From Sphingobacterium sp. SGG-5 (GTDB taxonomy: Bacteria; Bacteroidota; Bacteroidia; Sphingobacteriales; Sphingobacteriaceae), in contig NZ_JAAKGO010000001.1 of the NCBI RefSeq assembly GCF_011043525.1, positions 248,001 through 312,000 on the forward strand: a stretch of DNA of 64,000 bases. The letters run 5' to 3'. The notes below the pieces were generated by a model. That model did no database searches and had not been told where the DNA came from. It saw nothing but the letters and a program-made list of their open reading frames with translations. The first letter of the stretch is position 1; the number at the start of each line of letters is the position of its first letter. The position numbers and the translations under genes were made by a program. Shown here one piece after another: positions 1 to 64,000 of this stretch.

Positions 1-820
1 CGCCATAGACGATATTAGGCACGCCTTTTCCGGGTGCTGTGAGCAATACCTGGCGCGCACCCTTTGCAACGAGATGCCTTGACAGTGCCTGCTCATCGCG
101 AAAGGCTCCGGTATTATCGATGACCAATGCATCCTGTATACCGTAAGCCGTATAATCGATTTCTTCGGGAGTACCTGCTGCAATAATGTATACCGTCACA
201 CCATTGATAAGCAACGCGCCTTTGTCCACATCGATATCGACCTCGCCTTCAAAGTCACCGTGGATGGAATCTTGACGGAGCAATGCCGCTCGTTTTTCTA
301 AGGTTGCGGCATCGACTTTATCGCGTGTGACGATCGCGCGGAGGCGAAGCTGTCTGCCTGCACCCGACTTGCTGATCAGCTCGCGCGCCAACAGTCGGCC
401 TATCCGTCCAAACCCGTACAACACGACATCACGGGGATCAAAGCTTTGATGGCTTTTTGCTCCAGATAGCTCTCCTCCCACGAAGGCTGCGATGTCCTTA
501 TCGGATACACCCTGCTCACGGATTTTCAAAGCCAATTTACCGATGTCTATCCGAGAGGGAGACAAATGGAGCGATGAAATCGCATGAGCGACTTTCAATG
601 TTTCCTCCACCCGCAGCGCCGTACCGGTAAGGGCCTGGGTAGTCCGATGCAGATTTAGCAGAAAACTGACGCGACGGTCGATCAACTGGTTTCGGAAGAG
701 TACGAGTTCGATGGATTGGTTAAACCACAGGTCGCTGACCACTCTGACGAGCTCCACAGCGTCATTTTGTTTGGTTTTGTAACTTTTGATTTCGGACTCA
801 AAAGTTGCTTGTTGTGTCAT
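1..820 (-). CDS. gap: Glyceraldehyde-3-phosphate dehydrogenase, long form (5' part)
   Basis: The window holds the first 273 codons; the gene runs off the left edge. The start is an ATG at 818-820. Residues 1-130 form an N-terminal extension that ordinary GAPDH (about 335 residues) lacks. The Rossmann part then begins, with the NAD(P)-binding signature GFGRIGR at residues 136-142, followed by a typical GAPDH sequence that includes LRAIVTRDKVD and LLTAPGKGVPNIVYG. GAPDH interconverts glyceraldehyde-3-phosphate and 1,3-bisphosphoglycerate in glycolysis or gluconeogenesis. The catalytic Cys lies outside the window, so activity cannot be checked. The long form is known in Bacteroidota and elsewhere, usually as a second GAPDH that may work in the gluconeogenic direction; that role is inferred. 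A matching promoter lies at 845-877. Confidence 0.88.
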   Translation of the reverse strand, partial: MTQQATFESEIKSYKTKQNDAVELVRVVSDLWFNQSIELVLFRNQLIDRRVSFLLNLHRTTQALTGTALRVEETLKVAHAISSLHLSPSRIDIGKLALKIREQGVSDKDIAAFVGGELSGAKSHQSFDPRDVVLYGFGRIGRLLARELISKSGAGRQLRLRAIVTRDKVDAATLEKRAALLRQDSIHGDFEGEVDIDVDKGALLINGVTVYIIAAGTPEEIDYTAYGIQDALVIDNTGAFRDEQALSRHLVAKGARQVLLTAPGKGVPNIVYG

Positions 821-844
821 AATTTGTTAGAAATGATTACGGCC

Positions 845-877
845 CAAACATAGCCATAATTCAATATCAAAAGCAAA
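845..877 (-). promoter_or_regulatory. Bacteroidota-type promoter of gap
   Basis: On the minus strand a TTTG (874-877) is followed after 21 bases by TATGTTTG (845-852), an exact match to the TAnnTTTG -7 box of the primary Bacteroidota sigma factor. Transcription would start near 838, giving a leader of only about 18 bases before the ATG at 820. Confidence 0.6.
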
Positions 878-984
878 TGAAATTATACTTTAGTAATTTT
901 GTATGCAGATTGGTAGATTATTTTTAATTATTCATAAAGTAATCTATTTTTTGTTGATAAATATTCAAAAAAAGAACACCCATC

Positions 985-1545
985 CTAAGCATGCTGACCG
1001 CGATGCATCCCTTCGGCATATTCTTCAATAATCTTTTTATTAAATGCAGGTAAGTCTTCTGGTGTACGACTGGTGACAAGTCCCTGATCGGTAACGACCT
1101 CGCTATCTTCCCACATCGCTTTGGCATTGATCAAATCCATTTTGATCGCCCCGACGGAAGTAAGCTTACGACCTTCAACGACTTCGGCATTGATTAACAC
1201 CTGCGGTCCGTGACAGATTGCCGCAACGGGTTTGCCGGCTTCAAAAAAAGCCTGCACAAAGGAAAGTGCGCGTTCATTGGTCCGCAACTTATCGGGATTG
1301 ACGACCCCTCCCGGAATCAGCAATCCATCGTAATCGTCTACCTTTGCATTGTTTAAAGGTACATCTACTGGATATTCGTCTTTCCAGTCATCGCCTACCT
1401 TCGAACGTACCGTATCGTCTTTTGGGGAAACGATATCGACCTGTGCACCTTCTTGTTCTAATGCTTCTTTTGGACTTATTAACTCAATTTGTTCGAAACC
1501 ATCTTCGGTCAATGCGGCTATTCTTTTTCCATCTAATTTTCCCAT
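985..1545 (-). CDS. PfpI/DJ-1 family glutamine-amidotransferase-like protein
   Basis: This 186-residue protein has the usual PfpI/YhbO length. The nucleophile elbow AICHGP places Cys111 next to His112. The acidic partner is Glu18 in GFEQIEL, matching the Glu-Cys-His arrangement of archaeal PfpI. The segment LLIPGGVVNPDKLR (residues 75-88) is the family's oxyanion loop. Members are stress proteins described as proteases, chaperones or deglycases; which of these applies here cannot be told. The gene is monocistronic, 163 bases upstream of gap and separated from rpoC by the rpoC terminator. No convincing promoter was seen. Confidence 0.87.
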   Translation of the reverse strand: MGKLDGKRIAALTEDGFEQIELISPKEALEQEGAQVDIVSPKDDTVRSKVGDDWKDEYPVDVPLNNAKVDDYDGLLIPGGVVNPDKLRTNERALSFVQAFFEAGKPVAAICHGPQVLINAEVVEGRKLTSVGAIKMDLINAKAMWEDSEVVTDQGLVTSRTPEDLPAFNKKIIEEYAEGMHRGQHA

Positions 1546-1665
1546 GATAACTCTTGTTTTTTATATCCTACGCATAATACACCATACGTCTGTATAATAA
1601 AGAACAAACAACGGGGTTTCTCGTTCACTTAAATTTGAGATTCCTGAATAGGAAAAGTCATATAT

Positions 1666-1696
1666 AAAAAAATCCCGCTCTTTCGAACGGGATTTT
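1666..1696 (-). terminator. Rho-independent terminator of the rplK-rpoC operon
   Basis: The arms AAAATCCCG (1669-1677) and CGGGATTTT (1688-1696) are perfectly complementary around a 10-base loop. Read on the minus strand, the hairpin is followed by a run of seven T. It lies 70 bases after the rpoC stop, in the right orientation to end the ribosomal protein-RNA polymerase transcript. Confidence 0.82.
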
Positions 1697-1703
1697 CTAT
1701 GGT

Positions 1704-1761
1704 ATTTGCTCATCGCAATACCTGCCTACCGCAGGCAGGCGCATATCGCATATCGCAATAC
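1704..1761. repeat. Heptamer-periodic tract with an embedded palindrome
   Basis: The tract lies between the rpoC stop and its terminator. The heptamer GCATATC occurs twice in tandem at 1741-1754 and is followed by GCAATAC (1755-1761). The same GCAATAC, preceded by GCTCATC, occurs at 1708-1721. Between the two heptad blocks sits the palindrome CCTGCCT-ACCGC-AGGCAGG (1721-1739). The period of 7 is seen directly; the function is unknown. Three other heptad tracts occur in the window. Confidence 0.6.
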
Positions 1762-1766
1762 TAAAA

Positions 1767-4700
1767 CTAATCTTCTTCTTTCGAAGCCAATAGTTGATCG
1801 TATTCTTCGCGAGAACCGACAATGATATTGCTGTATTGGCGAAGACCGGTACCGGAAGGAATTAAATGTCCAACAATGACATTCTCTTTCAATCCTAACA
1901 AGTCATCACGTTTACCAGCGATAGCTGCCTCATTCAATACTTTCGTGGTTTCCTGGAAGGAAGCCGCAGAGATGAATGATTTCGTACCTAACGATGCACG
2001 GGTAATACCCTGCAATAAGGGGCTCGAAGTCGCTGGAATAGCATCACGCACTTCGACGAGCTTCATATCCTGACGTTTCAGATTAGAGTTTTCTTCACGC
2101 AACCTGCGAAGCGTAACGATCTGACCAGGACGTAAGGTATTCGAATCGCCTGCCTCAACAACGACTTTCTTGTCGTACAGGGAATCATTCTCTTCGACGA
2201 AATCCCATTTGTTGACCGCCTCTTTTTCTAAGAAACGAGTGTCTCCCGGATCTTCGATGTTTACTTTCTGCATCATCTGGTGAACGATCGTTTCGAAGTG
2301 CTTATCGTTGATTTTCACACCTTGCAGACGGTAAACCTCTTGGATACCGTTGACGATGTACTCTTGTACCGCAGCAGGTCCTTTGATCGATAGGATATCA
2401 CCAGGGGCAATCTGTCCGTCCGACAAAGGCATACCCGCTTTGATGAAGTCATTGTCCTGTACCAGGATATGCTTCGAAAGAGGTACTAAATATTTCTTCA
2501 CTTGTCCGTCGCGCGACTCGATAGAGATCTCACGGTTACCACGCTTCACACCACCTAAGGATACCACGCCGTCGATTTCGGTCACGACAGCCGGGTTAGA
2601 TGGGTTACGTGCTTCGAAGAGCTCGGTCACACGAGGAAGACCTCCTGTAATATCGCGTGTCTTACCGGTAGAACGTGGAATCTTAACCAAGATCGTACCT
2701 TCTTTCACCTTTTGTCCATCGGATACCGAGACGTGTGCGCCTACCGGAATGTTGTACGAGCGGACAACACCGCCTTTTGTATCGACAATCTTGATCGTAG
2801 GGTTCTTCGTTTTATCGCGGGTTTCGATAATGACTTTCTCTTTGTGTCCGGTTTGTTCGTCGGACTCTTCACGGAAAGTAACACCTTCAATAACGGCGTC
2901 AAACTCGACCTTACCTGCAAACTCGGAGATAATAACCGCGTTATAAGGATCCCAATCGACAAGCTTCTGATCTTTCTCTACTTTGTCGCCTTCTTTGACG
3001 TAAAGTTTCGAACCGTAAGGGATAACTTGCTGATAAACGACTTTCCGATCGGCGTTGACAATCTTGATTTCACCTGAACGCCCCAATACAACATGGTACG
3101 TACCATCATCGCCTTCTTTTTCTACGGTACGAACGTTTTCAAATTCGACTGTACCTTCGTATTTGGCAATAACGGTCGACTCCGCTGCAATGTTGGACGC
3201 CGTACCACCGACGTGGAAGGTACGGAGTGTCAACTGTGTTCCCGGTTCACCGATAGACTGTGCGGCAATAACACCTACAGCCTCACCCAACTGAACGCGT
3301 TTGCCGGAAGCCAGGTTGCGTCCGTAACAGGTTGCACATACGCCACGCTTGGCCTCACAGGTCAATACGGAGCGGATTTCTATACCTTCGATACCAGCGG
3401 CTTCAATAGCGTCAGCTACTTCTTCGGTAATATCCTCATTAGCAGCGACAATCAGCTCGTTCGTTTCCGGATGATAAACATCGTTCAACGGTGTACGTCC
3501 TAAGATACGATCGAACAATGGCTCGACGATATCGTCGTTGTCTTTTAATGCTGTAGTATAGATACCGCGTAAGGTTGCACAGTCTTGTTCGATGACGATC
3601 ATATCTTGTGCCACATCGTGCAGACGACGGGTCAAGTAACCCGCATCGGCTGTCTTCAATGCGGTATCGGCCAAACCTTTACGGGCACCGTGTGTGGAGA
3701 TAAAGTATTCCAATACGGACAGACCTTCTTTGAAGTTCGATAAGATCGGGTTTTCGATAATCTCACCACCGGAAGTACCTGACTTCTGTGGTTTCGCCAT
3801 CAGACCCCGCATACCGCACAGCTGACGGATCTGCTCTTTCGAACCCCGAGCTCCAGAATCCAACATCATGTAGACGGAGTTGAAGCCTTGGTTGTCGTTG
3901 GAAAGAATATCCATCACGTATGCTGTCAACCTGTTGTTGATACGTGTCCAGATATCGATAATCTGATTGTAACGCTCGTTGTTGGTAATGAAACCCATGT
4001 TATAGTTGTTCATTACTTCTTCAACTTCGCCGGTAGCTTGTTCAATTAGATCAGCTTTTGCCGCTGGAATATTCAAATCTTGCAAGTTGAATGACAAACC
4101 ACCTTTGAAAGCGGTTTGGAAACCAAGATCTTTCATGTCGTCCAAGAACTTGGCTGCACGTGCCATACCGGTATTCTTCACAATCTCACCAATGACATTC
4201 CGTAAGGATTTCTTGGTTAGAATTTCGTTAATGAAACCAACTTCTTCCGGAACAACCTGATTGAAGATAACACGACCTACAGTGGTCTCGATGATCTGCT
4301 CGCTAAATTGTCCATCTTTATTGCGCACATTCGCCCTGACTTTAATCCAGGAGTGAAGATCAACCTGACCTTCATTCAGAGCGATAATAACCTCTTCGGA
4401 AGAGTAGAAGGCACTGCCTTCCCCTCTCATCTTGCGGTTTTCATCAGACTTACGGCCTTTAGTAATGTAGTAAAGACCCAAGACCATGTCCTGTGAAGGT
4501 ACCGTCACCGGCGAACCATTGGCCGGGTTAAGGATGTTATGCGCAGCCAACATCAAGATCTGGGCTTCCAGAATTGCGGCATTACCTAATGGTAAGTGCA
4601 CGGCCATCTGGTCACCGTCAAAGTCGGCGTTGAATGCAGTACACACCAAGGGGTGCAACTGTATCGCTTTACCTTCGACTAAGGTCGGCTGGAAAGCCTG

Positions 4701-6044
4701 TATACCCAAACGGTGAAGCGTAGGTGCACGGTTAAGCAATACAGGGTGTCCTTTCAATACATTTTCCAGGATATCCCATACAACCGGATCCTTACGGTCC
4801 ACAATTTTTTTAGCGGATTTAACCGTCTTTACGATACCTCTTTCGATCATCTTACGGATGATAAACGGTTTGTAAAGCTCGGCAGCCATATCTTTAGGAA
4901 GTCCACACTCGTGCAATTTCAAGTTTGGCCCTACGACGATAACCGAACGTGCGGAGTAATCCACACGCTTACCCAATAAGTTTTGACGGAAACGTCCTTG
5001 TTTACCTTTCAAAATATCGGACAAAGACTTCAACGCACGGTTACCTTCTGTTTTCACAGCATTCACCTTACGTGAGTTGTCAAATAACGAGTCTACGGCT
5101 TCTTGAAGCATACGTTTTTCGTTACGTAAAATGACTTCAGGGGCTTTGATCTCGATCAAACGTTTCAAACGGTTGTTACGGATGATGACACGACGGTAAA
5201 GGTCGTTCAGATCCGAGGTCGCAAAACGACCGCCATCCAAAGGCACCAACGGACGTAATTCCGGTGGAATAATCGGAACGATCTTCACAATCATCCATTC
5301 CGGACGGTTTTCGATGCGTGTGTTTGCACCACGGAACGCTTCCACAACGTGAAGGCGCTTCAAGGCTTCGTTCTTACGTTGCTGCGACGTTTCGTTTGCC
5401 GCTTGGTGACGTAGGTCGTACGACAATTGATCCAGATCAAGACGCTTCAATAATTCTTCAAGCGCCTCCGCACCCATCTTCGCGATGAATTTCTGTGGAT
5501 CGGTGTCGTCCAGATATTGGTTTTCTTTCGGTAGGGTATCCAGAATGTCCAGATATTCTTCTTCCGTCAAGAAATCCATGTAGGATATACCGTCTTCTTC
5601 TTTAATACCGGCTTGGATAACGACATATCTTTCATAGTAGATAATCATATCCAACCGCTTGGTGGGAAGCCCCAACAAGTAACCGATCTTGTTAGGAAGT
5701 GAGCGGAAGTACCAGATATGGGCTACAGGAACGACCAAAGAGATGTGCCCCATACGTTCACGGCGCACTTTCTTTTCCGTTACCTCAACACCACAACGGT
5801 CACACACGATACCCTTATAACGGATACGCTTATATTTACCACAGTGACACTCATAATCCTTTACCGGACCGAAAATACGCTCACAGAATAAGCCATCCCG
5901 TTCTGGTTTATAAGTACGATAGTTGATTGTCTCTGGTTTCGTAACCTCACCACTGGAACGCTCCAGAATGGTTTCCGGAGAGGCCAGGCTGATCGTAATC
6001 GATGTGAAGTTACTTTTGATTTTATTATCTTTTTTGTAAGACAT
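1767..6044 (-). CDS. rpoC: DNA-directed RNA polymerase subunit beta'
   Basis: This 1425-residue protein is the largest subunit of RNA polymerase and carries the catalytic Mg-binding loop NADFDGD at residues 472-478 (Asp474, 476 and 478). The N-terminal zinc ribbon uses Cys66, Cys68, Cys81 and Cys84. A second cysteine cluster, [11 protein letters not shown], lies in the C-terminal third, and the trigger-loop region follows at [16 protein letters not shown]. The length is close to the E. coli protein (1407), so no large lineage insertion or gap is obvious. The gene starts 31 bases after rpoB and is the last gene of the operon, ended by the hairpin at 1666-1696. Confidence 0.98.
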
Positions 6045-6075
6045 ACTTATAAAAAGTTAAAGCTCTTTTACCTAA

Positions 6076-9000
6076 TTAATCTAATGTGATATCTAATCCT
6101 AAACCACGTAACTCATGTACCAATACATTAAATGATTCAGGTACGGATGGTGTCGGAAGGTTGTTGCCCTTAACGATAGCTTCGTAAGTTTTCGCACGAC
6201 CAACAACGTCATCGGATTTCACAGTCAATATTTCCTGTAGGATGTTCGATGCACCGAATGCTTCGAGTGCCCACACCTCCATCTCACCGAAACGCTGACC
6301 ACCGAACTGGGCTTTACCACCCAATGGCTGTTGTGTAATCAACGAGTACGGTCCGATAGAACGGGCGTGCATCTTGTCGTCTACCATGTGACCTAATTTC
6401 AGCATGTAGATCACCCCTACTGTTGTCGGTTGATCAAAGCGGTCTCCCGTCAATCCGTTGTACAAGTAGGTACGTCCTGAACGTGGAAGTCCGGCTTTCT
6501 CTACCCATTCTTCAACCTGATCCATTTCGGCTCCGTCGAAGATCGGTGTCGCGAACTTCATACCCAGTTTTTGACCGGCCCAACCTAACACTGTTTCGTA
6601 GATCTGACCCAAGTTCATCCGTGAAGGTACCCCCAATGGATTCAACACGATATCTACAGGTGTACCGTCTTCCAGGAATGGCATATCTTCATCACGTACA
6701 ATACGGGCTACGATACCCTTGTTTCCGTGACGACCCGCCATCTTGTCACCGACTTTCAGCTTACGTTTCTTTGCCACATAAACTTTCGCCATCTGTACAA
6801 TACCTGAAGGAAGTTCATCCCCTACTGATACCGCGAACTTCTCGCGTTTGAATACACCCAACTCCTCGTTCAACTTGATGTTGTAGTTGTGGAGGGTGTA
6901 CTTGATCATCTCATTCTTATCCTCGTCGGTCGTCCAACCTGTCGGGCTTACATTGGCATAATCGATTTCACTCAATACTTTTTGGGTGAACTTGACGCCT
7001 TTGGCAACCAACAGCTCTTTATAGACATTATAGATACCTTGACTGGTCTTACCGTTTACAATGGTAAATAACTTTTCAATCAAGCGATCTTTTAATACGC
7101 GGGTATTTTTCTCGTGTGTCGTTTCTAATTTCTCTAAAGCTTTACGCTCAACTTCTTTCGACATTTTCTTCGCACGGGAGAACAACTTCGTGTCGATGAC
7201 CACACCTTTGATCGAAGGCGGTGTCTTCAAGGAAGCGTCCTTCACGTCTCCAGCTTTATCACCGAAGATCGCACGCAGGAGCTTCTCTTCCGGTGAAGGA
7301 TCCGACTCGCCTTTTGGCGTGATCTTACCGATCAGGATATCGCCTTCGCCGACTTCAGCACCGACACGGATGATACCATTTTCATCCAGATCTTTGGTCG
7401 CTTCTTCGGATACGTTCGGGATATCTGCTGTCAATTCTTCTTCACCGCGCTTGGTATCACGTACCTCCAGCTCAAACTCTTCAATATGCAAGGAAGTGAA
7501 TATATCTTGGGAGACGACACGCTCGGAAATTACAATCGCATCCTCGAAGTTGTACCCTTGCCATGGCATGAAGGCCACTTTCAGGTTGCGTCCCAATGCC
7601 AATTCACCGTTCTCTGTCGCGTAACCTTCACACAGTACCTGTCCTTTGGTTACACGCTGACCCTTACGCACAATAGGCTTCAGGTTGATACATGTATTTT
7701 GGTTGGTCTTTTTAAATTTGATCAACCTATAGGTCTTCACATCATCATCAAAAGACACCAAACGGTCGTTGTCATCTCTGTCGTAACGTATTTTGATTTC
7801 TTCTGCATCAACATATTCCACGACCCCTTCGCCTTCAGCGTTAATCAAGGTACGGGAGTCAGAAGCAACACGTCCTTCCAGACCTGTTCCGACGACTGGC
7901 GCCTGCGGACGCAACAATGGAACGGCCTGACGTTGCATGTTCGATCCCATCAATGCCCGGTTGGCATCATTGTGTTCCAAGAAAGGAATTAATGAAGCTG
8001 CAATCGAGGTAATCTGGTTTGGCGCAACGTCCATATAATCCAAGCGCTCGGGTTCGATAATCGGGAAGTCACCCTCATAACGTGCCTTAACTTTCGGATC
8101 TTCAAAATTTCCTTTATCGTCATAGATCGCATTGGCCTGTGCAATGGTCTTACCATCTTCATCTTCTGCAGAAAGGTATACAACTGGTTCGTCGACTACC
8201 ACTTTACCGTTTTCAATCTTACGGTATGGGGTTTCGATAAATCCAAGGTTGTTGATCTTTGCATGAACAGACAACGACGAAATCAAACCGATATTCGGTC
8301 CTTCTGGCGTTTCAATGGTACACAGACGACCGTAATGCGTATAATGCACGTCACGTACCTCGAAACCTGCACGCTCACGTGAAAGTCCGCCTGGCCCTAA
8401 AGCTGATAGACGTCTTTTGTGGGTAATCTCGGCTAATGGATTCGTTTGATCCATGAATTGAGACAACTGGTTTGTTCCGAAGAACGAATTGATCACCGAC
8501 GATAATGTACGTGCATTGATCAGATCGGTCGGTGTAAACACCTCGTTGTCCCGAATGTTCATCCGCTCGCGGATAGTACGTGCCATACGGGCAAGACCTA
8601 CACCAAACTGTGCGTATAGCTGCTCACCGACGGTACGTACACGACGGTTTGACAAGTGGTCAATATCATCCACTTCCGCTTTCGAGTTGATCAGGTTGAT
8701 CAAGTACTTCACGATAGCGATGATATCTTGACGAGTCAATACTTTGGTCTCCGCAGGAGTATCCAGCTGCAATTTGCGGTTGATACGGTAACGGCCTACA
8801 TCACCTAGATCATAACGTTTGTCTGAGAAGAACAAACGGTCGATGATACCGCGCGCGGTTTCTTCATCTGGTGGTTCAGCGTTACGCAACTGACGATAGA
8901 TATGTTCTACCGCTTCCTTCTCGGAGTTGGACGTATCTTTTTGTAATGTATTATATATAATAGAATAGTCCGCATTGTTTGAGTCATCATCTTTTGCCAA

Positions 9001-9885
9001 AATGATCGATTTCACGCCGGCATCAAGGATCAAATCAATGTGATCTTCTTCTAAGACTGTTTCACGTTCAAGGATGATCTCGTTACGGTCGATCGATACC
9101 ACTTCTCCGGTATCTTCGTCAACGAAATCTTCCGTCCATTTGTTCAATACCCTGGCTGCAAGACGGCGGCCAACGTACTTCTTCAATCCTGTTTTGCTGA
9201 CTTTTACTTCGTCTGCCAGATCGAACAACTCAAGGATATCCTTATCCGAGTCAAAGCCGATAGCACGCAATAAAGTCGTTACAGGGAACTTCTTTTTACG
9301 GTCGATGTACGCGTACATGACGTTGTTGACGTCTGTGGCGAACTCGATCCAAGATCCTTTAAAAGGAATGACCCTGGCAGAATAAAGTTTAGTACCATTC
9401 GTGTGTCTGCTCTGACCGAAGAAAACACCCGGGGAACGGTGTAACTGGGAAACGATAACACGCTCAGCACCGTTGATGACAAAGGTACCTTTGGGTGTCA
9501 TGTAAGGAATTGTTCCCAAGTATACATCTTGTACAATGGTTTCGAAATCCTCGTGTTCTTCATCATTACAAGACAACTTCAATTTTGCTTTTAGAGGAAC
9601 ACTATAAGTCAAACCACGCTCTATACACTCCTGGATATCATAACGCGGCGGATCAATGAAATAATCCAAAAACTCTAGCACAAAAATGTTTCTTGAATCA
9701 GAAATAGGGAAGTTTTCTGCGAAAACCTTGTACAACCCTTCCTGATGGCGATTATCAGAAGTAGTTTCTAATTGAAAAAACTCCCTGAAAGACTCCAATT
9801 GCACGTCCAGGAAATCCGGATAATCGATAACCTTCTTACTGGTAGCAAAATTGATTCTTTCGTTTTGAATATTAGTGTTTGCCAA
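6076..9885 (-). CDS. rpoB: DNA-directed RNA polymerase subunit beta
   Basis: This 1269-residue protein is the second largest RNA polymerase subunit. The fork and rifampicin region is recognisable from [19 protein letters not shown] through [28 protein letters not shown] and GRHGNKG belong to the conserved core near the active centre, and the C-terminal anchor ends in [13 protein letters not shown]. The start ATG at 9885 fits the family N-terminus. The gene follows rplL after 163 bases that contain a strong hairpin (9991-10030), so its dose relative to the ribosomal proteins may be set there. rpoC follows 31 bases downstream. Confidence 0.98.
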
Positions 9886-9990
9886 GGGAATAAGATTTTA
9901 GTTTTAATAAAACTGAGCTCAATGTTGCTGTTAAAAATGATGTAAACGACACGACAGCAGGCGTGTGTTCTAAATACTATACGATAAAAC

Positions 9991-10030
9991 AGGAATAGAC
10001 TCTGATGAATATCTATCAGAGTCTAATCCT
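9991..10030 (-). promoter_or_regulatory. Hairpin in the rplL-rpoB intergenic region, probable attenuator or processing site
   Basis: The arms 9991-10006 and 10015-10030 pair over 16 positions with one mismatch; the inner 11 bases, TAGACTCTGAT against ATCAGAGTCTA, are perfect. The loop has 8 bases. On the minus strand the hairpin is not followed by a long T run (only TTTT inside GTTTTATCG), so it is a poor complete terminator. In E. coli an attenuator and an RNase III site sit at this same place; the parallel role here is inferred. Confidence 0.6.
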
Positions 10031-10048
10031 AAAGGGTGTTATGAGAAC

Positions 10049-10426
10049 TTATTTAATCTCAACAACAGCTCCAGCTTCTTCTAATTGTTTTTTCAAAGCT
10101 TCAGCTTCGTCTTTAGAAACACCAACTTTCAATTCTTTAGGTGCTCCGTCAACTAGATCTTTTGCTTCTTTCAAACCTAGACCTGCTAGATCTTTTACCA
10201 ATTTAACGACCGCCAATTTCTGACCGCCAGCTTCTTTCAAGATCACATCAAAAGATGTTTTCTCTTCAGCCGCAGCAGCTTCACCACCAGCAGCAGGTCC
10301 AGCAACTGCAACAGCTGCAGCAGCAGGCTCGATACCATATTCGTCTTTTAAGATATCAGCTAGTTCTTTAACCTCTTTTACTGTTAAGTTTACCAACTGT
10401 TCAGCAAGTTGTTTTAAATCTGCCAT
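10049..10426 (-). CDS. rplL: Ribosomal protein bL12 (L7/L12)
   Basis: This 125-residue protein forms the ribosomal stalk, which recruits translation GTPases. Residues 1-35 form the helical dimerisation domain ([19 protein letters not shown]), followed by an Ala/Gly-rich hinge (about residues 36-52). The globular C-terminal domain contains [32 protein letters not shown] and ends in GAVVEIK. It lies 78 bases after rplJ, whose product holds several L12 dimers on the ribosome. A strong hairpin lies between this gene and rpoB. Confidence 0.98.
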
Positions 10427-10504
10427 TTTTTATTTTGATTTTTTGAATTTACTTAAATTGTTGTTAATTAATGTACGAACATTGTTTGTTTGATGAGGTG
10501 TTCG

Positions 10505-11023
10505 TTAACCTCTTTCTTCTAAAGCTTTTACTAAACCGGAGATGGTATTTCCACCTGATTGAAGGGCAGAAATAACATTCTTCGCAGGAGATTGAAGCAA
10601 AGCAATAACGTCTGCAATAAGTTCGTTTTTCGATTTCAGATTGACTAGAGCCTCTAGTTGATTATCGCCTACGAACGCAGTTTCTTCGATGTAAGCCGCT
10701 TTTAATAGGGGCTTGTCACCTTCCTTACGTAATTGTTTGATCAATTTCGCCGGACCATTTCCTGTTTCAGAGAACATAAGGGTCGATGCGCCTTTAAGCA
10801 CACCTCTTAATTCTTCTGAATCGATCCCTGCTTCTGCAAGAGCTTTCTCAATCAAGGTGTTTTTTACCACTTGAACGACAATGCCACTTTCGAAACATTT
10901 ACGACGAATATTATTTACCTTTTCAACAGTTAAATCAGCAGTATCGGTGATATAGAAATTACCGTAAGATTTAATCTGCTCGGCCAAAGCTTGAACAATT
11001 GCTTGTTTTTCTTCTTTTCTCAT
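10505..11023 (-). CDS. rplJ: Ribosomal protein uL10
   Basis: This 172-residue protein anchors the L12 dimers to 23S rRNA. The family N-terminus is clear (MRKEEKQAIVQALAEQI), as is the RRKCFESGIVVQVVKNTLIEKAL region. The C-terminal helix that binds L12 ends in GLVKALEERG. The ATG lies only 2 bases after the rplA stop, so translation is probably coupled. There is no room for a separate untranslated L10 leader of the E. coli kind; any such structure would have to lie inside rplA. Confidence 0.98.
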   Translation of the reverse strand: MRKEEKQAIVQALAEQIKSYGNFYITDTADLTVEKVNNIRRKCFESGIVVQVVKNTLIEKALAEAGIDSEELRGVLKGASTLMFSETGNGPAKLIKQLRKEGDKPLLKAAYIEETAFVGDNQLEALVNLKSKNELIADVIALLQSPAKNVISALQSGGNTISGLVKALEERG

Positions 11024-11025
11024 GA

Positions 11026-11724
11026 TTAAATACCTGCTACTGATTTAGTTTCGATGTGAATACCCGGACTCATTGTTGATGAGATGTAGATACTCTTAAA
11101 GTATGTTCCCTTAGCTGCTGAAGGTTTCAATTTTGCAATAGTCTGTAATACTTCTAATGCATTTTCGTAAATCTTCTCTGCCGGGAAGGACACTTTTCCA
11201 ACTGAAGTATGGATGATACCTGTCTTGTCGACTTTGAAATCTATCTTACCGCCTTTTACGTCTGTTACAGCTTTACCGACTTCGGTCGTTACTGTACCCG
11301 TCTTAGGATTTGGCATTAAGTTTCGCGGACCTAATATACGACCCAATTTACCCACTTTAGCCATAACCGAAGGCATAGTAATAATGATATCAACGTCAGT
11401 CCACCCACCTTCAATTTTGCTGATATACTCGTCAAGACCTACGTAATCCGCGCCGGCCGCCTTAGCTTCTTCCTCCTTATCGGGAGTACACAATACTAAT
11501 ACGCGAACAGTCTTACCGGTTCCGTGAGGTAATGTCGCAATACCGCGAACCATTTGATTAGCTTTACGAGGATCTACGCCCAAACGAACGTCGATATCCA
11601 CCGAAGCATCAAACTTGGTCGCCGTAATTTCTTTTACCAAAGCCGTAGCTTCCTGTAAAGAATACGTCTTACCAGCTTCAATTTTGGATAGTGCCGCTTT
11701 TTGATTTTTTGTTAATCTAGCCAC
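11026..11724 (-). CDS. rplA: Ribosomal protein uL1
   Basis: This 232-residue protein matches the usual L1 length and is part of the E-site stalk of the large subunit. Recognisable segments are [20 protein letters not shown], the loop [15 protein letters not shown]-type sequence (here [13 protein letters not shown]), [18 protein letters not shown] and the C-terminal [13 protein letters not shown]. It lies 22 bases after rplK and 2 bases before rplJ. In many bacteria L1 represses its own rplK-rplA mRNA; this is plausible here but no binding structure was worked out. Confidence 0.98.
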
Positions 11725-11746
11725 TTTCTTAAACTGATTTCGTTAA

Positions 11747-12190
11747 TTAATTTTTCCAAGGAGCGTCACCTGAAACAGTGATACCCATACTACGAGCTGT
11801 ACCAGCCACCATGCGCATTGCTGATTCAACACTGAATGCATTCAAATCCGGCATTTTATCTTTTGCGATAGCCTCCACTTGCTCCCATGATATAGCAGCA
11901 ACTTTTTTACGGTTAGGCTCGCCGGACCCACCTTTTACTTTAGCAGCATCTTTCAACTGCACAGCAACCGGAGGAGTCTTGATGATAAAATCAAAAGATT
12001 TGTCGGCATAAACAGTGATAACAACAGGCAACACTTGTCCTGGTTTGTCTTGCGTACGAGCGTTGAACTGCTTACAGAAATCCATGATATTTACACCCTT
12101 AGCACCTAAAGCAGGTCCTACTGGTGGAGATGGATTAGCTGCACCGCCCTTCACTTGTAATTTTACTAACGCACTGACTTCTTTTGCCAT
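11747..12190 (-). CDS. rplK: Ribosomal protein uL11
   Basis: This 147-residue protein binds the GTPase-associated region of 23S rRNA. The N-terminal domain carries the proline-rich [25 protein letters not shown], split here into [14 protein letters not shown] and [11 protein letters not shown], and the RNA-binding C-terminal domain includes [10 protein letters not shown]. It is the first gene of the operon, with a promoter predicted at 12299-12329. In most Bacteroidota secE and nusG precede rplK; here the next gene upstream is a toxin-like gene on the same strand, so neither is close by. Confidence 0.98.
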
Positions 12191-12298
12191 CTTTCTGTGT
12201 TATTTAATTTGTTAAATGTTTGTTAGTAAGTTGGAAGCAATAACGTAACATTTAGTTTTCGTTTCGCACAAAGCATAGTTTTGCAACAAAACGAGGTG

Positions 12299-12329
12299 CA
12301 AAGATATAGATAAGTTTTGGATTACACAA
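12299..12329 (-). promoter_or_regulatory. Promoter of the rplK-rpoC operon
   Basis: On the minus strand TTG (12327-12329) is followed after exactly 20 bases by TATCTTTG (12299-12306), a full match to TAnnTTTG. The predicted start near 12292 leaves a leader of about 100 bases before rplK, much longer than the leaders of the other promoters seen here. That leaves room for control of the operon. Confidence 0.65.
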
Positions 12330-12373
12330 GGATGTTAGTGAAAGAAATATTAAATTGCATAGACCATAAGAGA

Positions 12374-12694
12374 TTATAAAAAATTTACGTCTTCCATATG
12401 ATTATTTGTAATATACGTTATAACGTAACGCGCACCCCTGCTTTCAAAAAAGATATACCAAGTCGTATGGCTGTTAGCTTTATAAAAAACATATTTTGAC
12501 CCATATCGTCTAAGTTTGTGTGGAGTTCGTTTAGGCGGGAAATTTACGAGATCAAACTCAATGAAATCATAAATTTTTGACACATAAACCTGTGCAGATT
12601 CTTCAAAACCAAAGTATTCCTTTTCAAAAAGAATCCAGATAAGGTTTTCAAGAAAATCAGCTACATCTTGTTGAAGTACAACTACTTTTTCCAA
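12374..12694 (-). CDS. RelE/ParE-like toxin (putative)
   Basis: This 106-residue basic protein has the look of a RelE/ParE-fold toxin. The C-terminal half, with LRRYGSKYVFYKANSHTTWY, IFFESRGARYVITYITNN and the ending HMEDVNFL, has the alternating strand pattern of that fold. The N-terminal half is helical. Toxins of this fold cut mRNA or poison gyrase; the target here is unknown. The gene overlaps the end of the small upstream gene (12682-12885) by 13 bases, which is typical of antitoxin-toxin coupling. The assignment rests on size, pattern and arrangement, not on a database hit. Confidence 0.62.
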   Translation of the reverse strand: MEKVVVLQQDVADFLENLIWILFEKEYFGFEESAQVYVSKIYDFIEFDLVNFPPKRTPHKLRRYGSKYVFYKANSHTTWYIFFESRGARYVITYITNNHMEDVNFL

Positions 12695-12885
12695 GGTAAC
12701 GATTTTATGAAATCAGCTGTTTTTTTTCTTGCATCATCTATGGAAAGCCCTTGTTTCCATTCCCTTTCAAAATCAAAAGGCTCGGACTCGTTCTTCCTAA
12801 TCCTTTTAATTTGTTCAATTATAAAAGGATTGTCTAAAGAATTTATCCATTGAATGATTTCTTTTTTTTCAACTGCTATATCCAT
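12682..12885 (-). CDS. Small antitoxin-like protein (putative)
   Basis: This 67-residue protein is rich in charged residues (EREWKQGLSIDDARKK) and predicted to be mostly helical. It overlaps the downstream toxin-like gene by 13 bases. Its first half (KKEIIQWINSLDNPFIIEQIKRIRK) is like the short antitoxins found next to RelE/ParE genes in Bacteroidota. No DNA-binding domain is evident, so autoregulation would need another mechanism. A good promoter lies just upstream, so the pair has its own transcript separate from rplK. An alternative is a conserved small protein pair with no toxin role. Confidence 0.6.
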   Translation of the reverse strand: MDIAVEKKEIIQWINSLDNPFIIEQIKRIRKNESEPFDFEREWKQGLSIDDARKKTADFIKSLPWKK

Positions 12886-12905
12886 TTCACACTGTTTTGA
12901 TTTAT

Positions 12906-12939
12906 CAAAGTTAACAATTTTTGGGCATATTATTTCAAA
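12906..12939 (-). promoter_or_regulatory. Promoter of the toxin-antitoxin-like pair
   Basis: On the minus strand TTTG (12936-12939) is followed after 22 bases by TAACTTTG (12906-12913), an exact TAnnTTTG box. The start would be near 12899, about 14 bases before the ATG at 12885. The -33 element overlaps the last codons of the lacI-type gene upstream. Confidence 0.55.
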
Positions 12940-13940
12940 ACCAGCTTGGTGGGAATAGTGACCTCCTGAGGGGTAATGGGCTCTTTACTTTGTAATATTT
13001 CGAACAAAATCTCAGCGGCTTTGCGCCCTTGCTCATCAGGATATTGCTCGATATTACCGAGGGGCGGATTTTCAATATATTTCCACAAGGGATAGTTTGC
13101 AAAACTGATGAAATGCATTTCCTGACCAATACCAATACCTTTTTGACGGGCGAACTTCATGACGTCCAGCGTGATGAAATCGCTACAGGACAGGACGGCC
13201 GACGGACGCTCGGGGAAAGCACATATCTGATCCAAGGCAGCTCGATTTCCTTCCTCCGTCAAATCGGAATGTACCACGTACTTGTCTTCAAAAGTAATTC
13301 CGTTTTTTTCCAATGCCTCTTTAAAAGCCTGTGTCCGCACGGTGGAAGCCAACAGATTTTCAGGGCCGTTGATCATAGCGATTTCCCGGTGGCCGCGCGA
13401 CACAAAAGCATCAACAGCCTCATGCACCCCAGCTACCAAGTCACTCTGCACTTTATGAACGCCTTCGACATCGGGTACCACATCAAAGAAAACAACGGGT
13501 ATCTCGGCACTTGCCAAAATATCCATAAACCCCAGGTCCCTGCTGTTTTTGGCGAGCGACATCAACACGCCATCGACACGGTGCTTTTTGAAGGTCTGTA
13601 CAATTTTCATTTGTCTTTCGGGGTTATCCAACGACTGTCCCAAAATCACCGTGTAATGATGTTGGTCTGCCAGATCCTCAATGGCGCTGATAGCCGCAGA
13701 GAAAAAAGGCTCAGATAGATTGGGCAATACAACGCCTATTGTATACGTCTTCCGCTGCTTAAAAAATATGGCCGTCTGATTCGGTTCATAATTCAGCTCT
13801 TCCGCCATCTTCTTCACCCGCATGGTTGTGACCAGGCCAATGCTCGGGTGGTCATTCAGCGCACGCGAAACCGTCGATGGTGAAATCTTGAGCTTACGTG
13901 CTATTTCTTTGATGGTAGTCGGCTTGTTAAGTTTACTCAT
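12930..13940 (-). CDS. LacI-family transcriptional regulator
   Basis: This 336-residue protein is a standard LacI/PurR-type regulator. The N-terminal helix-turn-helix is TTIKEIARKLKISPSTVSRA (residues 8-27), followed by the hinge helix NYEPNQTA. The rest is the periplasmic-binding-protein-like domain (TYTIGVVLPNLSEPFFS, residues 65-81). It probably senses a sugar or related ligand; which one cannot be told. It lies 5 bases after the S41 protease gene on the same strand and is probably the last gene of the lolD-led cluster, an unusual setting because no sugar genes are adjacent. Confidence 0.93.
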   Translation of the reverse strand: MSKLNKPTTIKEIARKLKISPSTVSRALNDHPSIGLVTTMRVKKMAEELNYEPNQTAIFFKQRKTYTIGVVLPNLSEPFFSAAISAIEDLADQHHYTVILGQSLDNPERQMKIVQTFKKHRVDGVLMSLAKNSRDLGFMDILASAEIPVVFFDVVPDVEGVHKVQSDLVAGVHEAVDAFVSRGHREIAMINGPENLLASTVRTQAFKEALEKNGITFEDKYVVHSDLTEEGNRAALDQICAFPERPSAVLSCSDFITLDVMKFARQKGIGIGQEMHFISFANYPLWKYIENPPLGNIEQYPDEQGRKAAEILFEILQSKEPITPQEVTIPTKLVLK

Positions 13941-13945
13941 AATCG

Positions 13946-15475
13946 TTAATCTTTCTTATACTTGAACATACCATGGCGAATAGGGCTTTTATCAAAGCTC
14001 TTTATGGACTTGCTGACCGCCGGCACCTCCTTGGTCGTCCCCGCAGAGGCTATCTTCGCCTTAGGGCTCGGAGCTATATGTTCTAATGCTGCAGCCAACA
14101 TAGTTTCTTGGGGATCACCAAAATCCCGAAAATTTTCAAACTCCCAAACGTGTGCATTGGGTATCATGCCGTCGAAATAATTGCCTTCTTTATTTTTATT
14201 AAAGGTTTTAAACGAACTGGCATAAAGCTGTATATCTTCATTCACGATATTAATGCCGAAAAAGCCAACGGGTTTACCATAAGTTCTTAAGGATACCTGC
14301 TGATTATTAGCGACTCCATAGACGCCTATCATATACACGGTCATATGAGCCTTCAAACTATTCATTAGCAATTCGCTGGCCGACGCCGTGCCATCGGTTA
14401 CCAAAAAATAAACCCGCGTTAAATTCAGATTGCCGTTTTTTACAATTTTGACGGGACCAAACTCTTCACCCTCATCCAGCCAGCCCCAACCCTTCAGCAC
14501 GGGGTTCACATCATAGGTATACATGATATCACCGTTTGCAGACGCTGGTGCTATCCGATTGACCAGATACTCGGCGGTGTTCGTGGCACCTCCACCATTG
14601 TAGCGCAAATCGACGACCAGCTCATTGATTCCGGCATCCTCGAACTCGTCAAAAATATCGTCAAACTGTCCTTTCATCCCATTGCTTCCGTTTACATCGA
14701 CAAAGGAGTCAAACGCCAGATACCCTACCTTTTTACCTTTATATTCGATCACCCTGTCGTCAAGGACAGGATCTATATTGAAAGAGGTGCTCACGATTTC
14801 TTTCGTAAATGGTGAGCCGGACGGAGGCTCTATCCCTAAAGTTGCTTTGCTCGACAGTAAAAACTCATCTATAGTTTTAAAATTTTCCAATTCCTGCGAG
14901 GTAAAATCCAGGTTGGTCTTCCCGTCTATGCTAACAATCCGGTCTCCTCGGCGTATGCCGGCAGCATATACAGAAGAATTCTTATCGACGCTCCGAACAT
15001 AAAGATACGCTGGATCATTTGAGGTTTCGGATAAAAATAGAAGCCACATACCATAGCTGCTCGTTATCCCGTCCTGCAACTCGCCGCTAATAACCCCCTT
15101 TCTATCGATAAAACTATACCAATCGTAATTTGATCCGTTTGAAGAGGTTTTGGTTTGCGCCATGAGGTGCTCGAGCACATCTTCTCCGGTTTCAAAATAC
15201 TGCGTATAATTATCACGTAGATAATTCCTTCTGTCTATTAAATTGATGCTGGATGTCTTTGGCAGTATCATATCTTGCCATAGCGACACCACCTTGTAAT
15301 AGTACCAAATCGAATCCCTGACTTTATTTTCAAACTCATCATCGAGGTAAACACTCCTTTCATCTGTAGAACCGTCGGGTTCGACAACCTCTTTCTTACA
15401 ACTCACAAAGCTCGTTAATAAAAAAAGAAACATAACTATACTTACATTTCCTCGAATGTTTCCTTTATTTATCAT
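13946..15475 (-). CDS. S41-family (C-terminal processing) peptidase, lipoprotein
   Basis: From the ATG at 15475 the protein has 509 residues and starts with a lipoprotein signal ending in FLLTSFVSC, so it is probably attached to the outer membrane. An upstream ATG at 15559 would add 28 residues in front of this signal and is unlikely. A PDZ-like segment (GIRRGDRIVSIDGKTNLDF) precedes the catalytic core. The core shows VDLRYNGGGATNTAEYL and the nucleophile region TDGTASASELLMNSL, where the Ser after A-S is the likely active residue. Members digest periplasmic proteins. The start overlaps the end of the HAD gene by 11 bases. Confidence 0.88.
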   Translation of the reverse strand: MINKGNIRGNVSIVMFLFLLTSFVSCKKEVVEPDGSTDERSVYLDDEFENKVRDSIWYYYKVVSLWQDMILPKTSSINLIDRRNYLRDNYTQYFETGEDVLEHLMAQTKTSSNGSNYDWYSFIDRKGVISGELQDGITSSYGMWLLFLSETSNDPAYLYVRSVDKNSSVYAAGIRRGDRIVSIDGKTNLDFTSQELENFKTIDEFLLSSKATLGIEPPSGSPFTKEIVSTSFNIDPVLDDRVIEYKGKKVGYLAFDSFVDVNGSNGMKGQFDDIFDEFEDAGINELVVDLRYNGGGATNTAEYLVNRIAPASANGDIMYTYDVNPVLKGWGWLDEGEEFGPVKIVKNGNLNLTRVYFLVTDGTASASELLMNSLKAHMTVYMIGVYGVANNQQVSLRTYGKPVGFFGINIVNEDIQLYASSFKTFNKNKEGNYFDGMIPNAHVWEFENFRDFGDPQETMLAAALEHIAPSPKAKIASAGTTKEVPAVSKSIKSFDKSPIRHGMFKYKKD

Positions 15476-16034
15476 TCGTATAAAAAATTTTATCTTTTGT
15501 TGTATCAAATTCCTTGGCCACATAATCAATAGGGTCGTAACCCCGGTATTTAAGCTCATCGACGAAATAAACCCGCAAGGCCTCTTTATGAGCTTCCAGT
15601 GCTCCCCATGCGATGTGTTTGATCTTATTGAGCTGTTCTACAGGATTACCTTTGGTCAAGATAGCTATTTTTTTTTCTTTTTCGAATAATGCTTGCAAAA
15701 AACGCTCGATTTCAGCAAACAAAAGCAGCTTCAAAGGCAAGTGCGCATTCGCCAGCAACCTATTCAGGTTCTCCTCATATTTAGGGGCCAAGCCAAAGCG
15801 CTCCTGAACGCGGGCGAAAAGCTGCTCTTCGCCGTGGCGAAGATAAGTATCCTTCATAAAAAGCGCCAGGTCATTGGCCGGAGGACGGCCTTCGGTAAAT
15901 TCGACAAACTGCGCAAAGAGATAGTACACCTGCAGCACATAATCCTGCCGGGGATAGAGCACATCGTCCAGCTCGAAACAATACACTGCTTTATCTAAGG
16001 GAATAGTATCTATCGCTATCATACGACAATCCAT
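15465..16034 (-). CDS. HAD-like protein with altered active site and short C-terminus
   Basis: This 189-residue protein has the HAD pyrimidine-nucleotidase-like layout. Motif I reads FELDDVLYP where active members read FDLDDTLYP, so the nucleophilic Asp is Glu. Motif II is present as ILTKGN. The protein ends at KIFYTNDK, where motif IV (usually a GDxxxxD loop) should be, so that motif and the last strand are missing. It may be a non-catalytic binding protein or a decaying gene whose 3' end was displaced by the overlapping S41 gene. It overlaps the upstream unknown gene by 16 bases. Confidence 0.7.
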   Translation of the reverse strand: MDCRMIAIDTIPLDKAVYCFELDDVLYPRQDYVLQVYYLFAQFVEFTEGRPPANDLALFMKDTYLRHGEEQLFARVQERFGLAPKYEENLNRLLANAHLPLKLLLFAEIERFLQALFEKEKKIAILTKGNPVEQLNKIKHIAWGALEAHKEALRVYFVDELKYRGYDPIDYVAKEFDTTKDKIFYTNDK

Positions 16035-16489
16035 ATAAAATCATCGCCGGAATCGGAGACGATACACAATCCGTTCCACGGTGCTTCGTCAAAAATATCG
16101 CCCGAGATCATATCTGTGTTGTCATTGATCAGGCATAACGGCAAATCCTTCGCCGGATCCTGGAGATAATTGACATCGGATAAGTCCTCCTTAGCGGGAC
16201 ATAGTACGCGAATACCGTATTCGTCAAACAGCACCGATGATTCGGCTAACGCCTGTGCTTCATCGACACCTAAGGGAAGTATATATTGCGCGGCTTTATC
16301 CAAGGCCAATTTCAACATTTCGTGGGCATACGTGGGATTCGCTCCTTTTGGAATGTCGGCATAAGAGGAACGGAGTACAGAGGGAACGGCCTCCGATGTG
16401 GCCTTCTCAATATCAAAAGAGGCGGAAAGCAATTTTGCAAGACGTAGACCTAACGGTCGCGTCGCATAGGTCATTATGATTTTTTCCAT
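16019..16489 (-). CDS. Conserved unknown protein with a Rossmann-like N-terminus
   Basis: This 156-residue protein is not firmly recognised. The opening MEKIIMTYATRPLGLRLAKL and the segment YILPLGVDEAQALAESSVLF followed by GIRVLCP resemble the pre-ATP-grasp domain of carboligases, without the ATP-grasp domain itself. The C-terminal part (LCIVSDSGDDFIWIVV) could be a small added strand pair. It has no signal peptide or membrane segment. It lies 6 bases after the LolD-type ATPase gene and overlaps the HAD gene, so all belong to one transcription unit. Function unknown. Confidence 0.7.
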   Translation of the reverse strand: MEKIIMTYATRPLGLRLAKLLSASFDIEKATSEAVPSVLRSSYADIPKGANPTYAHEMLKLALDKAAQYILPLGVDEAQALAESSVLFDEYGIRVLCPAKEDLSDVNYLQDPAKDLPLCLINDNTDMISGDIFDEAPWNGLCIVSDSGDDFIWIVV

Positions 16490-16495
16490 GGGTCT

Positions 16496-17152
16496 TTAAG
16501 CATAAATAAGGCCGTCGCGCATGTGTACGGTCCGATCAGAGATATTCGCCAGATCCTCATTGTGGGTCACAATAATGAAGGTTTGATTCATCGTGTCCCG
16601 CAGATGGAAAAATAATTGATGGAGCGATGCCGCATTTTCCGAGTCGAGGTTGCCCGAAGGCTCATCGGCCAAAATAATAGCAGGGTTGTTGATCAACGCC
16701 CGGGCTACAGATACCCTCTGCTGCTCACCACCGGACAGCTGACCAGGTTTATGATGAGCCCTGTCGGCGACGCCCAGTACATCCAATAGCTCCAATGCCC
16801 GCTTTTCGCTTTTAGACTTTCCGTCACCGCGGATGAATGCGGGAATACATACATTCTCCAACGCCGTAAATTCGGGTAGCAGATGATGGAATTGAAAAAC
16901 AAAGCCGATATGTTCATTCCTAAAAGCACTCAGACCGTTGGACGACAGGGTGTGGATCGGCTGATCGTTGATCATCAGCTCGCCTCTGTCTGCCTTATCC
17001 AGCGTACCTATTATATGGAGTAGCGTACTTTTACCCGCGCCTGAAGCGCCTACTATCGAAACGATCTCCCCCTTATTGACGGTCAGATCCACGCCTTTAA
17101 GAATAGGAAGCGCTCCATATGATTTATAAATATTCGTGGCTCGCAATATCAT
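16496..17152 (-). CDS. lolD: LolD-type ABC transporter ATP-binding protein
   Basis: This 218-residue ATPase has Walker [10 protein letters not shown] (residues 35-43), the Q-loop in [12 protein letters not shown], the signature LSGGEQQ (139-145) and Walker B ILADEP (160-165) followed by SGNLD. The sequence is of the LolD/MacB/FtsE group. LolD works with LolC/LolE to extract lipoproteins from the inner membrane. No permease gene is adjacent, as is common in Bacteroidota, so its partner is elsewhere and the exact assignment within the group is inferred. It is the first gene of the minus-strand cluster and is divergent from sucC. Confidence 0.85.
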
Positions 17153-17229
17153 ACCACGAAGTTAACAAAATCTCGGAGATTTGGAAGATAACGCCGAAGG
17201 GTACCTCAACGAAAGAAGTAAACAAAGTA

Positions 17230-17260
17230 TTGTCGCTTACGAATAAAAACACTAATTTTA
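17230..17260 (+). promoter_or_regulatory. Predicted promoter of sucC
   Basis: TTG (17230-17232) is followed after 20 bases by TAATTTTA (17253-17260), a near match to TAnnTTTG. The start would fall near 17267, about 12 bases before the ATG. Confidence 0.45.
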
Positions 17261-17278
17261 CCACCAAATTTTGTATCA

Positions 17279-18475
17279 ATGAATATTCACGAATATCAAG
17301 GAAAAGAAATACTTAAGAGTTTTGGCGTACGGGTACAAGAAGGTATTGTAGCCGAAACCCCTGCACAAGCCGTTGAAGCAGCGAAGAAATTAAAGGAAGA
17401 TCTTAACTCGGACTGGGTGGTCGTAAAGGCACAGATCCATGCTGGCGGACGCGGTAAAGGTGGTGGAGTCAAATTAGCGAAAAACCACGATGAGGTGTTA
17501 CAACGAGCTACCGACATCATTGGAATGCAGCTGGTTACACCGCAGACAGGCCCCGAAGGCAAAAAGGTCAATAAAGTGTTGGTCGCTCAAGATGTTTACT
17601 ATCCTGGTGAAAGTGAAACAAAAGAATTTTATATGTCTGTCCTGTTGGACCGTGCTAAGGGTCGTAACATCATCATGTATTCGACAGAAGGTGGTATGGA
17701 CATTGAAGAGGTTGCAGAAAAGACACCTCACCTGATCTTTAAGGAAGAGGTGGATCCGAAAGTGGGATTGCAAGGTTTCCAAGCACGGAAAATTGCTTTC
17801 AACCTGGGTCTATCGGGTGCGGCACACAAGGACATGGTCAAATTCGTAGCTGCACTTTATAAAGCGTATGATGCTATAGATGCTTCTTTGTTTGAAATCA
17901 ACCCGGTTTTAAAAACATCGGATGATAAGATATTAGCGGTAGATGCGAAAGTAAATTTAGATGAAAATGCATTATATCGCCATGCTGACTTTGCCGCTTT
18001 ACGTGACCTTGCAGAAGAAGATCCAACAGAGGTAGAAGCAGGTGAATCTAACTTGAACTACGTGAAGCTGGATGGTAATGTGGGCTGTATGGTGAATGGT
18101 GCAGGTCTGGCGATGGCGACGATGGATATCATTAAAATTGCAGGTGGTGAGCCGGCCAACTTCCTTGACGTAGGGGGTACAGCGAATGCGGAAACGGTTA
18201 AAGCTGGTTTTAATATCATCTTGAAAGACCCGAATGTAAAAGCTATTTTAATCAACATCTTCGGTGGTATCGTTCGTTGTGATCGCGTGGCGCAAGGTGT
18301 CATCGATGCGTATCAGGAAATTGGAAACATCCCTGTGCCGATCATCGTTCGTCTTCAGGGAACAAACGCCGCTGAAGCGAAAAAGCTGATCGACGAATCT
18401 GGATTACAGGTGTATTCAGCGATCTTGCTGAAGGAAGCTGCGGAATTGGTTACTAAGGTATTGGAAGAGAAGTAA
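17279..18475 (+). CDS. sucC: Succinyl-CoA ligase (ADP-forming) subunit beta
   Basis: This 398-residue protein has the usual SucC length. With SucD it converts succinyl-CoA and ADP or GDP to succinate and ATP or GTP in the TCA cycle. The N-terminal [12 protein letters not shown] is the family signature and begins the ATP-grasp fold. [17 protein letters not shown] (residues 51-67) binds the nucleotide, and the C-terminal CoA-ligase domain contains [20 protein letters not shown] and [13 protein letters not shown]. No sucD gene is adjacent, so the alpha subunit must be elsewhere. A clear terminator follows. Confidence 0.97.
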
Positions 18476-18497
18476 TCATTCCCCAAAATAAAAACAG

Positions 18498-18528
18498 GGC
18501 TGCTTCAATAATATGAGCAGCCTTTTTT
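18498..18528 (+). terminator. Rho-independent terminator of sucC
   Basis: The arms GGCTGCT (18498-18504) and AGCAGCC (18516-18522) are followed by six T (18523-18528), 23 bases after the sucC stop. Confidence 0.85.
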
Positions 18529-18583
18529 ATTTGTCCCCACTATAATTTCACGGTAATTATTCCCAAAAACCAACCAAATACCG

Positions 18584-18591
18584 TATTTTTG
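18584..18591 (+). promoter_or_regulatory. -7 box of asnS
   Basis: TATTTTTG matches TAnnTTTG exactly. No good -33 element is present. Transcription would begin near 18598, which rules out the in-frame TTG at 18589 as start and supports the ATG at 18637 or 18640. Confidence 0.45.
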
Positions 18592-18636
18592 TCTTGCTTA
18601 CTGAAAGATAAGCAGATTATTATTTTTATTCTTTTA

Positions 18637-20085
18637 ATGATGGAACACACGCGAATTAAAAAACTATTGCTGTCCGAGGAGTACGGAAAAGAAGTCATTG
18701 TCAAAGGTTGGGTACGGACTTTCCGTAATAATCAGTTTATAGCTATCAATGACGGCTCTTCGATCCATAATATTCAGGCAGTAATAGATTTTACAAATAC
18801 GCCGGAGGACATCTTAAAAAGAATCACCACCGGAGCAGCCGTTCGCGTCAAAGGACAATTGGTGGAATCGATGGGCAAGGGCCAACGTGTGGAAGTCAAA
18901 GCGACGGAAGTAGCTATCATCGGAGACTCCCATCCCGAAAAATATCCTTTACAACCCAAAAAGCACAGCTTGGAGTTCTTGCGTGAGATCGCCCACCTGC
19001 GTTTCCGTACCACGACGTTCAATGCTATCTTCAAGGTACGCAACGCGCTGGCTTTCGCCGTCCACAAGTTCTTCAACGAGCGGGACTTTGTGTACATGCA
19101 CACCCCGATTATCACAGGTTCAGATGCCGAGGGTGCTGGCGAAATGTTTCGGGTAACGACACTTGACTTAAATCATATACCCCGCACGAAAGACGGACAG
19201 ATTGATTTTAAAGAGGACTTCTTTGGTAAATCGACTAACCTGACGGTATCGGGACAACTGGAGGGCGAGCTTGCTGCGCTGGCCTTCGGTAATATCTATA
19301 CTTTCGGACCTACTTTCCGCGCAGAGAACTCCAACACGACACGCCATCTGGCGGAGTTCTGGATGATCGAGCCGGAGATGGCTTTTTACGAGATTGAAGA
19401 CAATATGGATCTGGCAGAGGCTTTGCTTAAATATGTGATTAAGTACGCTTTAGAAACTTGTCCAGAGGAAATTGAATTCCTGAAAACCCGTCTGCTGGAC
19501 GAGGAAAAGTCAAAACCTCAAAACGAACGTTCGGAGCTGAACCTGGTCGAAAAACTGAACTTTGTCTTAGATCACGATTTTGAGCGTGTCACGTATACGA
19601 ATGCTATTGAAATCTTAAAAAGGAGCAAACCGAATCAGAAGAAGCAATTTAAATACCTTATCGAGGAATGGGGTGCGGATTTACAATCCGAACATGAACG
19701 CTACCTCGTCGAAAAGCATTTTAAGAAACCCGTTATCTTGACCGATTATCCGAGAGAGATCAAATCTTTCTACATGAAACAGAATGCTCCTGACGCAGAG
19801 GGTCGGCAGACGGTAAAAGCGATGGACATCTTATTCCCCGGAATTGGTGAGATGGTCGGCGGTTCGCAACGGGAGGAAAACCTCGATAAACTGTTAGCGC
19901 GTATGGATGAAGTGGGTATCCCTGCGGAAGAGATGGAGTGGTTCCTGGATACCCGCCGCTTTGGTTCGGTGCCGCACTCGGGTTTTGGTGTCGGCTTTGA
20001 GCGTTTAGTGCTATTTACAACAGGCATGACCAACATACGGGATGTTATTCCTTTCCCACGCACGCCGAATAACGCTGAATTTTAA
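18637..20085 (+). CDS. asnS: Asparaginyl-tRNA synthetase
   Basis: The protein has 482 residues from the ATG at 18637 (a second ATG follows at once at 18640). It charges tRNA-Asn. The N-terminal OB-fold anticodon-binding domain includes [15 protein letters not shown]. The class II catalytic domain shows motif 2 ([20 protein letters not shown]) and motif 3 ([12 protein letters not shown]). The acidic-binding features of AsnS rather than AspS are supported by overall similarity, including the long insert before motif 3. A TTG in frame at 18589 would extend the protein, but it falls inside the predicted -7 box. Confidence 0.96.
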
Positions 20086-20114
20086 TAAAGCAAAAAATTT
20101 TATATCTTTAAAGG

Positions 20115-20543
20115 ATGGAAAATATCCTTGTTGTACTGGTCATCATCGGTTCTATCATCTATAAGATGTATACGGGCTATAAAGAAGAGATGGAGAAGGC
20201 TGCGAAACGAAAACAGCAGCAGCGTCCGCCTGTCCCTACACCAACGCAACAACACCCTCGGCCTCAGGTGCAACAGTCGCGGCCACAAGTCGTACCACCC
20301 CGTCCGATCACGCCACCTGCACAGGTTTCCGTACCTCCTGCCCCGAAGAGGGCGCCTACGGTTGTGTCATACGAGGGGGAAATTCCGTCAGAAGTGAAAA
20401 GAGTACAACGGCAGAAATCCGACCGCGCGCTTAAAAATGTTACTGTACTGGAAGAAAAGAAAGAGACTGAAAAGAAACCTTTCGAATTTGATCTTCGGCA
20501 GGCGGTTATACAATCTGCGATTTTGGAACGGCCTTATAAATAG
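20115..20543 (+). CDS. Membrane-anchored proline/glutamine-rich protein of unknown function
   Basis: This 142-residue protein begins with one membrane segment (NILVVLVIIGSIIYKMY, residues 3-19). A low-complexity Pro/Gln stretch follows at about residues 38-85 (RPQVQQSRPQVVPPRPITPP), then a charged end with FEFDLRQAVIQSAILERPYK. This looks like a cytoplasmic tail on a short anchor, with the conserved C-terminal helix as a possible interaction site. The gene lies 29 bases after asnS on the same strand and is probably co-transcribed. No function can be assigned. Its coding quality is supported by good codon use and by the arrangement. Confidence 0.72.
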   Translation: MENILVVLVIIGSIIYKMYTGYKEEMEKAAKRKQQQRPPVPTPTQQHPRPQVQQSRPQVVPPRPITPPAQVSVPPAPKRAPTVVSYEGEIPSEVKRVQRQKSDRALKNVTVLEEKKETEKKPFEFDLRQAVIQSAILERPYK

Positions 20544-20606
20544 GCGGTAGGCTTTAAGCTATAGGCCATAAGCTTTAGACGGCAAGCTTTAAGTGTAGGC
20601 GATAGA
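20544..20606. repeat. Heptamer-periodic intergenic tract (nine units)
   Basis: The 63 bases between two converging genes divide exactly into nine heptamers. The best units are GCTTTAA (twice), GCTTTAG and GCTATAG, giving a consensus close to GCTTTAR. Units vary but the period of 7 holds throughout. It fills the whole gap between the stop of the unknown gene at 20543 and the omega-amidase stop at 20607. Function unknown. Confidence 0.65.
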
Positions 20607-21383
20607 TTACAATAAAGAAAATTTATCGGCATCTTTTAAGAAAGGAAACTGCTCACGTCCTTTCTCCAAATCCTTGGGCTGTAGTGTAAAAGTATAGAGA
20701 TCTTCATCTTCGGGCTTATAATAGACCACGTCCCCTACCGGTGAAATACACATGGAACCGCCTGAATAATAGACTTCGTTACCATCATGCCCTACCCGAT
20801 TTACCCCGATCACAAACGCCTGGTTCTCGATGGCACGGGCAGGAATCAATGCTCTCCAATGTCCGGAACGTCTGTCGGGCCAACTGGCAATATAAACCAA
20901 GAGATCGTATCCATCTTCCTGGTTTCTGCTCCATACGGGGAAGCGCAGATCATAGCATATCATCGGACAGATTTTCCATCCCTTAAGCTGGAGCATAATG
21001 CGTGAGTTCCCAGGTGTAAATACCGTATCCTCCTCGGCCATACCAAACAGGTGTCGTTTATCGTAATGCACGTAGCTGCCGTCAGGGGACATCCACACAA
21101 ATCTGTTGTAGTATTTTCCTTCCTCCTCGATAATAAGAGATCCTGCTACGACACATTCAAATTTCTTAGCCGTATCGTACAGCCACCGCATCGTTTGCCC
21201 GTCTACCTTTTCCGCACATTTGGCGACATTCATCGTGAAGCCCGTATTGAACATTTCAGGCAAAATGATTAAATCGGTTTTTTCTTTTAATGCAGATAAT
21301 CGCAACCCTAGATTTTGAAGGTTCTTCTCTACATTTTCCCAAAATAAATATGCTTGAAATACGGTGATTTTTATAGGCTCCAT
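20607..21383 (-). CDS. Omega-amidase (YafV/NIT2-like, nitrilase superfamily)
   Basis: From the ATG at 21383 the protein has 258 residues (MEPIKITVFQAYLFW); an upstream ATG at 21440 would add 19 residues without family support. The catalytic triad of the nitrilase fold is visible: Glu in IILPEMFNTGF, Lys in HYDKRHLFGMA and Cys in PMICYDLRFPVW. The FNTGF and RHLF segments are typical of the omega-amidase branch, which hydrolyses 2-oxoglutaramate or 2-oxosuccinamate as a repair or nitrogen-salvage step. The gene is cytoplasmic and lies 66 bases downstream of the prenyl synthase gene on the same strand. Confidence 0.88.
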   Translation of the reverse strand: MEPIKITVFQAYLFWENVEKNLQNLGLRLSALKEKTDLIILPEMFNTGFTMNVAKCAEKVDGQTMRWLYDTAKKFECVVAGSLIIEEEGKYYNRFVWMSPDGSYVHYDKRHLFGMAEEDTVFTPGNSRIMLQLKGWKICPMICYDLRFPVWSRNQEDGYDLLVYIASWPDRRSGHWRALIPARAIENQAFVIGVNRVGHDGNEVYYSGGSMCISPVGDVVYYKPEDEDLYTFTLQPKDLEKGREQFPFLKDADKFSLL

Positions 21384-21449
21384 TAAGATGATTACACTTT
21401 TTTCTCTTCCAAGGTACAAAATAAAACTGACAAACGACAATAAAGTAAA

Positions 21450-22427
21450 TTACCTTACGCGCTTCATGAGTTGATTGGCTAACTCATATAACTCGGTTTT
21501 ACGTTGATGGTCGATATTGATAGCTTCCAAACTCTTATATGCTAACGCTGTATAATGCTGTTTTAGTGTATCGGCCTTTTGCTGAATAGCATATTTTTCA
21601 TACAGTGTGATGATTCCTGTAATTTTTTCCGATGCTTCTCCTTGGCCCAATACTAACAAATTTTCAAAATGCGCTTGGTCCTCCGGATGAATAGTTTCAC
21701 CTAATAAGATATATAGGATGGTTTTTTTATTGGCTATGATATCACCTCCCACCTGTTTACCAAACGTTGCCGGATCGCCAAAAGCATCCAATATATCATC
21801 TTGGAGCTGAAAGGCAATGCCGAGATTAACACCGAAATCATACAACTGTCTGCGGCTTTCAGAAGAAGCTCCTGCCAATATCGCGCCCATCTCTAATGCT
21901 CCGCCCAGCAGCACCGATGTCTTTAGGCGTATCATCTGTATATATTCCTCCTCCATGATTGAATCGGAGGTTTCGAAATCCATATCCAATTGTTGCCCCT
22001 CACAGACTTCCAACGCAATGCGATTGAAGACGCGAAGCAGATCGGGAATGAGCGGTGCCGGACATTGTGACAACTGCTCGTAGGCTTTTATCAATAAAGC
22101 ATCGCCCGAGAGGATGGCCACGTTATCGTTCCACTTCTGGTGAACGGTTTGCTGTCCTCTCCGCAAAGGGGCCTTATCCATGATGTCGTCGTGGATCAGT
22201 GAAAAGTTATGGAAATACTCGATGGCTACGGATGCGGGCAATGCATCGTCTATATTTTCAATACCAAACAAATCGGCACCCAACAAAACGAGTAGGGGCC
22301 GGATACGTTTGCCCGACAAATGGAGTATATAATTTATAGGCGCATAAAGATTTTCGGGGTGGTGCGGTAAAACCTTACTTGTGAGCTCTTCACTAATCTT
22401 TTCAGCAAATATTTTATTTACGTACAT
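21450..22427 (-). CDS. Polyprenyl synthetase (trans-isoprenyl diphosphate synthase)
   Basis: This 325-residue protein has both aspartate-rich motifs of the family: DDIMD at residues 80-84 (in SLIHDDIMDKAPLRR) and DDILD in AFQLQDDILDAFGD. The GKRIRPLL segment at residues 39-46 binds the allylic substrate. Such enzymes condense isopentenyl diphosphate units to farnesyl, geranylgeranyl or longer diphosphates for quinones or cell-wall carriers. Bulky residues upstream of the first motif (EYFHNFSLIH) point to a short or medium product, but chain length cannot be fixed by eye. It is divergent from the glycosyltransferase gene. Confidence 0.9.
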   Translation of the reverse strand: MYVNKIFAEKISEELTSKVLPHHPENLYAPINYILHLSGKRIRPLLVLLGADLFGIENIDDALPASVAIEYFHNFSLIHDDIMDKAPLRRGQQTVHQKWNDNVAILSGDALLIKAYEQLSQCPAPLIPDLLRVFNRIALEVCEGQQLDMDFETSDSIMEEEYIQMIRLKTSVLLGGALEMGAILAGASSESRRQLYDFGVNLGIAFQLQDDILDAFGDPATFGKQVGGDIIANKKTILYILLGETIHPEDQAHFENLLVLGQGEASEKITGIITLYEKYAIQQKADTLKQHYTALAYKSLEAINIDHQRKTELYELANQLMKRVR

Positions 22428-22466
22428 AGTCCCATTTGATCCTGTGCGAAGATAATAATTTATTCC

Positions 22467-22474
22467 TATTTTTG
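22467..22474 (+). promoter_or_regulatory. -7 box of the glycosyltransferase gene
   Basis: TATTTTTG is an exact TAnnTTTG match, with a start expected near 22481, about 10 bases before the ATG. No -33 match was found at the usual distance. Confidence 0.4.
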
Positions 22475-22490
22475 TGAATAAGCCCGGTTA

Positions 22491-23657
22491 ATGCGTATAC
22501 TGATTGTACATAACTATTATCAATTTCACGGTGGCGAAGACGTTGTCTTTGAACAGGAAACGCAGATGCTCGCCGCATCGCACGAAGTCGCAACACTTTC
22601 ATTCCATAACAAAAAAGGACTTAAAGGTTTTGTACAACACCTATTCTACCCCTGGAATATCTTCGCTTCCCGAAGGATACTTAAGCAGGTTAAACAGTTT
22701 AAACCCGATATCGTACATATTCACAATACCCATTATGCTATCGGCCCACTTATATTCCGAAGGTTGCGTAAACGGAATATTCCCGTGGTACAGACCTTAC
22801 ACAACTTCCGTATTTTGGATCCGTCGGCAACGCTCTTTCACAACGGGCAGGTCTTTACCGACACGATAACAAAAGACTTTCCGTGGAAGTCCGTTTGGAA
22901 AAAAGTATTGGATAATTCGCTAATAAAAACATTTTTGACGGCTGCCACGTACTATTTCCATAAAAAGATCGGAACCTGGCAACAGGTGAATAAATTTCTG
23001 GTGTTCTCGGAATTTGGGAAAGATCTGCTTTTACGATCCACTCTTCACCTGCGCCCGGACCAGATCGCCATTAAACCGAATTTTGTCAATCCAATAGCGG
23101 TACCGGAAAACCCCGTTCGAGAAAACTATTTTGTATATATCGGTAGGCTCTCCCCCGAAAAGGGCATCCTCCCACTCCTACGGGCTTTTTCGAAATCATC
23201 TTGTAGCCTCAAAATATATGGGACAGGTCCCCTGCAAAGCACCGTAGAAAAATATGCGCACCGATATCCGAATATTGAATTTCACGGTTTCCAGCAGAAA
23301 GATGTGTTATATCAGGCATTATCCAGAAGCCAAGCACTCGTTGTCCCTTCCATTTGGTTTGAAGGCATGCCAATGACAGTCTTAGAATCATTTGCGTGTG
23401 GCACACCGGTTCTTGCCAGTAAGATTGGTATTCTAAGTGAGATGATACAGGACGGCAAAAACGGCACGCATTTCGAAGCAGGCCATGAAGATAGCCTCGT
23501 AGCGGCATTGGACAAATGGCAGAATCTGAGTACGGAAGAAAAAAGACAGATATCTGTAAACTGTCAAAATGAATATTGGGGCAACTATTCCCCTGAAAAA
23601 AACGTATTATTGTTAGAAAGCATATATAGGGAAACCCTAAAACAAGTAAAAAAATGA
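22491..23657 (+). CDS. Glycosyltransferase family 4 protein
   Basis: This 388-residue protein has the GT-B fold of GT4 enzymes. The N-terminal half begins with MRILIVHNYYQFHGGEDVVF, with the glycine-rich acceptor loop. The donor half has YFVYIGRLSPEKGI and the diagnostic EX7E motif EGMPMTVLE followed by SFACGTPVLAS. The sugar and acceptor are unknown; LPS or exopolysaccharide synthesis is the likely setting. It has no membrane segments. Its stop overlaps the start of the SufT-like gene by 4 bases (ATGA), so the two are translationally coupled. Confidence 0.9.
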   Translation: MRILIVHNYYQFHGGEDVVFEQETQMLAASHEVATLSFHNKKGLKGFVQHLFYPWNIFASRRILKQVKQFKPDIVHIHNTHYAIGPLIFRRLRKRNIPVVQTLHNFRILDPSATLFHNGQVFTDTITKDFPWKSVWKKVLDNSLIKTFLTAATYYFHKKIGTWQQVNKFLVFSEFGKDLLLRSTLHLRPDQIAIKPNFVNPIAVPENPVRENYFVYIGRLSPEKGILPLLRAFSKSSCSLKIYGTGPLQSTVEKYAHRYPNIEFHGFQQKDVLYQALSRSQALVVPSIWFEGMPMTVLESFACGTPVLASKIGILSEMIQDGKNGTHFEAGHEDSLVAALDKWQNLSTEEKRQISVNCQNEYWGNYSPEKNVLLLESIYRETLKQVKK

Positions 23658-23983
23658 GTATTATAACAATAGATCCCCTCGGATTAGCACCTAAAATCCG
23701 GGAAGCATTAGAAACGATTTACGATCCCGAGTTAAAACCGGCTAATATTGTCGATCTGGGACTAGTCTATGAAATTATCACCAAGGAAGGAGGCATAGCA
23801 AAAGTCGTCATGACGCTAACGGCCCCCGGTTGTCCGGTTGCAGGGGATATTATGGATGAGGTGCAAGAAAAGGTTGCTGCTGTCGATGGCGTAAACGAAG
23901 CGTTGGTGGAACTGACATTTGATCCGCCATGGACAAAGGATATGATGACAGAAGAAGCGAAGTTGGAACTCGGTTTATTTTAA
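23654..23983 (+). CDS. SufT/MIP18-like (DUF59) iron-sulfur assembly protein
   Basis: This 109-residue protein is a single MIP18-type domain. It has IYDPELKPANIVDLGLVYEI (residues 22-41) and the conserved cysteine in LTAPGCPVAGDIMDEV. The family (SufT, PaaD, human CIAO2) helps mature Fe-S proteins. It is usually encoded near suf genes, but here it is coupled to a GT4 gene, so its partner is elsewhere. It converges with the K+/H+ antiporter gene; the two stop codons overlap at 23980-23983. Confidence 0.87.
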   Translation: MSIITIDPLGLAPKIREALETIYDPELKPANIVDLGLVYEIITKEGGIAKVVMTLTAPGCPVAGDIMDEVQEKVAAVDGVNEALVELTFDPPWTKDMMTEEAKLELGLF

Positions 23984-25287
23984 TCGGAACCTTCGACAAC
24001 CTTGGCTTCCAGATTCTCAAGCGTCTTCTTTGGCTTGGAAGCCGTCTTTTCTTTACCAAACAACCCATACCAGATATTCCGCGATTCCTTGGTCAACAAA
24101 GGTGAGACGACCGATAGAATCAGGACATATACGACCACGAAAGATTGTACTACGGGCAGTAGTCCTCCTGCCTTACCGATATTGGCCATAATAATGGAAA
24201 ACTCCCCGCGTGCCGATAAGGTCAGCCCGATATCGAACGAAGTCTTGGGCTTAAGATTGGAAAAATGTGCGGCGAAATAACCGGATGCAATATTTCCGAA
24301 TACGGTAACCACCGCCGCTAATGCGGCCCAACCTACTGCGCCCGTGAGCGAATAGATATCGATAGAAAGACCGAAACTAAAGAAGAACATGGCGCCGAAG
24401 AAATCTTTATACGGTATAATCAGGGCTTCAATTTTCTTGATATATTTGGAATCGGCAAACACCAATCCCGCCATCAATGCACCTATAGCCTCGGCAACAT
24501 GTATCGTCTCCGAAAATCCGGCGATAACAAAGAGTAGACTGAAAATAATCAGGATGAATAACTCCGACGTCTTTTCCTGTAATATCCGGTCAATGAAAGG
24601 GACGAGTTTTCGTCCCAAAAGTAAAAAAGCCAAGATAAACCCTAATGCCAGCAAGGAGGTGCCCAGTACGGCACCAAAGGATGTTCCTCCAGCGAGAATC
24701 AGCCCGGAAAGGAAGGAAATATGCATGGCAATAAACAGGTCATCGAACATAATCATACCCATGATGACTTCTGTCTCGGGATTGGCCGTACGCTTCAGAT
24801 CTGTCAATACTTTGGCTACAATAACCGTAGAGGAACTTGTCATCAACCCACAGAGCACCATTAACTCTTTGAAGGGAAGATCCATCAACCACCCGATCAA
24901 CAGACCGGAGACAAAGTTAATGATGACGTATAATGTTCCTCCCGTCACGATGGATTTTCCGGACTTGATCAATCGACCAACAGAAAATTCCAATCCCAGA
25001 TAGAACAACAGAAACAATACGCCCAGCCGACCCATAAACTCAATAAACGGCTTGCTTTCTGTGAAAGTAAAGAAGCTCCAAATAGTATTAAAGCTGTCGG
25101 TCAGTGCGGAATTATTGGTTTGTGCCAATAGATTGGCGACAAATGTCGGATACTCTTCGTTACCCAACAACATACCTATAATAATAAAAAAGGGGATAAC
25201 TGAAAAACGCAGCCGGTTTGCAAGTAAGCCTACCGATGCAACCAATAAAACAGCTATACCTATCTCTAATATTATTATATGCGACAT
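23980..25287 (-). CDS. CPA2-family K+(cation)/H+ antiporter (KhtU-like)
   Basis: This 435-residue integral membrane protein has about twelve hydrophobic segments. Recognisable CPA2 parts are VLFLLFYLGLEFSVGRL, LMTSSSTVIVAKVLTDL, MIMFDDLFIAMHIS (the conserved Asp pair of the ion site) and LSARGEFSIIMANIG. The downstream partner in transcription order is the KhtT-like gene just 9 bases upstream, so the pair should form a two-protein antiporter that exports K+ (or another cation) in exchange for protons. The short cytoplasmic tail lacks a TrkA-N domain, consistent with a separate regulatory subunit. Confidence 0.88.
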   Translation of the reverse strand: MSHIIILEIGIAVLLVASVGLLANRLRFSVIPFFIIIGMLLGNEEYPTFVANLLAQTNNSALTDSFNTIWSFFTFTESKPFIEFMGRLGVLFLLFYLGLEFSVGRLIKSGKSIVTGGTLYVIINFVSGLLIGWLMDLPFKELMVLCGLMTSSSTVIVAKVLTDLKRTANPETEVIMGMIMFDDLFIAMHISFLSGLILAGGTSFGAVLGTSLLALGFILAFLLLGRKLVPFIDRILQEKTSELFILIIFSLLFVIAGFSETIHVAEAIGALMAGLVFADSKYIKKIEALIIPYKDFFGAMFFFSFGLSIDIYSLTGAVGWAALAAVVTVFGNIASGYFAAHFSNLKPKTSFDIGLTLSARGEFSIIMANIGKAGGLLPVVQSFVVVYVLILSVVSPLLTKESRNIWYGLFGKEKTASKPKKTLENLEAKVVEGSD

Positions 25288-25296
25288 GTTGTTCTC

Positions 25297-25776
25297 CTAT
25301 ATCAGTATTTCTTTTAAAAGTTTGATGTGCTTCAATTTTCCGGCAATGACGAGGGTGACACCCGGTTGGATCACGTAATCGGGTCCGGGATTAATGGTAG
25401 TATCCTCATCCCGGATGGCCGCGATGATAGACGCACCTGTGCGTTGCCTGACCTCCAGCTCGCCGATACTTTTATTGACACCGTCGTTGGACGCCTCGAC
25501 CTTGTACCATTCGATACGTAGATCATCTAAAGCTACTTCAATGGTTTCGAGTGCTTTCGGTTTGTAGGAAAGACCTCCTAAAATACCCGCTACCTGTCGG
25601 GACTCCTCATCCGATAAGGTCATGACACAATGTGTTTCGTTATCCTCATCGTCTCGGCGATACAGCTCTCGACGACCATCATCATGGATAACAACGACCA
25701 TATTGTCACCTGCGTCCGTCTCGATCTGATACTTTTTGCCAATTCCAATTAGATCACTTTCTCTAACTATCGACAT
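25297..25776 (-). CDS. KhtT-like regulatory subunit with TrkA-C domain
   Basis: This 159-residue soluble protein has an N-terminal domain ([20 protein letters not shown]) and a C-terminal TrkA-C (RCK-C) domain at about residues 78-159. The latter includes [37 protein letters not shown] and [12 protein letters not shown]. In Bacillus KhtTU the T subunit gates the U antiporter in response to cyclic di-AMP, pH and cations. The same role is inferred from domain layout and gene order. The start at 25776 keeps the conserved N-terminus. Confidence 0.88.
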
Positions 25777-25861
25777 GATTTATATTTTTTGATGAATACT
25801 CTGTGTATGAAGATAAACAAACTTATATAAAATGCGTCGCATTCACGAACCGAATTTTAAA

Positions 25862-26647
25862 TTACTCCTTTGTCGCATCGATAAGCTTATAACTTCCATC
25901 TTCTTTTAGTTGCGGCCGACCAATAGCAATCGTCTTGGCATGATAGAAAAGATACACCCAACCTTCCGGCGCTCCCTCTTCCCAATATTGGAGGCGTAAA
26001 TCCCTCGCCTGACGACCATCATAATCGTATTTGGCAATAAAATTTTTGAAAAGCTCCTCCGGTTCCGGCAAGACATCTCCTCCGAAGAAAAAATGTTCGC
26101 CACCGGTATGTATATGAAAGGCCTGATGGTTAGGCGTATGCCCGCCATTCAACACATACTGGATTTCGGAATTCACCCTCCCCTCGCCTTCCACTAAAGT
26201 TAGATTACCGCTGCGCTGCAGCACATCCAATGTTGCCGTGTCGTATGAAGAGGAATGACCGCCATAAGCATACTCCCACTCCCCGCGTTGTATAATATAT
26301 TCAGCTTCCGGAAATGCTACGCGTCCTGTACCGCCTTTCCAGTCGACCATGCCTCCGGTATGATCTTTATGCAAATGAGACATGAGTACGTATTTGACAT
26401 CTTCGATATCGAAACCCAATTTTTTGATATTATGATGAATGAGCAGTTCATCCTCGGCTGTCCGCAGTCCCAAACCCGCATCACATATCATCAATCCATT
26501 GCTCGACTCAATCAAAAATGGGTGGACATGAACAAATAAAGAGCCTGGTCGATCCTTCGGATCGTCTTTCTGGGGGTCAAAGGGTATAAATTTTTTGGAA
26601 ATATCTACAGAAAAAGATCCTTCAAATAGGGAATGTGCTTGTACCAT
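25862..26647 (-). CDS. Metallo-beta-lactamase-fold hydrolase
   Basis: This 261-residue cytoplasmic protein has the metal-binding motif HLHKDH (His91, His93, Asp95, His96). The later ligands are His in VLNGGHTPNHQAF and Asp in FFGGDVLPEPEE. The layout resembles the quorum-quenching lactonase and AhlD-like branch of the superfamily, but the substrate cannot be told. It has no signal peptide. It is a single gene, divergent from recJ. Confidence 0.85.
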   Translation of the reverse strand: MVQAHSLFEGSFSVDISKKFIPFDPQKDDPKDRPGSLFVHVHPFLIESSNGLMICDAGLGLRTAEDELLIHHNIKKLGFDIEDVKYVLMSHLHKDHTGGMVDWKGGTGRVAFPEAEYIIQRGEWEYAYGGHSSSYDTATLDVLQRSGNLTLVEGEGRVNSEIQYVLNGGHTPNHQAFHIHTGGEHFFFGGDVLPEPEELFKNFIAKYDYDGRQARDLRLQYWEEGAPEGWVYLFYHAKTIAIGRPQLKEDGSYKLIDATKE

Positions 26648-26732
26648 CTTTTATTTTATTGTAACTATGAGAGTTATACAAATCCCGGCAAATACACACC
26701 TTCGGGATTAGGTTTCTATCCCTATAAAATTG

Positions 26733-26759
26733 TATATTTACGCATAAATACTGCGTAAA
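26733..26759 (+). promoter_or_regulatory. Predicted recJ promoter overlapped by an inverted repeat
   Basis: TATATTTA (26733-26740) is a near match to the -7 box. It overlaps a perfect inverted repeat, TTTACGCA (26737-26744) and TGCGTAAA (26752-26759), with a 7-base spacer. The right arm ends 3 bases before the ATG. This could be an operator or a hairpin at the very start of the mRNA; no regulator is known. Confidence 0.45.
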
Positions 26760-26762
26760 GAT

Positions 26763-28463
26763 ATGCAAAAAAGATGGGTCCTAAAACCAAAAAACAATAT
26801 TGAAAAGGTAAAACAACTACAAACGGCGTTAGGGACCAGCACTATTATTGCAGAACTATTAATCAACCGAAATATCGAAACTTTCGAGCAGGCGCGGATA
26901 TTCTTCCGGCCAAGCTTGGACCAGCTTCATGATCCTTTCTTGATGAAGGACATGGATATAGCCATATCCCGCATCGAAAGGGCTATCGGAAACAACGAAA
27001 AGATATTAATTTATGGTGATTATGATGTGGATGGGACAACAGCCGTATCGGTGGTATACAGCTTCTTTCGTGCATTTCACTCCCGTATTGAATTTTATAT
27101 TCCCGACAGGTACATGGAAGGATATGGTATATCAAGACAGGGCATTGAATATGCTGCCGAAAATGACTTTGCCCTCATTATCGCTTTAGATTGCGGTATC
27201 AAGGCGCTGGAAAAGATTGAATATGCCAACAGTCTGGGGGTTGATGTAATTATTGGAGACCATCATCTCCCGGGCGAACAGCTCCCACAAGCTGTTGCCG
27301 TCTTAGATCCAAAACGTTCGGACTGTACCTATCCTTATAAAGATCTCTCGGGCTGTGGAATTGGATTTAAGATCATTCAGGCCTTTGTCCAAAAGAATAA
27401 TATGGATCCGGAACTGCCTGAGCAGTATCTTGACCTTGTCGCCGTAAGCATTGCTTCTGATATCGTCCCCATAACCGGTGAAAATCGAATCCTCGCTCAT
27501 TTTGGCCTAAAGAAGCTCAACTCCAATCCGAGCATCGGTTTACAGGCACTCATCAAATTATCGAATAATAAGACCGGCATATTCTCGGTCAATGATATCG
27601 TCTTTCAGATCGGTCCCCGCATCAATGCTGCGGGACGGATCGATCATGCCAAGGATGCGGTGGAACTTCTGATTGCCAAGTCCATCCATGAAGCCGCTAA
27701 TTATTCCTCGTCGGTCGATGACCAGAACAACATCCGAAAAGACTTTGATCTACGGATTACAGAAGAAGCCCTGGCGCTGATTGATAGCGACCAAACGTAC
27801 GTCGAACGAAAATCTACGGTACTTTATCGACCGGATTGGCACAAGGGCGTGATTGGCATCGTCGCATCACGGCTCATCGAAAAGCATTACCGACCTACGG
27901 TGATATTGACCCGAACCAACGGGCATGTTGCCGGTTCGGCGCGTTCTGTACTCGGTTTTGATCTCTATGAAGCCCTCAGTGCCTGTAGTGATCTTCTGGA
28001 TCAGTTCGGCGGCCATAAATATGCGGCGGGACTTACCATGAAGGAGGAAAATATCCCGCTGTTTCAAGCCAAATTTGAAGATGTCGTCCACAGAAGTATC
28101 AAACCAGAGATGCTGCAACAAGAGATTTCGATTGAGCTTCCGGCCAGATTACAGGACATCGACGGCAAATTTTACCGTGTTCTCCGGCAGTTTGAACCCT
28201 TCGGACCGGACAATGAGGCGCCGATATTCATCACAAAACAGGTGTCCGCCTATGGCAAGGCTTCCATCGTAGGCAATAATCATTTAAAATTTAGTATATT
28301 TCAGGACGGCTCTCCAGTGTTTGATTGTATTGCCTTTGGTCAAGCCGAATACCTCGACGTCATCAACAGCAACCGTCCCTTTGACATATGCTATACCGTA
28401 GAGGAAAATAACTGGAGAGGTCGAAAGAATTTACAATTAAATATCAAAGGAATACGATATTAA
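26763..28463 (+). CDS. recJ: Single-stranded-DNA exonuclease RecJ
   Basis: This 566-residue protein has the DHH phosphoesterase domain of RecJ: YGDYDVDGTTA at residues 84-94, ALDCGIKALEKI, DHHLPGE and DPKRSDCTYPYKDLSGCGI. The DHHA1 domain carries the signature FGGHKYAAGL. The C-terminal OB-fold part ends the protein (FEPFGPDNEAPIF). RecJ degrades single-stranded DNA 5' to 3' in recombination and mismatch repair. The length is typical. The lptB gene follows after 63 bases and a GH3 gene after that, all on the same strand. Confidence 0.97.
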   Translation: MQKRWVLKPKNNIEKVKQLQTALGTSTIIAELLINRNIETFEQARIFFRPSLDQLHDPFLMKDMDIAISRIERAIGNNEKILIYGDYDVDGTTAVSVVYSFFRAFHSRIEFYIPDRYMEGYGISRQGIEYAAENDFALIIALDCGIKALEKIEYANSLGVDVIIGDHHLPGEQLPQAVAVLDPKRSDCTYPYKDLSGCGIGFKIIQAFVQKNNMDPELPEQYLDLVAVSIASDIVPITGENRILAHFGLKKLNSNPSIGLQALIKLSNNKTGIFSVNDIVFQIGPRINAAGRIDHAKDAVELLIAKSIHEAANYSSSVDDQNNIRKDFDLRITEEALALIDSDQTYVERKSTVLYRPDWHKGVIGIVASRLIEKHYRPTVILTRTNGHVAGSARSVLGFDLYEALSACSDLLDQFGGHKYAAGLTMKEENIPLFQAKFEDVVHRSIKPEMLQQEISIELPARLQDIDGKFYRVLRQFEPFGPDNEAPIFITKQVSAYGKASIVGNNHLKFSIFQDGSPVFDCIAFGQAEYLDVINSNRPFDICYTVEENNWRGRKNLQLNIKGIRY

Positions 28464-28481
28464 TATATATTTGATGGGAGC

Positions 28482-28523
28482 GTGTAGGCTTTTAATTTTT
28501 AATTTTGACTTTTTACTTCGTAC
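28482..28523. repeat. Heptamer-periodic intergenic tract upstream of lptB
   Basis: Six heptamers in phase lie between recJ and lptB. The clearest units are CTTTTAA, TTTTTAA, TTTTGAC and TTTTTAC, giving a consensus near TTTTNAM. The tract ends 3 bases before the lptB start codon. It has the same period as the other three tracts but a different unit. Confidence 0.55.
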
Positions 28524-28526
28524 CAC

Positions 28527-29273
28527 ATGATATTACGAGCTGAACATTTAATTAAGAAGTATAAGCAACGTACTGTTGTAAATAATGTCTCTTTTCAAGT
28601 GGAACAAGGGGAAATAGTCGGCTTATTGGGGCCTAATGGTGCCGGAAAGACGACTTCTTTCTACATGATCGTGGGTTTGATCAAACCCAATGACGGACAT
28701 GTGTACCTCGATAAAGAAGAGATTACCAAGCTTGCCATGTTTCAGCGGGCACAAAAAGGTATCGGGTATCTGGCGCAGGAAGCATCGGTTTTTCGGAAAC
28801 TGTCGGTGGAGAACAACATTCTCGCGGTACTGGAAATACACTATCCCGACAAAGAAGAACGCTATGCGAAGCTCGAAGAGCTGCTTACCGAATTCAGCTT
28901 ACACCGGGTACGAAAAAACCGAGGTGATCTGTTATCCGGGGGGGAAAGGCGACGTACGGAAATCGCGCGGGCACTGGCGGCAAACCCACATTTTATCCTG
29001 CTCGATGAACCATTTGCTGGCGTAGACCCTATCGCAGTAGAAGAAATACAAACTATTGTCGCTAAACTGAAATCTAAAAATATCGGTGTACTAATCACCG
29101 ACCACAATGTACAGGAAACGCTTTCGATTACCGACAGGGCTTACCTCCTGACGGAAGGGAAGATTATGCTTACCGGTACGCCGGAAGAAATTGCGGATAG
29201 CGAATTGGCACGTAAGTTTTATTTAGGACGGAATTTTGTGCTTCGCCGCAAGAATTTTGCAACTGATAAATGA
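28527..29273 (+). CDS. lptB: Lipopolysaccharide export ATP-binding protein LptB
   Basis: This 248-residue ABC ATPase has Walker A GPNGAGKTT (residues 35-43), the signature LSGGE (136-140) and Walker B FILLDEP (156-162), followed by FAGVDPIAVEEIQ, which is typical of LptB. H-loop residues appear in VLITDHNVQETL. LptB powers the LptFG complex that extracts LPS from the inner membrane. The protein matches the family length. LptF/LptG are not encoded nearby. A TATATTTG box at 28466-28473 could give it its own promoter. Confidence 0.95.
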   Translation: MILRAEHLIKKYKQRTVVNNVSFQVEQGEIVGLLGPNGAGKTTSFYMIVGLIKPNDGHVYLDKEEITKLAMFQRAQKGIGYLAQEASVFRKLSVENNILAVLEIHYPDKEERYAKLEELLTEFSLHRVRKNRGDLLSGGERRRTEIARALAANPHFILLDEPFAGVDPIAVEEIQTIVAKLKSKNIGVLITDHNVQETLSITDRAYLLTEGKIMLTGTPEEIADSELARKFYLGRNFVLRRKNFATDK

Positions 29274-29310
29274 CAACCGTCAACTGATCACTGACTACTG
29301 ATTACAGACT
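29257..29310. repeat. Heptamer-periodic tract crossing the lptB stop up to the GH3 start
   Basis: Units such as TGATAAA, TGACAAC, TGATCAC, TGACTAC and TGATTAC follow each other in strict phase, consensus near TGAYNAC. The tract begins inside the last codons of lptB (29257) and runs up to the GH3 start codon at 29311. Confidence 0.6.
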
Positions 29311-30828
29311 ATGGAATTCTTAAATTCACTCTTTACATGGATCATGAAAAAGCGCATTCACCAGATTGAGCTCTTCATGAAATATCCGCACGATGTACAA
29401 GAGGAATGGTTCCAAAATCTGATTTCTTCTGCCGAGGCCACCGAGTGGGGCAAGAAGTACGATTACAAAAGTATATTTACCTTAGCAGATTATAAAAACA
29501 GAGTACCTATCAGTGATTATGACGATATAAAGGGTTATATCGATCGTATGATTAAGGGAGAGCAGAATCTGCTTTGGCCCTCTGATATCAAGTGGTTTGC
29601 CAAATCTTCGGGGACAACCTCCGATCGCAGTAAATTTATCCCGGTGAGTATGGAAGCCTTGGAAGAATGCCATTTCCAAGGGGGAAAGGACATGCTCTCC
29701 ATTTATTGCAGTAACCGACCGGACACGAAGCTATTTACAGGTAAATCGGTCGTTATCGGCGGTTCTTCACAGATCAACAATTTTAGCCCGGACTCGTATT
29801 ATGGCGATTTATCATCTATATTGATCCGAAACCTTCCTTTTTGGGCGGAATTCAAAAGAACACCCAATATCGAGGTCACGCTAAACCCCAACTTTGAGGA
29901 GAAAATCGAGCAGATTGCGCAGATTACCATTAAAGAAGATGTCACAAGCCTTGCAGGTGTGCCTACCTGGAACATCGTCATGGCGAAACGTATTCTGGAA
30001 ATTACCGGCAAAAACAACTTGTTGGAGGTATGGCCCAATCTGGAATTCTACGGGCATGGTGGTGTGAGCTTCCGACCCTATAAGGAGCAGTTTAAACAGC
30101 TTATTCCTTCGGACAACATGTATTTCTTAGAAAACTACAACGCTTCGGAAGGATATTTTGGGCTGCAGGACCGTTCCGACTCAGAAGATTTGTTGCTGAT
30201 GTTGGATTACGGCATCTATTATGAGTTCTTACCGACAGAACGGCTGGAGGAGGAACACCCCGATACATTATCGCTGGATGAAGTGGAAGTCGGAAAAAAC
30301 TATGCGCTGATCATATCGACCAATGCAGGCCTTTGGCGTTATAAAATCGGTGATACGATAAAGTTCACCTCGCTCTCTCCTTATCGCTTTCAGATCTCGG
30401 GACGTACTAAACAGTATATCAACACTTTCGGCGAGGAGGTCATTGTAGATAATGCCGAACAAGCCCTAAGTAAAGCCTGTCAAGACACAGGTGCACGCAT
30501 TAAAGACTACACCGCCGGACCGATTTATTTCCGAAAAAATGAAGTGGGCGCACACGAATGGATCATTGAATTTGAAAAACAACCTGCGGACTTTCAGCAT
30601 TTTTGTGAAGTACTGGACAATACACTCCGCGAAATTAACTCCGATTATGATGCTAAGCGTTTTAAAGATATGGCACTTGCATTTCCAGTCATACACAATG
30701 CTCCGGCCGACACGTTTTATAACTGGATGAAGTCCAAAGGAAAGCTTGGTGGCCAAAATAAGGTGCCCCGTCTGGCCAACAGCCGGGAATACCTCGATCC
30801 GTTGTTAGCGATGATGAAAAACGGCTAA
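29311..30828 (+). CDS. Bacterial GH3-family acyl-adenylating protein
   Basis: This 505-residue protein belongs to the GH3 family, first known from plant enzymes that conjugate jasmonate or auxin to amino acids. The ATP/AMP-binding motif is WFAKSSGTTSDRSKFIPVS (residues 92-110). Later conserved parts are FLENYNASEGYFGLQ and WRYKIGDTIKF. Bacterial members are widespread in Bacteroidota but their substrate is not known to me. The gene follows lptB by 37 bases filled by a heptamer tract and is probably in the same operon. It is a soluble cytoplasmic protein. Confidence 0.87.
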   Translation: MEFLNSLFTWIMKKRIHQIELFMKYPHDVQEEWFQNLISSAEATEWGKKYDYKSIFTLADYKNRVPISDYDDIKGYIDRMIKGEQNLLWPSDIKWFAKSSGTTSDRSKFIPVSMEALEECHFQGGKDMLSIYCSNRPDTKLFTGKSVVIGGSSQINNFSPDSYYGDLSSILIRNLPFWAEFKRTPNIEVTLNPNFEEKIEQIAQITIKEDVTSLAGVPTWNIVMAKRILEITGKNNLLEVWPNLEFYGHGGVSFRPYKEQFKQLIPSDNMYFLENYNASEGYFGLQDRSDSEDLLLMLDYGIYYEFLPTERLEEEHPDTLSLDEVEVGKNYALIISTNAGLWRYKIGDTIKFTSLSPYRFQISGRTKQYINTFGEEVIVDNAEQALSKACQDTGARIKDYTAGPIYFRKNEVGAHEWIIEFEKQPADFQHFCEVLDNTLREINSDYDAKRFKDMALAFPVIHNAPADTFYNWMKSKGKLGGQNKVPRLANSREYLDPLLAMMKNG

Positions 30829-30831
30829 ACC

Positions 30832-31551
30832 TTATTTCTCTAACACATCCAACAGTTTTCCAGCCTTCTCACCAAGCTTGCCCTGTGAGGGTATCTCGCG
30901 GAGTAAGGTCTTCGCCTCTTCGTGCTGGTCAATTTTATGATATACAAGGGCGAGGTAATACTTGGCTTCATCGGCAAATATGGATTTTCCTTCTGCAATC
31001 GGTGTCAACTCGGGTAAGGCCTGCGACCAATTTTGTTCACCAACATAGGTAAGCGCGGCGTAATACCTGTATTGTACGACGGATGAGTCCGCTTCGATGA
31101 GGCTGTACAGTATTCCCCGAGCCTCCTCATAGGACTGCGCATTGAATGCCTGGACTGCGTTTTCATAACTTACATTCGCCTCCTGACCGCGGACAACCTC
31201 CGATTGCATGGCGGGCAGATCATACAGATAACTGTCGTCGGTATAGAGATAGAATATCGAAAAGAAAATCAGCAAACATACCGCCGCCGCGACAGGCAAG
31301 TACACCTTATACAGGCTGACAACCCCTTTTCTTCCGGTTTGCAATCCTACTCGAGCCTGACGCAGATTGGCGCGAAGTGCATCTTCTTTCGAGGTTAACC
31401 GTTTCCTGATAGTCTCTTGTACCTCACGCTGCGCATGAACCTCCGCCCGCAATTCCTCATCTTCGGCCATCCACTTTTCAAATTGAGCAAGCTCATCGCC
31501 GGTCAATAGACCATCAATGTATGCCTGAATTTTATCTGCTTTGTTTTCCAT
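30832..31551 (-). CDS. Anti-sigma factor-like membrane protein with TPR-like periplasmic part
   Basis: This 239-residue protein has an N-terminal cytoplasmic part (residues 1-82) of the anti-sigma kind (IQAYIDGLLTGDELAQFEKW). One membrane segment follows at residues 83-103 (VYLPVAAAVCLLIFFSIFY), and then a periplasmic part with helical repeats resembling TPRs (AVQAFNAQSYEEARGILYSL, QYRYYAALTYVGEQNWSQAL). It lies 11 bases after the ECF sigma gene, so it probably holds that sigma factor inactive until a periplasmic signal arrives. It converges with the GH3 gene with a gap of only 3 bases. Confidence 0.8.
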   Translation of the reverse strand: MENKADKIQAYIDGLLTGDELAQFEKWMAEDEELRAEVHAQREVQETIRKRLTSKEDALRANLRQARVGLQTGRKGVVSLYKVYLPVAAAVCLLIFFSIFYLYTDDSYLYDLPAMQSEVVRGQEANVSYENAVQAFNAQSYEEARGILYSLIEADSSVVQYRYYAALTYVGEQNWSQALPELTPIAEGKSIFADEAKYYLALVYHKIDQHEEAKTLLREIPSQGKLGEKAGKLLDVLEK

Positions 31552-31562
31552 TACCTATCCGT

Positions 31563-32117
31563 TTAAAAAACACCACTTTGTTTGATTTTCTGAACCAGCG
31601 AAGCCATACATTCACTCTTTTTCTTTCGCAGGTAAGCATAGGAAATACCCATAGACTCGGCAATCTGTTCCTGATGCTTCTCGACGAGGCAGCGTTTGAT
31701 AATTTCCTGACAACTTTTTCCTAATGTGTCCAACATGGCCATGACTTTATTTTCTTTATCGACCTGATGCAGCATCTGTTCCCATTCCTGCTGTGCATGA
31801 TCTTCAATATGAAATAAATCATCCGTTGCTTTTGTTACCTGTAGCCGTTGATTTTTCTTCAACACGTTCAGCCACTTGCGTTTGCAGACCAGCGACAGGA
31901 AAGAGCCAAAGTTTGTGGTCAATTCAAAATCCCGATCTCGCGCCATATGATAGATATCGACCAGCGCCTCCTGCAATATATCATAACCATCATCTTCTGT
32001 ACCGCTGTTTCGTTGAATAAGGGTAACAATCTGCCGTGCATATTTATTATATATAAGCTGGATGCCCTTACTGTCGTTGTCTTTTAGATACCGGATATAA
32101 ATTTGGTCGATGTGCAT
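31563..32117 (-). CDS. ECF-type sigma-70 factor
   Basis: This 184-residue protein is a group IV sigma factor. Region 2 contains YDILQEALVDIYHMARDRDF with the DNA-melting part, and region 4 is the C-terminal helix-turn-helix (HQEQIAESMGISYAYLRKKK). It probably directs the divergent PKD and CHAT genes, which would link the anti-sigma signal to that locus; this is inferred from position. The gene heads a two-gene unit with the membrane anti-sigma factor. Confidence 0.87.
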   Translation of the reverse strand: MHIDQIYIRYLKDNDSKGIQLIYNKYARQIVTLIQRNSGTEDDGYDILQEALVDIYHMARDRDFELTTNFGSFLSLVCKRKWLNVLKKNQRLQVTKATDDLFHIEDHAQQEWEQMLHQVDKENKVMAMLDTLGKSCQEIIKRCLVEKHQEQIAESMGISYAYLRKKKSECMASLVQKIKQSGVF

Positions 32118-32136
32118 CGGAAACGAAGTTTATTTG

Positions 32137-32164
32137 TAAATTTAGCAATAATTGTATAAATCAA
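32137..32164 (-). promoter_or_regulatory. Predicted promoter of the sigma/anti-sigma genes
   Basis: On the minus strand TTG (32162-32164) is followed after 17 bases by TAAATTTA (32137-32144), a near match to TAnnTTTG. The -7 box is palindromic. The whole gap to the divergent PKD gene is only 65 bases. Confidence 0.35.
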
Positions 32165-32182
32165 GGAGAATACCTTATTAAT

Positions 32183-34219
32183 ATGAATAGCACTATCCTC
32201 ATGAAACCAATTATAGGCTTGATTACTGTCCTGATCTGTATACAATCGCTCGTTGCACAGCAATTGGAGACCATATCGCCGATCGACACCTTTGAAAGCC
32301 AGATTCACACGGAAATCATCGGCAACCAGATCGTATTTAAATCGGAATTACGCCCATTGGTTCAGATCCCGGGTGGGCGAGCACCTTACTACACCTATTT
32401 ATGGGATTTTGGTGATGGACATTTCAGCACCCAAGCGGAGCCTGTACATCAATATGCGCAGCCCGGGGAGTACAACGTGACGGTATATGCGGTCAACAAC
32501 TACGACTTTGGTCCTAAGCCGAAACGACCGAGAAAGAAAGTCGAAGCGGCATCTGCTATAGCTTCCAATACCTCGCCCAATTTATTTGAGCAGAACTTTT
32601 TCTCTTCTAATGGTATATTTCAGATTTTCAAACTGTCCGATGCCAAGCCCGGTGAAGACATTTCGCTCGTCGTCGGTGTCAACACCGAAGGAAAAAAGGG
32701 ACGCATTTATATTTTATCGAATGAGAAAGTGGCGGGTTTGGACGGCTTCACATTTGCCAACCAGAGTAATTATTACCGGGAAAAGATCGACACACTACCG
32801 CAACGGGATGGACTGCATAGTCTATGGGCCAGCGTCAAACAGTCGACCTTTACGAAAACAGGAAGCCCGGATTATGGGATCAAGGAAGTCTCTCTTTTTG
32901 CCAATGAAAATCAGGCCATCGGTTACTTCAAAGACTTGTATGGGGCATACAACAGTTTGACAGCCTACGATATCGATCCGGCCAACGCCGAACAGCAGTT
33001 CTCGCTGATCAACCTGGACGTGACGGAAGACATGCTGGTCGACACCAACGCCATCGTTACCATCACAGGTGTATTCATTCCCGAAGATGGTCTCGCCAAT
33101 GTACATCAGGTGGATATCCCTGTCGTCAAATCGCACGATCCAAATAAAATGTCGGTCAAGCCGGCACGCATGAGTTATCGATTCCAAAGTAAGCACAAAA
33201 CCCTCACGTATAAAGTACAATTCCAAAACGATGGTGAAGGCGATGCCCGCAATGTCCGTCTGGAAATGGCCTTACCGCCGGAAGTCGACAAAAACACCTT
33301 TAAACTGAAAGCGCTGTACCCAAAATGCGACACCTGTCAAACCGACAACGCCATGGGCTGCTATCGTTATTACATCAAAGACGATGGTACCTTTGTCTTT
33401 CACTTTAAAGATATCGCTCTTCCTGGTACCGCAGCCAAAAATATTACGGACATGGACAGTACCAAAGGGTTTATTCTCTTTGATATCGATATGGAGAAGA
33501 AAAAGTTCCGGAATAAATCATTCAAGTCGTATACAAATATCTATTTTGACAAAAACCCACCGATCAAGACCAATACTTCAACCTCTCGTTTTCGGCAGAT
33601 TATCTCCCCTATCGTGACAGTGGGGGCAACAACCACGTTCGGCACACCGAAAGAACATGAAACGAAGTATCAATTCAAACCCGGTATACAACTTGGGTTC
33701 GGCTTAGCGCCTATGGCGCCGTACAAACGTCCTTATTGGCAAGCGGAGATTTATACGAGTTATTACGAGCAGAATGGTTCTATAAATATCTCTGGGCTGA
33801 AACAACCGGTATCCTTGCCTATAGGTCCGGAGGGAAGAATGATGGATGTAACCATAACTGCTTATGACAGCTTAGAGACTCGCAAATATTTATCGCTACA
33901 GCTACCTTTACAAATGAGGTATAATATTAATGCCTGGATCTCTGTAGGGGCTGGAGTGTCGCTTCGTAAAGATTTCAATACCTCTTCCAGCGCCAAAAAA
34001 ACTTACTACTATATGGTAGACGCCGCACAGGGTATGGAAGAGCGAACTCTCCTCGTCGAAAATGATGATATTCAAAAGGAAAACAGTGCTCTAAAATACA
34101 ACCCTTTCTTCGATATCAATATCGGACGGGTGTATATGGGGCCCGCTATCGGCTTCAGGGTCTCCTACGATAAAAATCAAAAATCCCACAGTGGCATCTA
34201 TGGCATCTGGCGGTTTTAA
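32183..34219 (+). CDS. PKD-domain secreted/outer-membrane protein
   Basis: This 678-residue protein has a signal peptide (KPIIGLITVLICIQSLVAQ); the ATG at 32201 is an equally good start. A PKD domain follows at about residues 40-110 with the diagnostic YLWDFGDGHFST and PGEYNVTVYAV. Near residues 330-340 is the SHDPNKMSV motif of Bacteroidota secreted proteins, followed by a DUF11-like beta domain (YKVQFQNDGEGDARNVRLEM) with a CDTC pair. The last 190 residues alternate polar and aromatic residues and end in GIYGIWRF, suggesting an outer-membrane barrel. It is divergent from the ECF sigma gene and may be its target. Confidence 0.75.
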   Translation: MNSTILMKPIIGLITVLICIQSLVAQQLETISPIDTFESQIHTEIIGNQIVFKSELRPLVQIPGGRAPYYTYLWDFGDGHFSTQAEPVHQYAQPGEYNVTVYAVNNYDFGPKPKRPRKKVEAASAIASNTSPNLFEQNFFSSNGIFQIFKLSDAKPGEDISLVVGVNTEGKKGRIYILSNEKVAGLDGFTFANQSNYYREKIDTLPQRDGLHSLWASVKQSTFTKTGSPDYGIKEVSLFANENQAIGYFKDLYGAYNSLTAYDIDPANAEQQFSLINLDVTEDMLVDTNAIVTITGVFIPEDGLANVHQVDIPVVKSHDPNKMSVKPARMSYRFQSKHKTLTYKVQFQNDGEGDARNVRLEMALPPEVDKNTFKLKALYPKCDTCQTDNAMGCYRYYIKDDGTFVFHFKDIALPGTAAKNITDMDSTKGFILFDIDMEKKKFRNKSFKSYTNIYFDKNPPIKTNTSTSRFRQIISPIVTVGATTTFGTPKEHETKYQFKPGIQLGFGLAPMAPYKRPYWQAEIYTSYYEQNGSINISGLKQPVSLPIGPEGRMMDVTITAYDSLETRKYLSLQLPLQMRYNINAWISVGAGVSLRKDFNTSSSAKKTYYYMVDAAQGMEERTLLVENDDIQKENSALKYNPFFDINIGRVYMGPAIGFRVSYDKNQKSHSGIYGIWRF

Positions 34220-34220
34220 T

Positions 34221-34266
34221 TTCATTTCGACGACTGTAGGAGGAGAATTGGGTGAGGGGGCTCACC
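34221..34266. repeat. Partial copy of the GIY-YIG element repeat plus a short hairpin
   Basis: TTCATTTCGACGA (34221-34233) followed by AGGAGGAGAA (34238-34247) matches the repeat arms of the adjacent GIY-YIG element. Next to it is a perfect small hairpin, GGTGAG (34251-34256) and CTCACC (34261-34266) with loop GGGG. It lies in the gap after the PKD gene, outside the element proper. Confidence 0.5.
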
Positions 34267-34281
34267 GCAGATTTAAAAAAA

Positions 34282-34699
34282 CGTCATTTCGAACGAAGAG
34301 AGACCGCGAAGCAGCTCCGAAGGAAAATCTATGGATAAATATTTTTCACGTATAGTTTTAAAACAATGGAAATAGGTGGAGCCGTATATATCATGACAAA
34401 TGTTAATAGGACGACGTTATATATAGGTGTCACATCCGATCTGCTTTGGCGAATAAAAGAACATAGAGAAAAAGTATATCCAAGATCTTTTACGGCTAAA
34501 TATAATCTTTCCGTATGTGTGTATTATGAGATTTTTTCGTCTATCGAGGAAGCTATTAACAGAGAAAAAGAGATTAAGAAATGGCGGCGCGAAAAGAAAG
34601 ATTTTTTAATAAACAATATGAATCCCAATTGGAGAAATTTGTGGGAAGATATAAAAAACTGGTAAATAGATTTCTCCTCCTTCCTCGTCGAAATGACGG
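34282..34699 (+). mobile_element. GIY-YIG gene framed by inverted repeats, possible compact mobile element
   Basis: The left arm (34282-34332) starts CGTCATTTCGAACGAAGAG and ends in AATCTAT. The right arm (34666-34699), read on the minus strand, starts CGTCATTTCGACGAGGAAGG and ends in AAATCTATTT. The arms thus form an imperfect inverted repeat around one GIY-YIG nuclease gene, with the CGTCATTTCGA ends pointing outwards. A further part copy lies at 34221. The block is about 420 bases and sits between the PKD and CHAT genes. Mobility is inferred; no target duplication was identified. Confidence 0.6.
34366..34665 (+). CDS. GIY-YIG endonuclease domain protein
   Basis: This 99-residue single-domain protein has the motifs of the UvrC/URI type. 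VYIMTN followed by TLYIGVT supplies the two tyrosines of GIY-YIG. Arg in LLWRIKEHR and Glu in EEAINREKEIKKW are the expected catalytic pair, and the C-terminal LINNMNPNWRNLW is typical of the small family members. It probably nicks or cuts DNA with a divalent metal. The gene is framed by inverted repeats, which suggests it acts on or moves with them. Confidence 0.85.
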   Translation: MEIGGAVYIMTNVNRTTLYIGVTSDLLWRIKEHREKVYPRSFTAKYNLSVCVYYEIFSSIEEAINREKEIKKWRREKKDFLINNMNPNWRNLWEDIKNW

Positions 34700-34712
34700 T
34701 AAAACATAAAAA

Positions 34713-37310
34713 ATGGGGAAATATATTATATACCTACTGTGTGTATTGATTGCTAAGACCGTATTGCACTGCTCTGCCCCTACGGCACAACAAAGTACGT
34801 CCGCATCAAAAGCGATATCCCTTCCCGATTCGCTTTTTGAATACTTCGAAAGTACCGCCGATCTCTCTCCCGAAAAGTATGTCTCCAACCCTGACTCTTT
34901 TTTAAACAGCCTGAGCCTCACCCCGCAGTCATTCGAACAACAGGAGATGTACGCTTACGGGCTGATCTTCATGGCTTATGGTCTGCGGGAATACGGCGAT
35001 CATTATAACGCCATCCGGTATTATGAGAAAGTATTAAACTTCATTCAGTCGAAGAACCTGAAAGATATCAATACCCATGTATACGTCATCAAACCACTGG
35101 CAGCACTGTATACCTTAATCGATGACAACCAGAAGGCAATCAATTTATTGGAACAGACGCTGGATAAAATCCCAGTGGACCAATATCGCCAAAGGGTTGG
35201 CTTTGCGAACAATCTTGCCAATGCATACCTCTACAATCAGGACCTGACGAAGGCGAAGAAGCTCATAGAGGAAACGCTGAAAAAACCCACCGAATCCCTC
35301 TCACGTGCTTTGCTGTATAACACCCTTTCTACGGTCTATCAGGAGGAAAACGATGCGGACAACAGTACAAAATATAATACACTGGCCTTACAGGAATTTG
35401 CAAAAAACAAATTGTACGGCGACACACTCATCTGGTATGCGTCAGCGCTGGGGCAATATGGGGAAATCCATCACGATTACGCTTCCGGCCGTCAGGCATT
35501 ACAGTTGTTGAACAACCATTTCCCCGACACGCAACATCGGACAAAAGCCCGACTGCAGCTTACCCTCGCCAATATCCTGTTTCACAAAAATGATGTCCCT
35601 CGAGCAAAGCGTACGTATCAGCAGGTTGTTGATGCCTTATCTTCCACGGTGGGTGACGAGTACACACTGGATTATACCTATACGCAGGCGCTCGTGGGAC
35701 TGGCGAGATGCTTCGGACAAGAAAATGAGGTGGACTCGACGCTTCACTATTTCCAATGGGCAATTGAAAACGACTTTCGGACACAACAGCTCATTACGAG
35801 TAAAAGAAATCAAATCAATAACAACATCTGGAACCGAGCGATTATAGAAGAAATGTCGGCCTTGATCGAACGCGTCCTGATACAAGAACCGACAAAACAA
35901 GACATCGTAGAGACGCTGCTTTGGTGTATCGAATTAAGCAAAGGACGACTGCTTATTAACGAGATAAACCGATCGGAAAAATGGGACCATGGCGATCTTT
36001 CGTTAAAAAACGCTATCCGGACTATCCGTCACCTGCATCAGAAAATCAGTCAGACGACGGATCAAAATCAACGAGAAGCGCTTCAACAGCAGGTCAATCA
36101 GCTGATGATCGACTTTCAGCTTTCCGAACGTTATTTTGAAACGTATAATTATTCACCCGATAAGGCCTCTTTCTTCACCCATTTAAACGAACCTAATAAA
36201 AGCTACTACAGCTATTTCATCCATAAGGACAAAACGATTACCGTCATTGATCGGTCGAACGACAGGTACACTTACCACAAGATAACCGACACTACTTTTA
36301 CCACCTTTGTCCAGCAGTTTAAGGACACCTATTTCGGGGCTTCGCCCAATAGCTATAACCGCGATCCACTACACTACCGGGAGCAGTCACATCGAATCAT
36401 CAGCGCGTTATTGCCGGACCTGCATACGGCTGACGGCAACATTTGCCTCTCGCTGGATGGACAGCTTTATGGGCTTCCTTTTGACGCTTTGTATGAGAAA
36501 GGTTTCTTGGTCAACATCTACAATTTCGCGTATCTCAATTCGTTCATCCTCTACGATCTACTGCAAGCACCGACAGCCAATCAAACGGATATTACCCTGC
36601 TCTATCGGGCTTCCTTTCCTAAACCCTTACCGGATTTAAAATTTGTACACGAGGAAGTCGACAATATCGGCAAACATTTCAAAAGTGAACAAATCGGACC
36701 CAAAAACCAAAACGACTCCACGATCGTCCAACAATTCGCCGGATCTCATATCATCCATATTGCGGCACATACCATTTTGGATGGTGATGACAATCCGATT
36801 ATCTATTTACAGCAGCCGATCTCGACTAAACAGCTCCGTTTTTACCACATTTACTCCCCCATGGTATTTCTGTCGGCATGTAATACGGGAAGCGGTATAT
36901 CCCTACCTTCCGAAGGTATGGAAAGTATCCAGCGGGTATTCTTGGGTAAGGGCGTACCTTCCGTCATCTCAACCTATTGGTTTGCCAACGATGAAGCCAT
37001 GCTGCGGCTGACGTCCCTGTTTTATCAACAGCTCTATGAAAGCCGGAAACCTGTCGAGGCATTAGCGCAGGCAAAACGCGTATTTCTAAACGAAGCATCT
37101 ATCGAACATCAAAATCCCTGGTATTGGGCCAACATCAATTATTCAGGGATAAACAATGAGATAGGCTTGCGAAAAAACACAAACCTATCTCTCTATATGG
37201 GCATTGGTATAGTTATCCTTCTATTAATCCTCACAGGAATATACATCCATTCACGGTCGAATCGCTCTACGGTAAAGAAAGACGAAAAATCCGATCACGA
37301 AGCGTACTAA
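34713..37310 (+). CDS. TPR-CHAT (caspase-like) membrane protein
   Basis: This 865-residue protein starts with a signal sequence (KYIIYLLCVLIAKTVLHCSA; the Cys is a weak lipobox). Residues 60-400 are helical TPR-type repeats (YALGQYGEIHHDYASGR-like units). The C-terminal CHAT domain has the catalytic His686 in HIIHIAAHTILDG and Cys723 in VFLSACNTGSGI, followed by VFLGKGVPSVISTYWF. A membrane segment (YMGIGIVILLLILTGIYIH) lies near the C-terminus, with a short charged tail. It should be a cysteine protease facing the periplasm, its TPRs binding a partner or trigger. Neighbours are a PKD protein, an ECF sigma pair and an OmpA protein. Confidence 0.85.
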   Translation: MGKYIIYLLCVLIAKTVLHCSAPTAQQSTSASKAISLPDSLFEYFESTADLSPEKYVSNPDSFLNSLSLTPQSFEQQEMYAYGLIFMAYGLREYGDHYNAIRYYEKVLNFIQSKNLKDINTHVYVIKPLAALYTLIDDNQKAINLLEQTLDKIPVDQYRQRVGFANNLANAYLYNQDLTKAKKLIEETLKKPTESLSRALLYNTLSTVYQEENDADNSTKYNTLALQEFAKNKLYGDTLIWYASALGQYGEIHHDYASGRQALQLLNNHFPDTQHRTKARLQLTLANILFHKNDVPRAKRTYQQVVDALSSTVGDEYTLDYTYTQALVGLARCFGQENEVDSTLHYFQWAIENDFRTQQLITSKRNQINNNIWNRAIIEEMSALIERVLIQEPTKQDIVETLLWCIELSKGRLLINEINRSEKWDHGDLSLKNAIRTIRHLHQKISQTTDQNQREALQQQVNQLMIDFQLSERYFETYNYSPDKASFFTHLNEPNKSYYSYFIHKDKTITVIDRSNDRYTYHKITDTTFTTFVQQFKDTYFGASPNSYNRDPLHYREQSHRIISALLPDLHTADGNICLSLDGQLYGLPFDALYEKGFLVNIYNFAYLNSFILYDLLQAPTANQTDITLLYRASFPKPLPDLKFVHEEVDNIGKHFKSEQIGPKNQNDSTIVQQFAGSHIIHIAAHTILDGDDNPIIYLQQPISTKQLRFYHIYSPMVFLSACNTGSGISLPSEGMESIQRVFLGKGVPSVISTYWFANDEAMLRLTSLFYQQLYESRKPVEALAQAKRVFLNEASIEHQNPWYWANINYSGINNEIGLRKNTNLSLYMGIGIVILLLILTGIYIHSRSNRSTVKKDEKSDHEAY

Positions 37311-37382
37311 TTTAACGTCCTCTTCCTCCGCTGTTTTTATAAAGGGTTTAGTGGTATTCGTTTTCATATTAAGGTTCTTTAT

Positions 37383-39140
37383 TTAAAAATCCAATACTTT
37401 AATTTCGGTACGCCTGTTTTCTTGATGCTGTTCTTCCGAACAGGAAACACCATTCCCACAATTGTTCTTCAATCGCGTTTCTCCATAGCCTTTTGCAATC
37501 AGTCGATTTCGCGACACGCCGTTCTGTACCAAATAGTCGACGGCAGCATCCGCACGGCGTTGTGAAAGCTTCAAGTTGTAGCTATCATTTCCCCGACTGT
37601 CGGTATGAGACGACAATTCGATACGCAGGGAAGGATTTTGTTTTAAGATGGACACCACATTATCCAAGATCAATGCCGCATCGGGACGGATCGTGCTTTT
37701 ATCAAAATCGTATAAGATATTTTTCAGCTCCCATGAACTGTCTTTCGCCAGTTCACACACACCCAGTTTTAGCGTGACGTATAAAGTCTGACTGCGATCC
37801 AATCCTTTGGTCGAGACCATTTCGGTCTGGGAATACTTACCCTGTTGATTGGCGACCACCGTAAATTCACTTTGTGCTTCTAACTGATAAATGAACTTCC
37901 CTTCCAGATCTGAGATCTGGCTGATATTAGTTTTGCTTCCGGTATTGGTCAGCATGGTATTGATACCGCCGACATTATGCTGGCTGACACAATCGAACGT
38001 CTCGCCTACCAGTGTAAACCGTGGGTCGTCGTGATATATTTCTTTAAAAATCACATTCGAATTACTTTGAAAATCCGTTTCGGTCAATACAAGTACAGGA
38101 GTCTTTATACCATTTTTCTCACCGATGACCTGATAACGGCCGGGCTTGATACCTGCTATTTTTGCAGCTTGCCCACTTGCATCCGAAATCGATTTCTCCT
38201 CACGGTCATTTCCCATGACAGACACGGTGACACCACTCAGGGCTAAATTCGTCTGTTTGTCCTTAACCACAATCTGCAAATCCTTTGCAGCCGCCACAGG
38301 TTTAGGGATATCGTCATATTTTATAGGCTCTTCTTTCACAGGTGGAACAACTGGAGTCGATTGGCTACCAAACATCATCTTCACCCCGATGCCTGCCTGT
38401 ATTGTTTTATGCAACGTTCTATTGGCAACCTGCTGCTCTTCGTAATGATCCAAAAAGCTCTTAACGGAAGTGGTCTCCTCCACGGGAAGAATTTCTACAC
38501 TATTCCGCACGGTAAACTGGCTAGGTTTATTGCCGAATTTGGTGCCAAAGGTTTGCACATAGTCCACATGGGCAAACAAAGCAACCTTCGGGCTTATTTT
38601 ATAATTGAATCGCAAGCCCCCTAAGGCCGCCCAGCTATTCGCCTTGTTGGTCGAATCATTCTCGGTCCACTGCGGATCGTAAAGCACCTGATTGCCGCTG
38701 CCATCATCGTACGTCATGGTCCGCACATACTCCGGAAAGTATTGCATCATCATACCTCCTCGTACATAAGCCTCCACATGAAACTTGTTTTTGCTCCATT
38801 TATATGTGGGTCCTATTGTAAAAAGGTAGTCCTTGAATCGCGCTGGATTACGATAGTCTGTTCCAAAATGGCCATTTTCAAACTTTAAGCTATCCTGCTT
38901 ATTTATGCCGTTGTAGATATAACGGGCATCTATGCCTATGCCAAATGTATTGCCTGAGAAATATTTATCGACAAAAAATCCGCCGTAATAGCCGATTTTA
39001 GTATCACCGATTTTCTTATAACTGTCCATCGGCACACTTGTGCCTCCTTGAATACCCACTTGGAGATCTCCTTTTACACGCTCCTGTGCAAAAGAGAAAA
39101 AGGAGCTCCAAACCATCCATACTAGTAAAAGTCTTTTCAT
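37383..39140 (-). CDS. OmpA-family outer-membrane protein with carboxypeptidase-regulatory-like domain
   Basis: This 585-residue protein has a signal peptide (KRLLLVWMVWSSFFSFAQ) and an N-terminal barrel of about 250 residues with alternating strands. Residues 290-355 look like a carboxypeptidase-regulatory-like domain (LQIVVKDKQTNLALSGVTV). The C-terminus is an OmpA peptidoglycan-binding domain: LYDFDKSTIRPDAALILDN, SHTDSRGNDSYN and LSQRRADAAVDYL, ending with an extra Cys pair (NNCGNGVSC). It anchors the outer membrane to the wall. It converges with the CHAT gene with a 72-base gap, so it may belong to that envelope locus. Confidence 0.87.
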   Translation of the reverse strand: MKRLLLVWMVWSSFFSFAQERVKGDLQVGIQGGTSVPMDSYKKIGDTKIGYYGGFFVDKYFSGNTFGIGIDARYIYNGINKQDSLKFENGHFGTDYRNPARFKDYLFTIGPTYKWSKNKFHVEAYVRGGMMMQYFPEYVRTMTYDDGSGNQVLYDPQWTENDSTNKANSWAALGGLRFNYKISPKVALFAHVDYVQTFGTKFGNKPSQFTVRNSVEILPVEETTSVKSFLDHYEEQQVANRTLHKTIQAGIGVKMMFGSQSTPVVPPVKEEPIKYDDIPKPVAAAKDLQIVVKDKQTNLALSGVTVSVMGNDREEKSISDASGQAAKIAGIKPGRYQVIGEKNGIKTPVLVLTETDFQSNSNVIFKEIYHDDPRFTLVGETFDCVSQHNVGGINTMLTNTGSKTNISQISDLEGKFIYQLEAQSEFTVVANQQGKYSQTEMVSTKGLDRSQTLYVTLKLGVCELAKDSSWELKNILYDFDKSTIRPDAALILDNVVSILKQNPSLRIELSSHTDSRGNDSYNLKLSQRRADAAVDYLVQNGVSRNRLIAKGYGETRLKNNCGNGVSCSEEQHQENRRTEIKVLDF

Positions 39141-39279
39141 AACCTATCATTTTAGTTTCTACAAATCATACAAGCGCATTTTTCTGATGCACCTGTAATT
39201 TGTAATCAACAGATAGGGAGAAATGTTACCATCGATAGCCTTAATCGATAGGACAAATTAACTGTACATTTATGATTTG

Positions 39280-39287
39280 TATCTTTG
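39280..39287 (+). promoter_or_regulatory. -7 box of the HAD phosphatase gene
   Basis: TATCTTTG is an exact TAnnTTTG match followed by CGG, with a start expected near 39294, 18 bases before the ATG. The -33 region is poor. Confidence 0.45.
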
Positions 39288-39311
39288 CGGATCAGAATGA
39301 ATATATAAAAT

Positions 39312-39977
39312 ATGCAAAAATATAGACACCTGCTATTTGATTTGGATGGAACATTAGCCGATCCTTCCGAAGGGATTACCAAATGTATTGCTTATGCTTT
39401 GGAATACTTTGGCATCAAAACCGATAACCTGGATACGCTACGATCATGGATAGGTCCTCCCATCAAAGACTCCCTGATGCAGATCTATCATTTTGATGAA
39501 GCACAGGCCAATCTTGGTGTCGAAAAATACCGGGAACGGTTTACGGACATCGGTATATACGAAAACAGGTTGTTTGATGGTGTGCAGGAATTATTGGAGC
39601 GATTAAAAGATGAAGGCTATTCCATCTATTTAGCAACCTCTAAACCAACTGTCTTTGCCCAACGGATCGTGGAGCATTTTAAAATCGACACATATTTCGA
39701 CTTCATTGGAGGTGCCGGATTAGATGACTCCCGCCCTACCAAAGGACATGTTATCCAACATGTAATGGAGGAAACAAATCTGAGCGACCCCTCACAGGCA
39801 TTGATGATAGGAGATCGGAAATACGACATCATAGGTGGACAAGCTTTTCATATGGATACAACGGGTCTCTTACATGGATTCGGAAGCCGGGCAGAATTAC
39901 AAAGTGCAGGAGCAACTTATATTTTTGACAATCTGGCTGAATTGAAGAAGGAGTTATTGTTTCTCAACAGTTTTTAA
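39312..39977 (+). CDS. HAD hydrolase, phosphoglycolate phosphatase-like
   Basis: This 221-residue protein has an intact HAD active site: FDLDGTLADP with the nucleophilic Asp, motif II in YLATSKP, the Lys in RPTKGHVI and motif IV in LMIGDRKYDIIGG. The helical cap between motifs I and II is of the Gph/PGMB type. It probably dephosphorylates a small sugar or glycolate phosphate; the exact substrate is not predictable. It is a single gene, transcribed away from the OmpA gene, and its stop codon lies inside the left arm of a long inverted repeat. Confidence 0.88.
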   Translation: MQKYRHLLFDLDGTLADPSEGITKCIAYALEYFGIKTDNLDTLRSWIGPPIKDSLMQIYHFDEAQANLGVEKYRERFTDIGIYENRLFDGVQELLERLKDEGYSIYLATSKPTVFAQRIVEHFKIDTYFDFIGGAGLDDSRPTKGHVIQHVMEETNLSDPSQALMIGDRKYDIIGGQAFHMDTTGLLHGFGSRAELQSAGATYIFDNLAELKKELLFLNSF

Positions 39978-40049
39978 CCCAGATTCCGCGTTAGGAATGT
40001 AAACGAAGCGGAAGGCTGCAGTTCGTGATCTAATATGGTCTGGGTTTAA
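39974..40049. repeat. Nested inverted repeat at the end of the HAD gene
   Basis: The outer arms TTAACCCAGA (39974-39983) and TCTGGGTTTAA (40039-40049) pair with one bulge. Inside, TTCCGC (39984-39989) pairs with GCGGAA (40008-40013), or alternatively ATTCC (39983-39987) pairs with GGAAT (39994-39998). The two inner hairpins exclude each other. No T run follows, so it is not a simple terminator. Confidence 0.45.
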
Positions 40050-40535
40050 CTATATGGAGATATAGGTCAATAAATAAGCCGCTGTGTTGTTCGGAAAACA
40101 AAGAGCCATAACATCATCGCAAACAGCTATAACATGGCCTCAAACCGCGTTTACAAGGCCCTAGACACGAATATATGCAGGTAGACAGTATTCACATCGT
40201 ATAATTGCTACGTAACATACCTGAAATGAAATAAGATCTCCATAATATTGGATAATTAATACATTATAAAGAAATTTCAATTCAACATATCGTGTTTACT
40301 GAGCGGGAGCTGCTGTATTGTGTTGGTGACAATCTATATTGTTTCTGTCAAAATGAGGGGAACATGTTTACAACGGGTAAGCAATTGACATGAAACGGTA
40401 AAAACAACGGTTCTAAGGCCATCACCTCTGGAATAATGGACGTTGTAGTCAGAATAAATACATTACATTTTAAGACAAAAGTAAATCACTTTGTACGCAT
40501 GTTACGTAGTACAGAAAAAATGAACGCTGTCGTGT
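40050..40535. other. Gene-free region at the end of the polysaccharide locus
   Basis: No ORF with coding character was found in these 486 bases. It contains a perfect 11-base inverted repeat, CTACGTAACAT (40208-40218) and ATGTTACGTAG (40499-40509), whose outer ends are 302 bases apart. The segment could be a small non-autonomous element or the decayed edge of the island. No direct repeats flank the arms. Confidence 0.4.
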
Positions 40536-42143
40536 TTATTTCGCAGTCTGATTTTTAATTTGATTTAGCAACATTTCCAGTTCTTTTAATTTATCTGGAT
40601 ATGTTTCTGCTAAATTTTCTTGTTCACGTAAATCGCTATCGATATTATAGAGCTGAGGTTCCGTATTATTTCCCATATCGGTTTTCGGATATGTGTAAAC
40701 GTTAAACTGTGGCTTATCTGTCGGTTCTATATATTTCCAGCCATCTTTTACAAGAGACAAGGTACTGCTCATATTCTGCTGAACTACATGCTGGCGTCCC
40801 TTAGAGGTTTCTCCAAGCAGAACAGAACTATAGTTTCGACTATCCATAGCCAACTTATCTGCATTCGTATTTCCGGTTAACGCTGCTAATGTCGCAAGCA
40901 AGTCAACCTGACTAAAAAGAGCCTTTGATGTACCTGCTTTTATGTTCTTAGGCCAACGAACGATAAATGGAACTCTTGTGCCTCCTTCGTAAGCACTGTA
41001 TTTTCCTTCCCTAAGACTTCCCGATGGTGTATGGCCACCTAGATTTTCGTAAGAGCCATCAAGATAACCATCATCCATTACCGGTCCGTTATCGCTGGTA
41101 AAAATAATGATGGTGTTTTCGGTTAGCTTAAGTTCATCCAGTTTATCTAATATTTGCCCAACAGTCCAGTCCATCTGCAGCAGGACGTCGCCATACACGC
41201 CAAGTCTGCTTTTACCAACAAAGGTCTCTCCCGGTACACGCGGTACATGCAGGTCATGTGTAGCGAAATAAAGGAAGAAAGGATTTTCTTTATTCCGGTC
41301 GATGTAATCCAGCGCTTTTTGGGTTAAGGTTTCCGCGATCTGGTCATCTTGCCAGAGGGCAGCTTTTCCTCCCGTCATATAGCCTATACGGGGTATGCCA
41401 TTAATGATGGTTTGGTCGTGTCCAAAACTTGGATGCATGCTGACAACATCGTTTTTTCGTCGTGTCCTACTATCATAGCTTACCACAGTACCGGTTTCAA
41501 CCTCGAGATTGTATATTGTAGAAGTATCGCCAATAGGATCTCCATAGCTTACCTGAATGGGATCTGATGGGTCAAGTCCAACCACTTGCCGGTTCTCCAC
41601 AAAAACACAGGGGACTCTATCCGCAGTAGCGGGCATGATGAATATGTAATCAAACCCGATATCTCCAGGTCCCAACATGATCTCACCATTCCAATCCGGA
41701 CCACCAGTAGGCCCCAGTCCCAAATGCCATTTTCCGACCACTCCCGTCGCATAGCCGTTTTGCTTTAACTCCTTCGCTACCGTTGTTTGGGAGGTATCAA
41801 TAGTCAATCCGGCATCTCCCGGCGCGATACTCACATCTTTAATATTACCAACACTCCAGGTCGTTGTATTTCTCCAGTGGTATTTCCCCGTTAAAAAAGA
41901 ATATCTGGACGGCGTACAGATGGAAGCCGTCGCATAGGCATTGGTAAACAGCAAGCCCTCTTCGGCAAGCCTGTCAACATTAGGGGTTTTGATATGCGTT
42001 GCACCATACGAACTCAAGTCGCCATAACCAAGATCATCTACATATACAACGATAATATTGGGCAGGTCCTGATTATTTTTTTGGCAGCTGATTGTCGTGA
42101 TACCGAAGATTACTACCGCTATATTAAAAATCTTATTTTTCAT
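40536..42143 (-). CDS. Sulfatase (S1-type, formylglycine), lipoprotein
   Basis: This 535-residue protein has a lipoprotein signal with Cys20 (FGITTISC), so it is probably cell-surface or periplasmic. The metal site starts with VVYVDDLGYGDL, and the maturation motif is SICTPSR with Cys76 (C-x-P-x-R), which must be oxidised to formylglycine. GKWHLG and FFLYFATHDLHVPR are further family parts. It would remove sulfate esters from sugar chains. No sulfatase-maturing enzyme is encoded in the window. It is the last gene of the minus-strand polysaccharide locus, 30 bases after the frameshifted TIM-barrel gene. Confidence 0.93.
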   Translation of the reverse strand: MKNKIFNIAVVIFGITTISCQKNNQDLPNIIVVYVDDLGYGDLSSYGATHIKTPNVDRLAEEGLLFTNAYATASICTPSRYSFLTGKYHWRNTTTWSVGNIKDVSIAPGDAGLTIDTSQTTVAKELKQNGYATGVVGKWHLGLGPTGGPDWNGEIMLGPGDIGFDYIFIMPATADRVPCVFVENRQVVGLDPSDPIQVSYGDPIGDTSTIYNLEVETGTVVSYDSRTRRKNDVVSMHPSFGHDQTIINGIPRIGYMTGGKAALWQDDQIAETLTQKALDYIDRNKENPFFLYFATHDLHVPRVPGETFVGKSRLGVYGDVLLQMDWTVGQILDKLDELKLTENTIIIFTSDNGPVMDDGYLDGSYENLGGHTPSGSLREGKYSAYEGGTRVPFIVRWPKNIKAGTSKALFSQVDLLATLAALTGNTNADKLAMDSRNYSSVLLGETSKGRQHVVQQNMSSTLSLVKDGWKYIEPTDKPQFNVYTYPKTDMGNNTEPQLYNIDSDLREQENLAETYPDKLKELEMLLNQIKNQTAK

Positions 42144-42173
42144 CTGTCTATAGTTTGCTTTTTAAGAGTGATT

Positions 42174-43903
42174 TTACTCCCTTTTTAAATCCAACAAATG
42201 GAAAAAGGTATTGTCACCACCGATATATCTAATTATAAAATCAGATTGTTTTTCTAGTGCCTTAGCGAATACCGCATCATTAATAGTAAATACATTCTTC
42301 ACCCACTTATCTGTTGCGGTATTTTTTATCTTCGCTGCACTAATCATTTTCTGACCATTATAATACAATAATTCCCAGCTTCCGGTGCCCGTATCTTTAT
42401 AAGTTATCGATAGACTTATTTTTTGCTGTTGGGCGTTATTGAAAAAGTTTTTATCCAACGAAAAATACATTTTGCTATCGGTAGCTGGTTTGAAGGCCCT
42501 CGCAAAACGACCATATATGGTTGTATCCACGTTCCAATATGCATCACTTGTTGTTTCGGGATCTATCTGTTCTAAATGCTTGAAAAAATTACCACGGTCT
42601 ACCATCCAGCCAATATCGTTATCATCTTTTCGCTTACGACATACTATTGGCCCCGCCCACAATTTTATCTCATCACCAATTTTTGCTCCTTTCGATGCAA
42701 ATTCGGCTATAATTTTATGGTATCTCGCCATATTCAATCGCGTAGCTTTCCCATAAATACGTTCTGGAAAAGTTTCGGTATCTGATGCGTCCATCATGCG
42801 ATGCATGGCACAAAATGCATATTCTGCTTTAGAAGGATTATGCAAAGAACTTACATGTCGATTGTAAAACTCAAGCCCCTCTAAAAATGGTTTGGATTGT
42901 TTGATAATGTTGACCTGCGGATTCCAATAATCTATATCGTAAAAAAGTGAAGCAATAGCTCCCCAATAGAACACCAGTGAAGGATTTTTCTTCACCCAAG
43001 GCTGTCCAAGCAAAATATTATCGAATTCTCCACGGGCAAAAAGTGTCTTACTGGCCGCCGCAGCCTTTTGGTGAAATTCTCGCCAAGGCCCCAATAATCG
43101 CAAATTGTAATTATGATTGTAGCCGGCGGGAAACTGTCCTTTTTTCGCCCCAAACGCTGTAAGATGTTTCAACTGCCAGTTTCGTTCGCGATCCGTATTA
43201 GCATCATCCGTAAACATTAATGGTATGATAGTTCTTCCATCCCGCCAAAGAGATTTGCGATAATATTCCCACACCTCCATTCGGAAATCCATCCACTTTT
43301 CGCGCGGAATATCATATTGTTTATCTATCGGTTTATTTGCTCCCTGATAGGGTCCTGTATCCCCGTAAAGCCTTCTGAAACATGATAATACAATAAACGA
43401 TTTACATCTTCCTCCGGTAGTTTTTTAATATAGTTGCTAAAAGCATCGATAAATGCATAGAAGTATTTCAGATATTCTTTAGCAAAATAATAGGGATATT
43501 CCCTATCGGGATAGCTGTAATCACCTACAGGTTTTACCTGCACCTTAAGTACACCATGTTCATATATCCAATCGGGTGCACTCGGGCCAAACCATATCTG
43601 GAAACCAATCCCTAATCCAGCTTTCTTTGCATCAGCAAGACAGCGCCCAATAATTTCTTCAAACGCATATCTTCCCGGTTCAGGCTGCAAATCTTTCCAC
43701 GTATAGATGATATACAAACTCCTTACATGTGGCGACTTTAGCAATGCTTCGCTATGAAGATTATAGGAGCCATAATGTAGGTAAGGAGCGATTCCTGGAT
43801 TTCGAATACCTCTTGGTGAAATATTTTGCGAAGTTGCTGCATTCCAGATCAGTGTAAAAAGGGCGACATAAATTAATCTCATACATCTATTTTTCTTATT
43901 CAT
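42174..43903 (-). pseudogene. Frameshifted copy of the TIM-barrel-like glycosidase candidate
   Basis: Two reading frames together match the intact paralogue at 47146-48861 along its whole length. The N-terminal part runs from 43903 (signal peptide LIYVALFTLIWNAATS) to HVSEGFTG and then leaves frame, stopping at 43325. The C-terminal part resumes as DTGPYQGANKPID and continues to 42174. The break is at the C run 43361-43364 (four G on the coding strand, where five would restore the frame). Both candidate catalytic segments (SEGFTGD and ARGEFDN) are otherwise conserved. This may be a real pseudogene, a phase-variable gene or a sequencing error in a homopolymer. Confidence 0.8.
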
Positions 43904-45305
43904 TCCAATCATCTGTTCGGAAAGGGAAAACAGGCATTCCAAAGTTGTCGTACAGATTACCTTTGCGATAATTCCTGAAACAGTATCGTACCGCAATCGG
44001 CTTATTGACCTGATTGCTGCTTACCTGTATTCCTTTTGCGCCAATAATCTTTGCTTCCGTAACCGGATAAAACTTTTTATCTTCACCGGCTATCTCTAAT
44101 CCTTCGGTAAGTTTTTCATGTAAGGACAGTCCTATTGGGGCATTGTTAAACCTTAATAATATTGTGCTCCCCTGTATTTCCATCTCTTTATATTCGGGAA
44201 ACGTGTAGGGAATACCCTTCACGTTATAAGTCTGGGCCAAAGCTTGATAAAGTAAGCGCTTTGCTACGGTGGTTTTATCGGGCGGGTGAATACTGTGATT
44301 GGAACCAACGTCCACTGTTGTTATAATACCGGAGTTGGGAATCATTGCTCTGGCTTTTAGCTGCGCTTCTCTCATATACGCCCCCTTAAATCCAGAAGCG
44401 TTTGAATACGTCCAGGGAGCCAGCTGCACGTAATAAAACGGAAATTTGTCTCCCCCATCCCAAAGTGCCCTCCAGTTCTTTACCATAGCCGGCAACATCT
44501 TTTCATATAGAAAAGGTGTACTGACATCCCTTTCGCCCTGATACCATAAGAATCCTCTTATACTAAAATTACGTAACGGATAAACCATTGCATTGTAGAG
44601 GTATGAAGGTCCCCAGTGATTTATACGGGTTGTGGTGTCTTTCGCCATCACTGGAAATTCTTTCAGGTATTCAGAGGCCATCCAACCTCGAACGGGAGTG
44701 CCTCCATATGCCGAAACAATAATGCCTATGGGGATATCCAGATGTTCTTGCAGCATTTTCCCGAACTGAAATGCCAAAGCACTGAAAACCGCAGCACTTT
44801 TTGGAGTTGAAACGTTCCAGGCAGTATTATCCAAATCTTCAACGGGCTGAGCAGACAGGGCAGTGGGTACCTTAAAAAGCCGAAGCTGCTTATTCGTTGC
44901 ATTAGCTATTAAGTCGGCTGAATGAAGTATGGGTTGATTCATCGCTCCCCTCAACAACATTTGCATATTAGACTGCCCGGAACAAAACCAAACCTCGCCA
45001 ATGGCTATATTTTTCGTAATGGTTTCCTCGCCATCGTTATAGATGATACGATAGGGACCACCTGCTTCCGGCGTGTGGATAGCTGTCAGCCATTTCCCTT
45101 CACGATCTACCTTTGTATTAATTTGCGTGTTATCCCATGACGTTGTTATGGTAACCATAGCCCCTGCATTTGCACTTCCCCATAGCTTCACCTTACTATT
45201 TCGTTGCAAAACAGCGTTATCTCCTAGTATCGACGGCAAATTGACCTTAGAAAATGAGTAAAGAGAAGAAAGAAGCAATACAAGTAATACACTATTTTTT
45301 TTCAT
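43896..45305 (-). CDS. Sialate O-acetylesterase-like SGNH hydrolase
   Basis: This 469-residue protein has a signal peptide (KKNSVLLVLLLSSLYSFS). The SGNH nucleophile block is FCSGQSNMQM with Ser112, and the catalytic His is in the later NHSIHPPDK. The beta-rich N-terminus (LPSILGDNAVLQRNSKVKLW) is the fold seen in 9-O-acetylesterases. It would remove acetyl esters from sialic acids or other sugars. In a locus with sulfatases it probably strips substituents before glycosidases act. Its stop overlaps the start of the frameshifted gene by 8 bases. Confidence 0.9.
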   Translation of the reverse strand: MKKNSVLLVLLLSSLYSFSKVNLPSILGDNAVLQRNSKVKLWGSANAGAMVTITTSWDNTQINTKVDREGKWLTAIHTPEAGGPYRIIYNDGEETITKNIAIGEVWFCSGQSNMQMLLRGAMNQPILHSADLIANATNKQLRLFKVPTALSAQPVEDLDNTAWNVSTPKSAAVFSALAFQFGKMLQEHLDIPIGIIVSAYGGTPVRGWMASEYLKEFPVMAKDTTTRINHWGPSYLYNAMVYPLRNFSIRGFLWYQGERDVSTPFLYEKMLPAMVKNWRALWDGGDKFPFYYVQLAPWTYSNASGFKGAYMREAQLKARAMIPNSGIITTVDVGSNHSIHPPDKTTVAKRLLYQALAQTYNVKGIPYTFPEYKEMEIQGSTILLRFNNAPIGLSLHEKLTEGLEIAGEDKKFYPVTEAKIIGAKGIQVSSNQVNKPIAVRYCFRNYRKGNLYDNFGMPVFPFRTDDWNE

Positions 45306-45333
45306 CTATCTGTTTTTCTCGGTTTCATACTCC

Positions 45334-46785
45334 TTACAATTCAAAATCCTCTTTTAGAGGTTTTCTGATATCCTTAACACCCGTATTTCCACCTGTACTA
45401 AGTGAAATATCGACTGGTGTATTCTTTTTCCAGCCCCCCCTTGTAAAATCGGGTATATCTACCGCTTGGGAACGGTTGTTGACCGAAGTCTCGCTCAGCG
45501 GAAATATACAGCTCCATAAAGCTGCGTCGTAAACATCCTGGTCTAATGGCAAGCCATTACGCAGACAATCTATCGTTCGCCAATCCATTAAAAAGTCCAT
45601 TCCGCCGTGGCCTCCCACCTTCTTAGCCAATTCGCCGATTTTCTTTACGATAGCTGGTTGGTATTTTTCTTCTACCTCTTTCATCTGTTCTTCGGTAAAC
45701 CAATTTCTGTGATGGGTAGATATACGACCGGGCAAAGGGTATTTTTGTGCTATACCTTTGGTGCCGCTTATCAGGTGGATACGCGAATAAGGGCGCAACG
45801 AACTCACATCATGCTGCAGCATGATCGTTTTGCCTTTATGCGTTTTAATAATAGAGGTGTTCATATTCCCACGATAGTCTTTACCCGCAAAAGGTTTATA
45901 CAAATCGTTTTCCTTTGCCAACTCTTCCACCCGCTGACCGAGCACAAAGTCGGCAGAAGACATCGACACCATATAATCCAATTGATCTCCCCTATTTATA
46001 TTCATCACTTGACAGATTGGTCCTAAGCCATGAGTAGGATATAAATTACCTTTCCGCTCATAGTTTTCCTTGAGCCGCCACATATCCCATTTGAAATTCT
46101 TGCGGGTAAAGTTTTCCGTTAATTCATGGATATAGGCTCCTTCGCAATGGATAATTTCACCAAAAAAACCTTGTCTAGCCATATTCAGCGTGAGTAATTC
46201 AAAAAAATCGTAACAACAGTTTTCAACCATCATACAATGTCTTTTAGTTGCCTCAGAAGTTTCTACCAATTGCCAGCATTCGTCTATGGTCGTGGCCGCA
46301 GGTACTTCTACACAAACGTGCTTTCCCTGCTGCATTGCGTACACCGCTACAGGTGTATGTAAAGCCCAATGGGTGCATATATATATCAGATCGATATCGT
46401 CTCGTTCGCAAACGGCTTTCCAATCTTCCTCCCCAGTATAGATCTTTGGCTTTTGCCCCGAGTTTTTAATACGGTTGAGTGCAAAATCTATTTTATCCGG
46501 CTGTAAATCGCATAACGCGGCGATCGTTACATTTTCGATTTGGCTCATACGATATACAGCAGCCTGTCCACGGGTTCCAACACCGACAAAACCTATACGC
46601 ACATTGTCGATCTTTGGTGCACTATAACCACACATATTGAAAACAGGCCGGCCCTTGTCAACTGTTGGAGAAGCATTTGCATGAGCAATATTCTGACTAT
46701 TTGCAAACAACTTGGACGGCTGCAACAAAGCGCCTAACCCCAATAAACTTCCTGTTTTTATAAAATCTCTGCGTTTCTTTTCCAT
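45334..46785 (-). CDS. Gfo/Idh/MocA-fold protein, GH109-like glycosidase candidate
   Basis: This 483-residue protein starts with a twin-arginine-like signal (KKRRDFIKTGSLLGLGALL). The NAD-binding Rossmann motif GVGTRGQ is at residues 68-74, followed by IYICTHWALHTPVAVYAM and the CVEVPAATTIDECW region. This is the layout of GH109, whose members cleave alpha-N-acetylgalactosamine through an NAD-dependent redox mechanism. The same fold also contains ordinary dehydrogenases, so the activity is inferred from the locus. It lies between the small secreted protein and the esterase. Confidence 0.82.
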   Translation of the reverse strand: MEKKRRDFIKTGSLLGLGALLQPSKLFANSQNIAHANASPTVDKGRPVFNMCGYSAPKIDNVRIGFVGVGTRGQAAVYRMSQIENVTIAALCDLQPDKIDFALNRIKNSGQKPKIYTGEEDWKAVCERDDIDLIYICTHWALHTPVAVYAMQQGKHVCVEVPAATTIDECWQLVETSEATKRHCMMVENCCYDFFELLTLNMARQGFFGEIIHCEGAYIHELTENFTRKNFKWDMWRLKENYERKGNLYPTHGLGPICQVMNINRGDQLDYMVSMSSADFVLGQRVEELAKENDLYKPFAGKDYRGNMNTSIIKTHKGKTIMLQHDVSSLRPYSRIHLISGTKGIAQKYPLPGRISTHHRNWFTEEQMKEVEEKYQPAIVKKIGELAKKVGGHGGMDFLMDWRTIDCLRNGLPLDQDVYDAALWSCIFPLSETSVNNRSQAVDIPDFTRGGWKKNTPVDISLSTGGNTGVKDIRKPLKEDFEL

Positions 46786-46791
46786 ACTGAT

Positions 46792-47112
46792 TTATTGCTT
46801 ATTTTGGTTTCTGATTTTTTCTATATTTTCACGTCGCTGCGAATATTGTTCTGCGGTTAGTATCTCTTTTATATCCATTTCTTGTTTCTCTCTCACCTCT
46901 TTTATTTTTAGAAATCTTTCTCTATTATGCAAAGCAGTATTTTCTTTCAATGCTTTGATCTCCGCGACGACATTTTTATTCACAGTCTGGATTTTTGTTC
47001 GTTGCTCTTTTGTCATGGTAATCCCTGTCATTGGAGTTAATTTTTCCTGGTTTGTTTGGCCAACACTATACATACATATCAGCATCGTCAACGCTAAAAA
47101 TAACTTTTTCAT
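46792..47112 (-). CDS. Small secreted helical protein (Spy/CpxP-like)
   Basis: This 106-residue protein has a signal peptide (KKLFLALTMLICMYSVGQ) and a charged helical mature part with MTKEQRTKIQTVNKNVV and ILTAEQYSQRRENIEKI. The spaced LT..Q segments recall the LTxxQ motif of periplasmic chaperones Spy and CpxP. It may be a periplasmic chaperone or binding protein for the locus. It lies 33 bases downstream of the intact TIM-barrel-like gene and 6 bases before the GH109-like gene. Confidence 0.72.
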   Translation of the reverse strand: MKKLFLALTMLICMYSVGQTNQEKLTPMTGITMTKEQRTKIQTVNKNVVAEIKALKENTALHNRERFLKIKEVREKQEMDIKEILTAEQYSQRRENIEKIRNQNKQ

Positions 47113-47145
47113 AGCAATTTAATTTTAAGATGTACTGTTTGATTT

Positions 47146-48861
47146 TTAATTTGATTTAATAACATTTCCGGTTCTTTCTAATTCTATAAGATGAAAAAAC
47201 GTATTATCACCCCCAATATGCTTTAGTATCAAATCTGCACTTTTATCAAGTTTACCATTAAATACGGCATCCTGTATCGTAAATACCTTTTCTACCCATT
47301 TGTCTGTACCTGCATTTTCTATTTTCCCGGCACTTGCCACTTTCTGACCATTGTTATACAACAGCTCCCAGTTTCCATTTCCTGAATCTTTATAGATGAC
47401 GGAAATACAGACACCTTGTGGTTCTTCACTTTGGAAAAACTGCTTATCCAATGAAAAATACATCTGGCTGTGTGAATCTTTTTTAAACGCTCTCACAAAA
47501 CGTCCATATTTGGTGGTATCTACATTCCAATAAGCTTCGCTGGTTGTTTCTGGTTCAATCTGCTCCAAATGCTTGAAAAAATTACCACGATACACCATCC
47601 ATCCTATATCATTATCAGATTTACGCGTACGACTTACTATCGGACCTACTCCTAGTTTGGTATCATCTCCAATTTTTGCTCCTTTCGAAGCGAATCCGGA
47701 TAGTATCTTCTTAAACCGATCTTCATTCTTAGGGTTGGCTTTTCCATAAATATTCTCCGGGAAAGTCTCGGTATCGGCGGCGTCCAACATCCGGCGCATA
47801 GCACAAAAAGCCAATGGTGCTTGGAAGGGATCGCCCAATGAGCTTACGTGCGTGTTATACATATCCAAACCATCCAGAAAAAGTTCCGGATCTTTTATAA
47901 TAGAAATGGCCGGATTCCAATAATTGATGTCATGAAATAATGCCGACAGGGCCGACCAATAGAATACTAAAGCCAGATCTTCTTTCACCCAATCTTGCCT
48001 CAATAGGATATTATCAAATTCTCCTCGGGCCATCAACAACACGCCCTTCTGCCTTGCTTTATCCTGTAAGTTCTGCCAGGGATCCATCAATCTTAAAAAA
48101 TAATTATGATTGTATCCATGTGCAAACTGTCCCTTCTTCACGCCAAATTCGGACAGGTTGGCCAATTGCCAATCACGCTCCCTATCGGTATTGCCATCAT
48201 CGGTAAAGAGCATGGGCAAAACTGTTCGGCCGTCTTTCCACATAGCGGTTCGATATTTTTCCCAAACCTCCATACGGTAATCCATCCAATCTTCCTTTTC
48301 AATTTCATACGCTTCATTTATGGGCTTACTAGCGCCCTGGTAGGGTCCCGTATCACCTGTCGAGCCCTCACATACCTGAAGAAAATGGATATGTTTTAGA
48401 TCTTCAGCAGACAGCTTTTTAGCATACTTGCCAAACTCGTCTATAAACCGATAAAAGTATCTCTCGTATTCTTTCGAAAAATAATAGGGATATTTCCAAT
48501 CAGCCCCTCCGGTGACCTCAACAAGTGGCACACCATTTTCATACAACCATTCTGGAGAACTGGGGCCTACCCAAAACTTTAATGCCAGACCAACACCTGC
48601 TTTTTTTGTTTCCTTCAATAGATGCCCAATAGCTTCTTCAAAGACAAAGCCTCCAGGTGTAGGCTCCAGATCACGCCAATGAAATATGACCAAAACATTT
48701 TTTACATGAGGAGACGATAAAAGATGATCCTTGTTTCTATCGAATGCATTGTAATTTATATAAGGTGTAATTCCTGGATGTGCTACAGATCGCTGCGCAA
48801 TAGCTTGCGCATGGACTTTTACGGAAAGTAACACCAGCAACAAGATGAAAACTCTATTCAT
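47146..48861 (-). CDS. Unassigned TIM-barrel-like glycoside hydrolase candidate
   Basis: From the ATG at 48861 the protein has 571 residues with a signal peptide (MNRVFILLLVLLSVKVHA); the upstream ATG at 48888 adds 9 residues before it. The order resembles clan-A glycosidases: FHWRDLEPTPGGFVFEEA near the start (a barrel strand and helix), then VCEGSTGD with Glu165 and MARGEFDN with Glu281, both conserved in the paralogue and fit for acid/base and nucleophile. The last 150 residues look like a beta-sandwich domain (NWELLYNNGQKVASA). I do not recognise a named CAZy family. The start overlaps the sulfatase stop by 8 bases. Confidence 0.7.
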   Translation of the reverse strand: MNRVFILLLVLLSVKVHAQAIAQRSVAHPGITPYINYNAFDRNKDHLLSSPHVKNVLVIFHWRDLEPTPGGFVFEEAIGHLLKETKKAGVGLALKFWVGPSSPEWLYENGVPLVEVTGGADWKYPYYFSKEYERYFYRFIDEFGKYAKKLSAEDLKHIHFLQVCEGSTGDTGPYQGASKPINEAYEIEKEDWMDYRMEVWEKYRTAMWKDGRTVLPMLFTDDGNTDRERDWQLANLSEFGVKKGQFAHGYNHNYFLRLMDPWQNLQDKARQKGVLLMARGEFDNILLRQDWVKEDLALVFYWSALSALFHDINYWNPAISIIKDPELFLDGLDMYNTHVSSLGDPFQAPLAFCAMRRMLDAADTETFPENIYGKANPKNEDRFKKILSGFASKGAKIGDDTKLGVGPIVSRTRKSDNDIGWMVYRGNFFKHLEQIEPETTSEAYWNVDTTKYGRFVRAFKKDSHSQMYFSLDKQFFQSEEPQGVCISVIYKDSGNGNWELLYNNGQKVASAGKIENAGTDKWVEKVFTIQDAVFNGKLDKSADLILKHIGGDNTFFHLIELERTGNVIKSN

Positions 48862-50365
48862 GATTCCCTCCTTTGAAATATTTTGCATCTATAAAATCCC
48901 ATTCCTTGATATGAGCTGGCTGATGCTGCTTAAGAACAATTTTATTGATTCTTTCTATGATTTTTTGGTTTTCAGATGCTACATCTTCCGTTTCATTTCG
49001 ATCTGTTTTGAGATTAAACAATTTCCAAGGGGTGTCTGGTTTACGCGCCACATTTAGTTTCACGGCTTTCCAATCCCCAATTCTTACAGCCATCTGTCCG
49101 CCTTTGCCCGGAAATTCAAAATAAAGAAAATCATGTTTCTGCTGATTCGTATTGTCTCCGAGGAGTGTCGGCAAAATAGATATACCATCCGTATTATCAG
49201 GAGCAGTTTGATTCGTTAGTTCTGCAAAAGTTGCCATCATGTCATACTGAACGGACGGCAAATCAGAAACTGCATTTGCCTCAATTTTCCCAGGCCATCT
49301 CGCAATAAAGGGCACCCGAATCCCACCTTCATACACATCCATTTTGAGACCGTTCAATCCAGACACGCTATTAAAAAAAGAAGCATTTACGCCTCCGTTA
49401 AAGGTTGCCCCATTATCGCTGGAAAACAGAATAATAGTGTTATCATCAATCCCCAACTTCTTTATTTCTTCTAGAATGACACCTACTTGAGCGTCCATAT
49501 AGGTAATCATAGCCGCATAGGTCGACAGCGGATATTTTGTAGGCGCGTATCTTTGCTCACCGTAATAAGGTTTCTCACCAAACATACCGACATATTGCTT
49601 AATGTACTCATCAGGCGCTTGTAACGATGCGTGTGGGATGGTAAAGGGGAGATACAAGAAAAAAGGATTGTTTTTATTTTCCCGGACAAAGCCTATCGCC
49701 TTTTCCATCATTTTGGTTATGGAATAATCTTCTCCCTTATAATATGCGAAATCGCTATCAGTAGCCGTTGTAGCGTCTAACTTTTTATGGACATCAATAA
49801 CGGGGTTTCTGAGCGTATCCCATTTATCATTTTCCCATAAATGAGTAGGATAATAATTATGGGCCTGTTTTTGGTCAAGGTATCCATAAAAATAATCAAA
49901 CCCCTGTTTTAACGGGCTTCCCGTAGTATTGGCCATGCCAAGCCCCCATTTGCCTATCGCCGCCGTTGTGTAACCAGCATTTTTGAATAAATGCCCGAGT
50001 GTAAATGCATTTTCGTATAATGGCATCTGCCCCTTTTCTTCATCATCAGTAAACCCACCTAGTTCGGAATTACTCCGTATATAAGCATGCCCGGCATGTT
50101 TTCCGGTCAGCAACATGCACCGGGCAGGGGCGCATACGGGAGAACTGGAATAGTGTTGGGTGAATCGCATTCCTTCTTCTGCTATTTTATCAAGATGGGG
50201 GGTCTTTATCTTTTCCTGTCCGTAACTACCCAGCTCGCCATAACCTAGATCATCTGCATAGATGTAAATAACGTTGGGCCGCTGTGCTTCTTGATCTTGT
50301 GCAAGAAGCGAGTTCCATAACGAACAAAAAAATAACGAAACAAAAGCTAATTTGTGTAAATTCAT
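48854..50365 (-). CDS. Sulfatase (S1-type, formylglycine), secreted
   Basis: This 503-residue protein has a signal peptide (KLAFVSLFFCSLWNSLLA). The maturation site is SPVCAPAR with Cys78 (C-x-P-x-R), and the metal-site start is VIYIYADDLGYGEL. Further family parts are GKWGLGMANTTGSP and FFLYLPFTIPHASL. It is about 30 residues shorter than the other sulfatase in this locus and differs in sequence around the substrate pocket, so the two probably remove different sulfates. It directly follows susD (10-base gap) and needs a maturing enzyme from elsewhere. Confidence 0.93.
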   Translation of the reverse strand: MNLHKLAFVSLFFCSLWNSLLAQDQEAQRPNVIYIYADDLGYGELGSYGQEKIKTPHLDKIAEEGMRFTQHYSSSPVCAPARCMLLTGKHAGHAYIRSNSELGGFTDDEEKGQMPLYENAFTLGHLFKNAGYTTAAIGKWGLGMANTTGSPLKQGFDYFYGYLDQKQAHNYYPTHLWENDKWDTLRNPVIDVHKKLDATTATDSDFAYYKGEDYSITKMMEKAIGFVRENKNNPFFLYLPFTIPHASLQAPDEYIKQYVGMFGEKPYYGEQRYAPTKYPLSTYAAMITYMDAQVGVILEEIKKLGIDDNTIILFSSDNGATFNGGVNASFFNSVSGLNGLKMDVYEGGIRVPFIARWPGKIEANAVSDLPSVQYDMMATFAELTNQTAPDNTDGISILPTLLGDNTNQQKHDFLYFEFPGKGGQMAVRIGDWKAVKLNVARKPDTPWKLFNLKTDRNETEDVASENQKIIERINKIVLKQHQPAHIKEWDFIDAKYFKGGNHE

Positions 50366-50375
50366 TCTTTAATTT

Positions 50376-52010
50376 TTAATTTGTGTAACCGGGATTGGGT
50401 TCTATTTTGCTTAAATCTATTTCTGCTGTCGGAATTGGATACCATATTTTATACGATGCCCAATTGGCCTGCATCTGCGATGCCAGAGCATTAAATGCGC
50501 CGTAATCAGGATCTAGATCTGCAATGGCCTGTGCGATCCGTCCAAACCTGATAAGGTCTATTCTTCGCCATGCTTCAAAACATAACTCACGACTTCTTTC
50601 ATCCAACAATTCTTGTACGAAGTCGCTTCTATAATAATCGCTAGCCAATAGCCCCGCTTGTACATCGTCGTTAGATACTGCTCTTTTTCTCACCGCTAAT
50701 AAAAAATCTCTAGCTTGTGGCTCATCTCCTGTATAATACAATGCTTCGGCATGTAAAAGCAATATATCAGCATACCTTAGAATAGGCGTCGCACCTAAAG
50801 ACAACTGATTGTCTATGAGTTTTGGTACCGGATCCATATACCTAAACTTACCTACACAATACGTTCCAAAGGTAGGCGCAGTAGCTTCTCTTGGAATATA
50901 ATAGGCTACTCCATCTATAACCTCCACAGGTTCAGTCGCCCGAAGTTGAAATACCAGATTGTGAGATCTTCGTTCGTCTACGGCATTATATAACGCCCAC
51001 AACTCACCCGTCGGTCTTAATATAGCGGTTCCGCCACCAACCAAATTCCGATTACCGCCGGGAATAAGAAATTCATTCCATTGATTATAGTTGCCGCTTA
51101 CTGAATTGGTACTTGATAGGATATAAAAGAGACATTCTTGATCCTTGTAAGAATCTGTAGTTTCCCTAAACAGATAATCATAGTTAACGATCAATTCATA
51201 TCCGCTGTTATCCACAATATCCTGTGTTACGGTCAGTGCTTCTGCATACATATCCTGCCAGTCCACCCAATCGAAACTGTTGAGTTGAAATCCTAAGTCA
51301 CTACCTACATTGTTATGCCCACAGCTGGCCAAATAGGTATATACTTTTGCCAGATAGCCTGCCGCAGACCATTTATTCGCTCTCCCCATAGTAGACGCCC
51401 GGTTTGGCAAGATTTCGTAGGCATATTTAAAATCGCTGATAATTAATTCGTAGACTTTCTGCAAAGACTCCCGTTGCGCATGCGGATTATGCTCTGGAGT
51501 TGTATATACGGGTACACCGCCATACATCATGGCAAGATAGGTGTAAAAGAAACCTCTGAGAAAATGTGCTTCACCTTTAATTTCATTTTTTCTATCGTCG
51601 TTCATCTCCACATCATCAATCTTATTCAATAAATAATTGGTACGGTTTATCCCTGCAAACCAAAAGAAAAAATTGTATTGAATGATTTCATTCTGACTGA
51701 AAACTTCATGAAGGGCAAAAGGTCCAACATCTGGTCGCAAACCGTTATTTGGATTGGGGATTAATTCGTCCACACCAGCATTTAGCAGCACATGCATACT
51801 CTTCCTGAATGTTACTCCAGCTCTTGGGCCGGACACACTCTGCACCTGATTTGTATTTAAAATACTATAACATCCGGTAAGACCTAATTCTGCATCTTTG
51901 GCAGTTTTGTAAAAATTTTCGACCGTTCCAAATGAATACGGCTGTGTATCCAACATCTTGGAGCAAGACACCAAGATCATCGGAATAATAGCAAATAATA
52001 TCTTTTTCAT
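50376..52010 (-). CDS. susD: SusD/RagB-family glycan-binding lipoprotein
   Basis: From the ATG at 52010 the protein has 544 residues and a lipoprotein signal with lipobox MILVSC; the ATG at 52028 would overlap the susC stop and give a poor signal. The SusD fold is clear from LDTQPYSFGTVENFYKTAKDAELGLTG-type N-terminus (here split), EAHFLRGFFYTYLAMMYGGVPVY (shown in part) and YADILLLHAEALYY. SusD caps the SusC transporter at the cell surface and binds its glycan. It follows susC by 4 bases. Confidence 0.95.
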   Translation of the reverse strand: MKKILFAIIPMILVSCSKMLDTQPYSFGTVENFYKTAKDAELGLTGCYSILNTNQVQSVSGPRAGVTFRKSMHVLLNAGVDELIPNPNNGLRPDVGPFALHEVFSQNEIIQYNFFFWFAGINRTNYLLNKIDDVEMNDDRKNEIKGEAHFLRGFFYTYLAMMYGGVPVYTTPEHNPHAQRESLQKVYELIISDFKYAYEILPNRASTMGRANKWSAAGYLAKVYTYLASCGHNNVGSDLGFQLNSFDWVDWQDMYAEALTVTQDIVDNSGYELIVNYDYLFRETTDSYKDQECLFYILSSTNSVSGNYNQWNEFLIPGGNRNLVGGGTAILRPTGELWALYNAVDERRSHNLVFQLRATEPVEVIDGVAYYIPREATAPTFGTYCVGKFRYMDPVPKLIDNQLSLGATPILRYADILLLHAEALYYTGDEPQARDFLLAVRKRAVSNDDVQAGLLASDYYRSDFVQELLDERSRELCFEAWRRIDLIRFGRIAQAIADLDPDYGAFNALASQMQANWASYKIWYPIPTAEIDLSKIEPNPGYTN

Positions 52011-52014
52011 TTTA

Positions 52015-55000
52015 TTAAAATGTAGCATTTAAACCAAATAAAAAGCTTTTTGTACGTGGGTATGAAATTCGGTCTACACCTGGCAACAGGGGATTATTGC
52101 TGCTTACCTCTGGGTCATAACCGGAATATTTTGTCCAGGTAATAAGGTTCGTTCCCGTAAAAAATAAACGTAAATTACTGATGCCTATCGCATTTACAAA
52201 AGACGCTGAGTTAAAGCGATATCCCAAGGAAACATTTCTCAACCGCAGCCACGATGCGTCTTCCACATAATAGCTGGACGAAAATTGTGCAGGCGCATTA
52301 TAACTTGCGATATCTCCATACGAATGGGTTGGGTTGTCGGGAGTCCATCTGTTAAACCAAAAATCCTGCAAAATATTTTGCCATGTACTATATACCCCTC
52401 CTTCTAATCGATATTTCGATAAATTAAACAGTTGATTGCCATAAGACCAATCAAAAAAAACATTCAAGTCGAAATTCTTGTAGTTTATGGTATTATTGAG
52501 CCCTCCAAAATGCTTCGGAAAACTACGACCTATAATCCTCCGGTCATTGTCCAGATCGATCACACCATCAGTGTTTAAATCCTTAAACTTAAACGATCCG
52601 GGCTGAACATTTACACCAGTTTGATTCACAACTCCTTCTCTCAGCGTATATGTCCGATCCAAATGGGGGATATTTGGATCACTATTATCCTGCCATGTAA
52701 AATCATTTATTTGGTAAACACCATCAAAAATATACCCATAAAAATCTCCTATCGCCCCCCCTTCCATTACTCGTCCCTGATCTCGTACTAATTCGCCGGG
52801 TATATTTACCGTGATGAAACCAACATCGCCAATTCTTCGTACTTGATTTTTATTTGTGGAGATATTAAAATTTGTCGTCCATTTAAAATCTTGTTTATCG
52901 ACATTAACCGTAGTTAGGGCAAACTCAATTCCCTTATTGTCCACCTGTCCGAAATTTTGCCATTGCTGCACAAAACCTGTTCGGGTAGGTACGTATGCAG
53001 GCAGAAGCATGTCCTTCGTTTGTTTATTATAGAAATCGACGTTCAATAGAATGCGATTAGCCGCAAAACCAATATCTAATCCCGCATTATATTGGACCGT
53101 AGTTTCCCATTTCAAATCCCGGTTTGCCATAGAAGCCGGAGCAAGACCAAGCTCTCCATTATAATATGTATTTTCTAAAGTCGCTAGATATCTAAAAGAT
53201 GGAATTCTCTCATTACCGGTTTCTCCATAACTTAAACGCATTTTCAGATCACTGAATATATTCCATTTTTCAACAAACCTCTCTTCTGAAAGTCGCCACG
53301 CATAAGCGAAAGACGGGAAATATCCAAAACGGTTGCCCCCCCCAAACTTATCGGAGCCATCTGTCCTGAAAGTAGTCGTAAATAGATGCCGGTTAAGCAA
53401 GGTATAATTAAGCCGGCCAAAATAAGAAATACGATTGCTGATATCGCGGTTTGATCCAATATTATTCATTACAGACCCTTTACTGATATCATCAACTCCA
53501 GTACTTTCATCTAAAAAATTGGTATTTCTTAAATGAAAGTCTTCGTAATTATATCTCGTAAGCTCGAAGGCAGCCATTCCTTGCAACACATGATCCTTGT
53601 TAAATCTCTTTGTGTAATTCAGCTGTGTTGTATTGAACCAAGAATATGTCTTTTTATCCTGCAGAATCCCTACTCCGTTATACGCCCGTCCCTGCGTGGT
53701 TTCACTGCTATAAAACTCTTTTCCTTTCGAAGCCGATAAAAATCCGCCCAATGTATTTTTTAATGTAAAGTTGTTATTGAGTTTGTAACTGGCGTAAGTA
53801 CTGATATCATCTCTTAAGAGAGATGTTTCTCTATAAGAGGCGTCAATCATTGAAATAGGCGAGATATACCTATCAATTAAATCTATCCCTTCATTGTAAT
53901 ATTCCAGGGGCCTGGCAAAAGAAAGGTTTTGAATAATTCCCAGATTTGTGGCTCCTTCTGTCACGGTATACCCCATTTTCAAATTGATGCCTATTTTAAA
54001 TCTCTTATGGGAGTGGTCCACCCTTAACCTGACATTATAGCGGTTATATTCATTATTCATCAAAATGGTTTGCTGATTCGCATATCCTGCCGAGCCCGAA
54101 TAAGTTGTACCTTCTCTTCCGCCCGAAAAAGAAAGATTATGCGTATGGGAGAAACCAGTTCGTAAGATCTCATCCTGCCAGTTGTGAAAAGGTATAGCAT
54201 ACGGGTCGCGAGGTGCATCCAATTCGTTAAAAAGACCGTCTCCGTTTGTATCAATATAGAACAATGAAGAGTTTGGTGTAACGACTTGTCGATAGTCGAT
54301 ATAATCTGTCGGGTCTAAAACGGAGAGTTTCTTAATCGGTTCTGAAAACCCGGATGTTCCGTTATATTCGATATTCATACGACCGGCTTTACCCGATTTT
54401 GTTGTAATAATGATGACACCATTAGCACCTCTAGAACCATAGATGGCAGTTGCTGAAGCATCTTTTAATACATTTATAGACTCAATATCCTGTGGATTCA
54501 GGCCTGCAAGCGGATTTCCGGCAACATATCCACCGTAATTATCATCGATCTTTGCAGATGCTACCTCGTCGGCATTTACATCGTATGGCACATCATCAAT
54601 CACATATAGTGGGCTCGTACCACCATAGATCGTGTTGGAACCTCTGATGGAAATATTCATTGCCGTTCCCGGCTCGCCTGACGATGATGATATCTGTACG
54701 CCCGCCATCTTACCCTGCAATGCCTCCTGAAAAGTTAACGACTGGCTTTGCGCTATCTCGTCAGCCTGTATACTAGATACCGAACCTGTTAAATCCTTTC
54801 TTTCGATCGCATCATAGCCCACAACAACTACCTGATTTAATGCCGTAACATCCTGCTGCAGCGAGACATCTATAATCTTGTTTTCCGCTACTTTGACTTC
54901 CTGCACAACAAAACCTAAAAATGAAAAAACCAAAATAGCTTCCTCATTCGCTACTTTAATCAAATAGTTCCCCATTGCATCGGACACGGTACCTGTAGTA

Positions 55001-55500
55001 GTTCCTTTCACTCGAACATTTACACCCGCTAATGGCTCTCCATTGCTTTTCGTAACTTTACCTTGAATAGCAAACGTTTGTCGTATAGCTTTCGAACTCA
55101 CACTTTCGGTATCTCGAAGTATAGGTTTTATCAGTATCGTTTTGTCTAAAATTTCCCAGGTAAATTTCTGTCCTTTGAAAACGTCGCTCAAAGTTTTTTC
55201 TATAGATGCTTTTTTTACATTGACACTGATGGGAGCGGCTCGTTGTAAGTATTCCGCGTCATAAAAAAAAGCATAGCCGGTTTGTTTTCTTATCTCTTTA
55301 ATTACACTTTCCAACGAAGCTTCTTTTAACGACAGATTTATCTGTTGGGAGTAAACCGATGCCTGCAGATGCAGGCAGGCAATTAAGATGAGTAACACCG
55401 TAAGCTTCATAGCTAATAGAATTTTCGGTAAATTTTTTAGGTTTTCGCTATATTTAGAAAATATACAATAACCCTCATTGTCATGAATATGATTATTCAT
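52015..55500 (-). CDS. susC: SusC/RagA-family TonB-dependent transporter with STN domain
   Basis: This 1161-residue protein starts with a long signal region (KLTVLLILIACLHLQASVYS); an ATG at 55410 is an alternative start. Next come a secretin/TonB short N-terminal (STN) domain at about residues 55-120 (LESVIKEIRKQTGYAFFYDA), a carboxypeptidase-like domain with GVNVRVKGTTTGTVSDAMG, and the plug with IRGSNTIYGGTSPLYVIDD and ATAIYGSRGANGVIIITTK. The barrel fills the rest. The STN domain contacts the FecR protein encoded upstream, so substrate binding can switch on the locus. It is the import channel of the system. Confidence 0.97.
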   Translation of the reverse strand: MNNHIHDNEGYCIFSKYSENLKNLPKILLAMKLTVLLILIACLHLQASVYSQQINLSLKEASLESVIKEIRKQTGYAFFYDAEYLQRAAPISVNVKKASIEKTLSDVFKGQKFTWEILDKTILIKPILRDTESVSSKAIRQTFAIQGKVTKSNGEPLAGVNVRVKGTTTGTVSDAMGNYLIKVANEEAILVFSFLGFVVQEVKVAENKIIDVSLQQDVTALNQVVVVGYDAIERKDLTGSVSSIQADEIAQSQSLTFQEALQGKMAGVQISSSSGEPGTAMNISIRGSNTIYGGTSPLYVIDDVPYDVNADEVASAKIDDNYGGYVAGNPLAGLNPQDIESINVLKDASATAIYGSRGANGVIIITTKSGKAGRMNIEYNGTSGFSEPIKKLSVLDPTDYIDYRQVVTPNSSLFYIDTNGDGLFNELDAPRDPYAIPFHNWQDEILRTGFSHTHNLSFSGGREGTTYSGSAGYANQQTILMNNEYNRYNVRLRVDHSHKRFKIGINLKMGYTVTEGATNLGIIQNLSFARPLEYYNEGIDLIDRYISPISMIDASYRETSLLRDDISTYASYKLNNNFTLKNTLGGFLSASKGKEFYSSETTQGRAYNGVGILQDKKTYSWFNTTQLNYTKRFNKDHVLQGMAAFELTRYNYEDFHLRNTNFLDESTGVDDISKGSVMNNIGSNRDISNRISYFGRLNYTLLNRHLFTTTFRTDGSDKFGGGNRFGYFPSFAYAWRLSEERFVEKWNIFSDLKMRLSYGETGNERIPSFRYLATLENTYYNGELGLAPASMANRDLKWETTVQYNAGLDIGFAANRILLNVDFYNKQTKDMLLPAYVPTRTGFVQQWQNFGQVDNKGIEFALTTVNVDKQDFKWTTNFNISTNKNQVRRIGDVGFITVNIPGELVRDQGRVMEGGAIGDFYGYIFDGVYQINDFTWQDNSDPNIPHLDRTYTLREGVVNQTGVNVQPGSFKFKDLNTDGVIDLDNDRRIIGRSFPKHFGGLNNTINYKNFDLNVFFDWSYGNQLFNLSKYRLEGGVYSTWQNILQDFWFNRWTPDNPTHSYGDIASYNAPAQFSSSYYVEDASWLRLRNVSLGYRFNSASFVNAIGISNLRLFFTGTNLITWTKYSGYDPEVSSNNPLLPGVDRISYPRTKSFLFGLNATF

Positions 55501-55597
55501 ACATTTGTATAAATTAAGGTTGGAAAAATTACTTTAGTCGGTAATATTTTAAAACATGAGCCTTAAGAAGAAAAAGATGTATCAGCACCTTTTCTTC

Positions 55598-55617
55598 CCC
55601 CTTTCTTTAGGAAGGGG
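55598..55617. repeat. Hairpin between the FecR and SusC genes
   Basis: CCCCTTTC (55598-55605) pairs with GGAAGGGG (55610-55617) around a TTTA loop, with one G-T pair. It lies 36 bases after the FecR stop and about 100 bases before susC on the transcribed strand, and is not followed by a T run. Confidence 0.45.
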
Positions 55618-55652
55618 TTACTTTTATCCCCAGCTCTGTTACTTTGCGCTGT

Positions 55653-56723
55653 TTAGTTGTCCATTAAAATCCTCCTCTCTTCTACCTTAAATTTTAGTCC
55701 GCTTGTTTTTTCCATCATGATGAAAATCTGCGATAGTTTAACATGTCTAGGCAAAATACCGTTAAATTTTCTACGCGGTATTTTTTTGATGTCTACTTCC
55801 ACATCATACCATAACGAAAGCTGGTTTAAAACAGTTTCTAGTGAAGCATTTTCAAAATGAAAAAAACCGCTTTTCCACGCAAGTACTTCATCGACACTAA
55901 CTTTTCTCTTGGAAATCATATCGGCTGTGTTTACAGATTGCTCCCCGGGTTTCAATCGAATCAACTCACCTTTGTCATTACTTACTTCTACAGCCCCTTC
56001 TAAAAGAGTCGTTTTAATATCAGGTTCTTTCTCATAACTATTTACATTAAAATGTGTACCCAATACCTTTACCGTCTGATTTTGACTAATAACCTTGAAT
56101 GGTTTATCGGGCATGTGTTTTACCTCAAAATAGGCCTCTCCAGTTAATTCTACCGTCCTCTCCACATCATTAAATGTATTGGAATATTTTAGGCTAGAAG
56201 CCGCATTTAGCCAAACATGCGTTCCGTCCGCAAGCACAACTTCATATTGCCCTCCTCGCGGAGTAGTGATTGTATTATACCCGGCATCGGAGGACGGAGA
56301 ATTTTCATTCGGCAAGGGAGCTACAAATACTCCATCTTGAAGTACCCGCTGCTTTCCTGAAGGGGCCGTATAGATAGCTTTATTCTCCCCCGGCTCAATA
56401 TCGGCAACTATTGTCTCTTCTCTTGCAATCGATGTTTTTTTTATATTATCACCTATGTAGTAATAAAACCCTATACTAAATATGAAAAGGATACTAGCAG
56501 CAATTACCATCTTTTTCCATGGGATTCCCTTATCTGCATTGTACTCTTGCTCCAAACTATCCCAAATTTTACTCAGCTCGGTATCTAATTCAGAAGCCGA
56601 CAAATATAACTTATCTGGAATCGGTTGTCGCAGATACCAAGTTTCCAACTGTGCCTTTTCTAAATCGGAACAAGTACCATTTTCATATTTACGTAAAAGC
56701 TCTTTTATTTGATGTTTGTTCAT
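55653..56723 (-). CDS. FecR-family anti-sigma factor
   Basis: This 356-residue protein has the FecR layout. The cytoplasmic N-terminal part (residues 1-70, RKYENGTCSDLEKAQLETWY) binds the sigma factor. One membrane segment follows at residues 72-90 (MVIAASILFIFSIGFYYYI), then the periplasmic FecR domain with NTITTPRGGQYEVVLADGT, VWLNAASSLKYSN and GTHFNVNSYEK. The C-terminal part (FHFENASLETVLNQLSLWYD) is the STN-like end that meets the transporter. It passes the signal from SusC to the ECF sigma factor encoded just upstream. Confidence 0.95.
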   Translation of the reverse strand: MNKHQIKELLRKYENGTCSDLEKAQLETWYLRQPIPDKLYLSASELDTELSKIWDSLEQEYNADKGIPWKKMVIAASILFIFSIGFYYYIGDNIKKTSIAREETIVADIEPGENKAIYTAPSGKQRVLQDGVFVAPLPNENSPSSDAGYNTITTPRGGQYEVVLADGTHVWLNAASSLKYSNTFNDVERTVELTGEAYFEVKHMPDKPFKVISQNQTVKVLGTHFNVNSYEKEPDIKTTLLEGAVEVSNDKGELIRLKPGEQSVNTADMISKRKVSVDEVLAWKSGFFHFENASLETVLNQLSLWYDVEVDIKKIPRRKFNGILPRHVKLSQIFIMMEKTSGLKFKVEERRILMDN

Positions 56724-56795
56724 ATATTCTAAAAGGCTTATTTGGCCATTTTAGAATATAGACCCCTAACTTCGTGCTAACAGGTAGATATTTTT

Positions 56796-57371
56796 TTATT
56801 GGATTAAAAGAATGATATAGAGAAATAGGCTTAATTTAGTACGAAGGATCTTTAAAGCGTTCGTCATCTGTTTGGAAACAGTCTGTTCAGAAATACCTAA
56901 TTGTTTCGAGATTTCTTTGTGAGACAGATGTGTTCTTCTGCTTAACAGAAACACTTTTTTCATTTTTTTGGGAAGCAATCCAATTTCACGATCGATAATC
57001 TGTTTCATTTGATTCTCCCTAACCAGATAATCTGTAATCGCCTCAGAGGAAGAAATAGATTGCTGTAAGGAAGATATATAACTAGACTCTAAGCTTTTAC
57101 GTGCAATAATTTTAAATATTCTGTTTCTAATAGAGGCGTATAAATAGCCAGATAAGTTTGCGTTTAATACGATTTCATTTCTTTTCATCCAAAGCACGGA
57201 AAAGAGTTGCTGCAATATATCCCTAACCTCTTCCTTATCACGAAGCTTGTGGAAAGCATGGATATATAATGGTTCCTTATAACGACCGTATATTTCTGTA
57301 AAAGCTCTCCTATCATCTAGTTTTAGCAAACCAAACAATTCATAATCTGTAAGCTGTTTATAATTTGTCAT
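56796..57371 (-). CDS. ECF-type sigma-70 factor of the polysaccharide locus
   Basis: This 191-residue protein has region 2 (DDRRAFTEIYGRYKEPLY and EVRDILQQLFSVLWMKRNE) and region 4 with a helix-turn-helix (HLSHKEISKQLGISEQTVSK). It belongs to the sigma factors paired with FecR in Bacteroidota polysaccharide loci and should activate susC and the genes after it once released. The gene heads the locus. The C-terminal hydrophobic end (LFLYIILLIQ) is unusual but seen in this subgroup. Confidence 0.93.
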   Translation of the reverse strand: MTNYKQLTDYELFGLLKLDDRRAFTEIYGRYKEPLYIHAFHKLRDKEEVRDILQQLFSVLWMKRNEIVLNANLSGYLYASIRNRIFKIIARKSLESSYISSLQQSISSSEAITDYLVRENQMKQIIDREIGLLPKKMKKVFLLSRRTHLSHKEISKQLGISEQTVSKQMTNALKILRTKLSLFLYIILLIQ

Positions 57372-57685
57372 TAAGTGGGTCTTTTGGTCTTTGTAATGCC
57401 AAGGTCTATCAGTCCCCCTCTAAACCTCCCCTAATAGTCCAAGTCACGTAAAATTAAACGACTGCTGCGACAAAAAGAATATAAAATATTTATAATCTGT
57501 ACGCAATTTTTCAGTCCAATGTAGTAAGAAAAAATAAAATTAAAGTACGCAAACGATTGACCAAAATAAATTATAATAAATACACAAGGAAATCTCTTAA
57601 AAATGACCTGAAGAAAATTATTAATGATTTTCAGCCGGCTCTTGATCTTTTTTCCTAAATTGCAGGTCTTAATATACATACAGAA
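57372..57685. other. Intergenic region between the sigma gene and ilvE
   Basis: These 314 bases have no supported gene. A C-rich stretch at 57401-57419 (CCCCCTCTAAACCTCCCC, in part) resembles half of a common Bacteroidota intergenic repeat. The rest is AT-rich. Promoters of the divergent sigma and ilvE genes must lie here, but no site matches the consensus well; TAAATTGC at 57656-57663 is the nearest for ilvE. Confidence 0.4.
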
Positions 57686-58753
57686 ATGAGCGCGACAGAT
57701 CAACTTTCAATTCGCGTAGAGCCAACACGACAATCAAGACTCTCGCAGGTAGACTTTAACAACTTAAAATTTGGACAGATCATGTCTGACCACATGCTTG
57801 TGGCAGAATACAACAACGGCCAATGGGTGGATGTGAGCATTGTACCTTATGGCGAACTGTCCATTAGTCCTTCTATGTCTGCACTGCACTATGGACAGGC
57901 TATCTTCGAAGGCATAAAAGGTTACAAGTTTGCCGACGGTACTGTGAGCATCTTTCGCCCGGACAAAAACTGGGAGCGTTTTAATAAATCCGCTGTACGT
58001 CTGCAAATGCCGGAAGTGCCGAAAGAGATTTTTATGGATGGTTTAAAGCAGCTGTTGGACGTAGATCGGAATTGGGTCCCTTCCCGAGAAGGCACATCGC
58101 TGTATATTCGCCCTTTTATGTTTGCCACCGAGTCGGCATTGGGTGTACATCCATCGGCTTCTTATAAATTTTTGATCATCACCTGTCCGGTAGGTGCTTA
58201 TTACAGCAAACCGATCAGCTTGAAAGTGGAGACCCATTATACACGTGCGGCAGAAGGTGGTGTAGGATTTTCGAAGAATGCGGGGAATTATGCTTTGTCG
58301 CTATACCCGACCCAACTGGCAAATAATGAGGGGTATGATCAGATCATGTGGACGGATGCCAAAGAACATATCTATATCGAAGAAGCGGGTACGGCTAACC
58401 TGGTCTTCCGCATCGGCGATACGATCATCACACCGCATGGCGATACTATTCTTCACGGTGTAACCCGCCGTACGATTATGGAGCTTGCCGAACAGTGGGG
58501 ATACAAGGCAGAACAACGCAGGGTATCTGTACAGGAGTTAATCGACGGCATTAAAAACGGTACAGTATCCGAAGCTTTTGCCGCTGGAACGGCTGCAACG
58601 GTAACACATATAGACCGCATCGGGTACGAAGGACAAGACTATACCCTTCCGCCGGTAGAAGGTCGTGAATTTTCTAATAAAGTATTGGATTATCTTAACC
58701 AGCTCCGTTACGGAAAGGTGGATGATCCTTTTGGCTGGAATTTTATCGTGTAA
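57686..58753 (+). CDS. ilvE: Branched-chain amino acid aminotransferase
   Basis: This 355-residue protein is a class IV PLP aminotransferase of the long (BCAT type II) form. It has LHYGQAIFEGIKGYKF, the PLP-Lys in GGVGFSKNAGNYALSL, and EEAGTANLVFRIGDTIITP. It transfers amino groups in the last step of Leu, Ile and Val synthesis or the first step of their breakdown. The start at 57686 matches the family. It is a single gene closed by a strong bidirectional terminator. Confidence 0.96.
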   Translation: MSATDQLSIRVEPTRQSRLSQVDFNNLKFGQIMSDHMLVAEYNNGQWVDVSIVPYGELSISPSMSALHYGQAIFEGIKGYKFADGTVSIFRPDKNWERFNKSAVRLQMPEVPKEIFMDGLKQLLDVDRNWVPSREGTSLYIRPFMFATESALGVHPSASYKFLIITCPVGAYYSKPISLKVETHYTRAAEGGVGFSKNAGNYALSLYPTQLANNEGYDQIMWTDAKEHIYIEEAGTANLVFRIGDTIITPHGDTILHGVTRRTIMELAEQWGYKAEQRRVSVQELIDGIKNGTVSEAFAAGTAATVTHIDRIGYEGQDYTLPPVEGREFSNKVLDYLNQLRYGKVDDPFGWNFIV

Positions 58754-58755
58754 AC

Positions 58756-58794
58756 GACATAAAAAAAGCTGCGAAATGCAGCTTTTTTTATGTC
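58756..58794. terminator. Bidirectional terminator between ilvE and the YugP gene
   Basis: The arms 58756-58772 and 58778-58794 are perfectly complementary over 17 bases around a GAAAT loop. The core is AGCTGC and GCAGCT, with a seven-base T run on each strand. It serves ilvE (plus) and the YugP-type gene (minus). Confidence 0.9.
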
Positions 58795-58804
58795 TTTATT
58801 TTTC

Positions 58805-59491
58805 TTAATCTCTTCTACCCAACAAAAGACTGGCGTAATACAATAAGGTTACCAGTGCGGACAGTGCGGCTACGATATAGGTCATTGCTGCCCATTTCAA
58901 GGCATCTTTAGCACCATCATGTTCCGTAGACGAATGGGTAATATTCGCGGTGTTGAGCCAAGCAAGTGCACGCTTCGATGCGTCAAATTCGACCGGCAAG
59001 GTTATAAAACTAAACAGCGTCGTTACGGCCAGAGCACCTACACCGATAGTCAGCAGAAAATAGCTTTGCGAAAAAATCGCCAACATCACACCGATCATTA
59101 GCGTAAACGACGTAATCTTCGAAGCAAAACTTACCATCGGCACCATCGCCGAACGAAATTGCAACCAGCTATAAGCTGCCGCATGTTGCACGGCATGTCC
59201 ACATTCGTGAGCCGCAACAGCAGCGGCCGCAACACTACGTCCATGATACACCTCAGGGCTCAAGTTTACCGTCCTGTTGGCTGGATTGTAGTGATCGGTG
59301 AGCTGACCTTCTACCGAAATAATATTCACGTCGTATATCCCATTGTCGTGCAACATCTTCTGTGCAATTTCTGCACCGGATAGTCCCGATGTCAACGGCA
59401 TTTCCGAATATTTTTTAAACTTGTTCTTAAATCTTGTCTGGACGATCATACTGATGATACCAATCCCGATCAACAAAAACCAAATAGTCAT
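58805..59491 (-). CDS. YugP-type zinc metallopeptidase (membrane)
   Basis: From the ATG at 59491 the protein has 228 residues and begins with a membrane segment (TIWFLLIGIGIISMIVQ); the ATG at 59617 would add 42 residues of low-quality sequence. The zinc site HECGH is at residues 95-99 in AAHECGHAVQHAAAY. Three more membrane segments follow (such as ITSFTLMIGVMLAIFSQSYF). The family is a conserved membrane peptidase of unknown substrate. The gene converges with ilvE. Confidence 0.88.
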   Translation of the reverse strand: MTIWFLLIGIGIISMIVQTRFKNKFKKYSEMPLTSGLSGAEIAQKMLHDNGIYDVNIISVEGQLTDHYNPANRTVNLSPEVYHGRSVAAAAVAAHECGHAVQHAAAYSWLQFRSAMVPMVSFASKITSFTLMIGVMLAIFSQSYFLLTIGVGALAVTTLFSFITLPVEFDASKRALAWLNTANITHSSTEHDGAKDALKWAAMTYIVAALSALVTLLYYASLLLGRRD

Positions 59492-59676
59492 ATATTTTCT
59501 CTTTTTTTTCTTTCTTAATCTATCGCCAAATATTGTTCCATTCGTGAGATAGTGCCAATCATGCGTTATAAAGATATTCAAAATAGTCAAAATGACTTTA
59601 TCAAAATTCAAAAACAATCATTTTTGTGACAAAATGGCTGTGCGACAGGTTACTTCTTCCTAAAACTAATATTGCC

Positions 59677-59684
59677 TAACTTTG
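59677..59684 (+). promoter_or_regulatory. -7 box of the DUF488 gene
   Basis: TAACTTTG matches TAnnTTTG exactly. The start would be near 59691, about 7 bases before the ATG. The -33 region is poor. Confidence 0.4.
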
Positions 59685-59697
59685 TTAACCTATCACG

Positions 59698-60066
59698 ATG
59701 GCTACACCTAAAATCAACATCAAACGTATATATGAAGCCGCAGATAAAAAAGACGGCTTTCGTGTCCTTGTGGACCGATTGTGGCCCCGAGGTATAAAAA
59801 AGGAAAAGGCGCATATCGATGAATGGGCTAAGGATATTGCTCCATCGACCGAAATCCGCACGGCATACGGCCATATACCCGAGCGTTGGGAAAAGTTCAA
59901 AGGGCAATACCTGAGCGAGTTAAAGCAGAATGAAAGCATTCCCCACTATCTGGATAAATGGGAAGAGCAGCCACTTATCACCCTCCTCTATGCGGCGAAA
60001 GACGAGGAGCATGCGCACGTACTCGTCTTACAAAAATATCTGCAAGATTGCTATAAGAGTAGATAG
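59698..60066 (+). CDS. DUF488-family protein
   Basis: This 122-residue cytoplasmic protein is a typical small DUF488 member: VLVDRLWPRGIKKEKAHIDE (residues 24-43) followed by EWAKDIAPSTEIRTAYGH and HIPERWEKFKGQYLSEL. The function of the family is not known. It lies 41 bases upstream of the Rrf2 regulator on the same strand and might be read through into it. Confidence 0.88.
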   Translation: MATPKINIKRIYEAADKKDGFRVLVDRLWPRGIKKEKAHIDEWAKDIAPSTEIRTAYGHIPERWEKFKGQYLSELKQNESIPHYLDKWEEQPLITLLYAAKDEEHAHVLVLQKYLQDCYKSR

Positions 60067-60081
60067 GATGTGCTATCTTTA
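60048..60081 (+). promoter_or_regulatory. Predicted promoter of the Rrf2 gene
   Basis: TTG (60048-60050) is followed after 23 bases by TATCTTTA (60074-60081). The start would be near 60088, about 20 bases before the ATG. Confidence 0.35.
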
Positions 60082-60107
60082 TACCACAATTTCTAACGAC
60101 GCTAAAA

Positions 60108-60545
60108 ATGGGTGTTTTTTCCAAAACTTGTGAATATGCTTTACGTGCTGTCTTTTATATTGCCCAAAGTACACACGAGGGAAGGCGCGTAAGTATCGTG
60201 GAGATTGCAGAAAACATCAAATCGCCACAAGCCTTTCTGGGAAAAATATTACAACAACTGAGCAGAGTAGGTATTATTCAATCGGCCAAAGGTCCAAACG
60301 GCGGCTTCTTCATGGACGCCGTCAGCCTGAAGCGCCCTTTATCGGATGTGGTAGAAGCCATTGACGGGAACAAAATATTCGAAGGCTGCGGTTTAGGTCT
60401 GGAATTTTGTTCCGAGAAACAACCTTGCCCGCTCCACCATGAATTCAAAAAGATCCGGAATGAGCTTACACGCATGTTAAGGGAGACGAATATCGGCCAG
60501 TTCAACCAAGAGCTCCTTCTGGGCACCTTGTCGCTTCACAAATAG
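60108..60545 (+). CDS. Rrf2-family regulator with Fe-S ligand cysteines
   Basis: This 145-residue protein has the Rrf2 winged helix: FSKTCEYALRAVFYIAQ at the start, VSIVEIAENIKSPQAFLGKI with the recognition helix and SAKGPNGGFFMD for the wing. Cys94, Cys101 and Cys107 form the triad that holds an iron-sulfur cluster in IscR, NsrR and RsrR (here in GCGLGLEFCSEKQPCPLH). It probably senses iron-sulfur status, NO or redox. No suf genes are adjacent. The gene converges with mutS with an 8-base gap. Confidence 0.92.
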   Translation: MGVFSKTCEYALRAVFYIAQSTHEGRRVSIVEIAENIKSPQAFLGKILQQLSRVGIIQSAKGPNGGFFMDAVSLKRPLSDVVEAIDGNKIFEGCGLGLEFCSEKQPCPLHHEFKKIRNELTRMLRETNIGQFNQELLLGTLSLHK

Positions 60546-60553
60546 CATGAAGC

Positions 60554-63160
60554 TTAGTTCTTCAAGACCCGCTGAATTTCGTCCAGTTTCATCAAGGCCT
60601 CTACCGGAGTCAAGGTGTTGACATCCAGATTATTCAGCATATCCCGGATTTTTTCCAAAATAGGATCGTCTATGGCAAACATCTGCAATTGATAGGCTTG
60701 CTTTTGAATTTTACGCATGCTGTCTTTAATCTTTTCGCCACCGGTACGCTCTTGTTCCAATCGTGTCAGTATTTCCGAGGCCCTTCCTATAAGCTTGGCC
60801 GGCATCCCCGCCAACTTGGCCACATGAATACCGAAGCTATGTTCCGATCCGCCGGGTACTAATTTGCGTAAAAAAATCACTTTATTATTGACTTCCTTCA
60901 CGGTGACATTGAAGTTTTTGATGCGGGTCATCGAATTACAGAGCTCATTCAGCTCATGGTAATGCGTGGCAAACAATGTTTTCGCTCGCGCCGTGGGATG
61001 ATTATGCAAAAACTCAGCAATAGCCCAGGCAATGGATATCCCATCATACGTGCTGGTTCCCCTTCCGATCTCATCCAATAAGATCAGGCTTCGGTCGGAG
61101 AGGTTATTCATAATACTGGCCGTCTCGTTCATCTCCACCATGAACGTCGATTCGCCGGAGGACAGGTTGTCTGAAGCCCCCACTCGGGTAAAGATTTTAT
61201 CGACCAGGCCAATGCGGGCTTCTTTAGCAGGAACAAACGATCCGATCTGCATCATAAGCACAATTAAGCCGGTCTGCCGTAATAGTGCCGACTTACCCGC
61301 CATATTGGGTCCGGTAATAATGATGATCTGTTGACTTTCGGGATCGAGATAAGTATCGTTCGTGATATAATCCTCTCCTATAGGCAGGTTGCGCTCGATA
61401 ACCGGATGACGTCCGCCTTTAATATCGATAATTTTGGTAGCCGAGACCTCAGGTTTGACATAATAGTTTTTTTCGGCGATGACTGCAAAATTGAGCAACA
61501 CATCTAATTTGGCGATGAGCTGCGCATTGAGCTGTATCGGTTTGATATATTCCGCAATCGCGACCAAAAGTTCCCCATAGATACGGTTCTCAATAACCTG
61601 TATCTTTTCCTCAGCACCTAATATCTGTTCTTCATATTCTTTCAGCTCCTCCGTGATATACCGTTCCGCATTGACCAGTGTCTGCTTACGTATCCACCCT
61701 TCAGGCACTTTATCCTTATGGGTATTCGTCACCTCGAGGTAATACCCAAACACATTGTTAAATGCGATCTTCAAGGAGGGAATGCCTGTAGCTTCCGATT
61801 CGCGACGCTGGATTTCCAACAGATAGCCTTTACCGCCGAAGGCGACCTTTCGCAACTTATCCAGTTCTTCATCTACCCCTTCCGCGATGACATTTCCTTT
61901 GTTCAACGCAACCGGCGGTTCGGGTTGTATCGTTTTTTCCATCTTCTCCCGTATGAGGACACACGGGTTCAGCTGTTCGGCTATTATACGCAAAGACTCC
62001 GACTCGGTGGCGTATGTCAACTCTTTCAGTTTTTCGATGGCATGCAGCGCCCTCTTGAGCTGTATGATTTCCCTGGGGTTGGCTTTTTGCAGACCTATTT
62101 TACTAATCAACCTTTCCAGGTCCCCCACATGTTTGATTTCCCGGATCAGTTCCTCGCGCAAGGATTTATGTTGATAGAAATAATCGACGACATTCAAACG
62201 TTCCTGAATCGATGCCGCATCCTTTAGGGGCATAACAATCCATCGCTTCAGTAACCGCGCACCCATCGGAGAGGAAGTTTCATCCAAAACATCCGATAAG
62301 GTCGTCGCATTCTCGTTGGCCGAGCCGATCAGCTCGAGGTTGCGGATAGTAAAACGATCCAGCCACATGTGGTGATCTTCCTCTATCCGTGCGATATGCG
62401 ATATATGTTGCAGGTTACGGTGCTCTGTTTCGTTTAGATAATGGAGTGCCACCCCCGCCGCCACAATACCCAACGGCATGCGCTCAATACCGAATCCCTT
62501 CATCGAGTTGACTTCAAAATGCTTGAGAAGCGTCTCTTCCGCATAGTCTCCCGTATAGGGCCATTCGTCCAAAAAGTAGGTATAATATTGACTGCCGAAA
62601 TGCTCTAAAAACTCTTTGGATTGCTTACGCGGCATGATAATCTCTGTAGGCTTAAACCCTTGTAGCAATTTATCCGCATAGCTGATATGACCTTGGGCCA
62701 CTAAAAATTCTCCGGTAGATATATCAAGGAAGGATACCCCTACGGTATTTTTCTCGATGTAAAGCGATGCGAGATAGTTATTTGATTTTTGCTGGACAAT
62801 ATTGTCACTGTAGGACACACCCGGTGTTACCAGTTCTGTGACCCCCCGCTTAACGATGGTTTTTGTTTGTTTCGGATCTTCCAGCTGGTCGCATATAGCT
62901 ACGCGTTGTCCTGCACGAACCAACTTGGGAAGATAAGTTTCAAGAGAATGATGTGGGAACCCGGCTAAGGCGGTCTCCGATTCGGAACCGTTGCCCCGTT
63001 TGGTCAGCACGATACCCAATATTCCCGCGGCTTTAATGGCATCTTCCCCAAATGTTTCATAAAAATCCCCTACACGGAACAACAATAATGCACCCGGATA
63101 TTTAGCTTTGATGCTATTATACTGCTGCATTAAAGGAGTTTCTTTCTTCGCTTTAGCCAA
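60554..63160 (-). CDS. mutS: DNA mismatch repair protein MutS (TTG start)
   Basis: This 868-residue protein recognises mismatches with MutL. The mismatch-reading F-x-E motif is in [13 protein letters not shown] near residue 32. The C-terminal ABC-type ATPase has Walker [14 protein letters not shown] and then [18 protein letters not shown]. The start is TTG: the family N-terminus [14 protein letters not shown] follows it directly, an in-frame stop lies 4 codons upstream and no ATG is available. A promoter at 63185-63215 places the mRNA start about 18 bases before it, which supports the choice. Confidence 0.96.
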
Positions 63161-63184
63161 TGGTATCAGTTTTTAGTTGCGTCG

Positions 63185-63215
63185 TAAAAATAAGATAATT
63201 GAAGGGAAATGGCAA
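63185..63215 (-). promoter_or_regulatory. Promoter of mutS
   Basis: On the minus strand TTG (63213-63215) is followed after exactly 20 bases by TATTTTTA (63185-63192), a near match to TAnnTTTG. The start would lie near 63178, giving an 18-base leader before the TTG start codon. Confidence 0.5.
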
Positions 63216-63224
63216 GGTCATGCC

Positions 63225-64000
63225 TTACTTATAAATCTGCACAACTACTTCACCTTTATCGGTAACATAGCCACGGTACATGCCCGCCGTATTAAAGGGC
63301 ATAGCCACATTCCCGTTTCTGTCCAATGCGATTATCCCTCCGTCACCTCCTGCCGCTCCGATTTTGCGTATAACCTCCGCTGTTGCGTCCTGCACCGTCG
63401 ATCCTTTGTAGTTCATCAGGGCAGCCACATCGTAAGCGGCAACCTGTCGGATGTAAAACTCACCCCATCCTGTGCAGGAAACACCGACTTCTTTATTGGC
63501 ATATGTGCCTGCACCAATAATAGGCGAATCGCCGACACGTCCGAATTTTTTGTTGGTCATCCCGCCAGTGGATGTTCCCGCCGTAATATTTCCAGCATGA
63601 TCTAAAGCCACACAACCTACCGTTCCGAATTTGGAATCCATATCGACGGGAGGTATAACGGTATTCTTCTCATCATGATCGAGTTCCACACGCAAGGAAT
63701 CTTTTTTTAACAAACGCTGCAAAGCCTTCCAACGCCTTTCTGTATAAAAATAAGAAGGATCCACCATCGCCAGGCCATTATTTTGCGCAAACAGCTCTGC
63801 CCCTTTGCCTGCCAGCATCACATGGTTAGACTTTTGCATGACAGCAATAGCTGCGCGGATAGGATTTTTAATGGTGGTTACACCCGCTACAGCACCAGCC
63901 TTCCCATCCTTTCCGGTCATGATAGAAGCATCCAGTTCATTCTTACCGTCATGTGTAAAAACTGCTCCTTTTCCGGCATTGAACAGCGGCGAATCTTCCA
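63225..64000 (-). CDS. Isoaspartyl peptidase / L-asparaginase (5' part missing)
   Basis: The window holds the last 258 codons; the start lies beyond the right edge (the reading frame is open to 64000, with SPLFNAGKGAVFTHDGKNEL upstream of the first internal Met). The Ntn-hydrolase cleavage site is FGTVGCVALDHAGN, where Thr becomes the nucleophile after autoprocessing. TSTGGMTNKKFGRVGDSPI and GAGTYANKEVGVS complete the active site. Members remove isoaspartyl residues from damaged peptides or hydrolyse asparagine. The gene ends 65 bases before mutS on the same strand. Confidence 0.93.
   Translation of the reverse strand, partial: EDSPLFNAGKGAVFTHDGKNELDASIMTGKDGKAGAVAGVTTIKNPIRAAIAVMQKSNHVMLAGKGAELFAQNNGLAMVDPSYFYTERRWKALQRLLKKDSLRVELDHDEKNTVIPPVDMDSKFGTVGCVALDHAGNITAGTSTGGMTNKKFGRVGDSPIIGAGTYANKEVGVSCTGWGEFYIRQVAAYDVAALMNYKGSTVQDATAEVIRKIGAAGGDGGIIALDRNGNVAMPFNTAGMYRGYVTDKGEVVVQIYK

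Follow-up and report, generated by a model that had tools for sequence, protein, structure and literature searches.

A GIY-YIG nuclease gene between CGTC-tagged inverted repeats: a probable REPtron-like element in Sphingobacterium, with relatives in many phyla

Among the described systems closest to the locus presented here are the RAYT genes, which reportedly lie in every case between two inverted REPs (PMC2817692), and the enzyme TnpAREP, which cleaves REPs and for which the GTAG tag is important (PMC8266576). The other of two large classes of palindromic repeats in bacteria, the CGTC REPs, was reported without a dedicated transposase (Di Nocera et al. 2013, PMC3733652). According to the same source, the transposase of these repeats possibly vanished early, and what spreads them was left open. 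The CGTC-tagged superfamily described there includes the Neisseria dRS3 and the Rickettsia RPE-6 and RPE-4 repeats, as well as heterodimers composed of different stems.

The window analysed in this work is a stretch of 64,000 nucleotides from Sphingobacterium sp. SGG-5, and it holds a 417-bp unit (34282-34698) composed of a CGTC-tagged repeat arm, a GIY-YIG nuclease gene and an inverted arm. The unit and its surroundings, in window coordinates, are as follows.

32183..34219, forward strand: flanking PKD / DUF7619 / DUF7849 gene (open reading frame, Pfam)
34220..34712, no strand: gap from the PKD to the CHAT gene, 493 bp (congener comparison)
34221..34247, forward strand: degenerate third copy of the arm, without the full tag, just outside the unit (sequence, inverted match)
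34282..34332, forward strand: left repeat arm, with the tag CGTC, then ATTTCGA..., and the inner end AATCTAT (tag match, comparison with the repeats of the genome)
34366..34665, forward strand: gene for the 99-aa GIY-YIG nuclease, which has the residues conserved in its family (open reading frame, Pfam, alignment, model)
34666..34698, reverse strand: right repeat arm, inverted, with its CGTC tag outward at 34698 (tag match)
34713..37310, forward strand: flanking TPR / CHAT gene (open reading frame, Pfam, congener search)

The exact tag CGTCATTTCGA is found at 34282-34292 on the forward strand and at 34688-34698 on the reverse strand, and these two arms are the only sites in the whole window that match it with one mismatch or fewer. 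The right arm, which is inverted, terminates in TCGAAATGACG, and AATCTAT is the inner end of both arms, each read in its own direction. A sequence-only reading had described a 99-residue GIY-YIG gene enclosed by inverted repeat arms, a third part copy outside them, and a position between PKD and CHAT genes. The whole of this description was upheld: the domain is recognised by Pfam, the arms carry the exact tag and the AATCTAT inner ends, and Pfam places both of the genes that border the gap. The third copy is also genuine, with an inverted match of 86% between 34213-34233 and 34685-34705, though the full tag is absent from it.

The nuclease matches Pfam PF01541 (GIY-YIG) with an E-value of 7e-15 and 55.5 bits, against a cut-off of 22.6. 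Residues Y8, Y19, G21, H33, E67 and N86 are invariant in 57 aligned rows and R29 is kept in at least 90%, so that membership of the GIY-YIG superfamily is met by the domain together with the conserved Tyr, Arg, His, Glu and Asn. The AlphaFold2 model of the protein (pLDDT 95.8, pTM 0.87) was compared with known structures by Foldseek, in which the sole match at E ≤ 0.001 was UPF0213 BH0048 (1zg2, E 4.9e-4), followed more weakly by Slx1 (E 0.018 and weaker) and then by a UvrC domain (E 0.2). By sequence, only 1zg2 and 1ywl were matched among the structures. Hairpins or forks would be fitting substrates for an enzyme that, like Slx1, cuts branched DNA, although this is an inference.

The genome to which the window belongs (4.11 Mb in 53 contigs), in which only exact tags were counted, contains 37 exact copies of CGTCATTTCGA, against 2 of the reversed pattern. 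The arms are thus dispersed over the genome; had they been unique to the locus, the sequence-only reading would have been refuted. Twelve neighbouring pairs of tags lie within 1 kb, with the tags outward in every one of them; when 37 tags were placed at random, a mean of 0.04 tag-outward pairs within 450 bp was obtained. Eleven of these pairs are gene-less dimers of 81-136 bp, while the twelfth is the 417-bp nuclease unit. A prediction of the sequence-only reading is thereby fulfilled, in that gene-less repeats are many and a single copy has the gene. The shared plan of the repeats is CGTCATTTCGA...GGAGAAATCTATGG-spacer-inverted copy. For the 13 other exact tags there is no exact partner, and for several a degenerate one could be seen by eye. 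As a separate observation, L017, L026 and L030 show a second repeat subtype in the window's genome, where a CGTCATTTCGA arm is paired with a different partner ending in ATAATGACGCG.

Long hairpins (z -6.4 to -9.2) were predicted for the six gene-less dimers, out of 11, that were folded as single strands of DNA, whereas the single arms of the window folded no better than their shuffles (z +2.0 and -0.7). In this genome, therefore, the structure belongs to the dimer and not to the single arm, and the idea of a stable hairpin in each arm of the window is unsupported. Arms from two other loci were folded as references, with a weak 5-bp foot in L006 (z +1.2) and a strong hairpin in L077 (z -2.8).

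Repeats of the same kind accompany the relatives of the nuclease. In a set of 30 loci, our own and the 29 that match it best within its family of organisms, the sequences of the repeats differ and mostly follow, by eye, the one plan CGTCA-stem-GA...stem'-TCT, in which the variable stems are complementary (TTTC/GAAA, TTGC/GCAA, TGCT/AGCA, CCCT/AGGG and others, also by eye). A hairpin detector, settled on these same loci after inspection of their flanks, required CGTC, a stem of 5 nt, a loop of 3-60, the complementary stem and then CT or CC. With it, 124 hairpins were found within 400 bp of the genes and 63 farther out, compared with 0-9 near the genes for 11 permuted tags. At least one CGTC hairpin lay within 400 bp in 28 of the 30 loci, and on both sides in 22 (0-2 and 0-2 for the permuted tags); L058 and L059 had none within that distance. 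Some of the arrangements are more elaborate: L044, L047, L048, L063 and L066 have tandem arrays of repeats beside the nuclease gene, with a period of about 75-190 bp, and in L039, L043, L044, L051, L057 and L063 the left and right arms differ in stem (for example ATGCT and ACCCT), a difference that is kept through the array.

A plasmid collection provided 32 matching records, of which 15 were fetched. A CGTC hairpin was present within 300 bp in 10 of these 15 loci, whose hosts are Rhizobiaceae, Azospirillum, Sphingobium, Aeromonas, Photobacterium and Neisseria gonorrhoeae. The remaining five have variants of tag or stem that were recognised by eye, namely TGTC tags in Planktothrix and Spirosoma, CGTC with a GCCCCGTG stem in Novosphingobium, and CCTC tags in two rhizobial loci, one of them on one side only. 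The N. gonorrhoeae homologue is located inside an array of CGTCATTCCCGC repeats, which we take to be dRS3 on the equation made in the CGTC REP paper named at the outset. Three of the 'plasmid' records (CP090106.1, NZ_CP104131.1 and NZ_CP119140.1, of 2.2-3.7 Mb) resemble mislabelled chromosomes, as inferred from their size and genes.

A genome scan with a protein pattern, covering one genome per species in 84,980 species, gave at least 580 confirmed places, of which the best 80 were kept. Judged by record title, these 80 are mostly from Bacteroidetes, many of them metagenome bins, and the others include Proteobacteria, Acidobacteria, Armatimonadetes, Clostridia, Oscillospiraceae, Dehalococcoidia, Anaerolineaceae, Nitrospirae, Elusimicrobiota, Brocadiaceae and Melainabacteria. 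With CGTC alone, a hairpin was found within 300 bp in 47 of the best 80 of at least 580 and on both sides in 27, while 11 permuted tags on the same loci gave 0-6 and 0-1, respectively. When TGTC and CCTC were admitted as well, the counts within 300 bp rose to 72/80 on any side and 47/80 on both, against 3-13 and 0-2 for six control tag sets. Since these two tags were added only after reading the CGTC REP literature and inspecting the plasmid loci, the CGTC-only counts are the cleaner test. The flanks of the relatives are therefore not random; random flanks would likewise have spoken against the sequence-only reading. A chance origin of the repeats is rejected on these permuted-tag controls together with the 37 tags against 2 and the 12 outward pairs in the window's genome.

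The enrichment is local. Across the 80 loci the density of repeats was 5.70/kb at 0-150 bp from the gene against 0.19/kb at 2.4-5 kb, and when open reading frames of at least 80 aa were set aside it was 6.64/kb up to 300 bp from the gene and 0.95/kb at distances above 1 kb. Likewise, 258 of 756 CGTC/TGTC tags near the genes had a 5-nt hairpin, compared with 489 of 5148 far from them. On the left the nearest repeat had its tag outward at 44 of 56 loci, on the right at 46 of 63, and both nearest repeats were outward in 26 of the 47 two-sided loci, the other 21 not having the tag-outward arrangement. In six of the 80 loci no detector match lay within 350 bp, and variants with other tags or tails or with imperfect stems were seen there by eye. 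At L125, L143, L158 and L164 the tags, again by eye, are AGTC or GGTC. This suggests a tag less restricted than CGTC, perhaps NGTCA.

Not every GIY-YIG gene has such repeats. The nuclease has one protein match in its own genome at E ≤ 1e-3, and Pfam finds two further GIY-YIG places there, in frames of 136 aa and 601 aa, the longer of which is probably UvrC, as inferred from its length. No hairpin was detected within 1 kb of L068, the other small GIY-YIG gene present here, and no tagged hairpin in the flanks of L069, the 601-aa frame. The same was true within 1 kb of L192 and L193, less similar homologues (E about 1e-16 to the family profile) from two genomes of the genome-level survey, G094 and G158. 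The association with repeats thus belongs to a subfamily, whose border is unmapped, and weak matches resembling these control genes are present in most genomes as well, 191 of the 201 surveyed having some match.

The type of repeat also goes with the protein. Among 125 loci, 116 with a typed repeat, each nuclease was compared with its nearest relative at 40-80% identity. The two agreed in repeat type in 65 of 116 comparisons, where shuffling gave 20.3 (none of 500 shuffles reached the observed value). Part of this agreement comes from common descent of neighbouring loci, so the match between type and protein is no proof of recognition. Two paralogues in a Pedobacter metagenome bin, PMG_085 (L094 and L098), have different repeat types.

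At the level of whole genomes, the counts covered three proteins and three types of tag in 201 genomes. The test was confined to the three largest genera, with 104 genomes in all, and for one of them (g15) it took a single protein and a single type of repeat. What passed as a 'close homologue' was fixed after the values had been seen. In genus g14 the median was 232 tags in the 26 genomes with a close homologue against 16 in the 9 without (p 0.00098), in genus g1 it was 23 in 10 genomes against 7 in 25 (p 0.038), and in g15 the correlation for the single type was rho 0.51 (p 0.002). Type matching among gene-bearing genomes gave 14/20000 by permutation in g1 and 793/20000 in g14, and most single correlations of the relative scores were not significant. 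Some genomes are rich in tags without a close nuclease. The congener G016, complete in one contig, has 632 tags, 628 of them exactly CGTCATTGCGA, with no match to the nuclease family at E ≤ 1 and no Y1 match; G158 and G094 have 311 and 170 tags over the three types, and their sole homologue is the less similar one without adjoining repeats. In G119, outside the test, there are 12 tags, all belonging to one type, without any match. Such genomes would fit a loss of the enzyme after the spread of the repeats, yet they speak against strict dependence. Type matching is strong at the level of the flanks and mixed at the level of genomes.

Empty sites between the PKD and CHAT genes had been anticipated in relatives, and they were found. 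The search covered 60 genomes of the genus, our own included, and the CHAT gene was present at E ≤ 1e-20 in 20 of them. In all 19 other CHAT-bearing congeners a PKD homologue lies upstream of the CHAT gene and the nuclease unit is absent from between the two, where there is neither a tagged hairpin nor a GIY-YIG match. The two genes abut in 18 of the 19, with the first start of the CHAT frame from 112 bp before to 6 bp after the PKD stop; in the remaining congener (L166) they are separated by about 0.1-0.2 kb (at least 101 bp) of other sequence. Comparable cases were found farther away. Azospirillum lipoferum 4B has the nuclease gene and repeats between sufB and sufC, inside the suf cluster (L080, 3001-3267), and 11 other Azospirillum records match both ends of this stretch with a span about 0.5-0.6 kb shorter, the gene being absent from the site in the three of these that were aligned. 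Sinorhizobium K101 lacks the gene cluster present in S. meliloti Ak57 but keeps a remnant of the repeat. Alignment did not fix the exact points of insertion or any target duplication, as the flanks are too diverged, and polymorphism of gene-less dimers between strains could not be followed in 50 kb of S. meliloti pSymB, where no repeat of the filtered kind was present. The mobility of the gene-bearing unit is supported by the empty sites.

The architecture of the unit, the dispersal of its repeats, their local and type-linked association with the nuclease in many phyla, and the empty sites are all observed, and on this evidence we consider it probable that the unit is a REPtron-like element in which a minimal GIY-YIG nuclease is the dedicated partner of CGTC REPs, in the role of a RAYT and with an unrelated enzyme. 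The analogy with RAYTs had already been drawn in the sequence-only reading and remains the best account of the locus, and no Y1 (RAYT/IS200) domain was found in the genome; cleavage of its own REP by the nuclease is inferred. No activity was shown, and recognition, cutting, copying and movement, like any step at single strands or forks, are equally inferences. Also weighing against the reading are the tag-rich genomes without a close nuclease, the mixed type matching among genomes, the weak folding of the window's single arms, the 21 two-sided loci whose nearest pair is not tag-outward, and the lack of defined insertion points. Most likely, the nuclease would recognise the tag and the hairpin foot of its own repeat type, its substrate being single-stranded or branched DNA at replication forks, and would nick beside the tag, after which the dimer, with or without the gene, may be copied to new intergenic sites. 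The gene-less inverted pairs would then be the dispersed REPIN-like population of the genome. With somewhat less assurance, we favour the wider proposal that small GIY-YIG nucleases are type-specific, dedicated mobilisers of the whole CGTC/TGTC REP superfamily, dRS3 included, and convergent with the HuH RAYTs on the REPtron architecture.

The nuclease could instead be a free-standing homing endonuclease, or a hitch-hiker, that shelters in repeat dimers spread by some other enzyme. GIY-YIG enzymes are known from homing and from other mobile DNA (PMC1564403), the repeats are abundant without the gene in G016, and homing into one repeat type would also give type matching. This is unlikely, however, given that the gene sits between two arms that keep their tags and does not split one, here and at many loci, and that the number of tags increases with the gene within genera. 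No Rfam intron family was matched at even E 1, and an intron-borne homing gene was rejected, since there is no Rfam intron in 33900-35000 and the gene lies between two genes. The genome has no Y1 domain that could supply the other enzyme, although only Y1 was searched for and other transposase families fell outside the search.

A domesticated host enzyme, whose task is the processing or upkeep of repeats useful to the host in termination, supercoiling or repair, so that the link is regulatory and not mobile, is hard to reconcile with the patchy presence of close homologues (in 10 of the 35 g1 genomes and 26 of the 35 in g14), with several matches per genome (up to 10, with stops in some), and with units that interrupt gene pairs otherwise adjacent. 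We give this explanation little credence, even though the gene is single-copy in the window's genome, the residues of the family are conserved across many phyla, and TnpAREP itself has been termed a domesticated transposase (PMC8266576). That the repeats could be MITEs derived from a RAYT or a DDE transposase, with the nuclease there by chance, is barely credible. The dimers are indeed MITE-like, and the tag-rich G094 and G158 hold 4 Y1 genes each, but a CGTCA-type hairpin lay within 300 bp at none of these 8 Y1 loci (one has a CGTCA pair about 1 kb away, and another an unrelated CGTCTTTT match at 106 bp), and the association at the best 80 of at least 580 loci is far above its controls. Our own genome and G016 are both without a Y1 (PF01797) match, DDE transposases being outside the search, and a RAYT is thereby rejected as the mover in the window's genome.

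If the preferred reading, that of a dedicated GIY-YIG partner of CGTC REPs, is true, two unrelated nuclease folds converged on one miniature-element life style, GIY-YIG enzymes in bacteria acquire a role akin to transposition, and a function is found for a large and poorly characterised family of proteins. With a specific enzyme family found in matching repeats in many phyla, the spread of the CGTC REPs, left open in PMC3733652, is now testable. Among the literature matches listed, there was no report that links GIY-YIG proteins to REPs, REPINs, RAYTs, dRS3 or MITEs, bioRxiv and most subscription papers being outside the scope of the search. The text of a GIY-YIG phylogenomics paper (PMC1564403) is without 'palindrom', 'flank' and 'COG2827', 'GIY-YIG' is absent from a 2024 review of MITEs (PMC10969869), and 'RAYT', 'nuclease' and 'transposase' are absent from a 2025 survey of REPs (PMC12306157).

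Compared with other GIY-YIG proteins, the nuclease shares fold and small size with UPF0213 BH0048 (1zg2) and EF2693 (1ywl), and the fold with Slx1, whose substrates are branched DNA according to the entry titles, and with the N-terminal domain of UvrC, although the probable UvrC frame of this genome is not flanked by repeats. With the homing endonucleases of the I-TevI type it has in common the superfamily and the link to mobile DNA, but no intron was found, it has only 99 residues and no second Pfam domain, and its score for NCBIfam TIGR01453, 18.9 bits, is far below the cut-off of 56.05.

The repeats resemble the CGTC REPs, as described in PMC3733652, in the CGTC tag with its TGTC and CCTC variants, in a stem that begins with A-T pairs, in hetero-dimers with different stems, and in hosts that include Bacteroidetes and alpha-Proteobacteria. 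The published repeats are mostly HH dimers, with the tags outside, as are all 12 close pairs in the window's genome. They have, however, a stem of 8-9 bp and a loop of 4-5 nt, a criterion that is met in alpha-proteobacterial loci such as L077 and unmet by the arms of the window, with a foot of at most 5 bp and a long loop; and while no associated transposase gene was reported for them, here a nuclease gene lies inside. With the RAYT or TnpAREP REPtrons (PMC2817692, PMC8266576) and with REPINs (PMC3116915) the present unit shares a nuclease gene between two inverted tagged repeats and gene-less repeats dispersed over the genome, but the RAYT is a tyrosine (HuH) enzyme of the IS200/IS605 type and its REPs have a GTAG-type tag, whereas here the gene has no Y1 domain, the enzyme is an unrelated GIY-YIG nuclease and the tag is CGTC.
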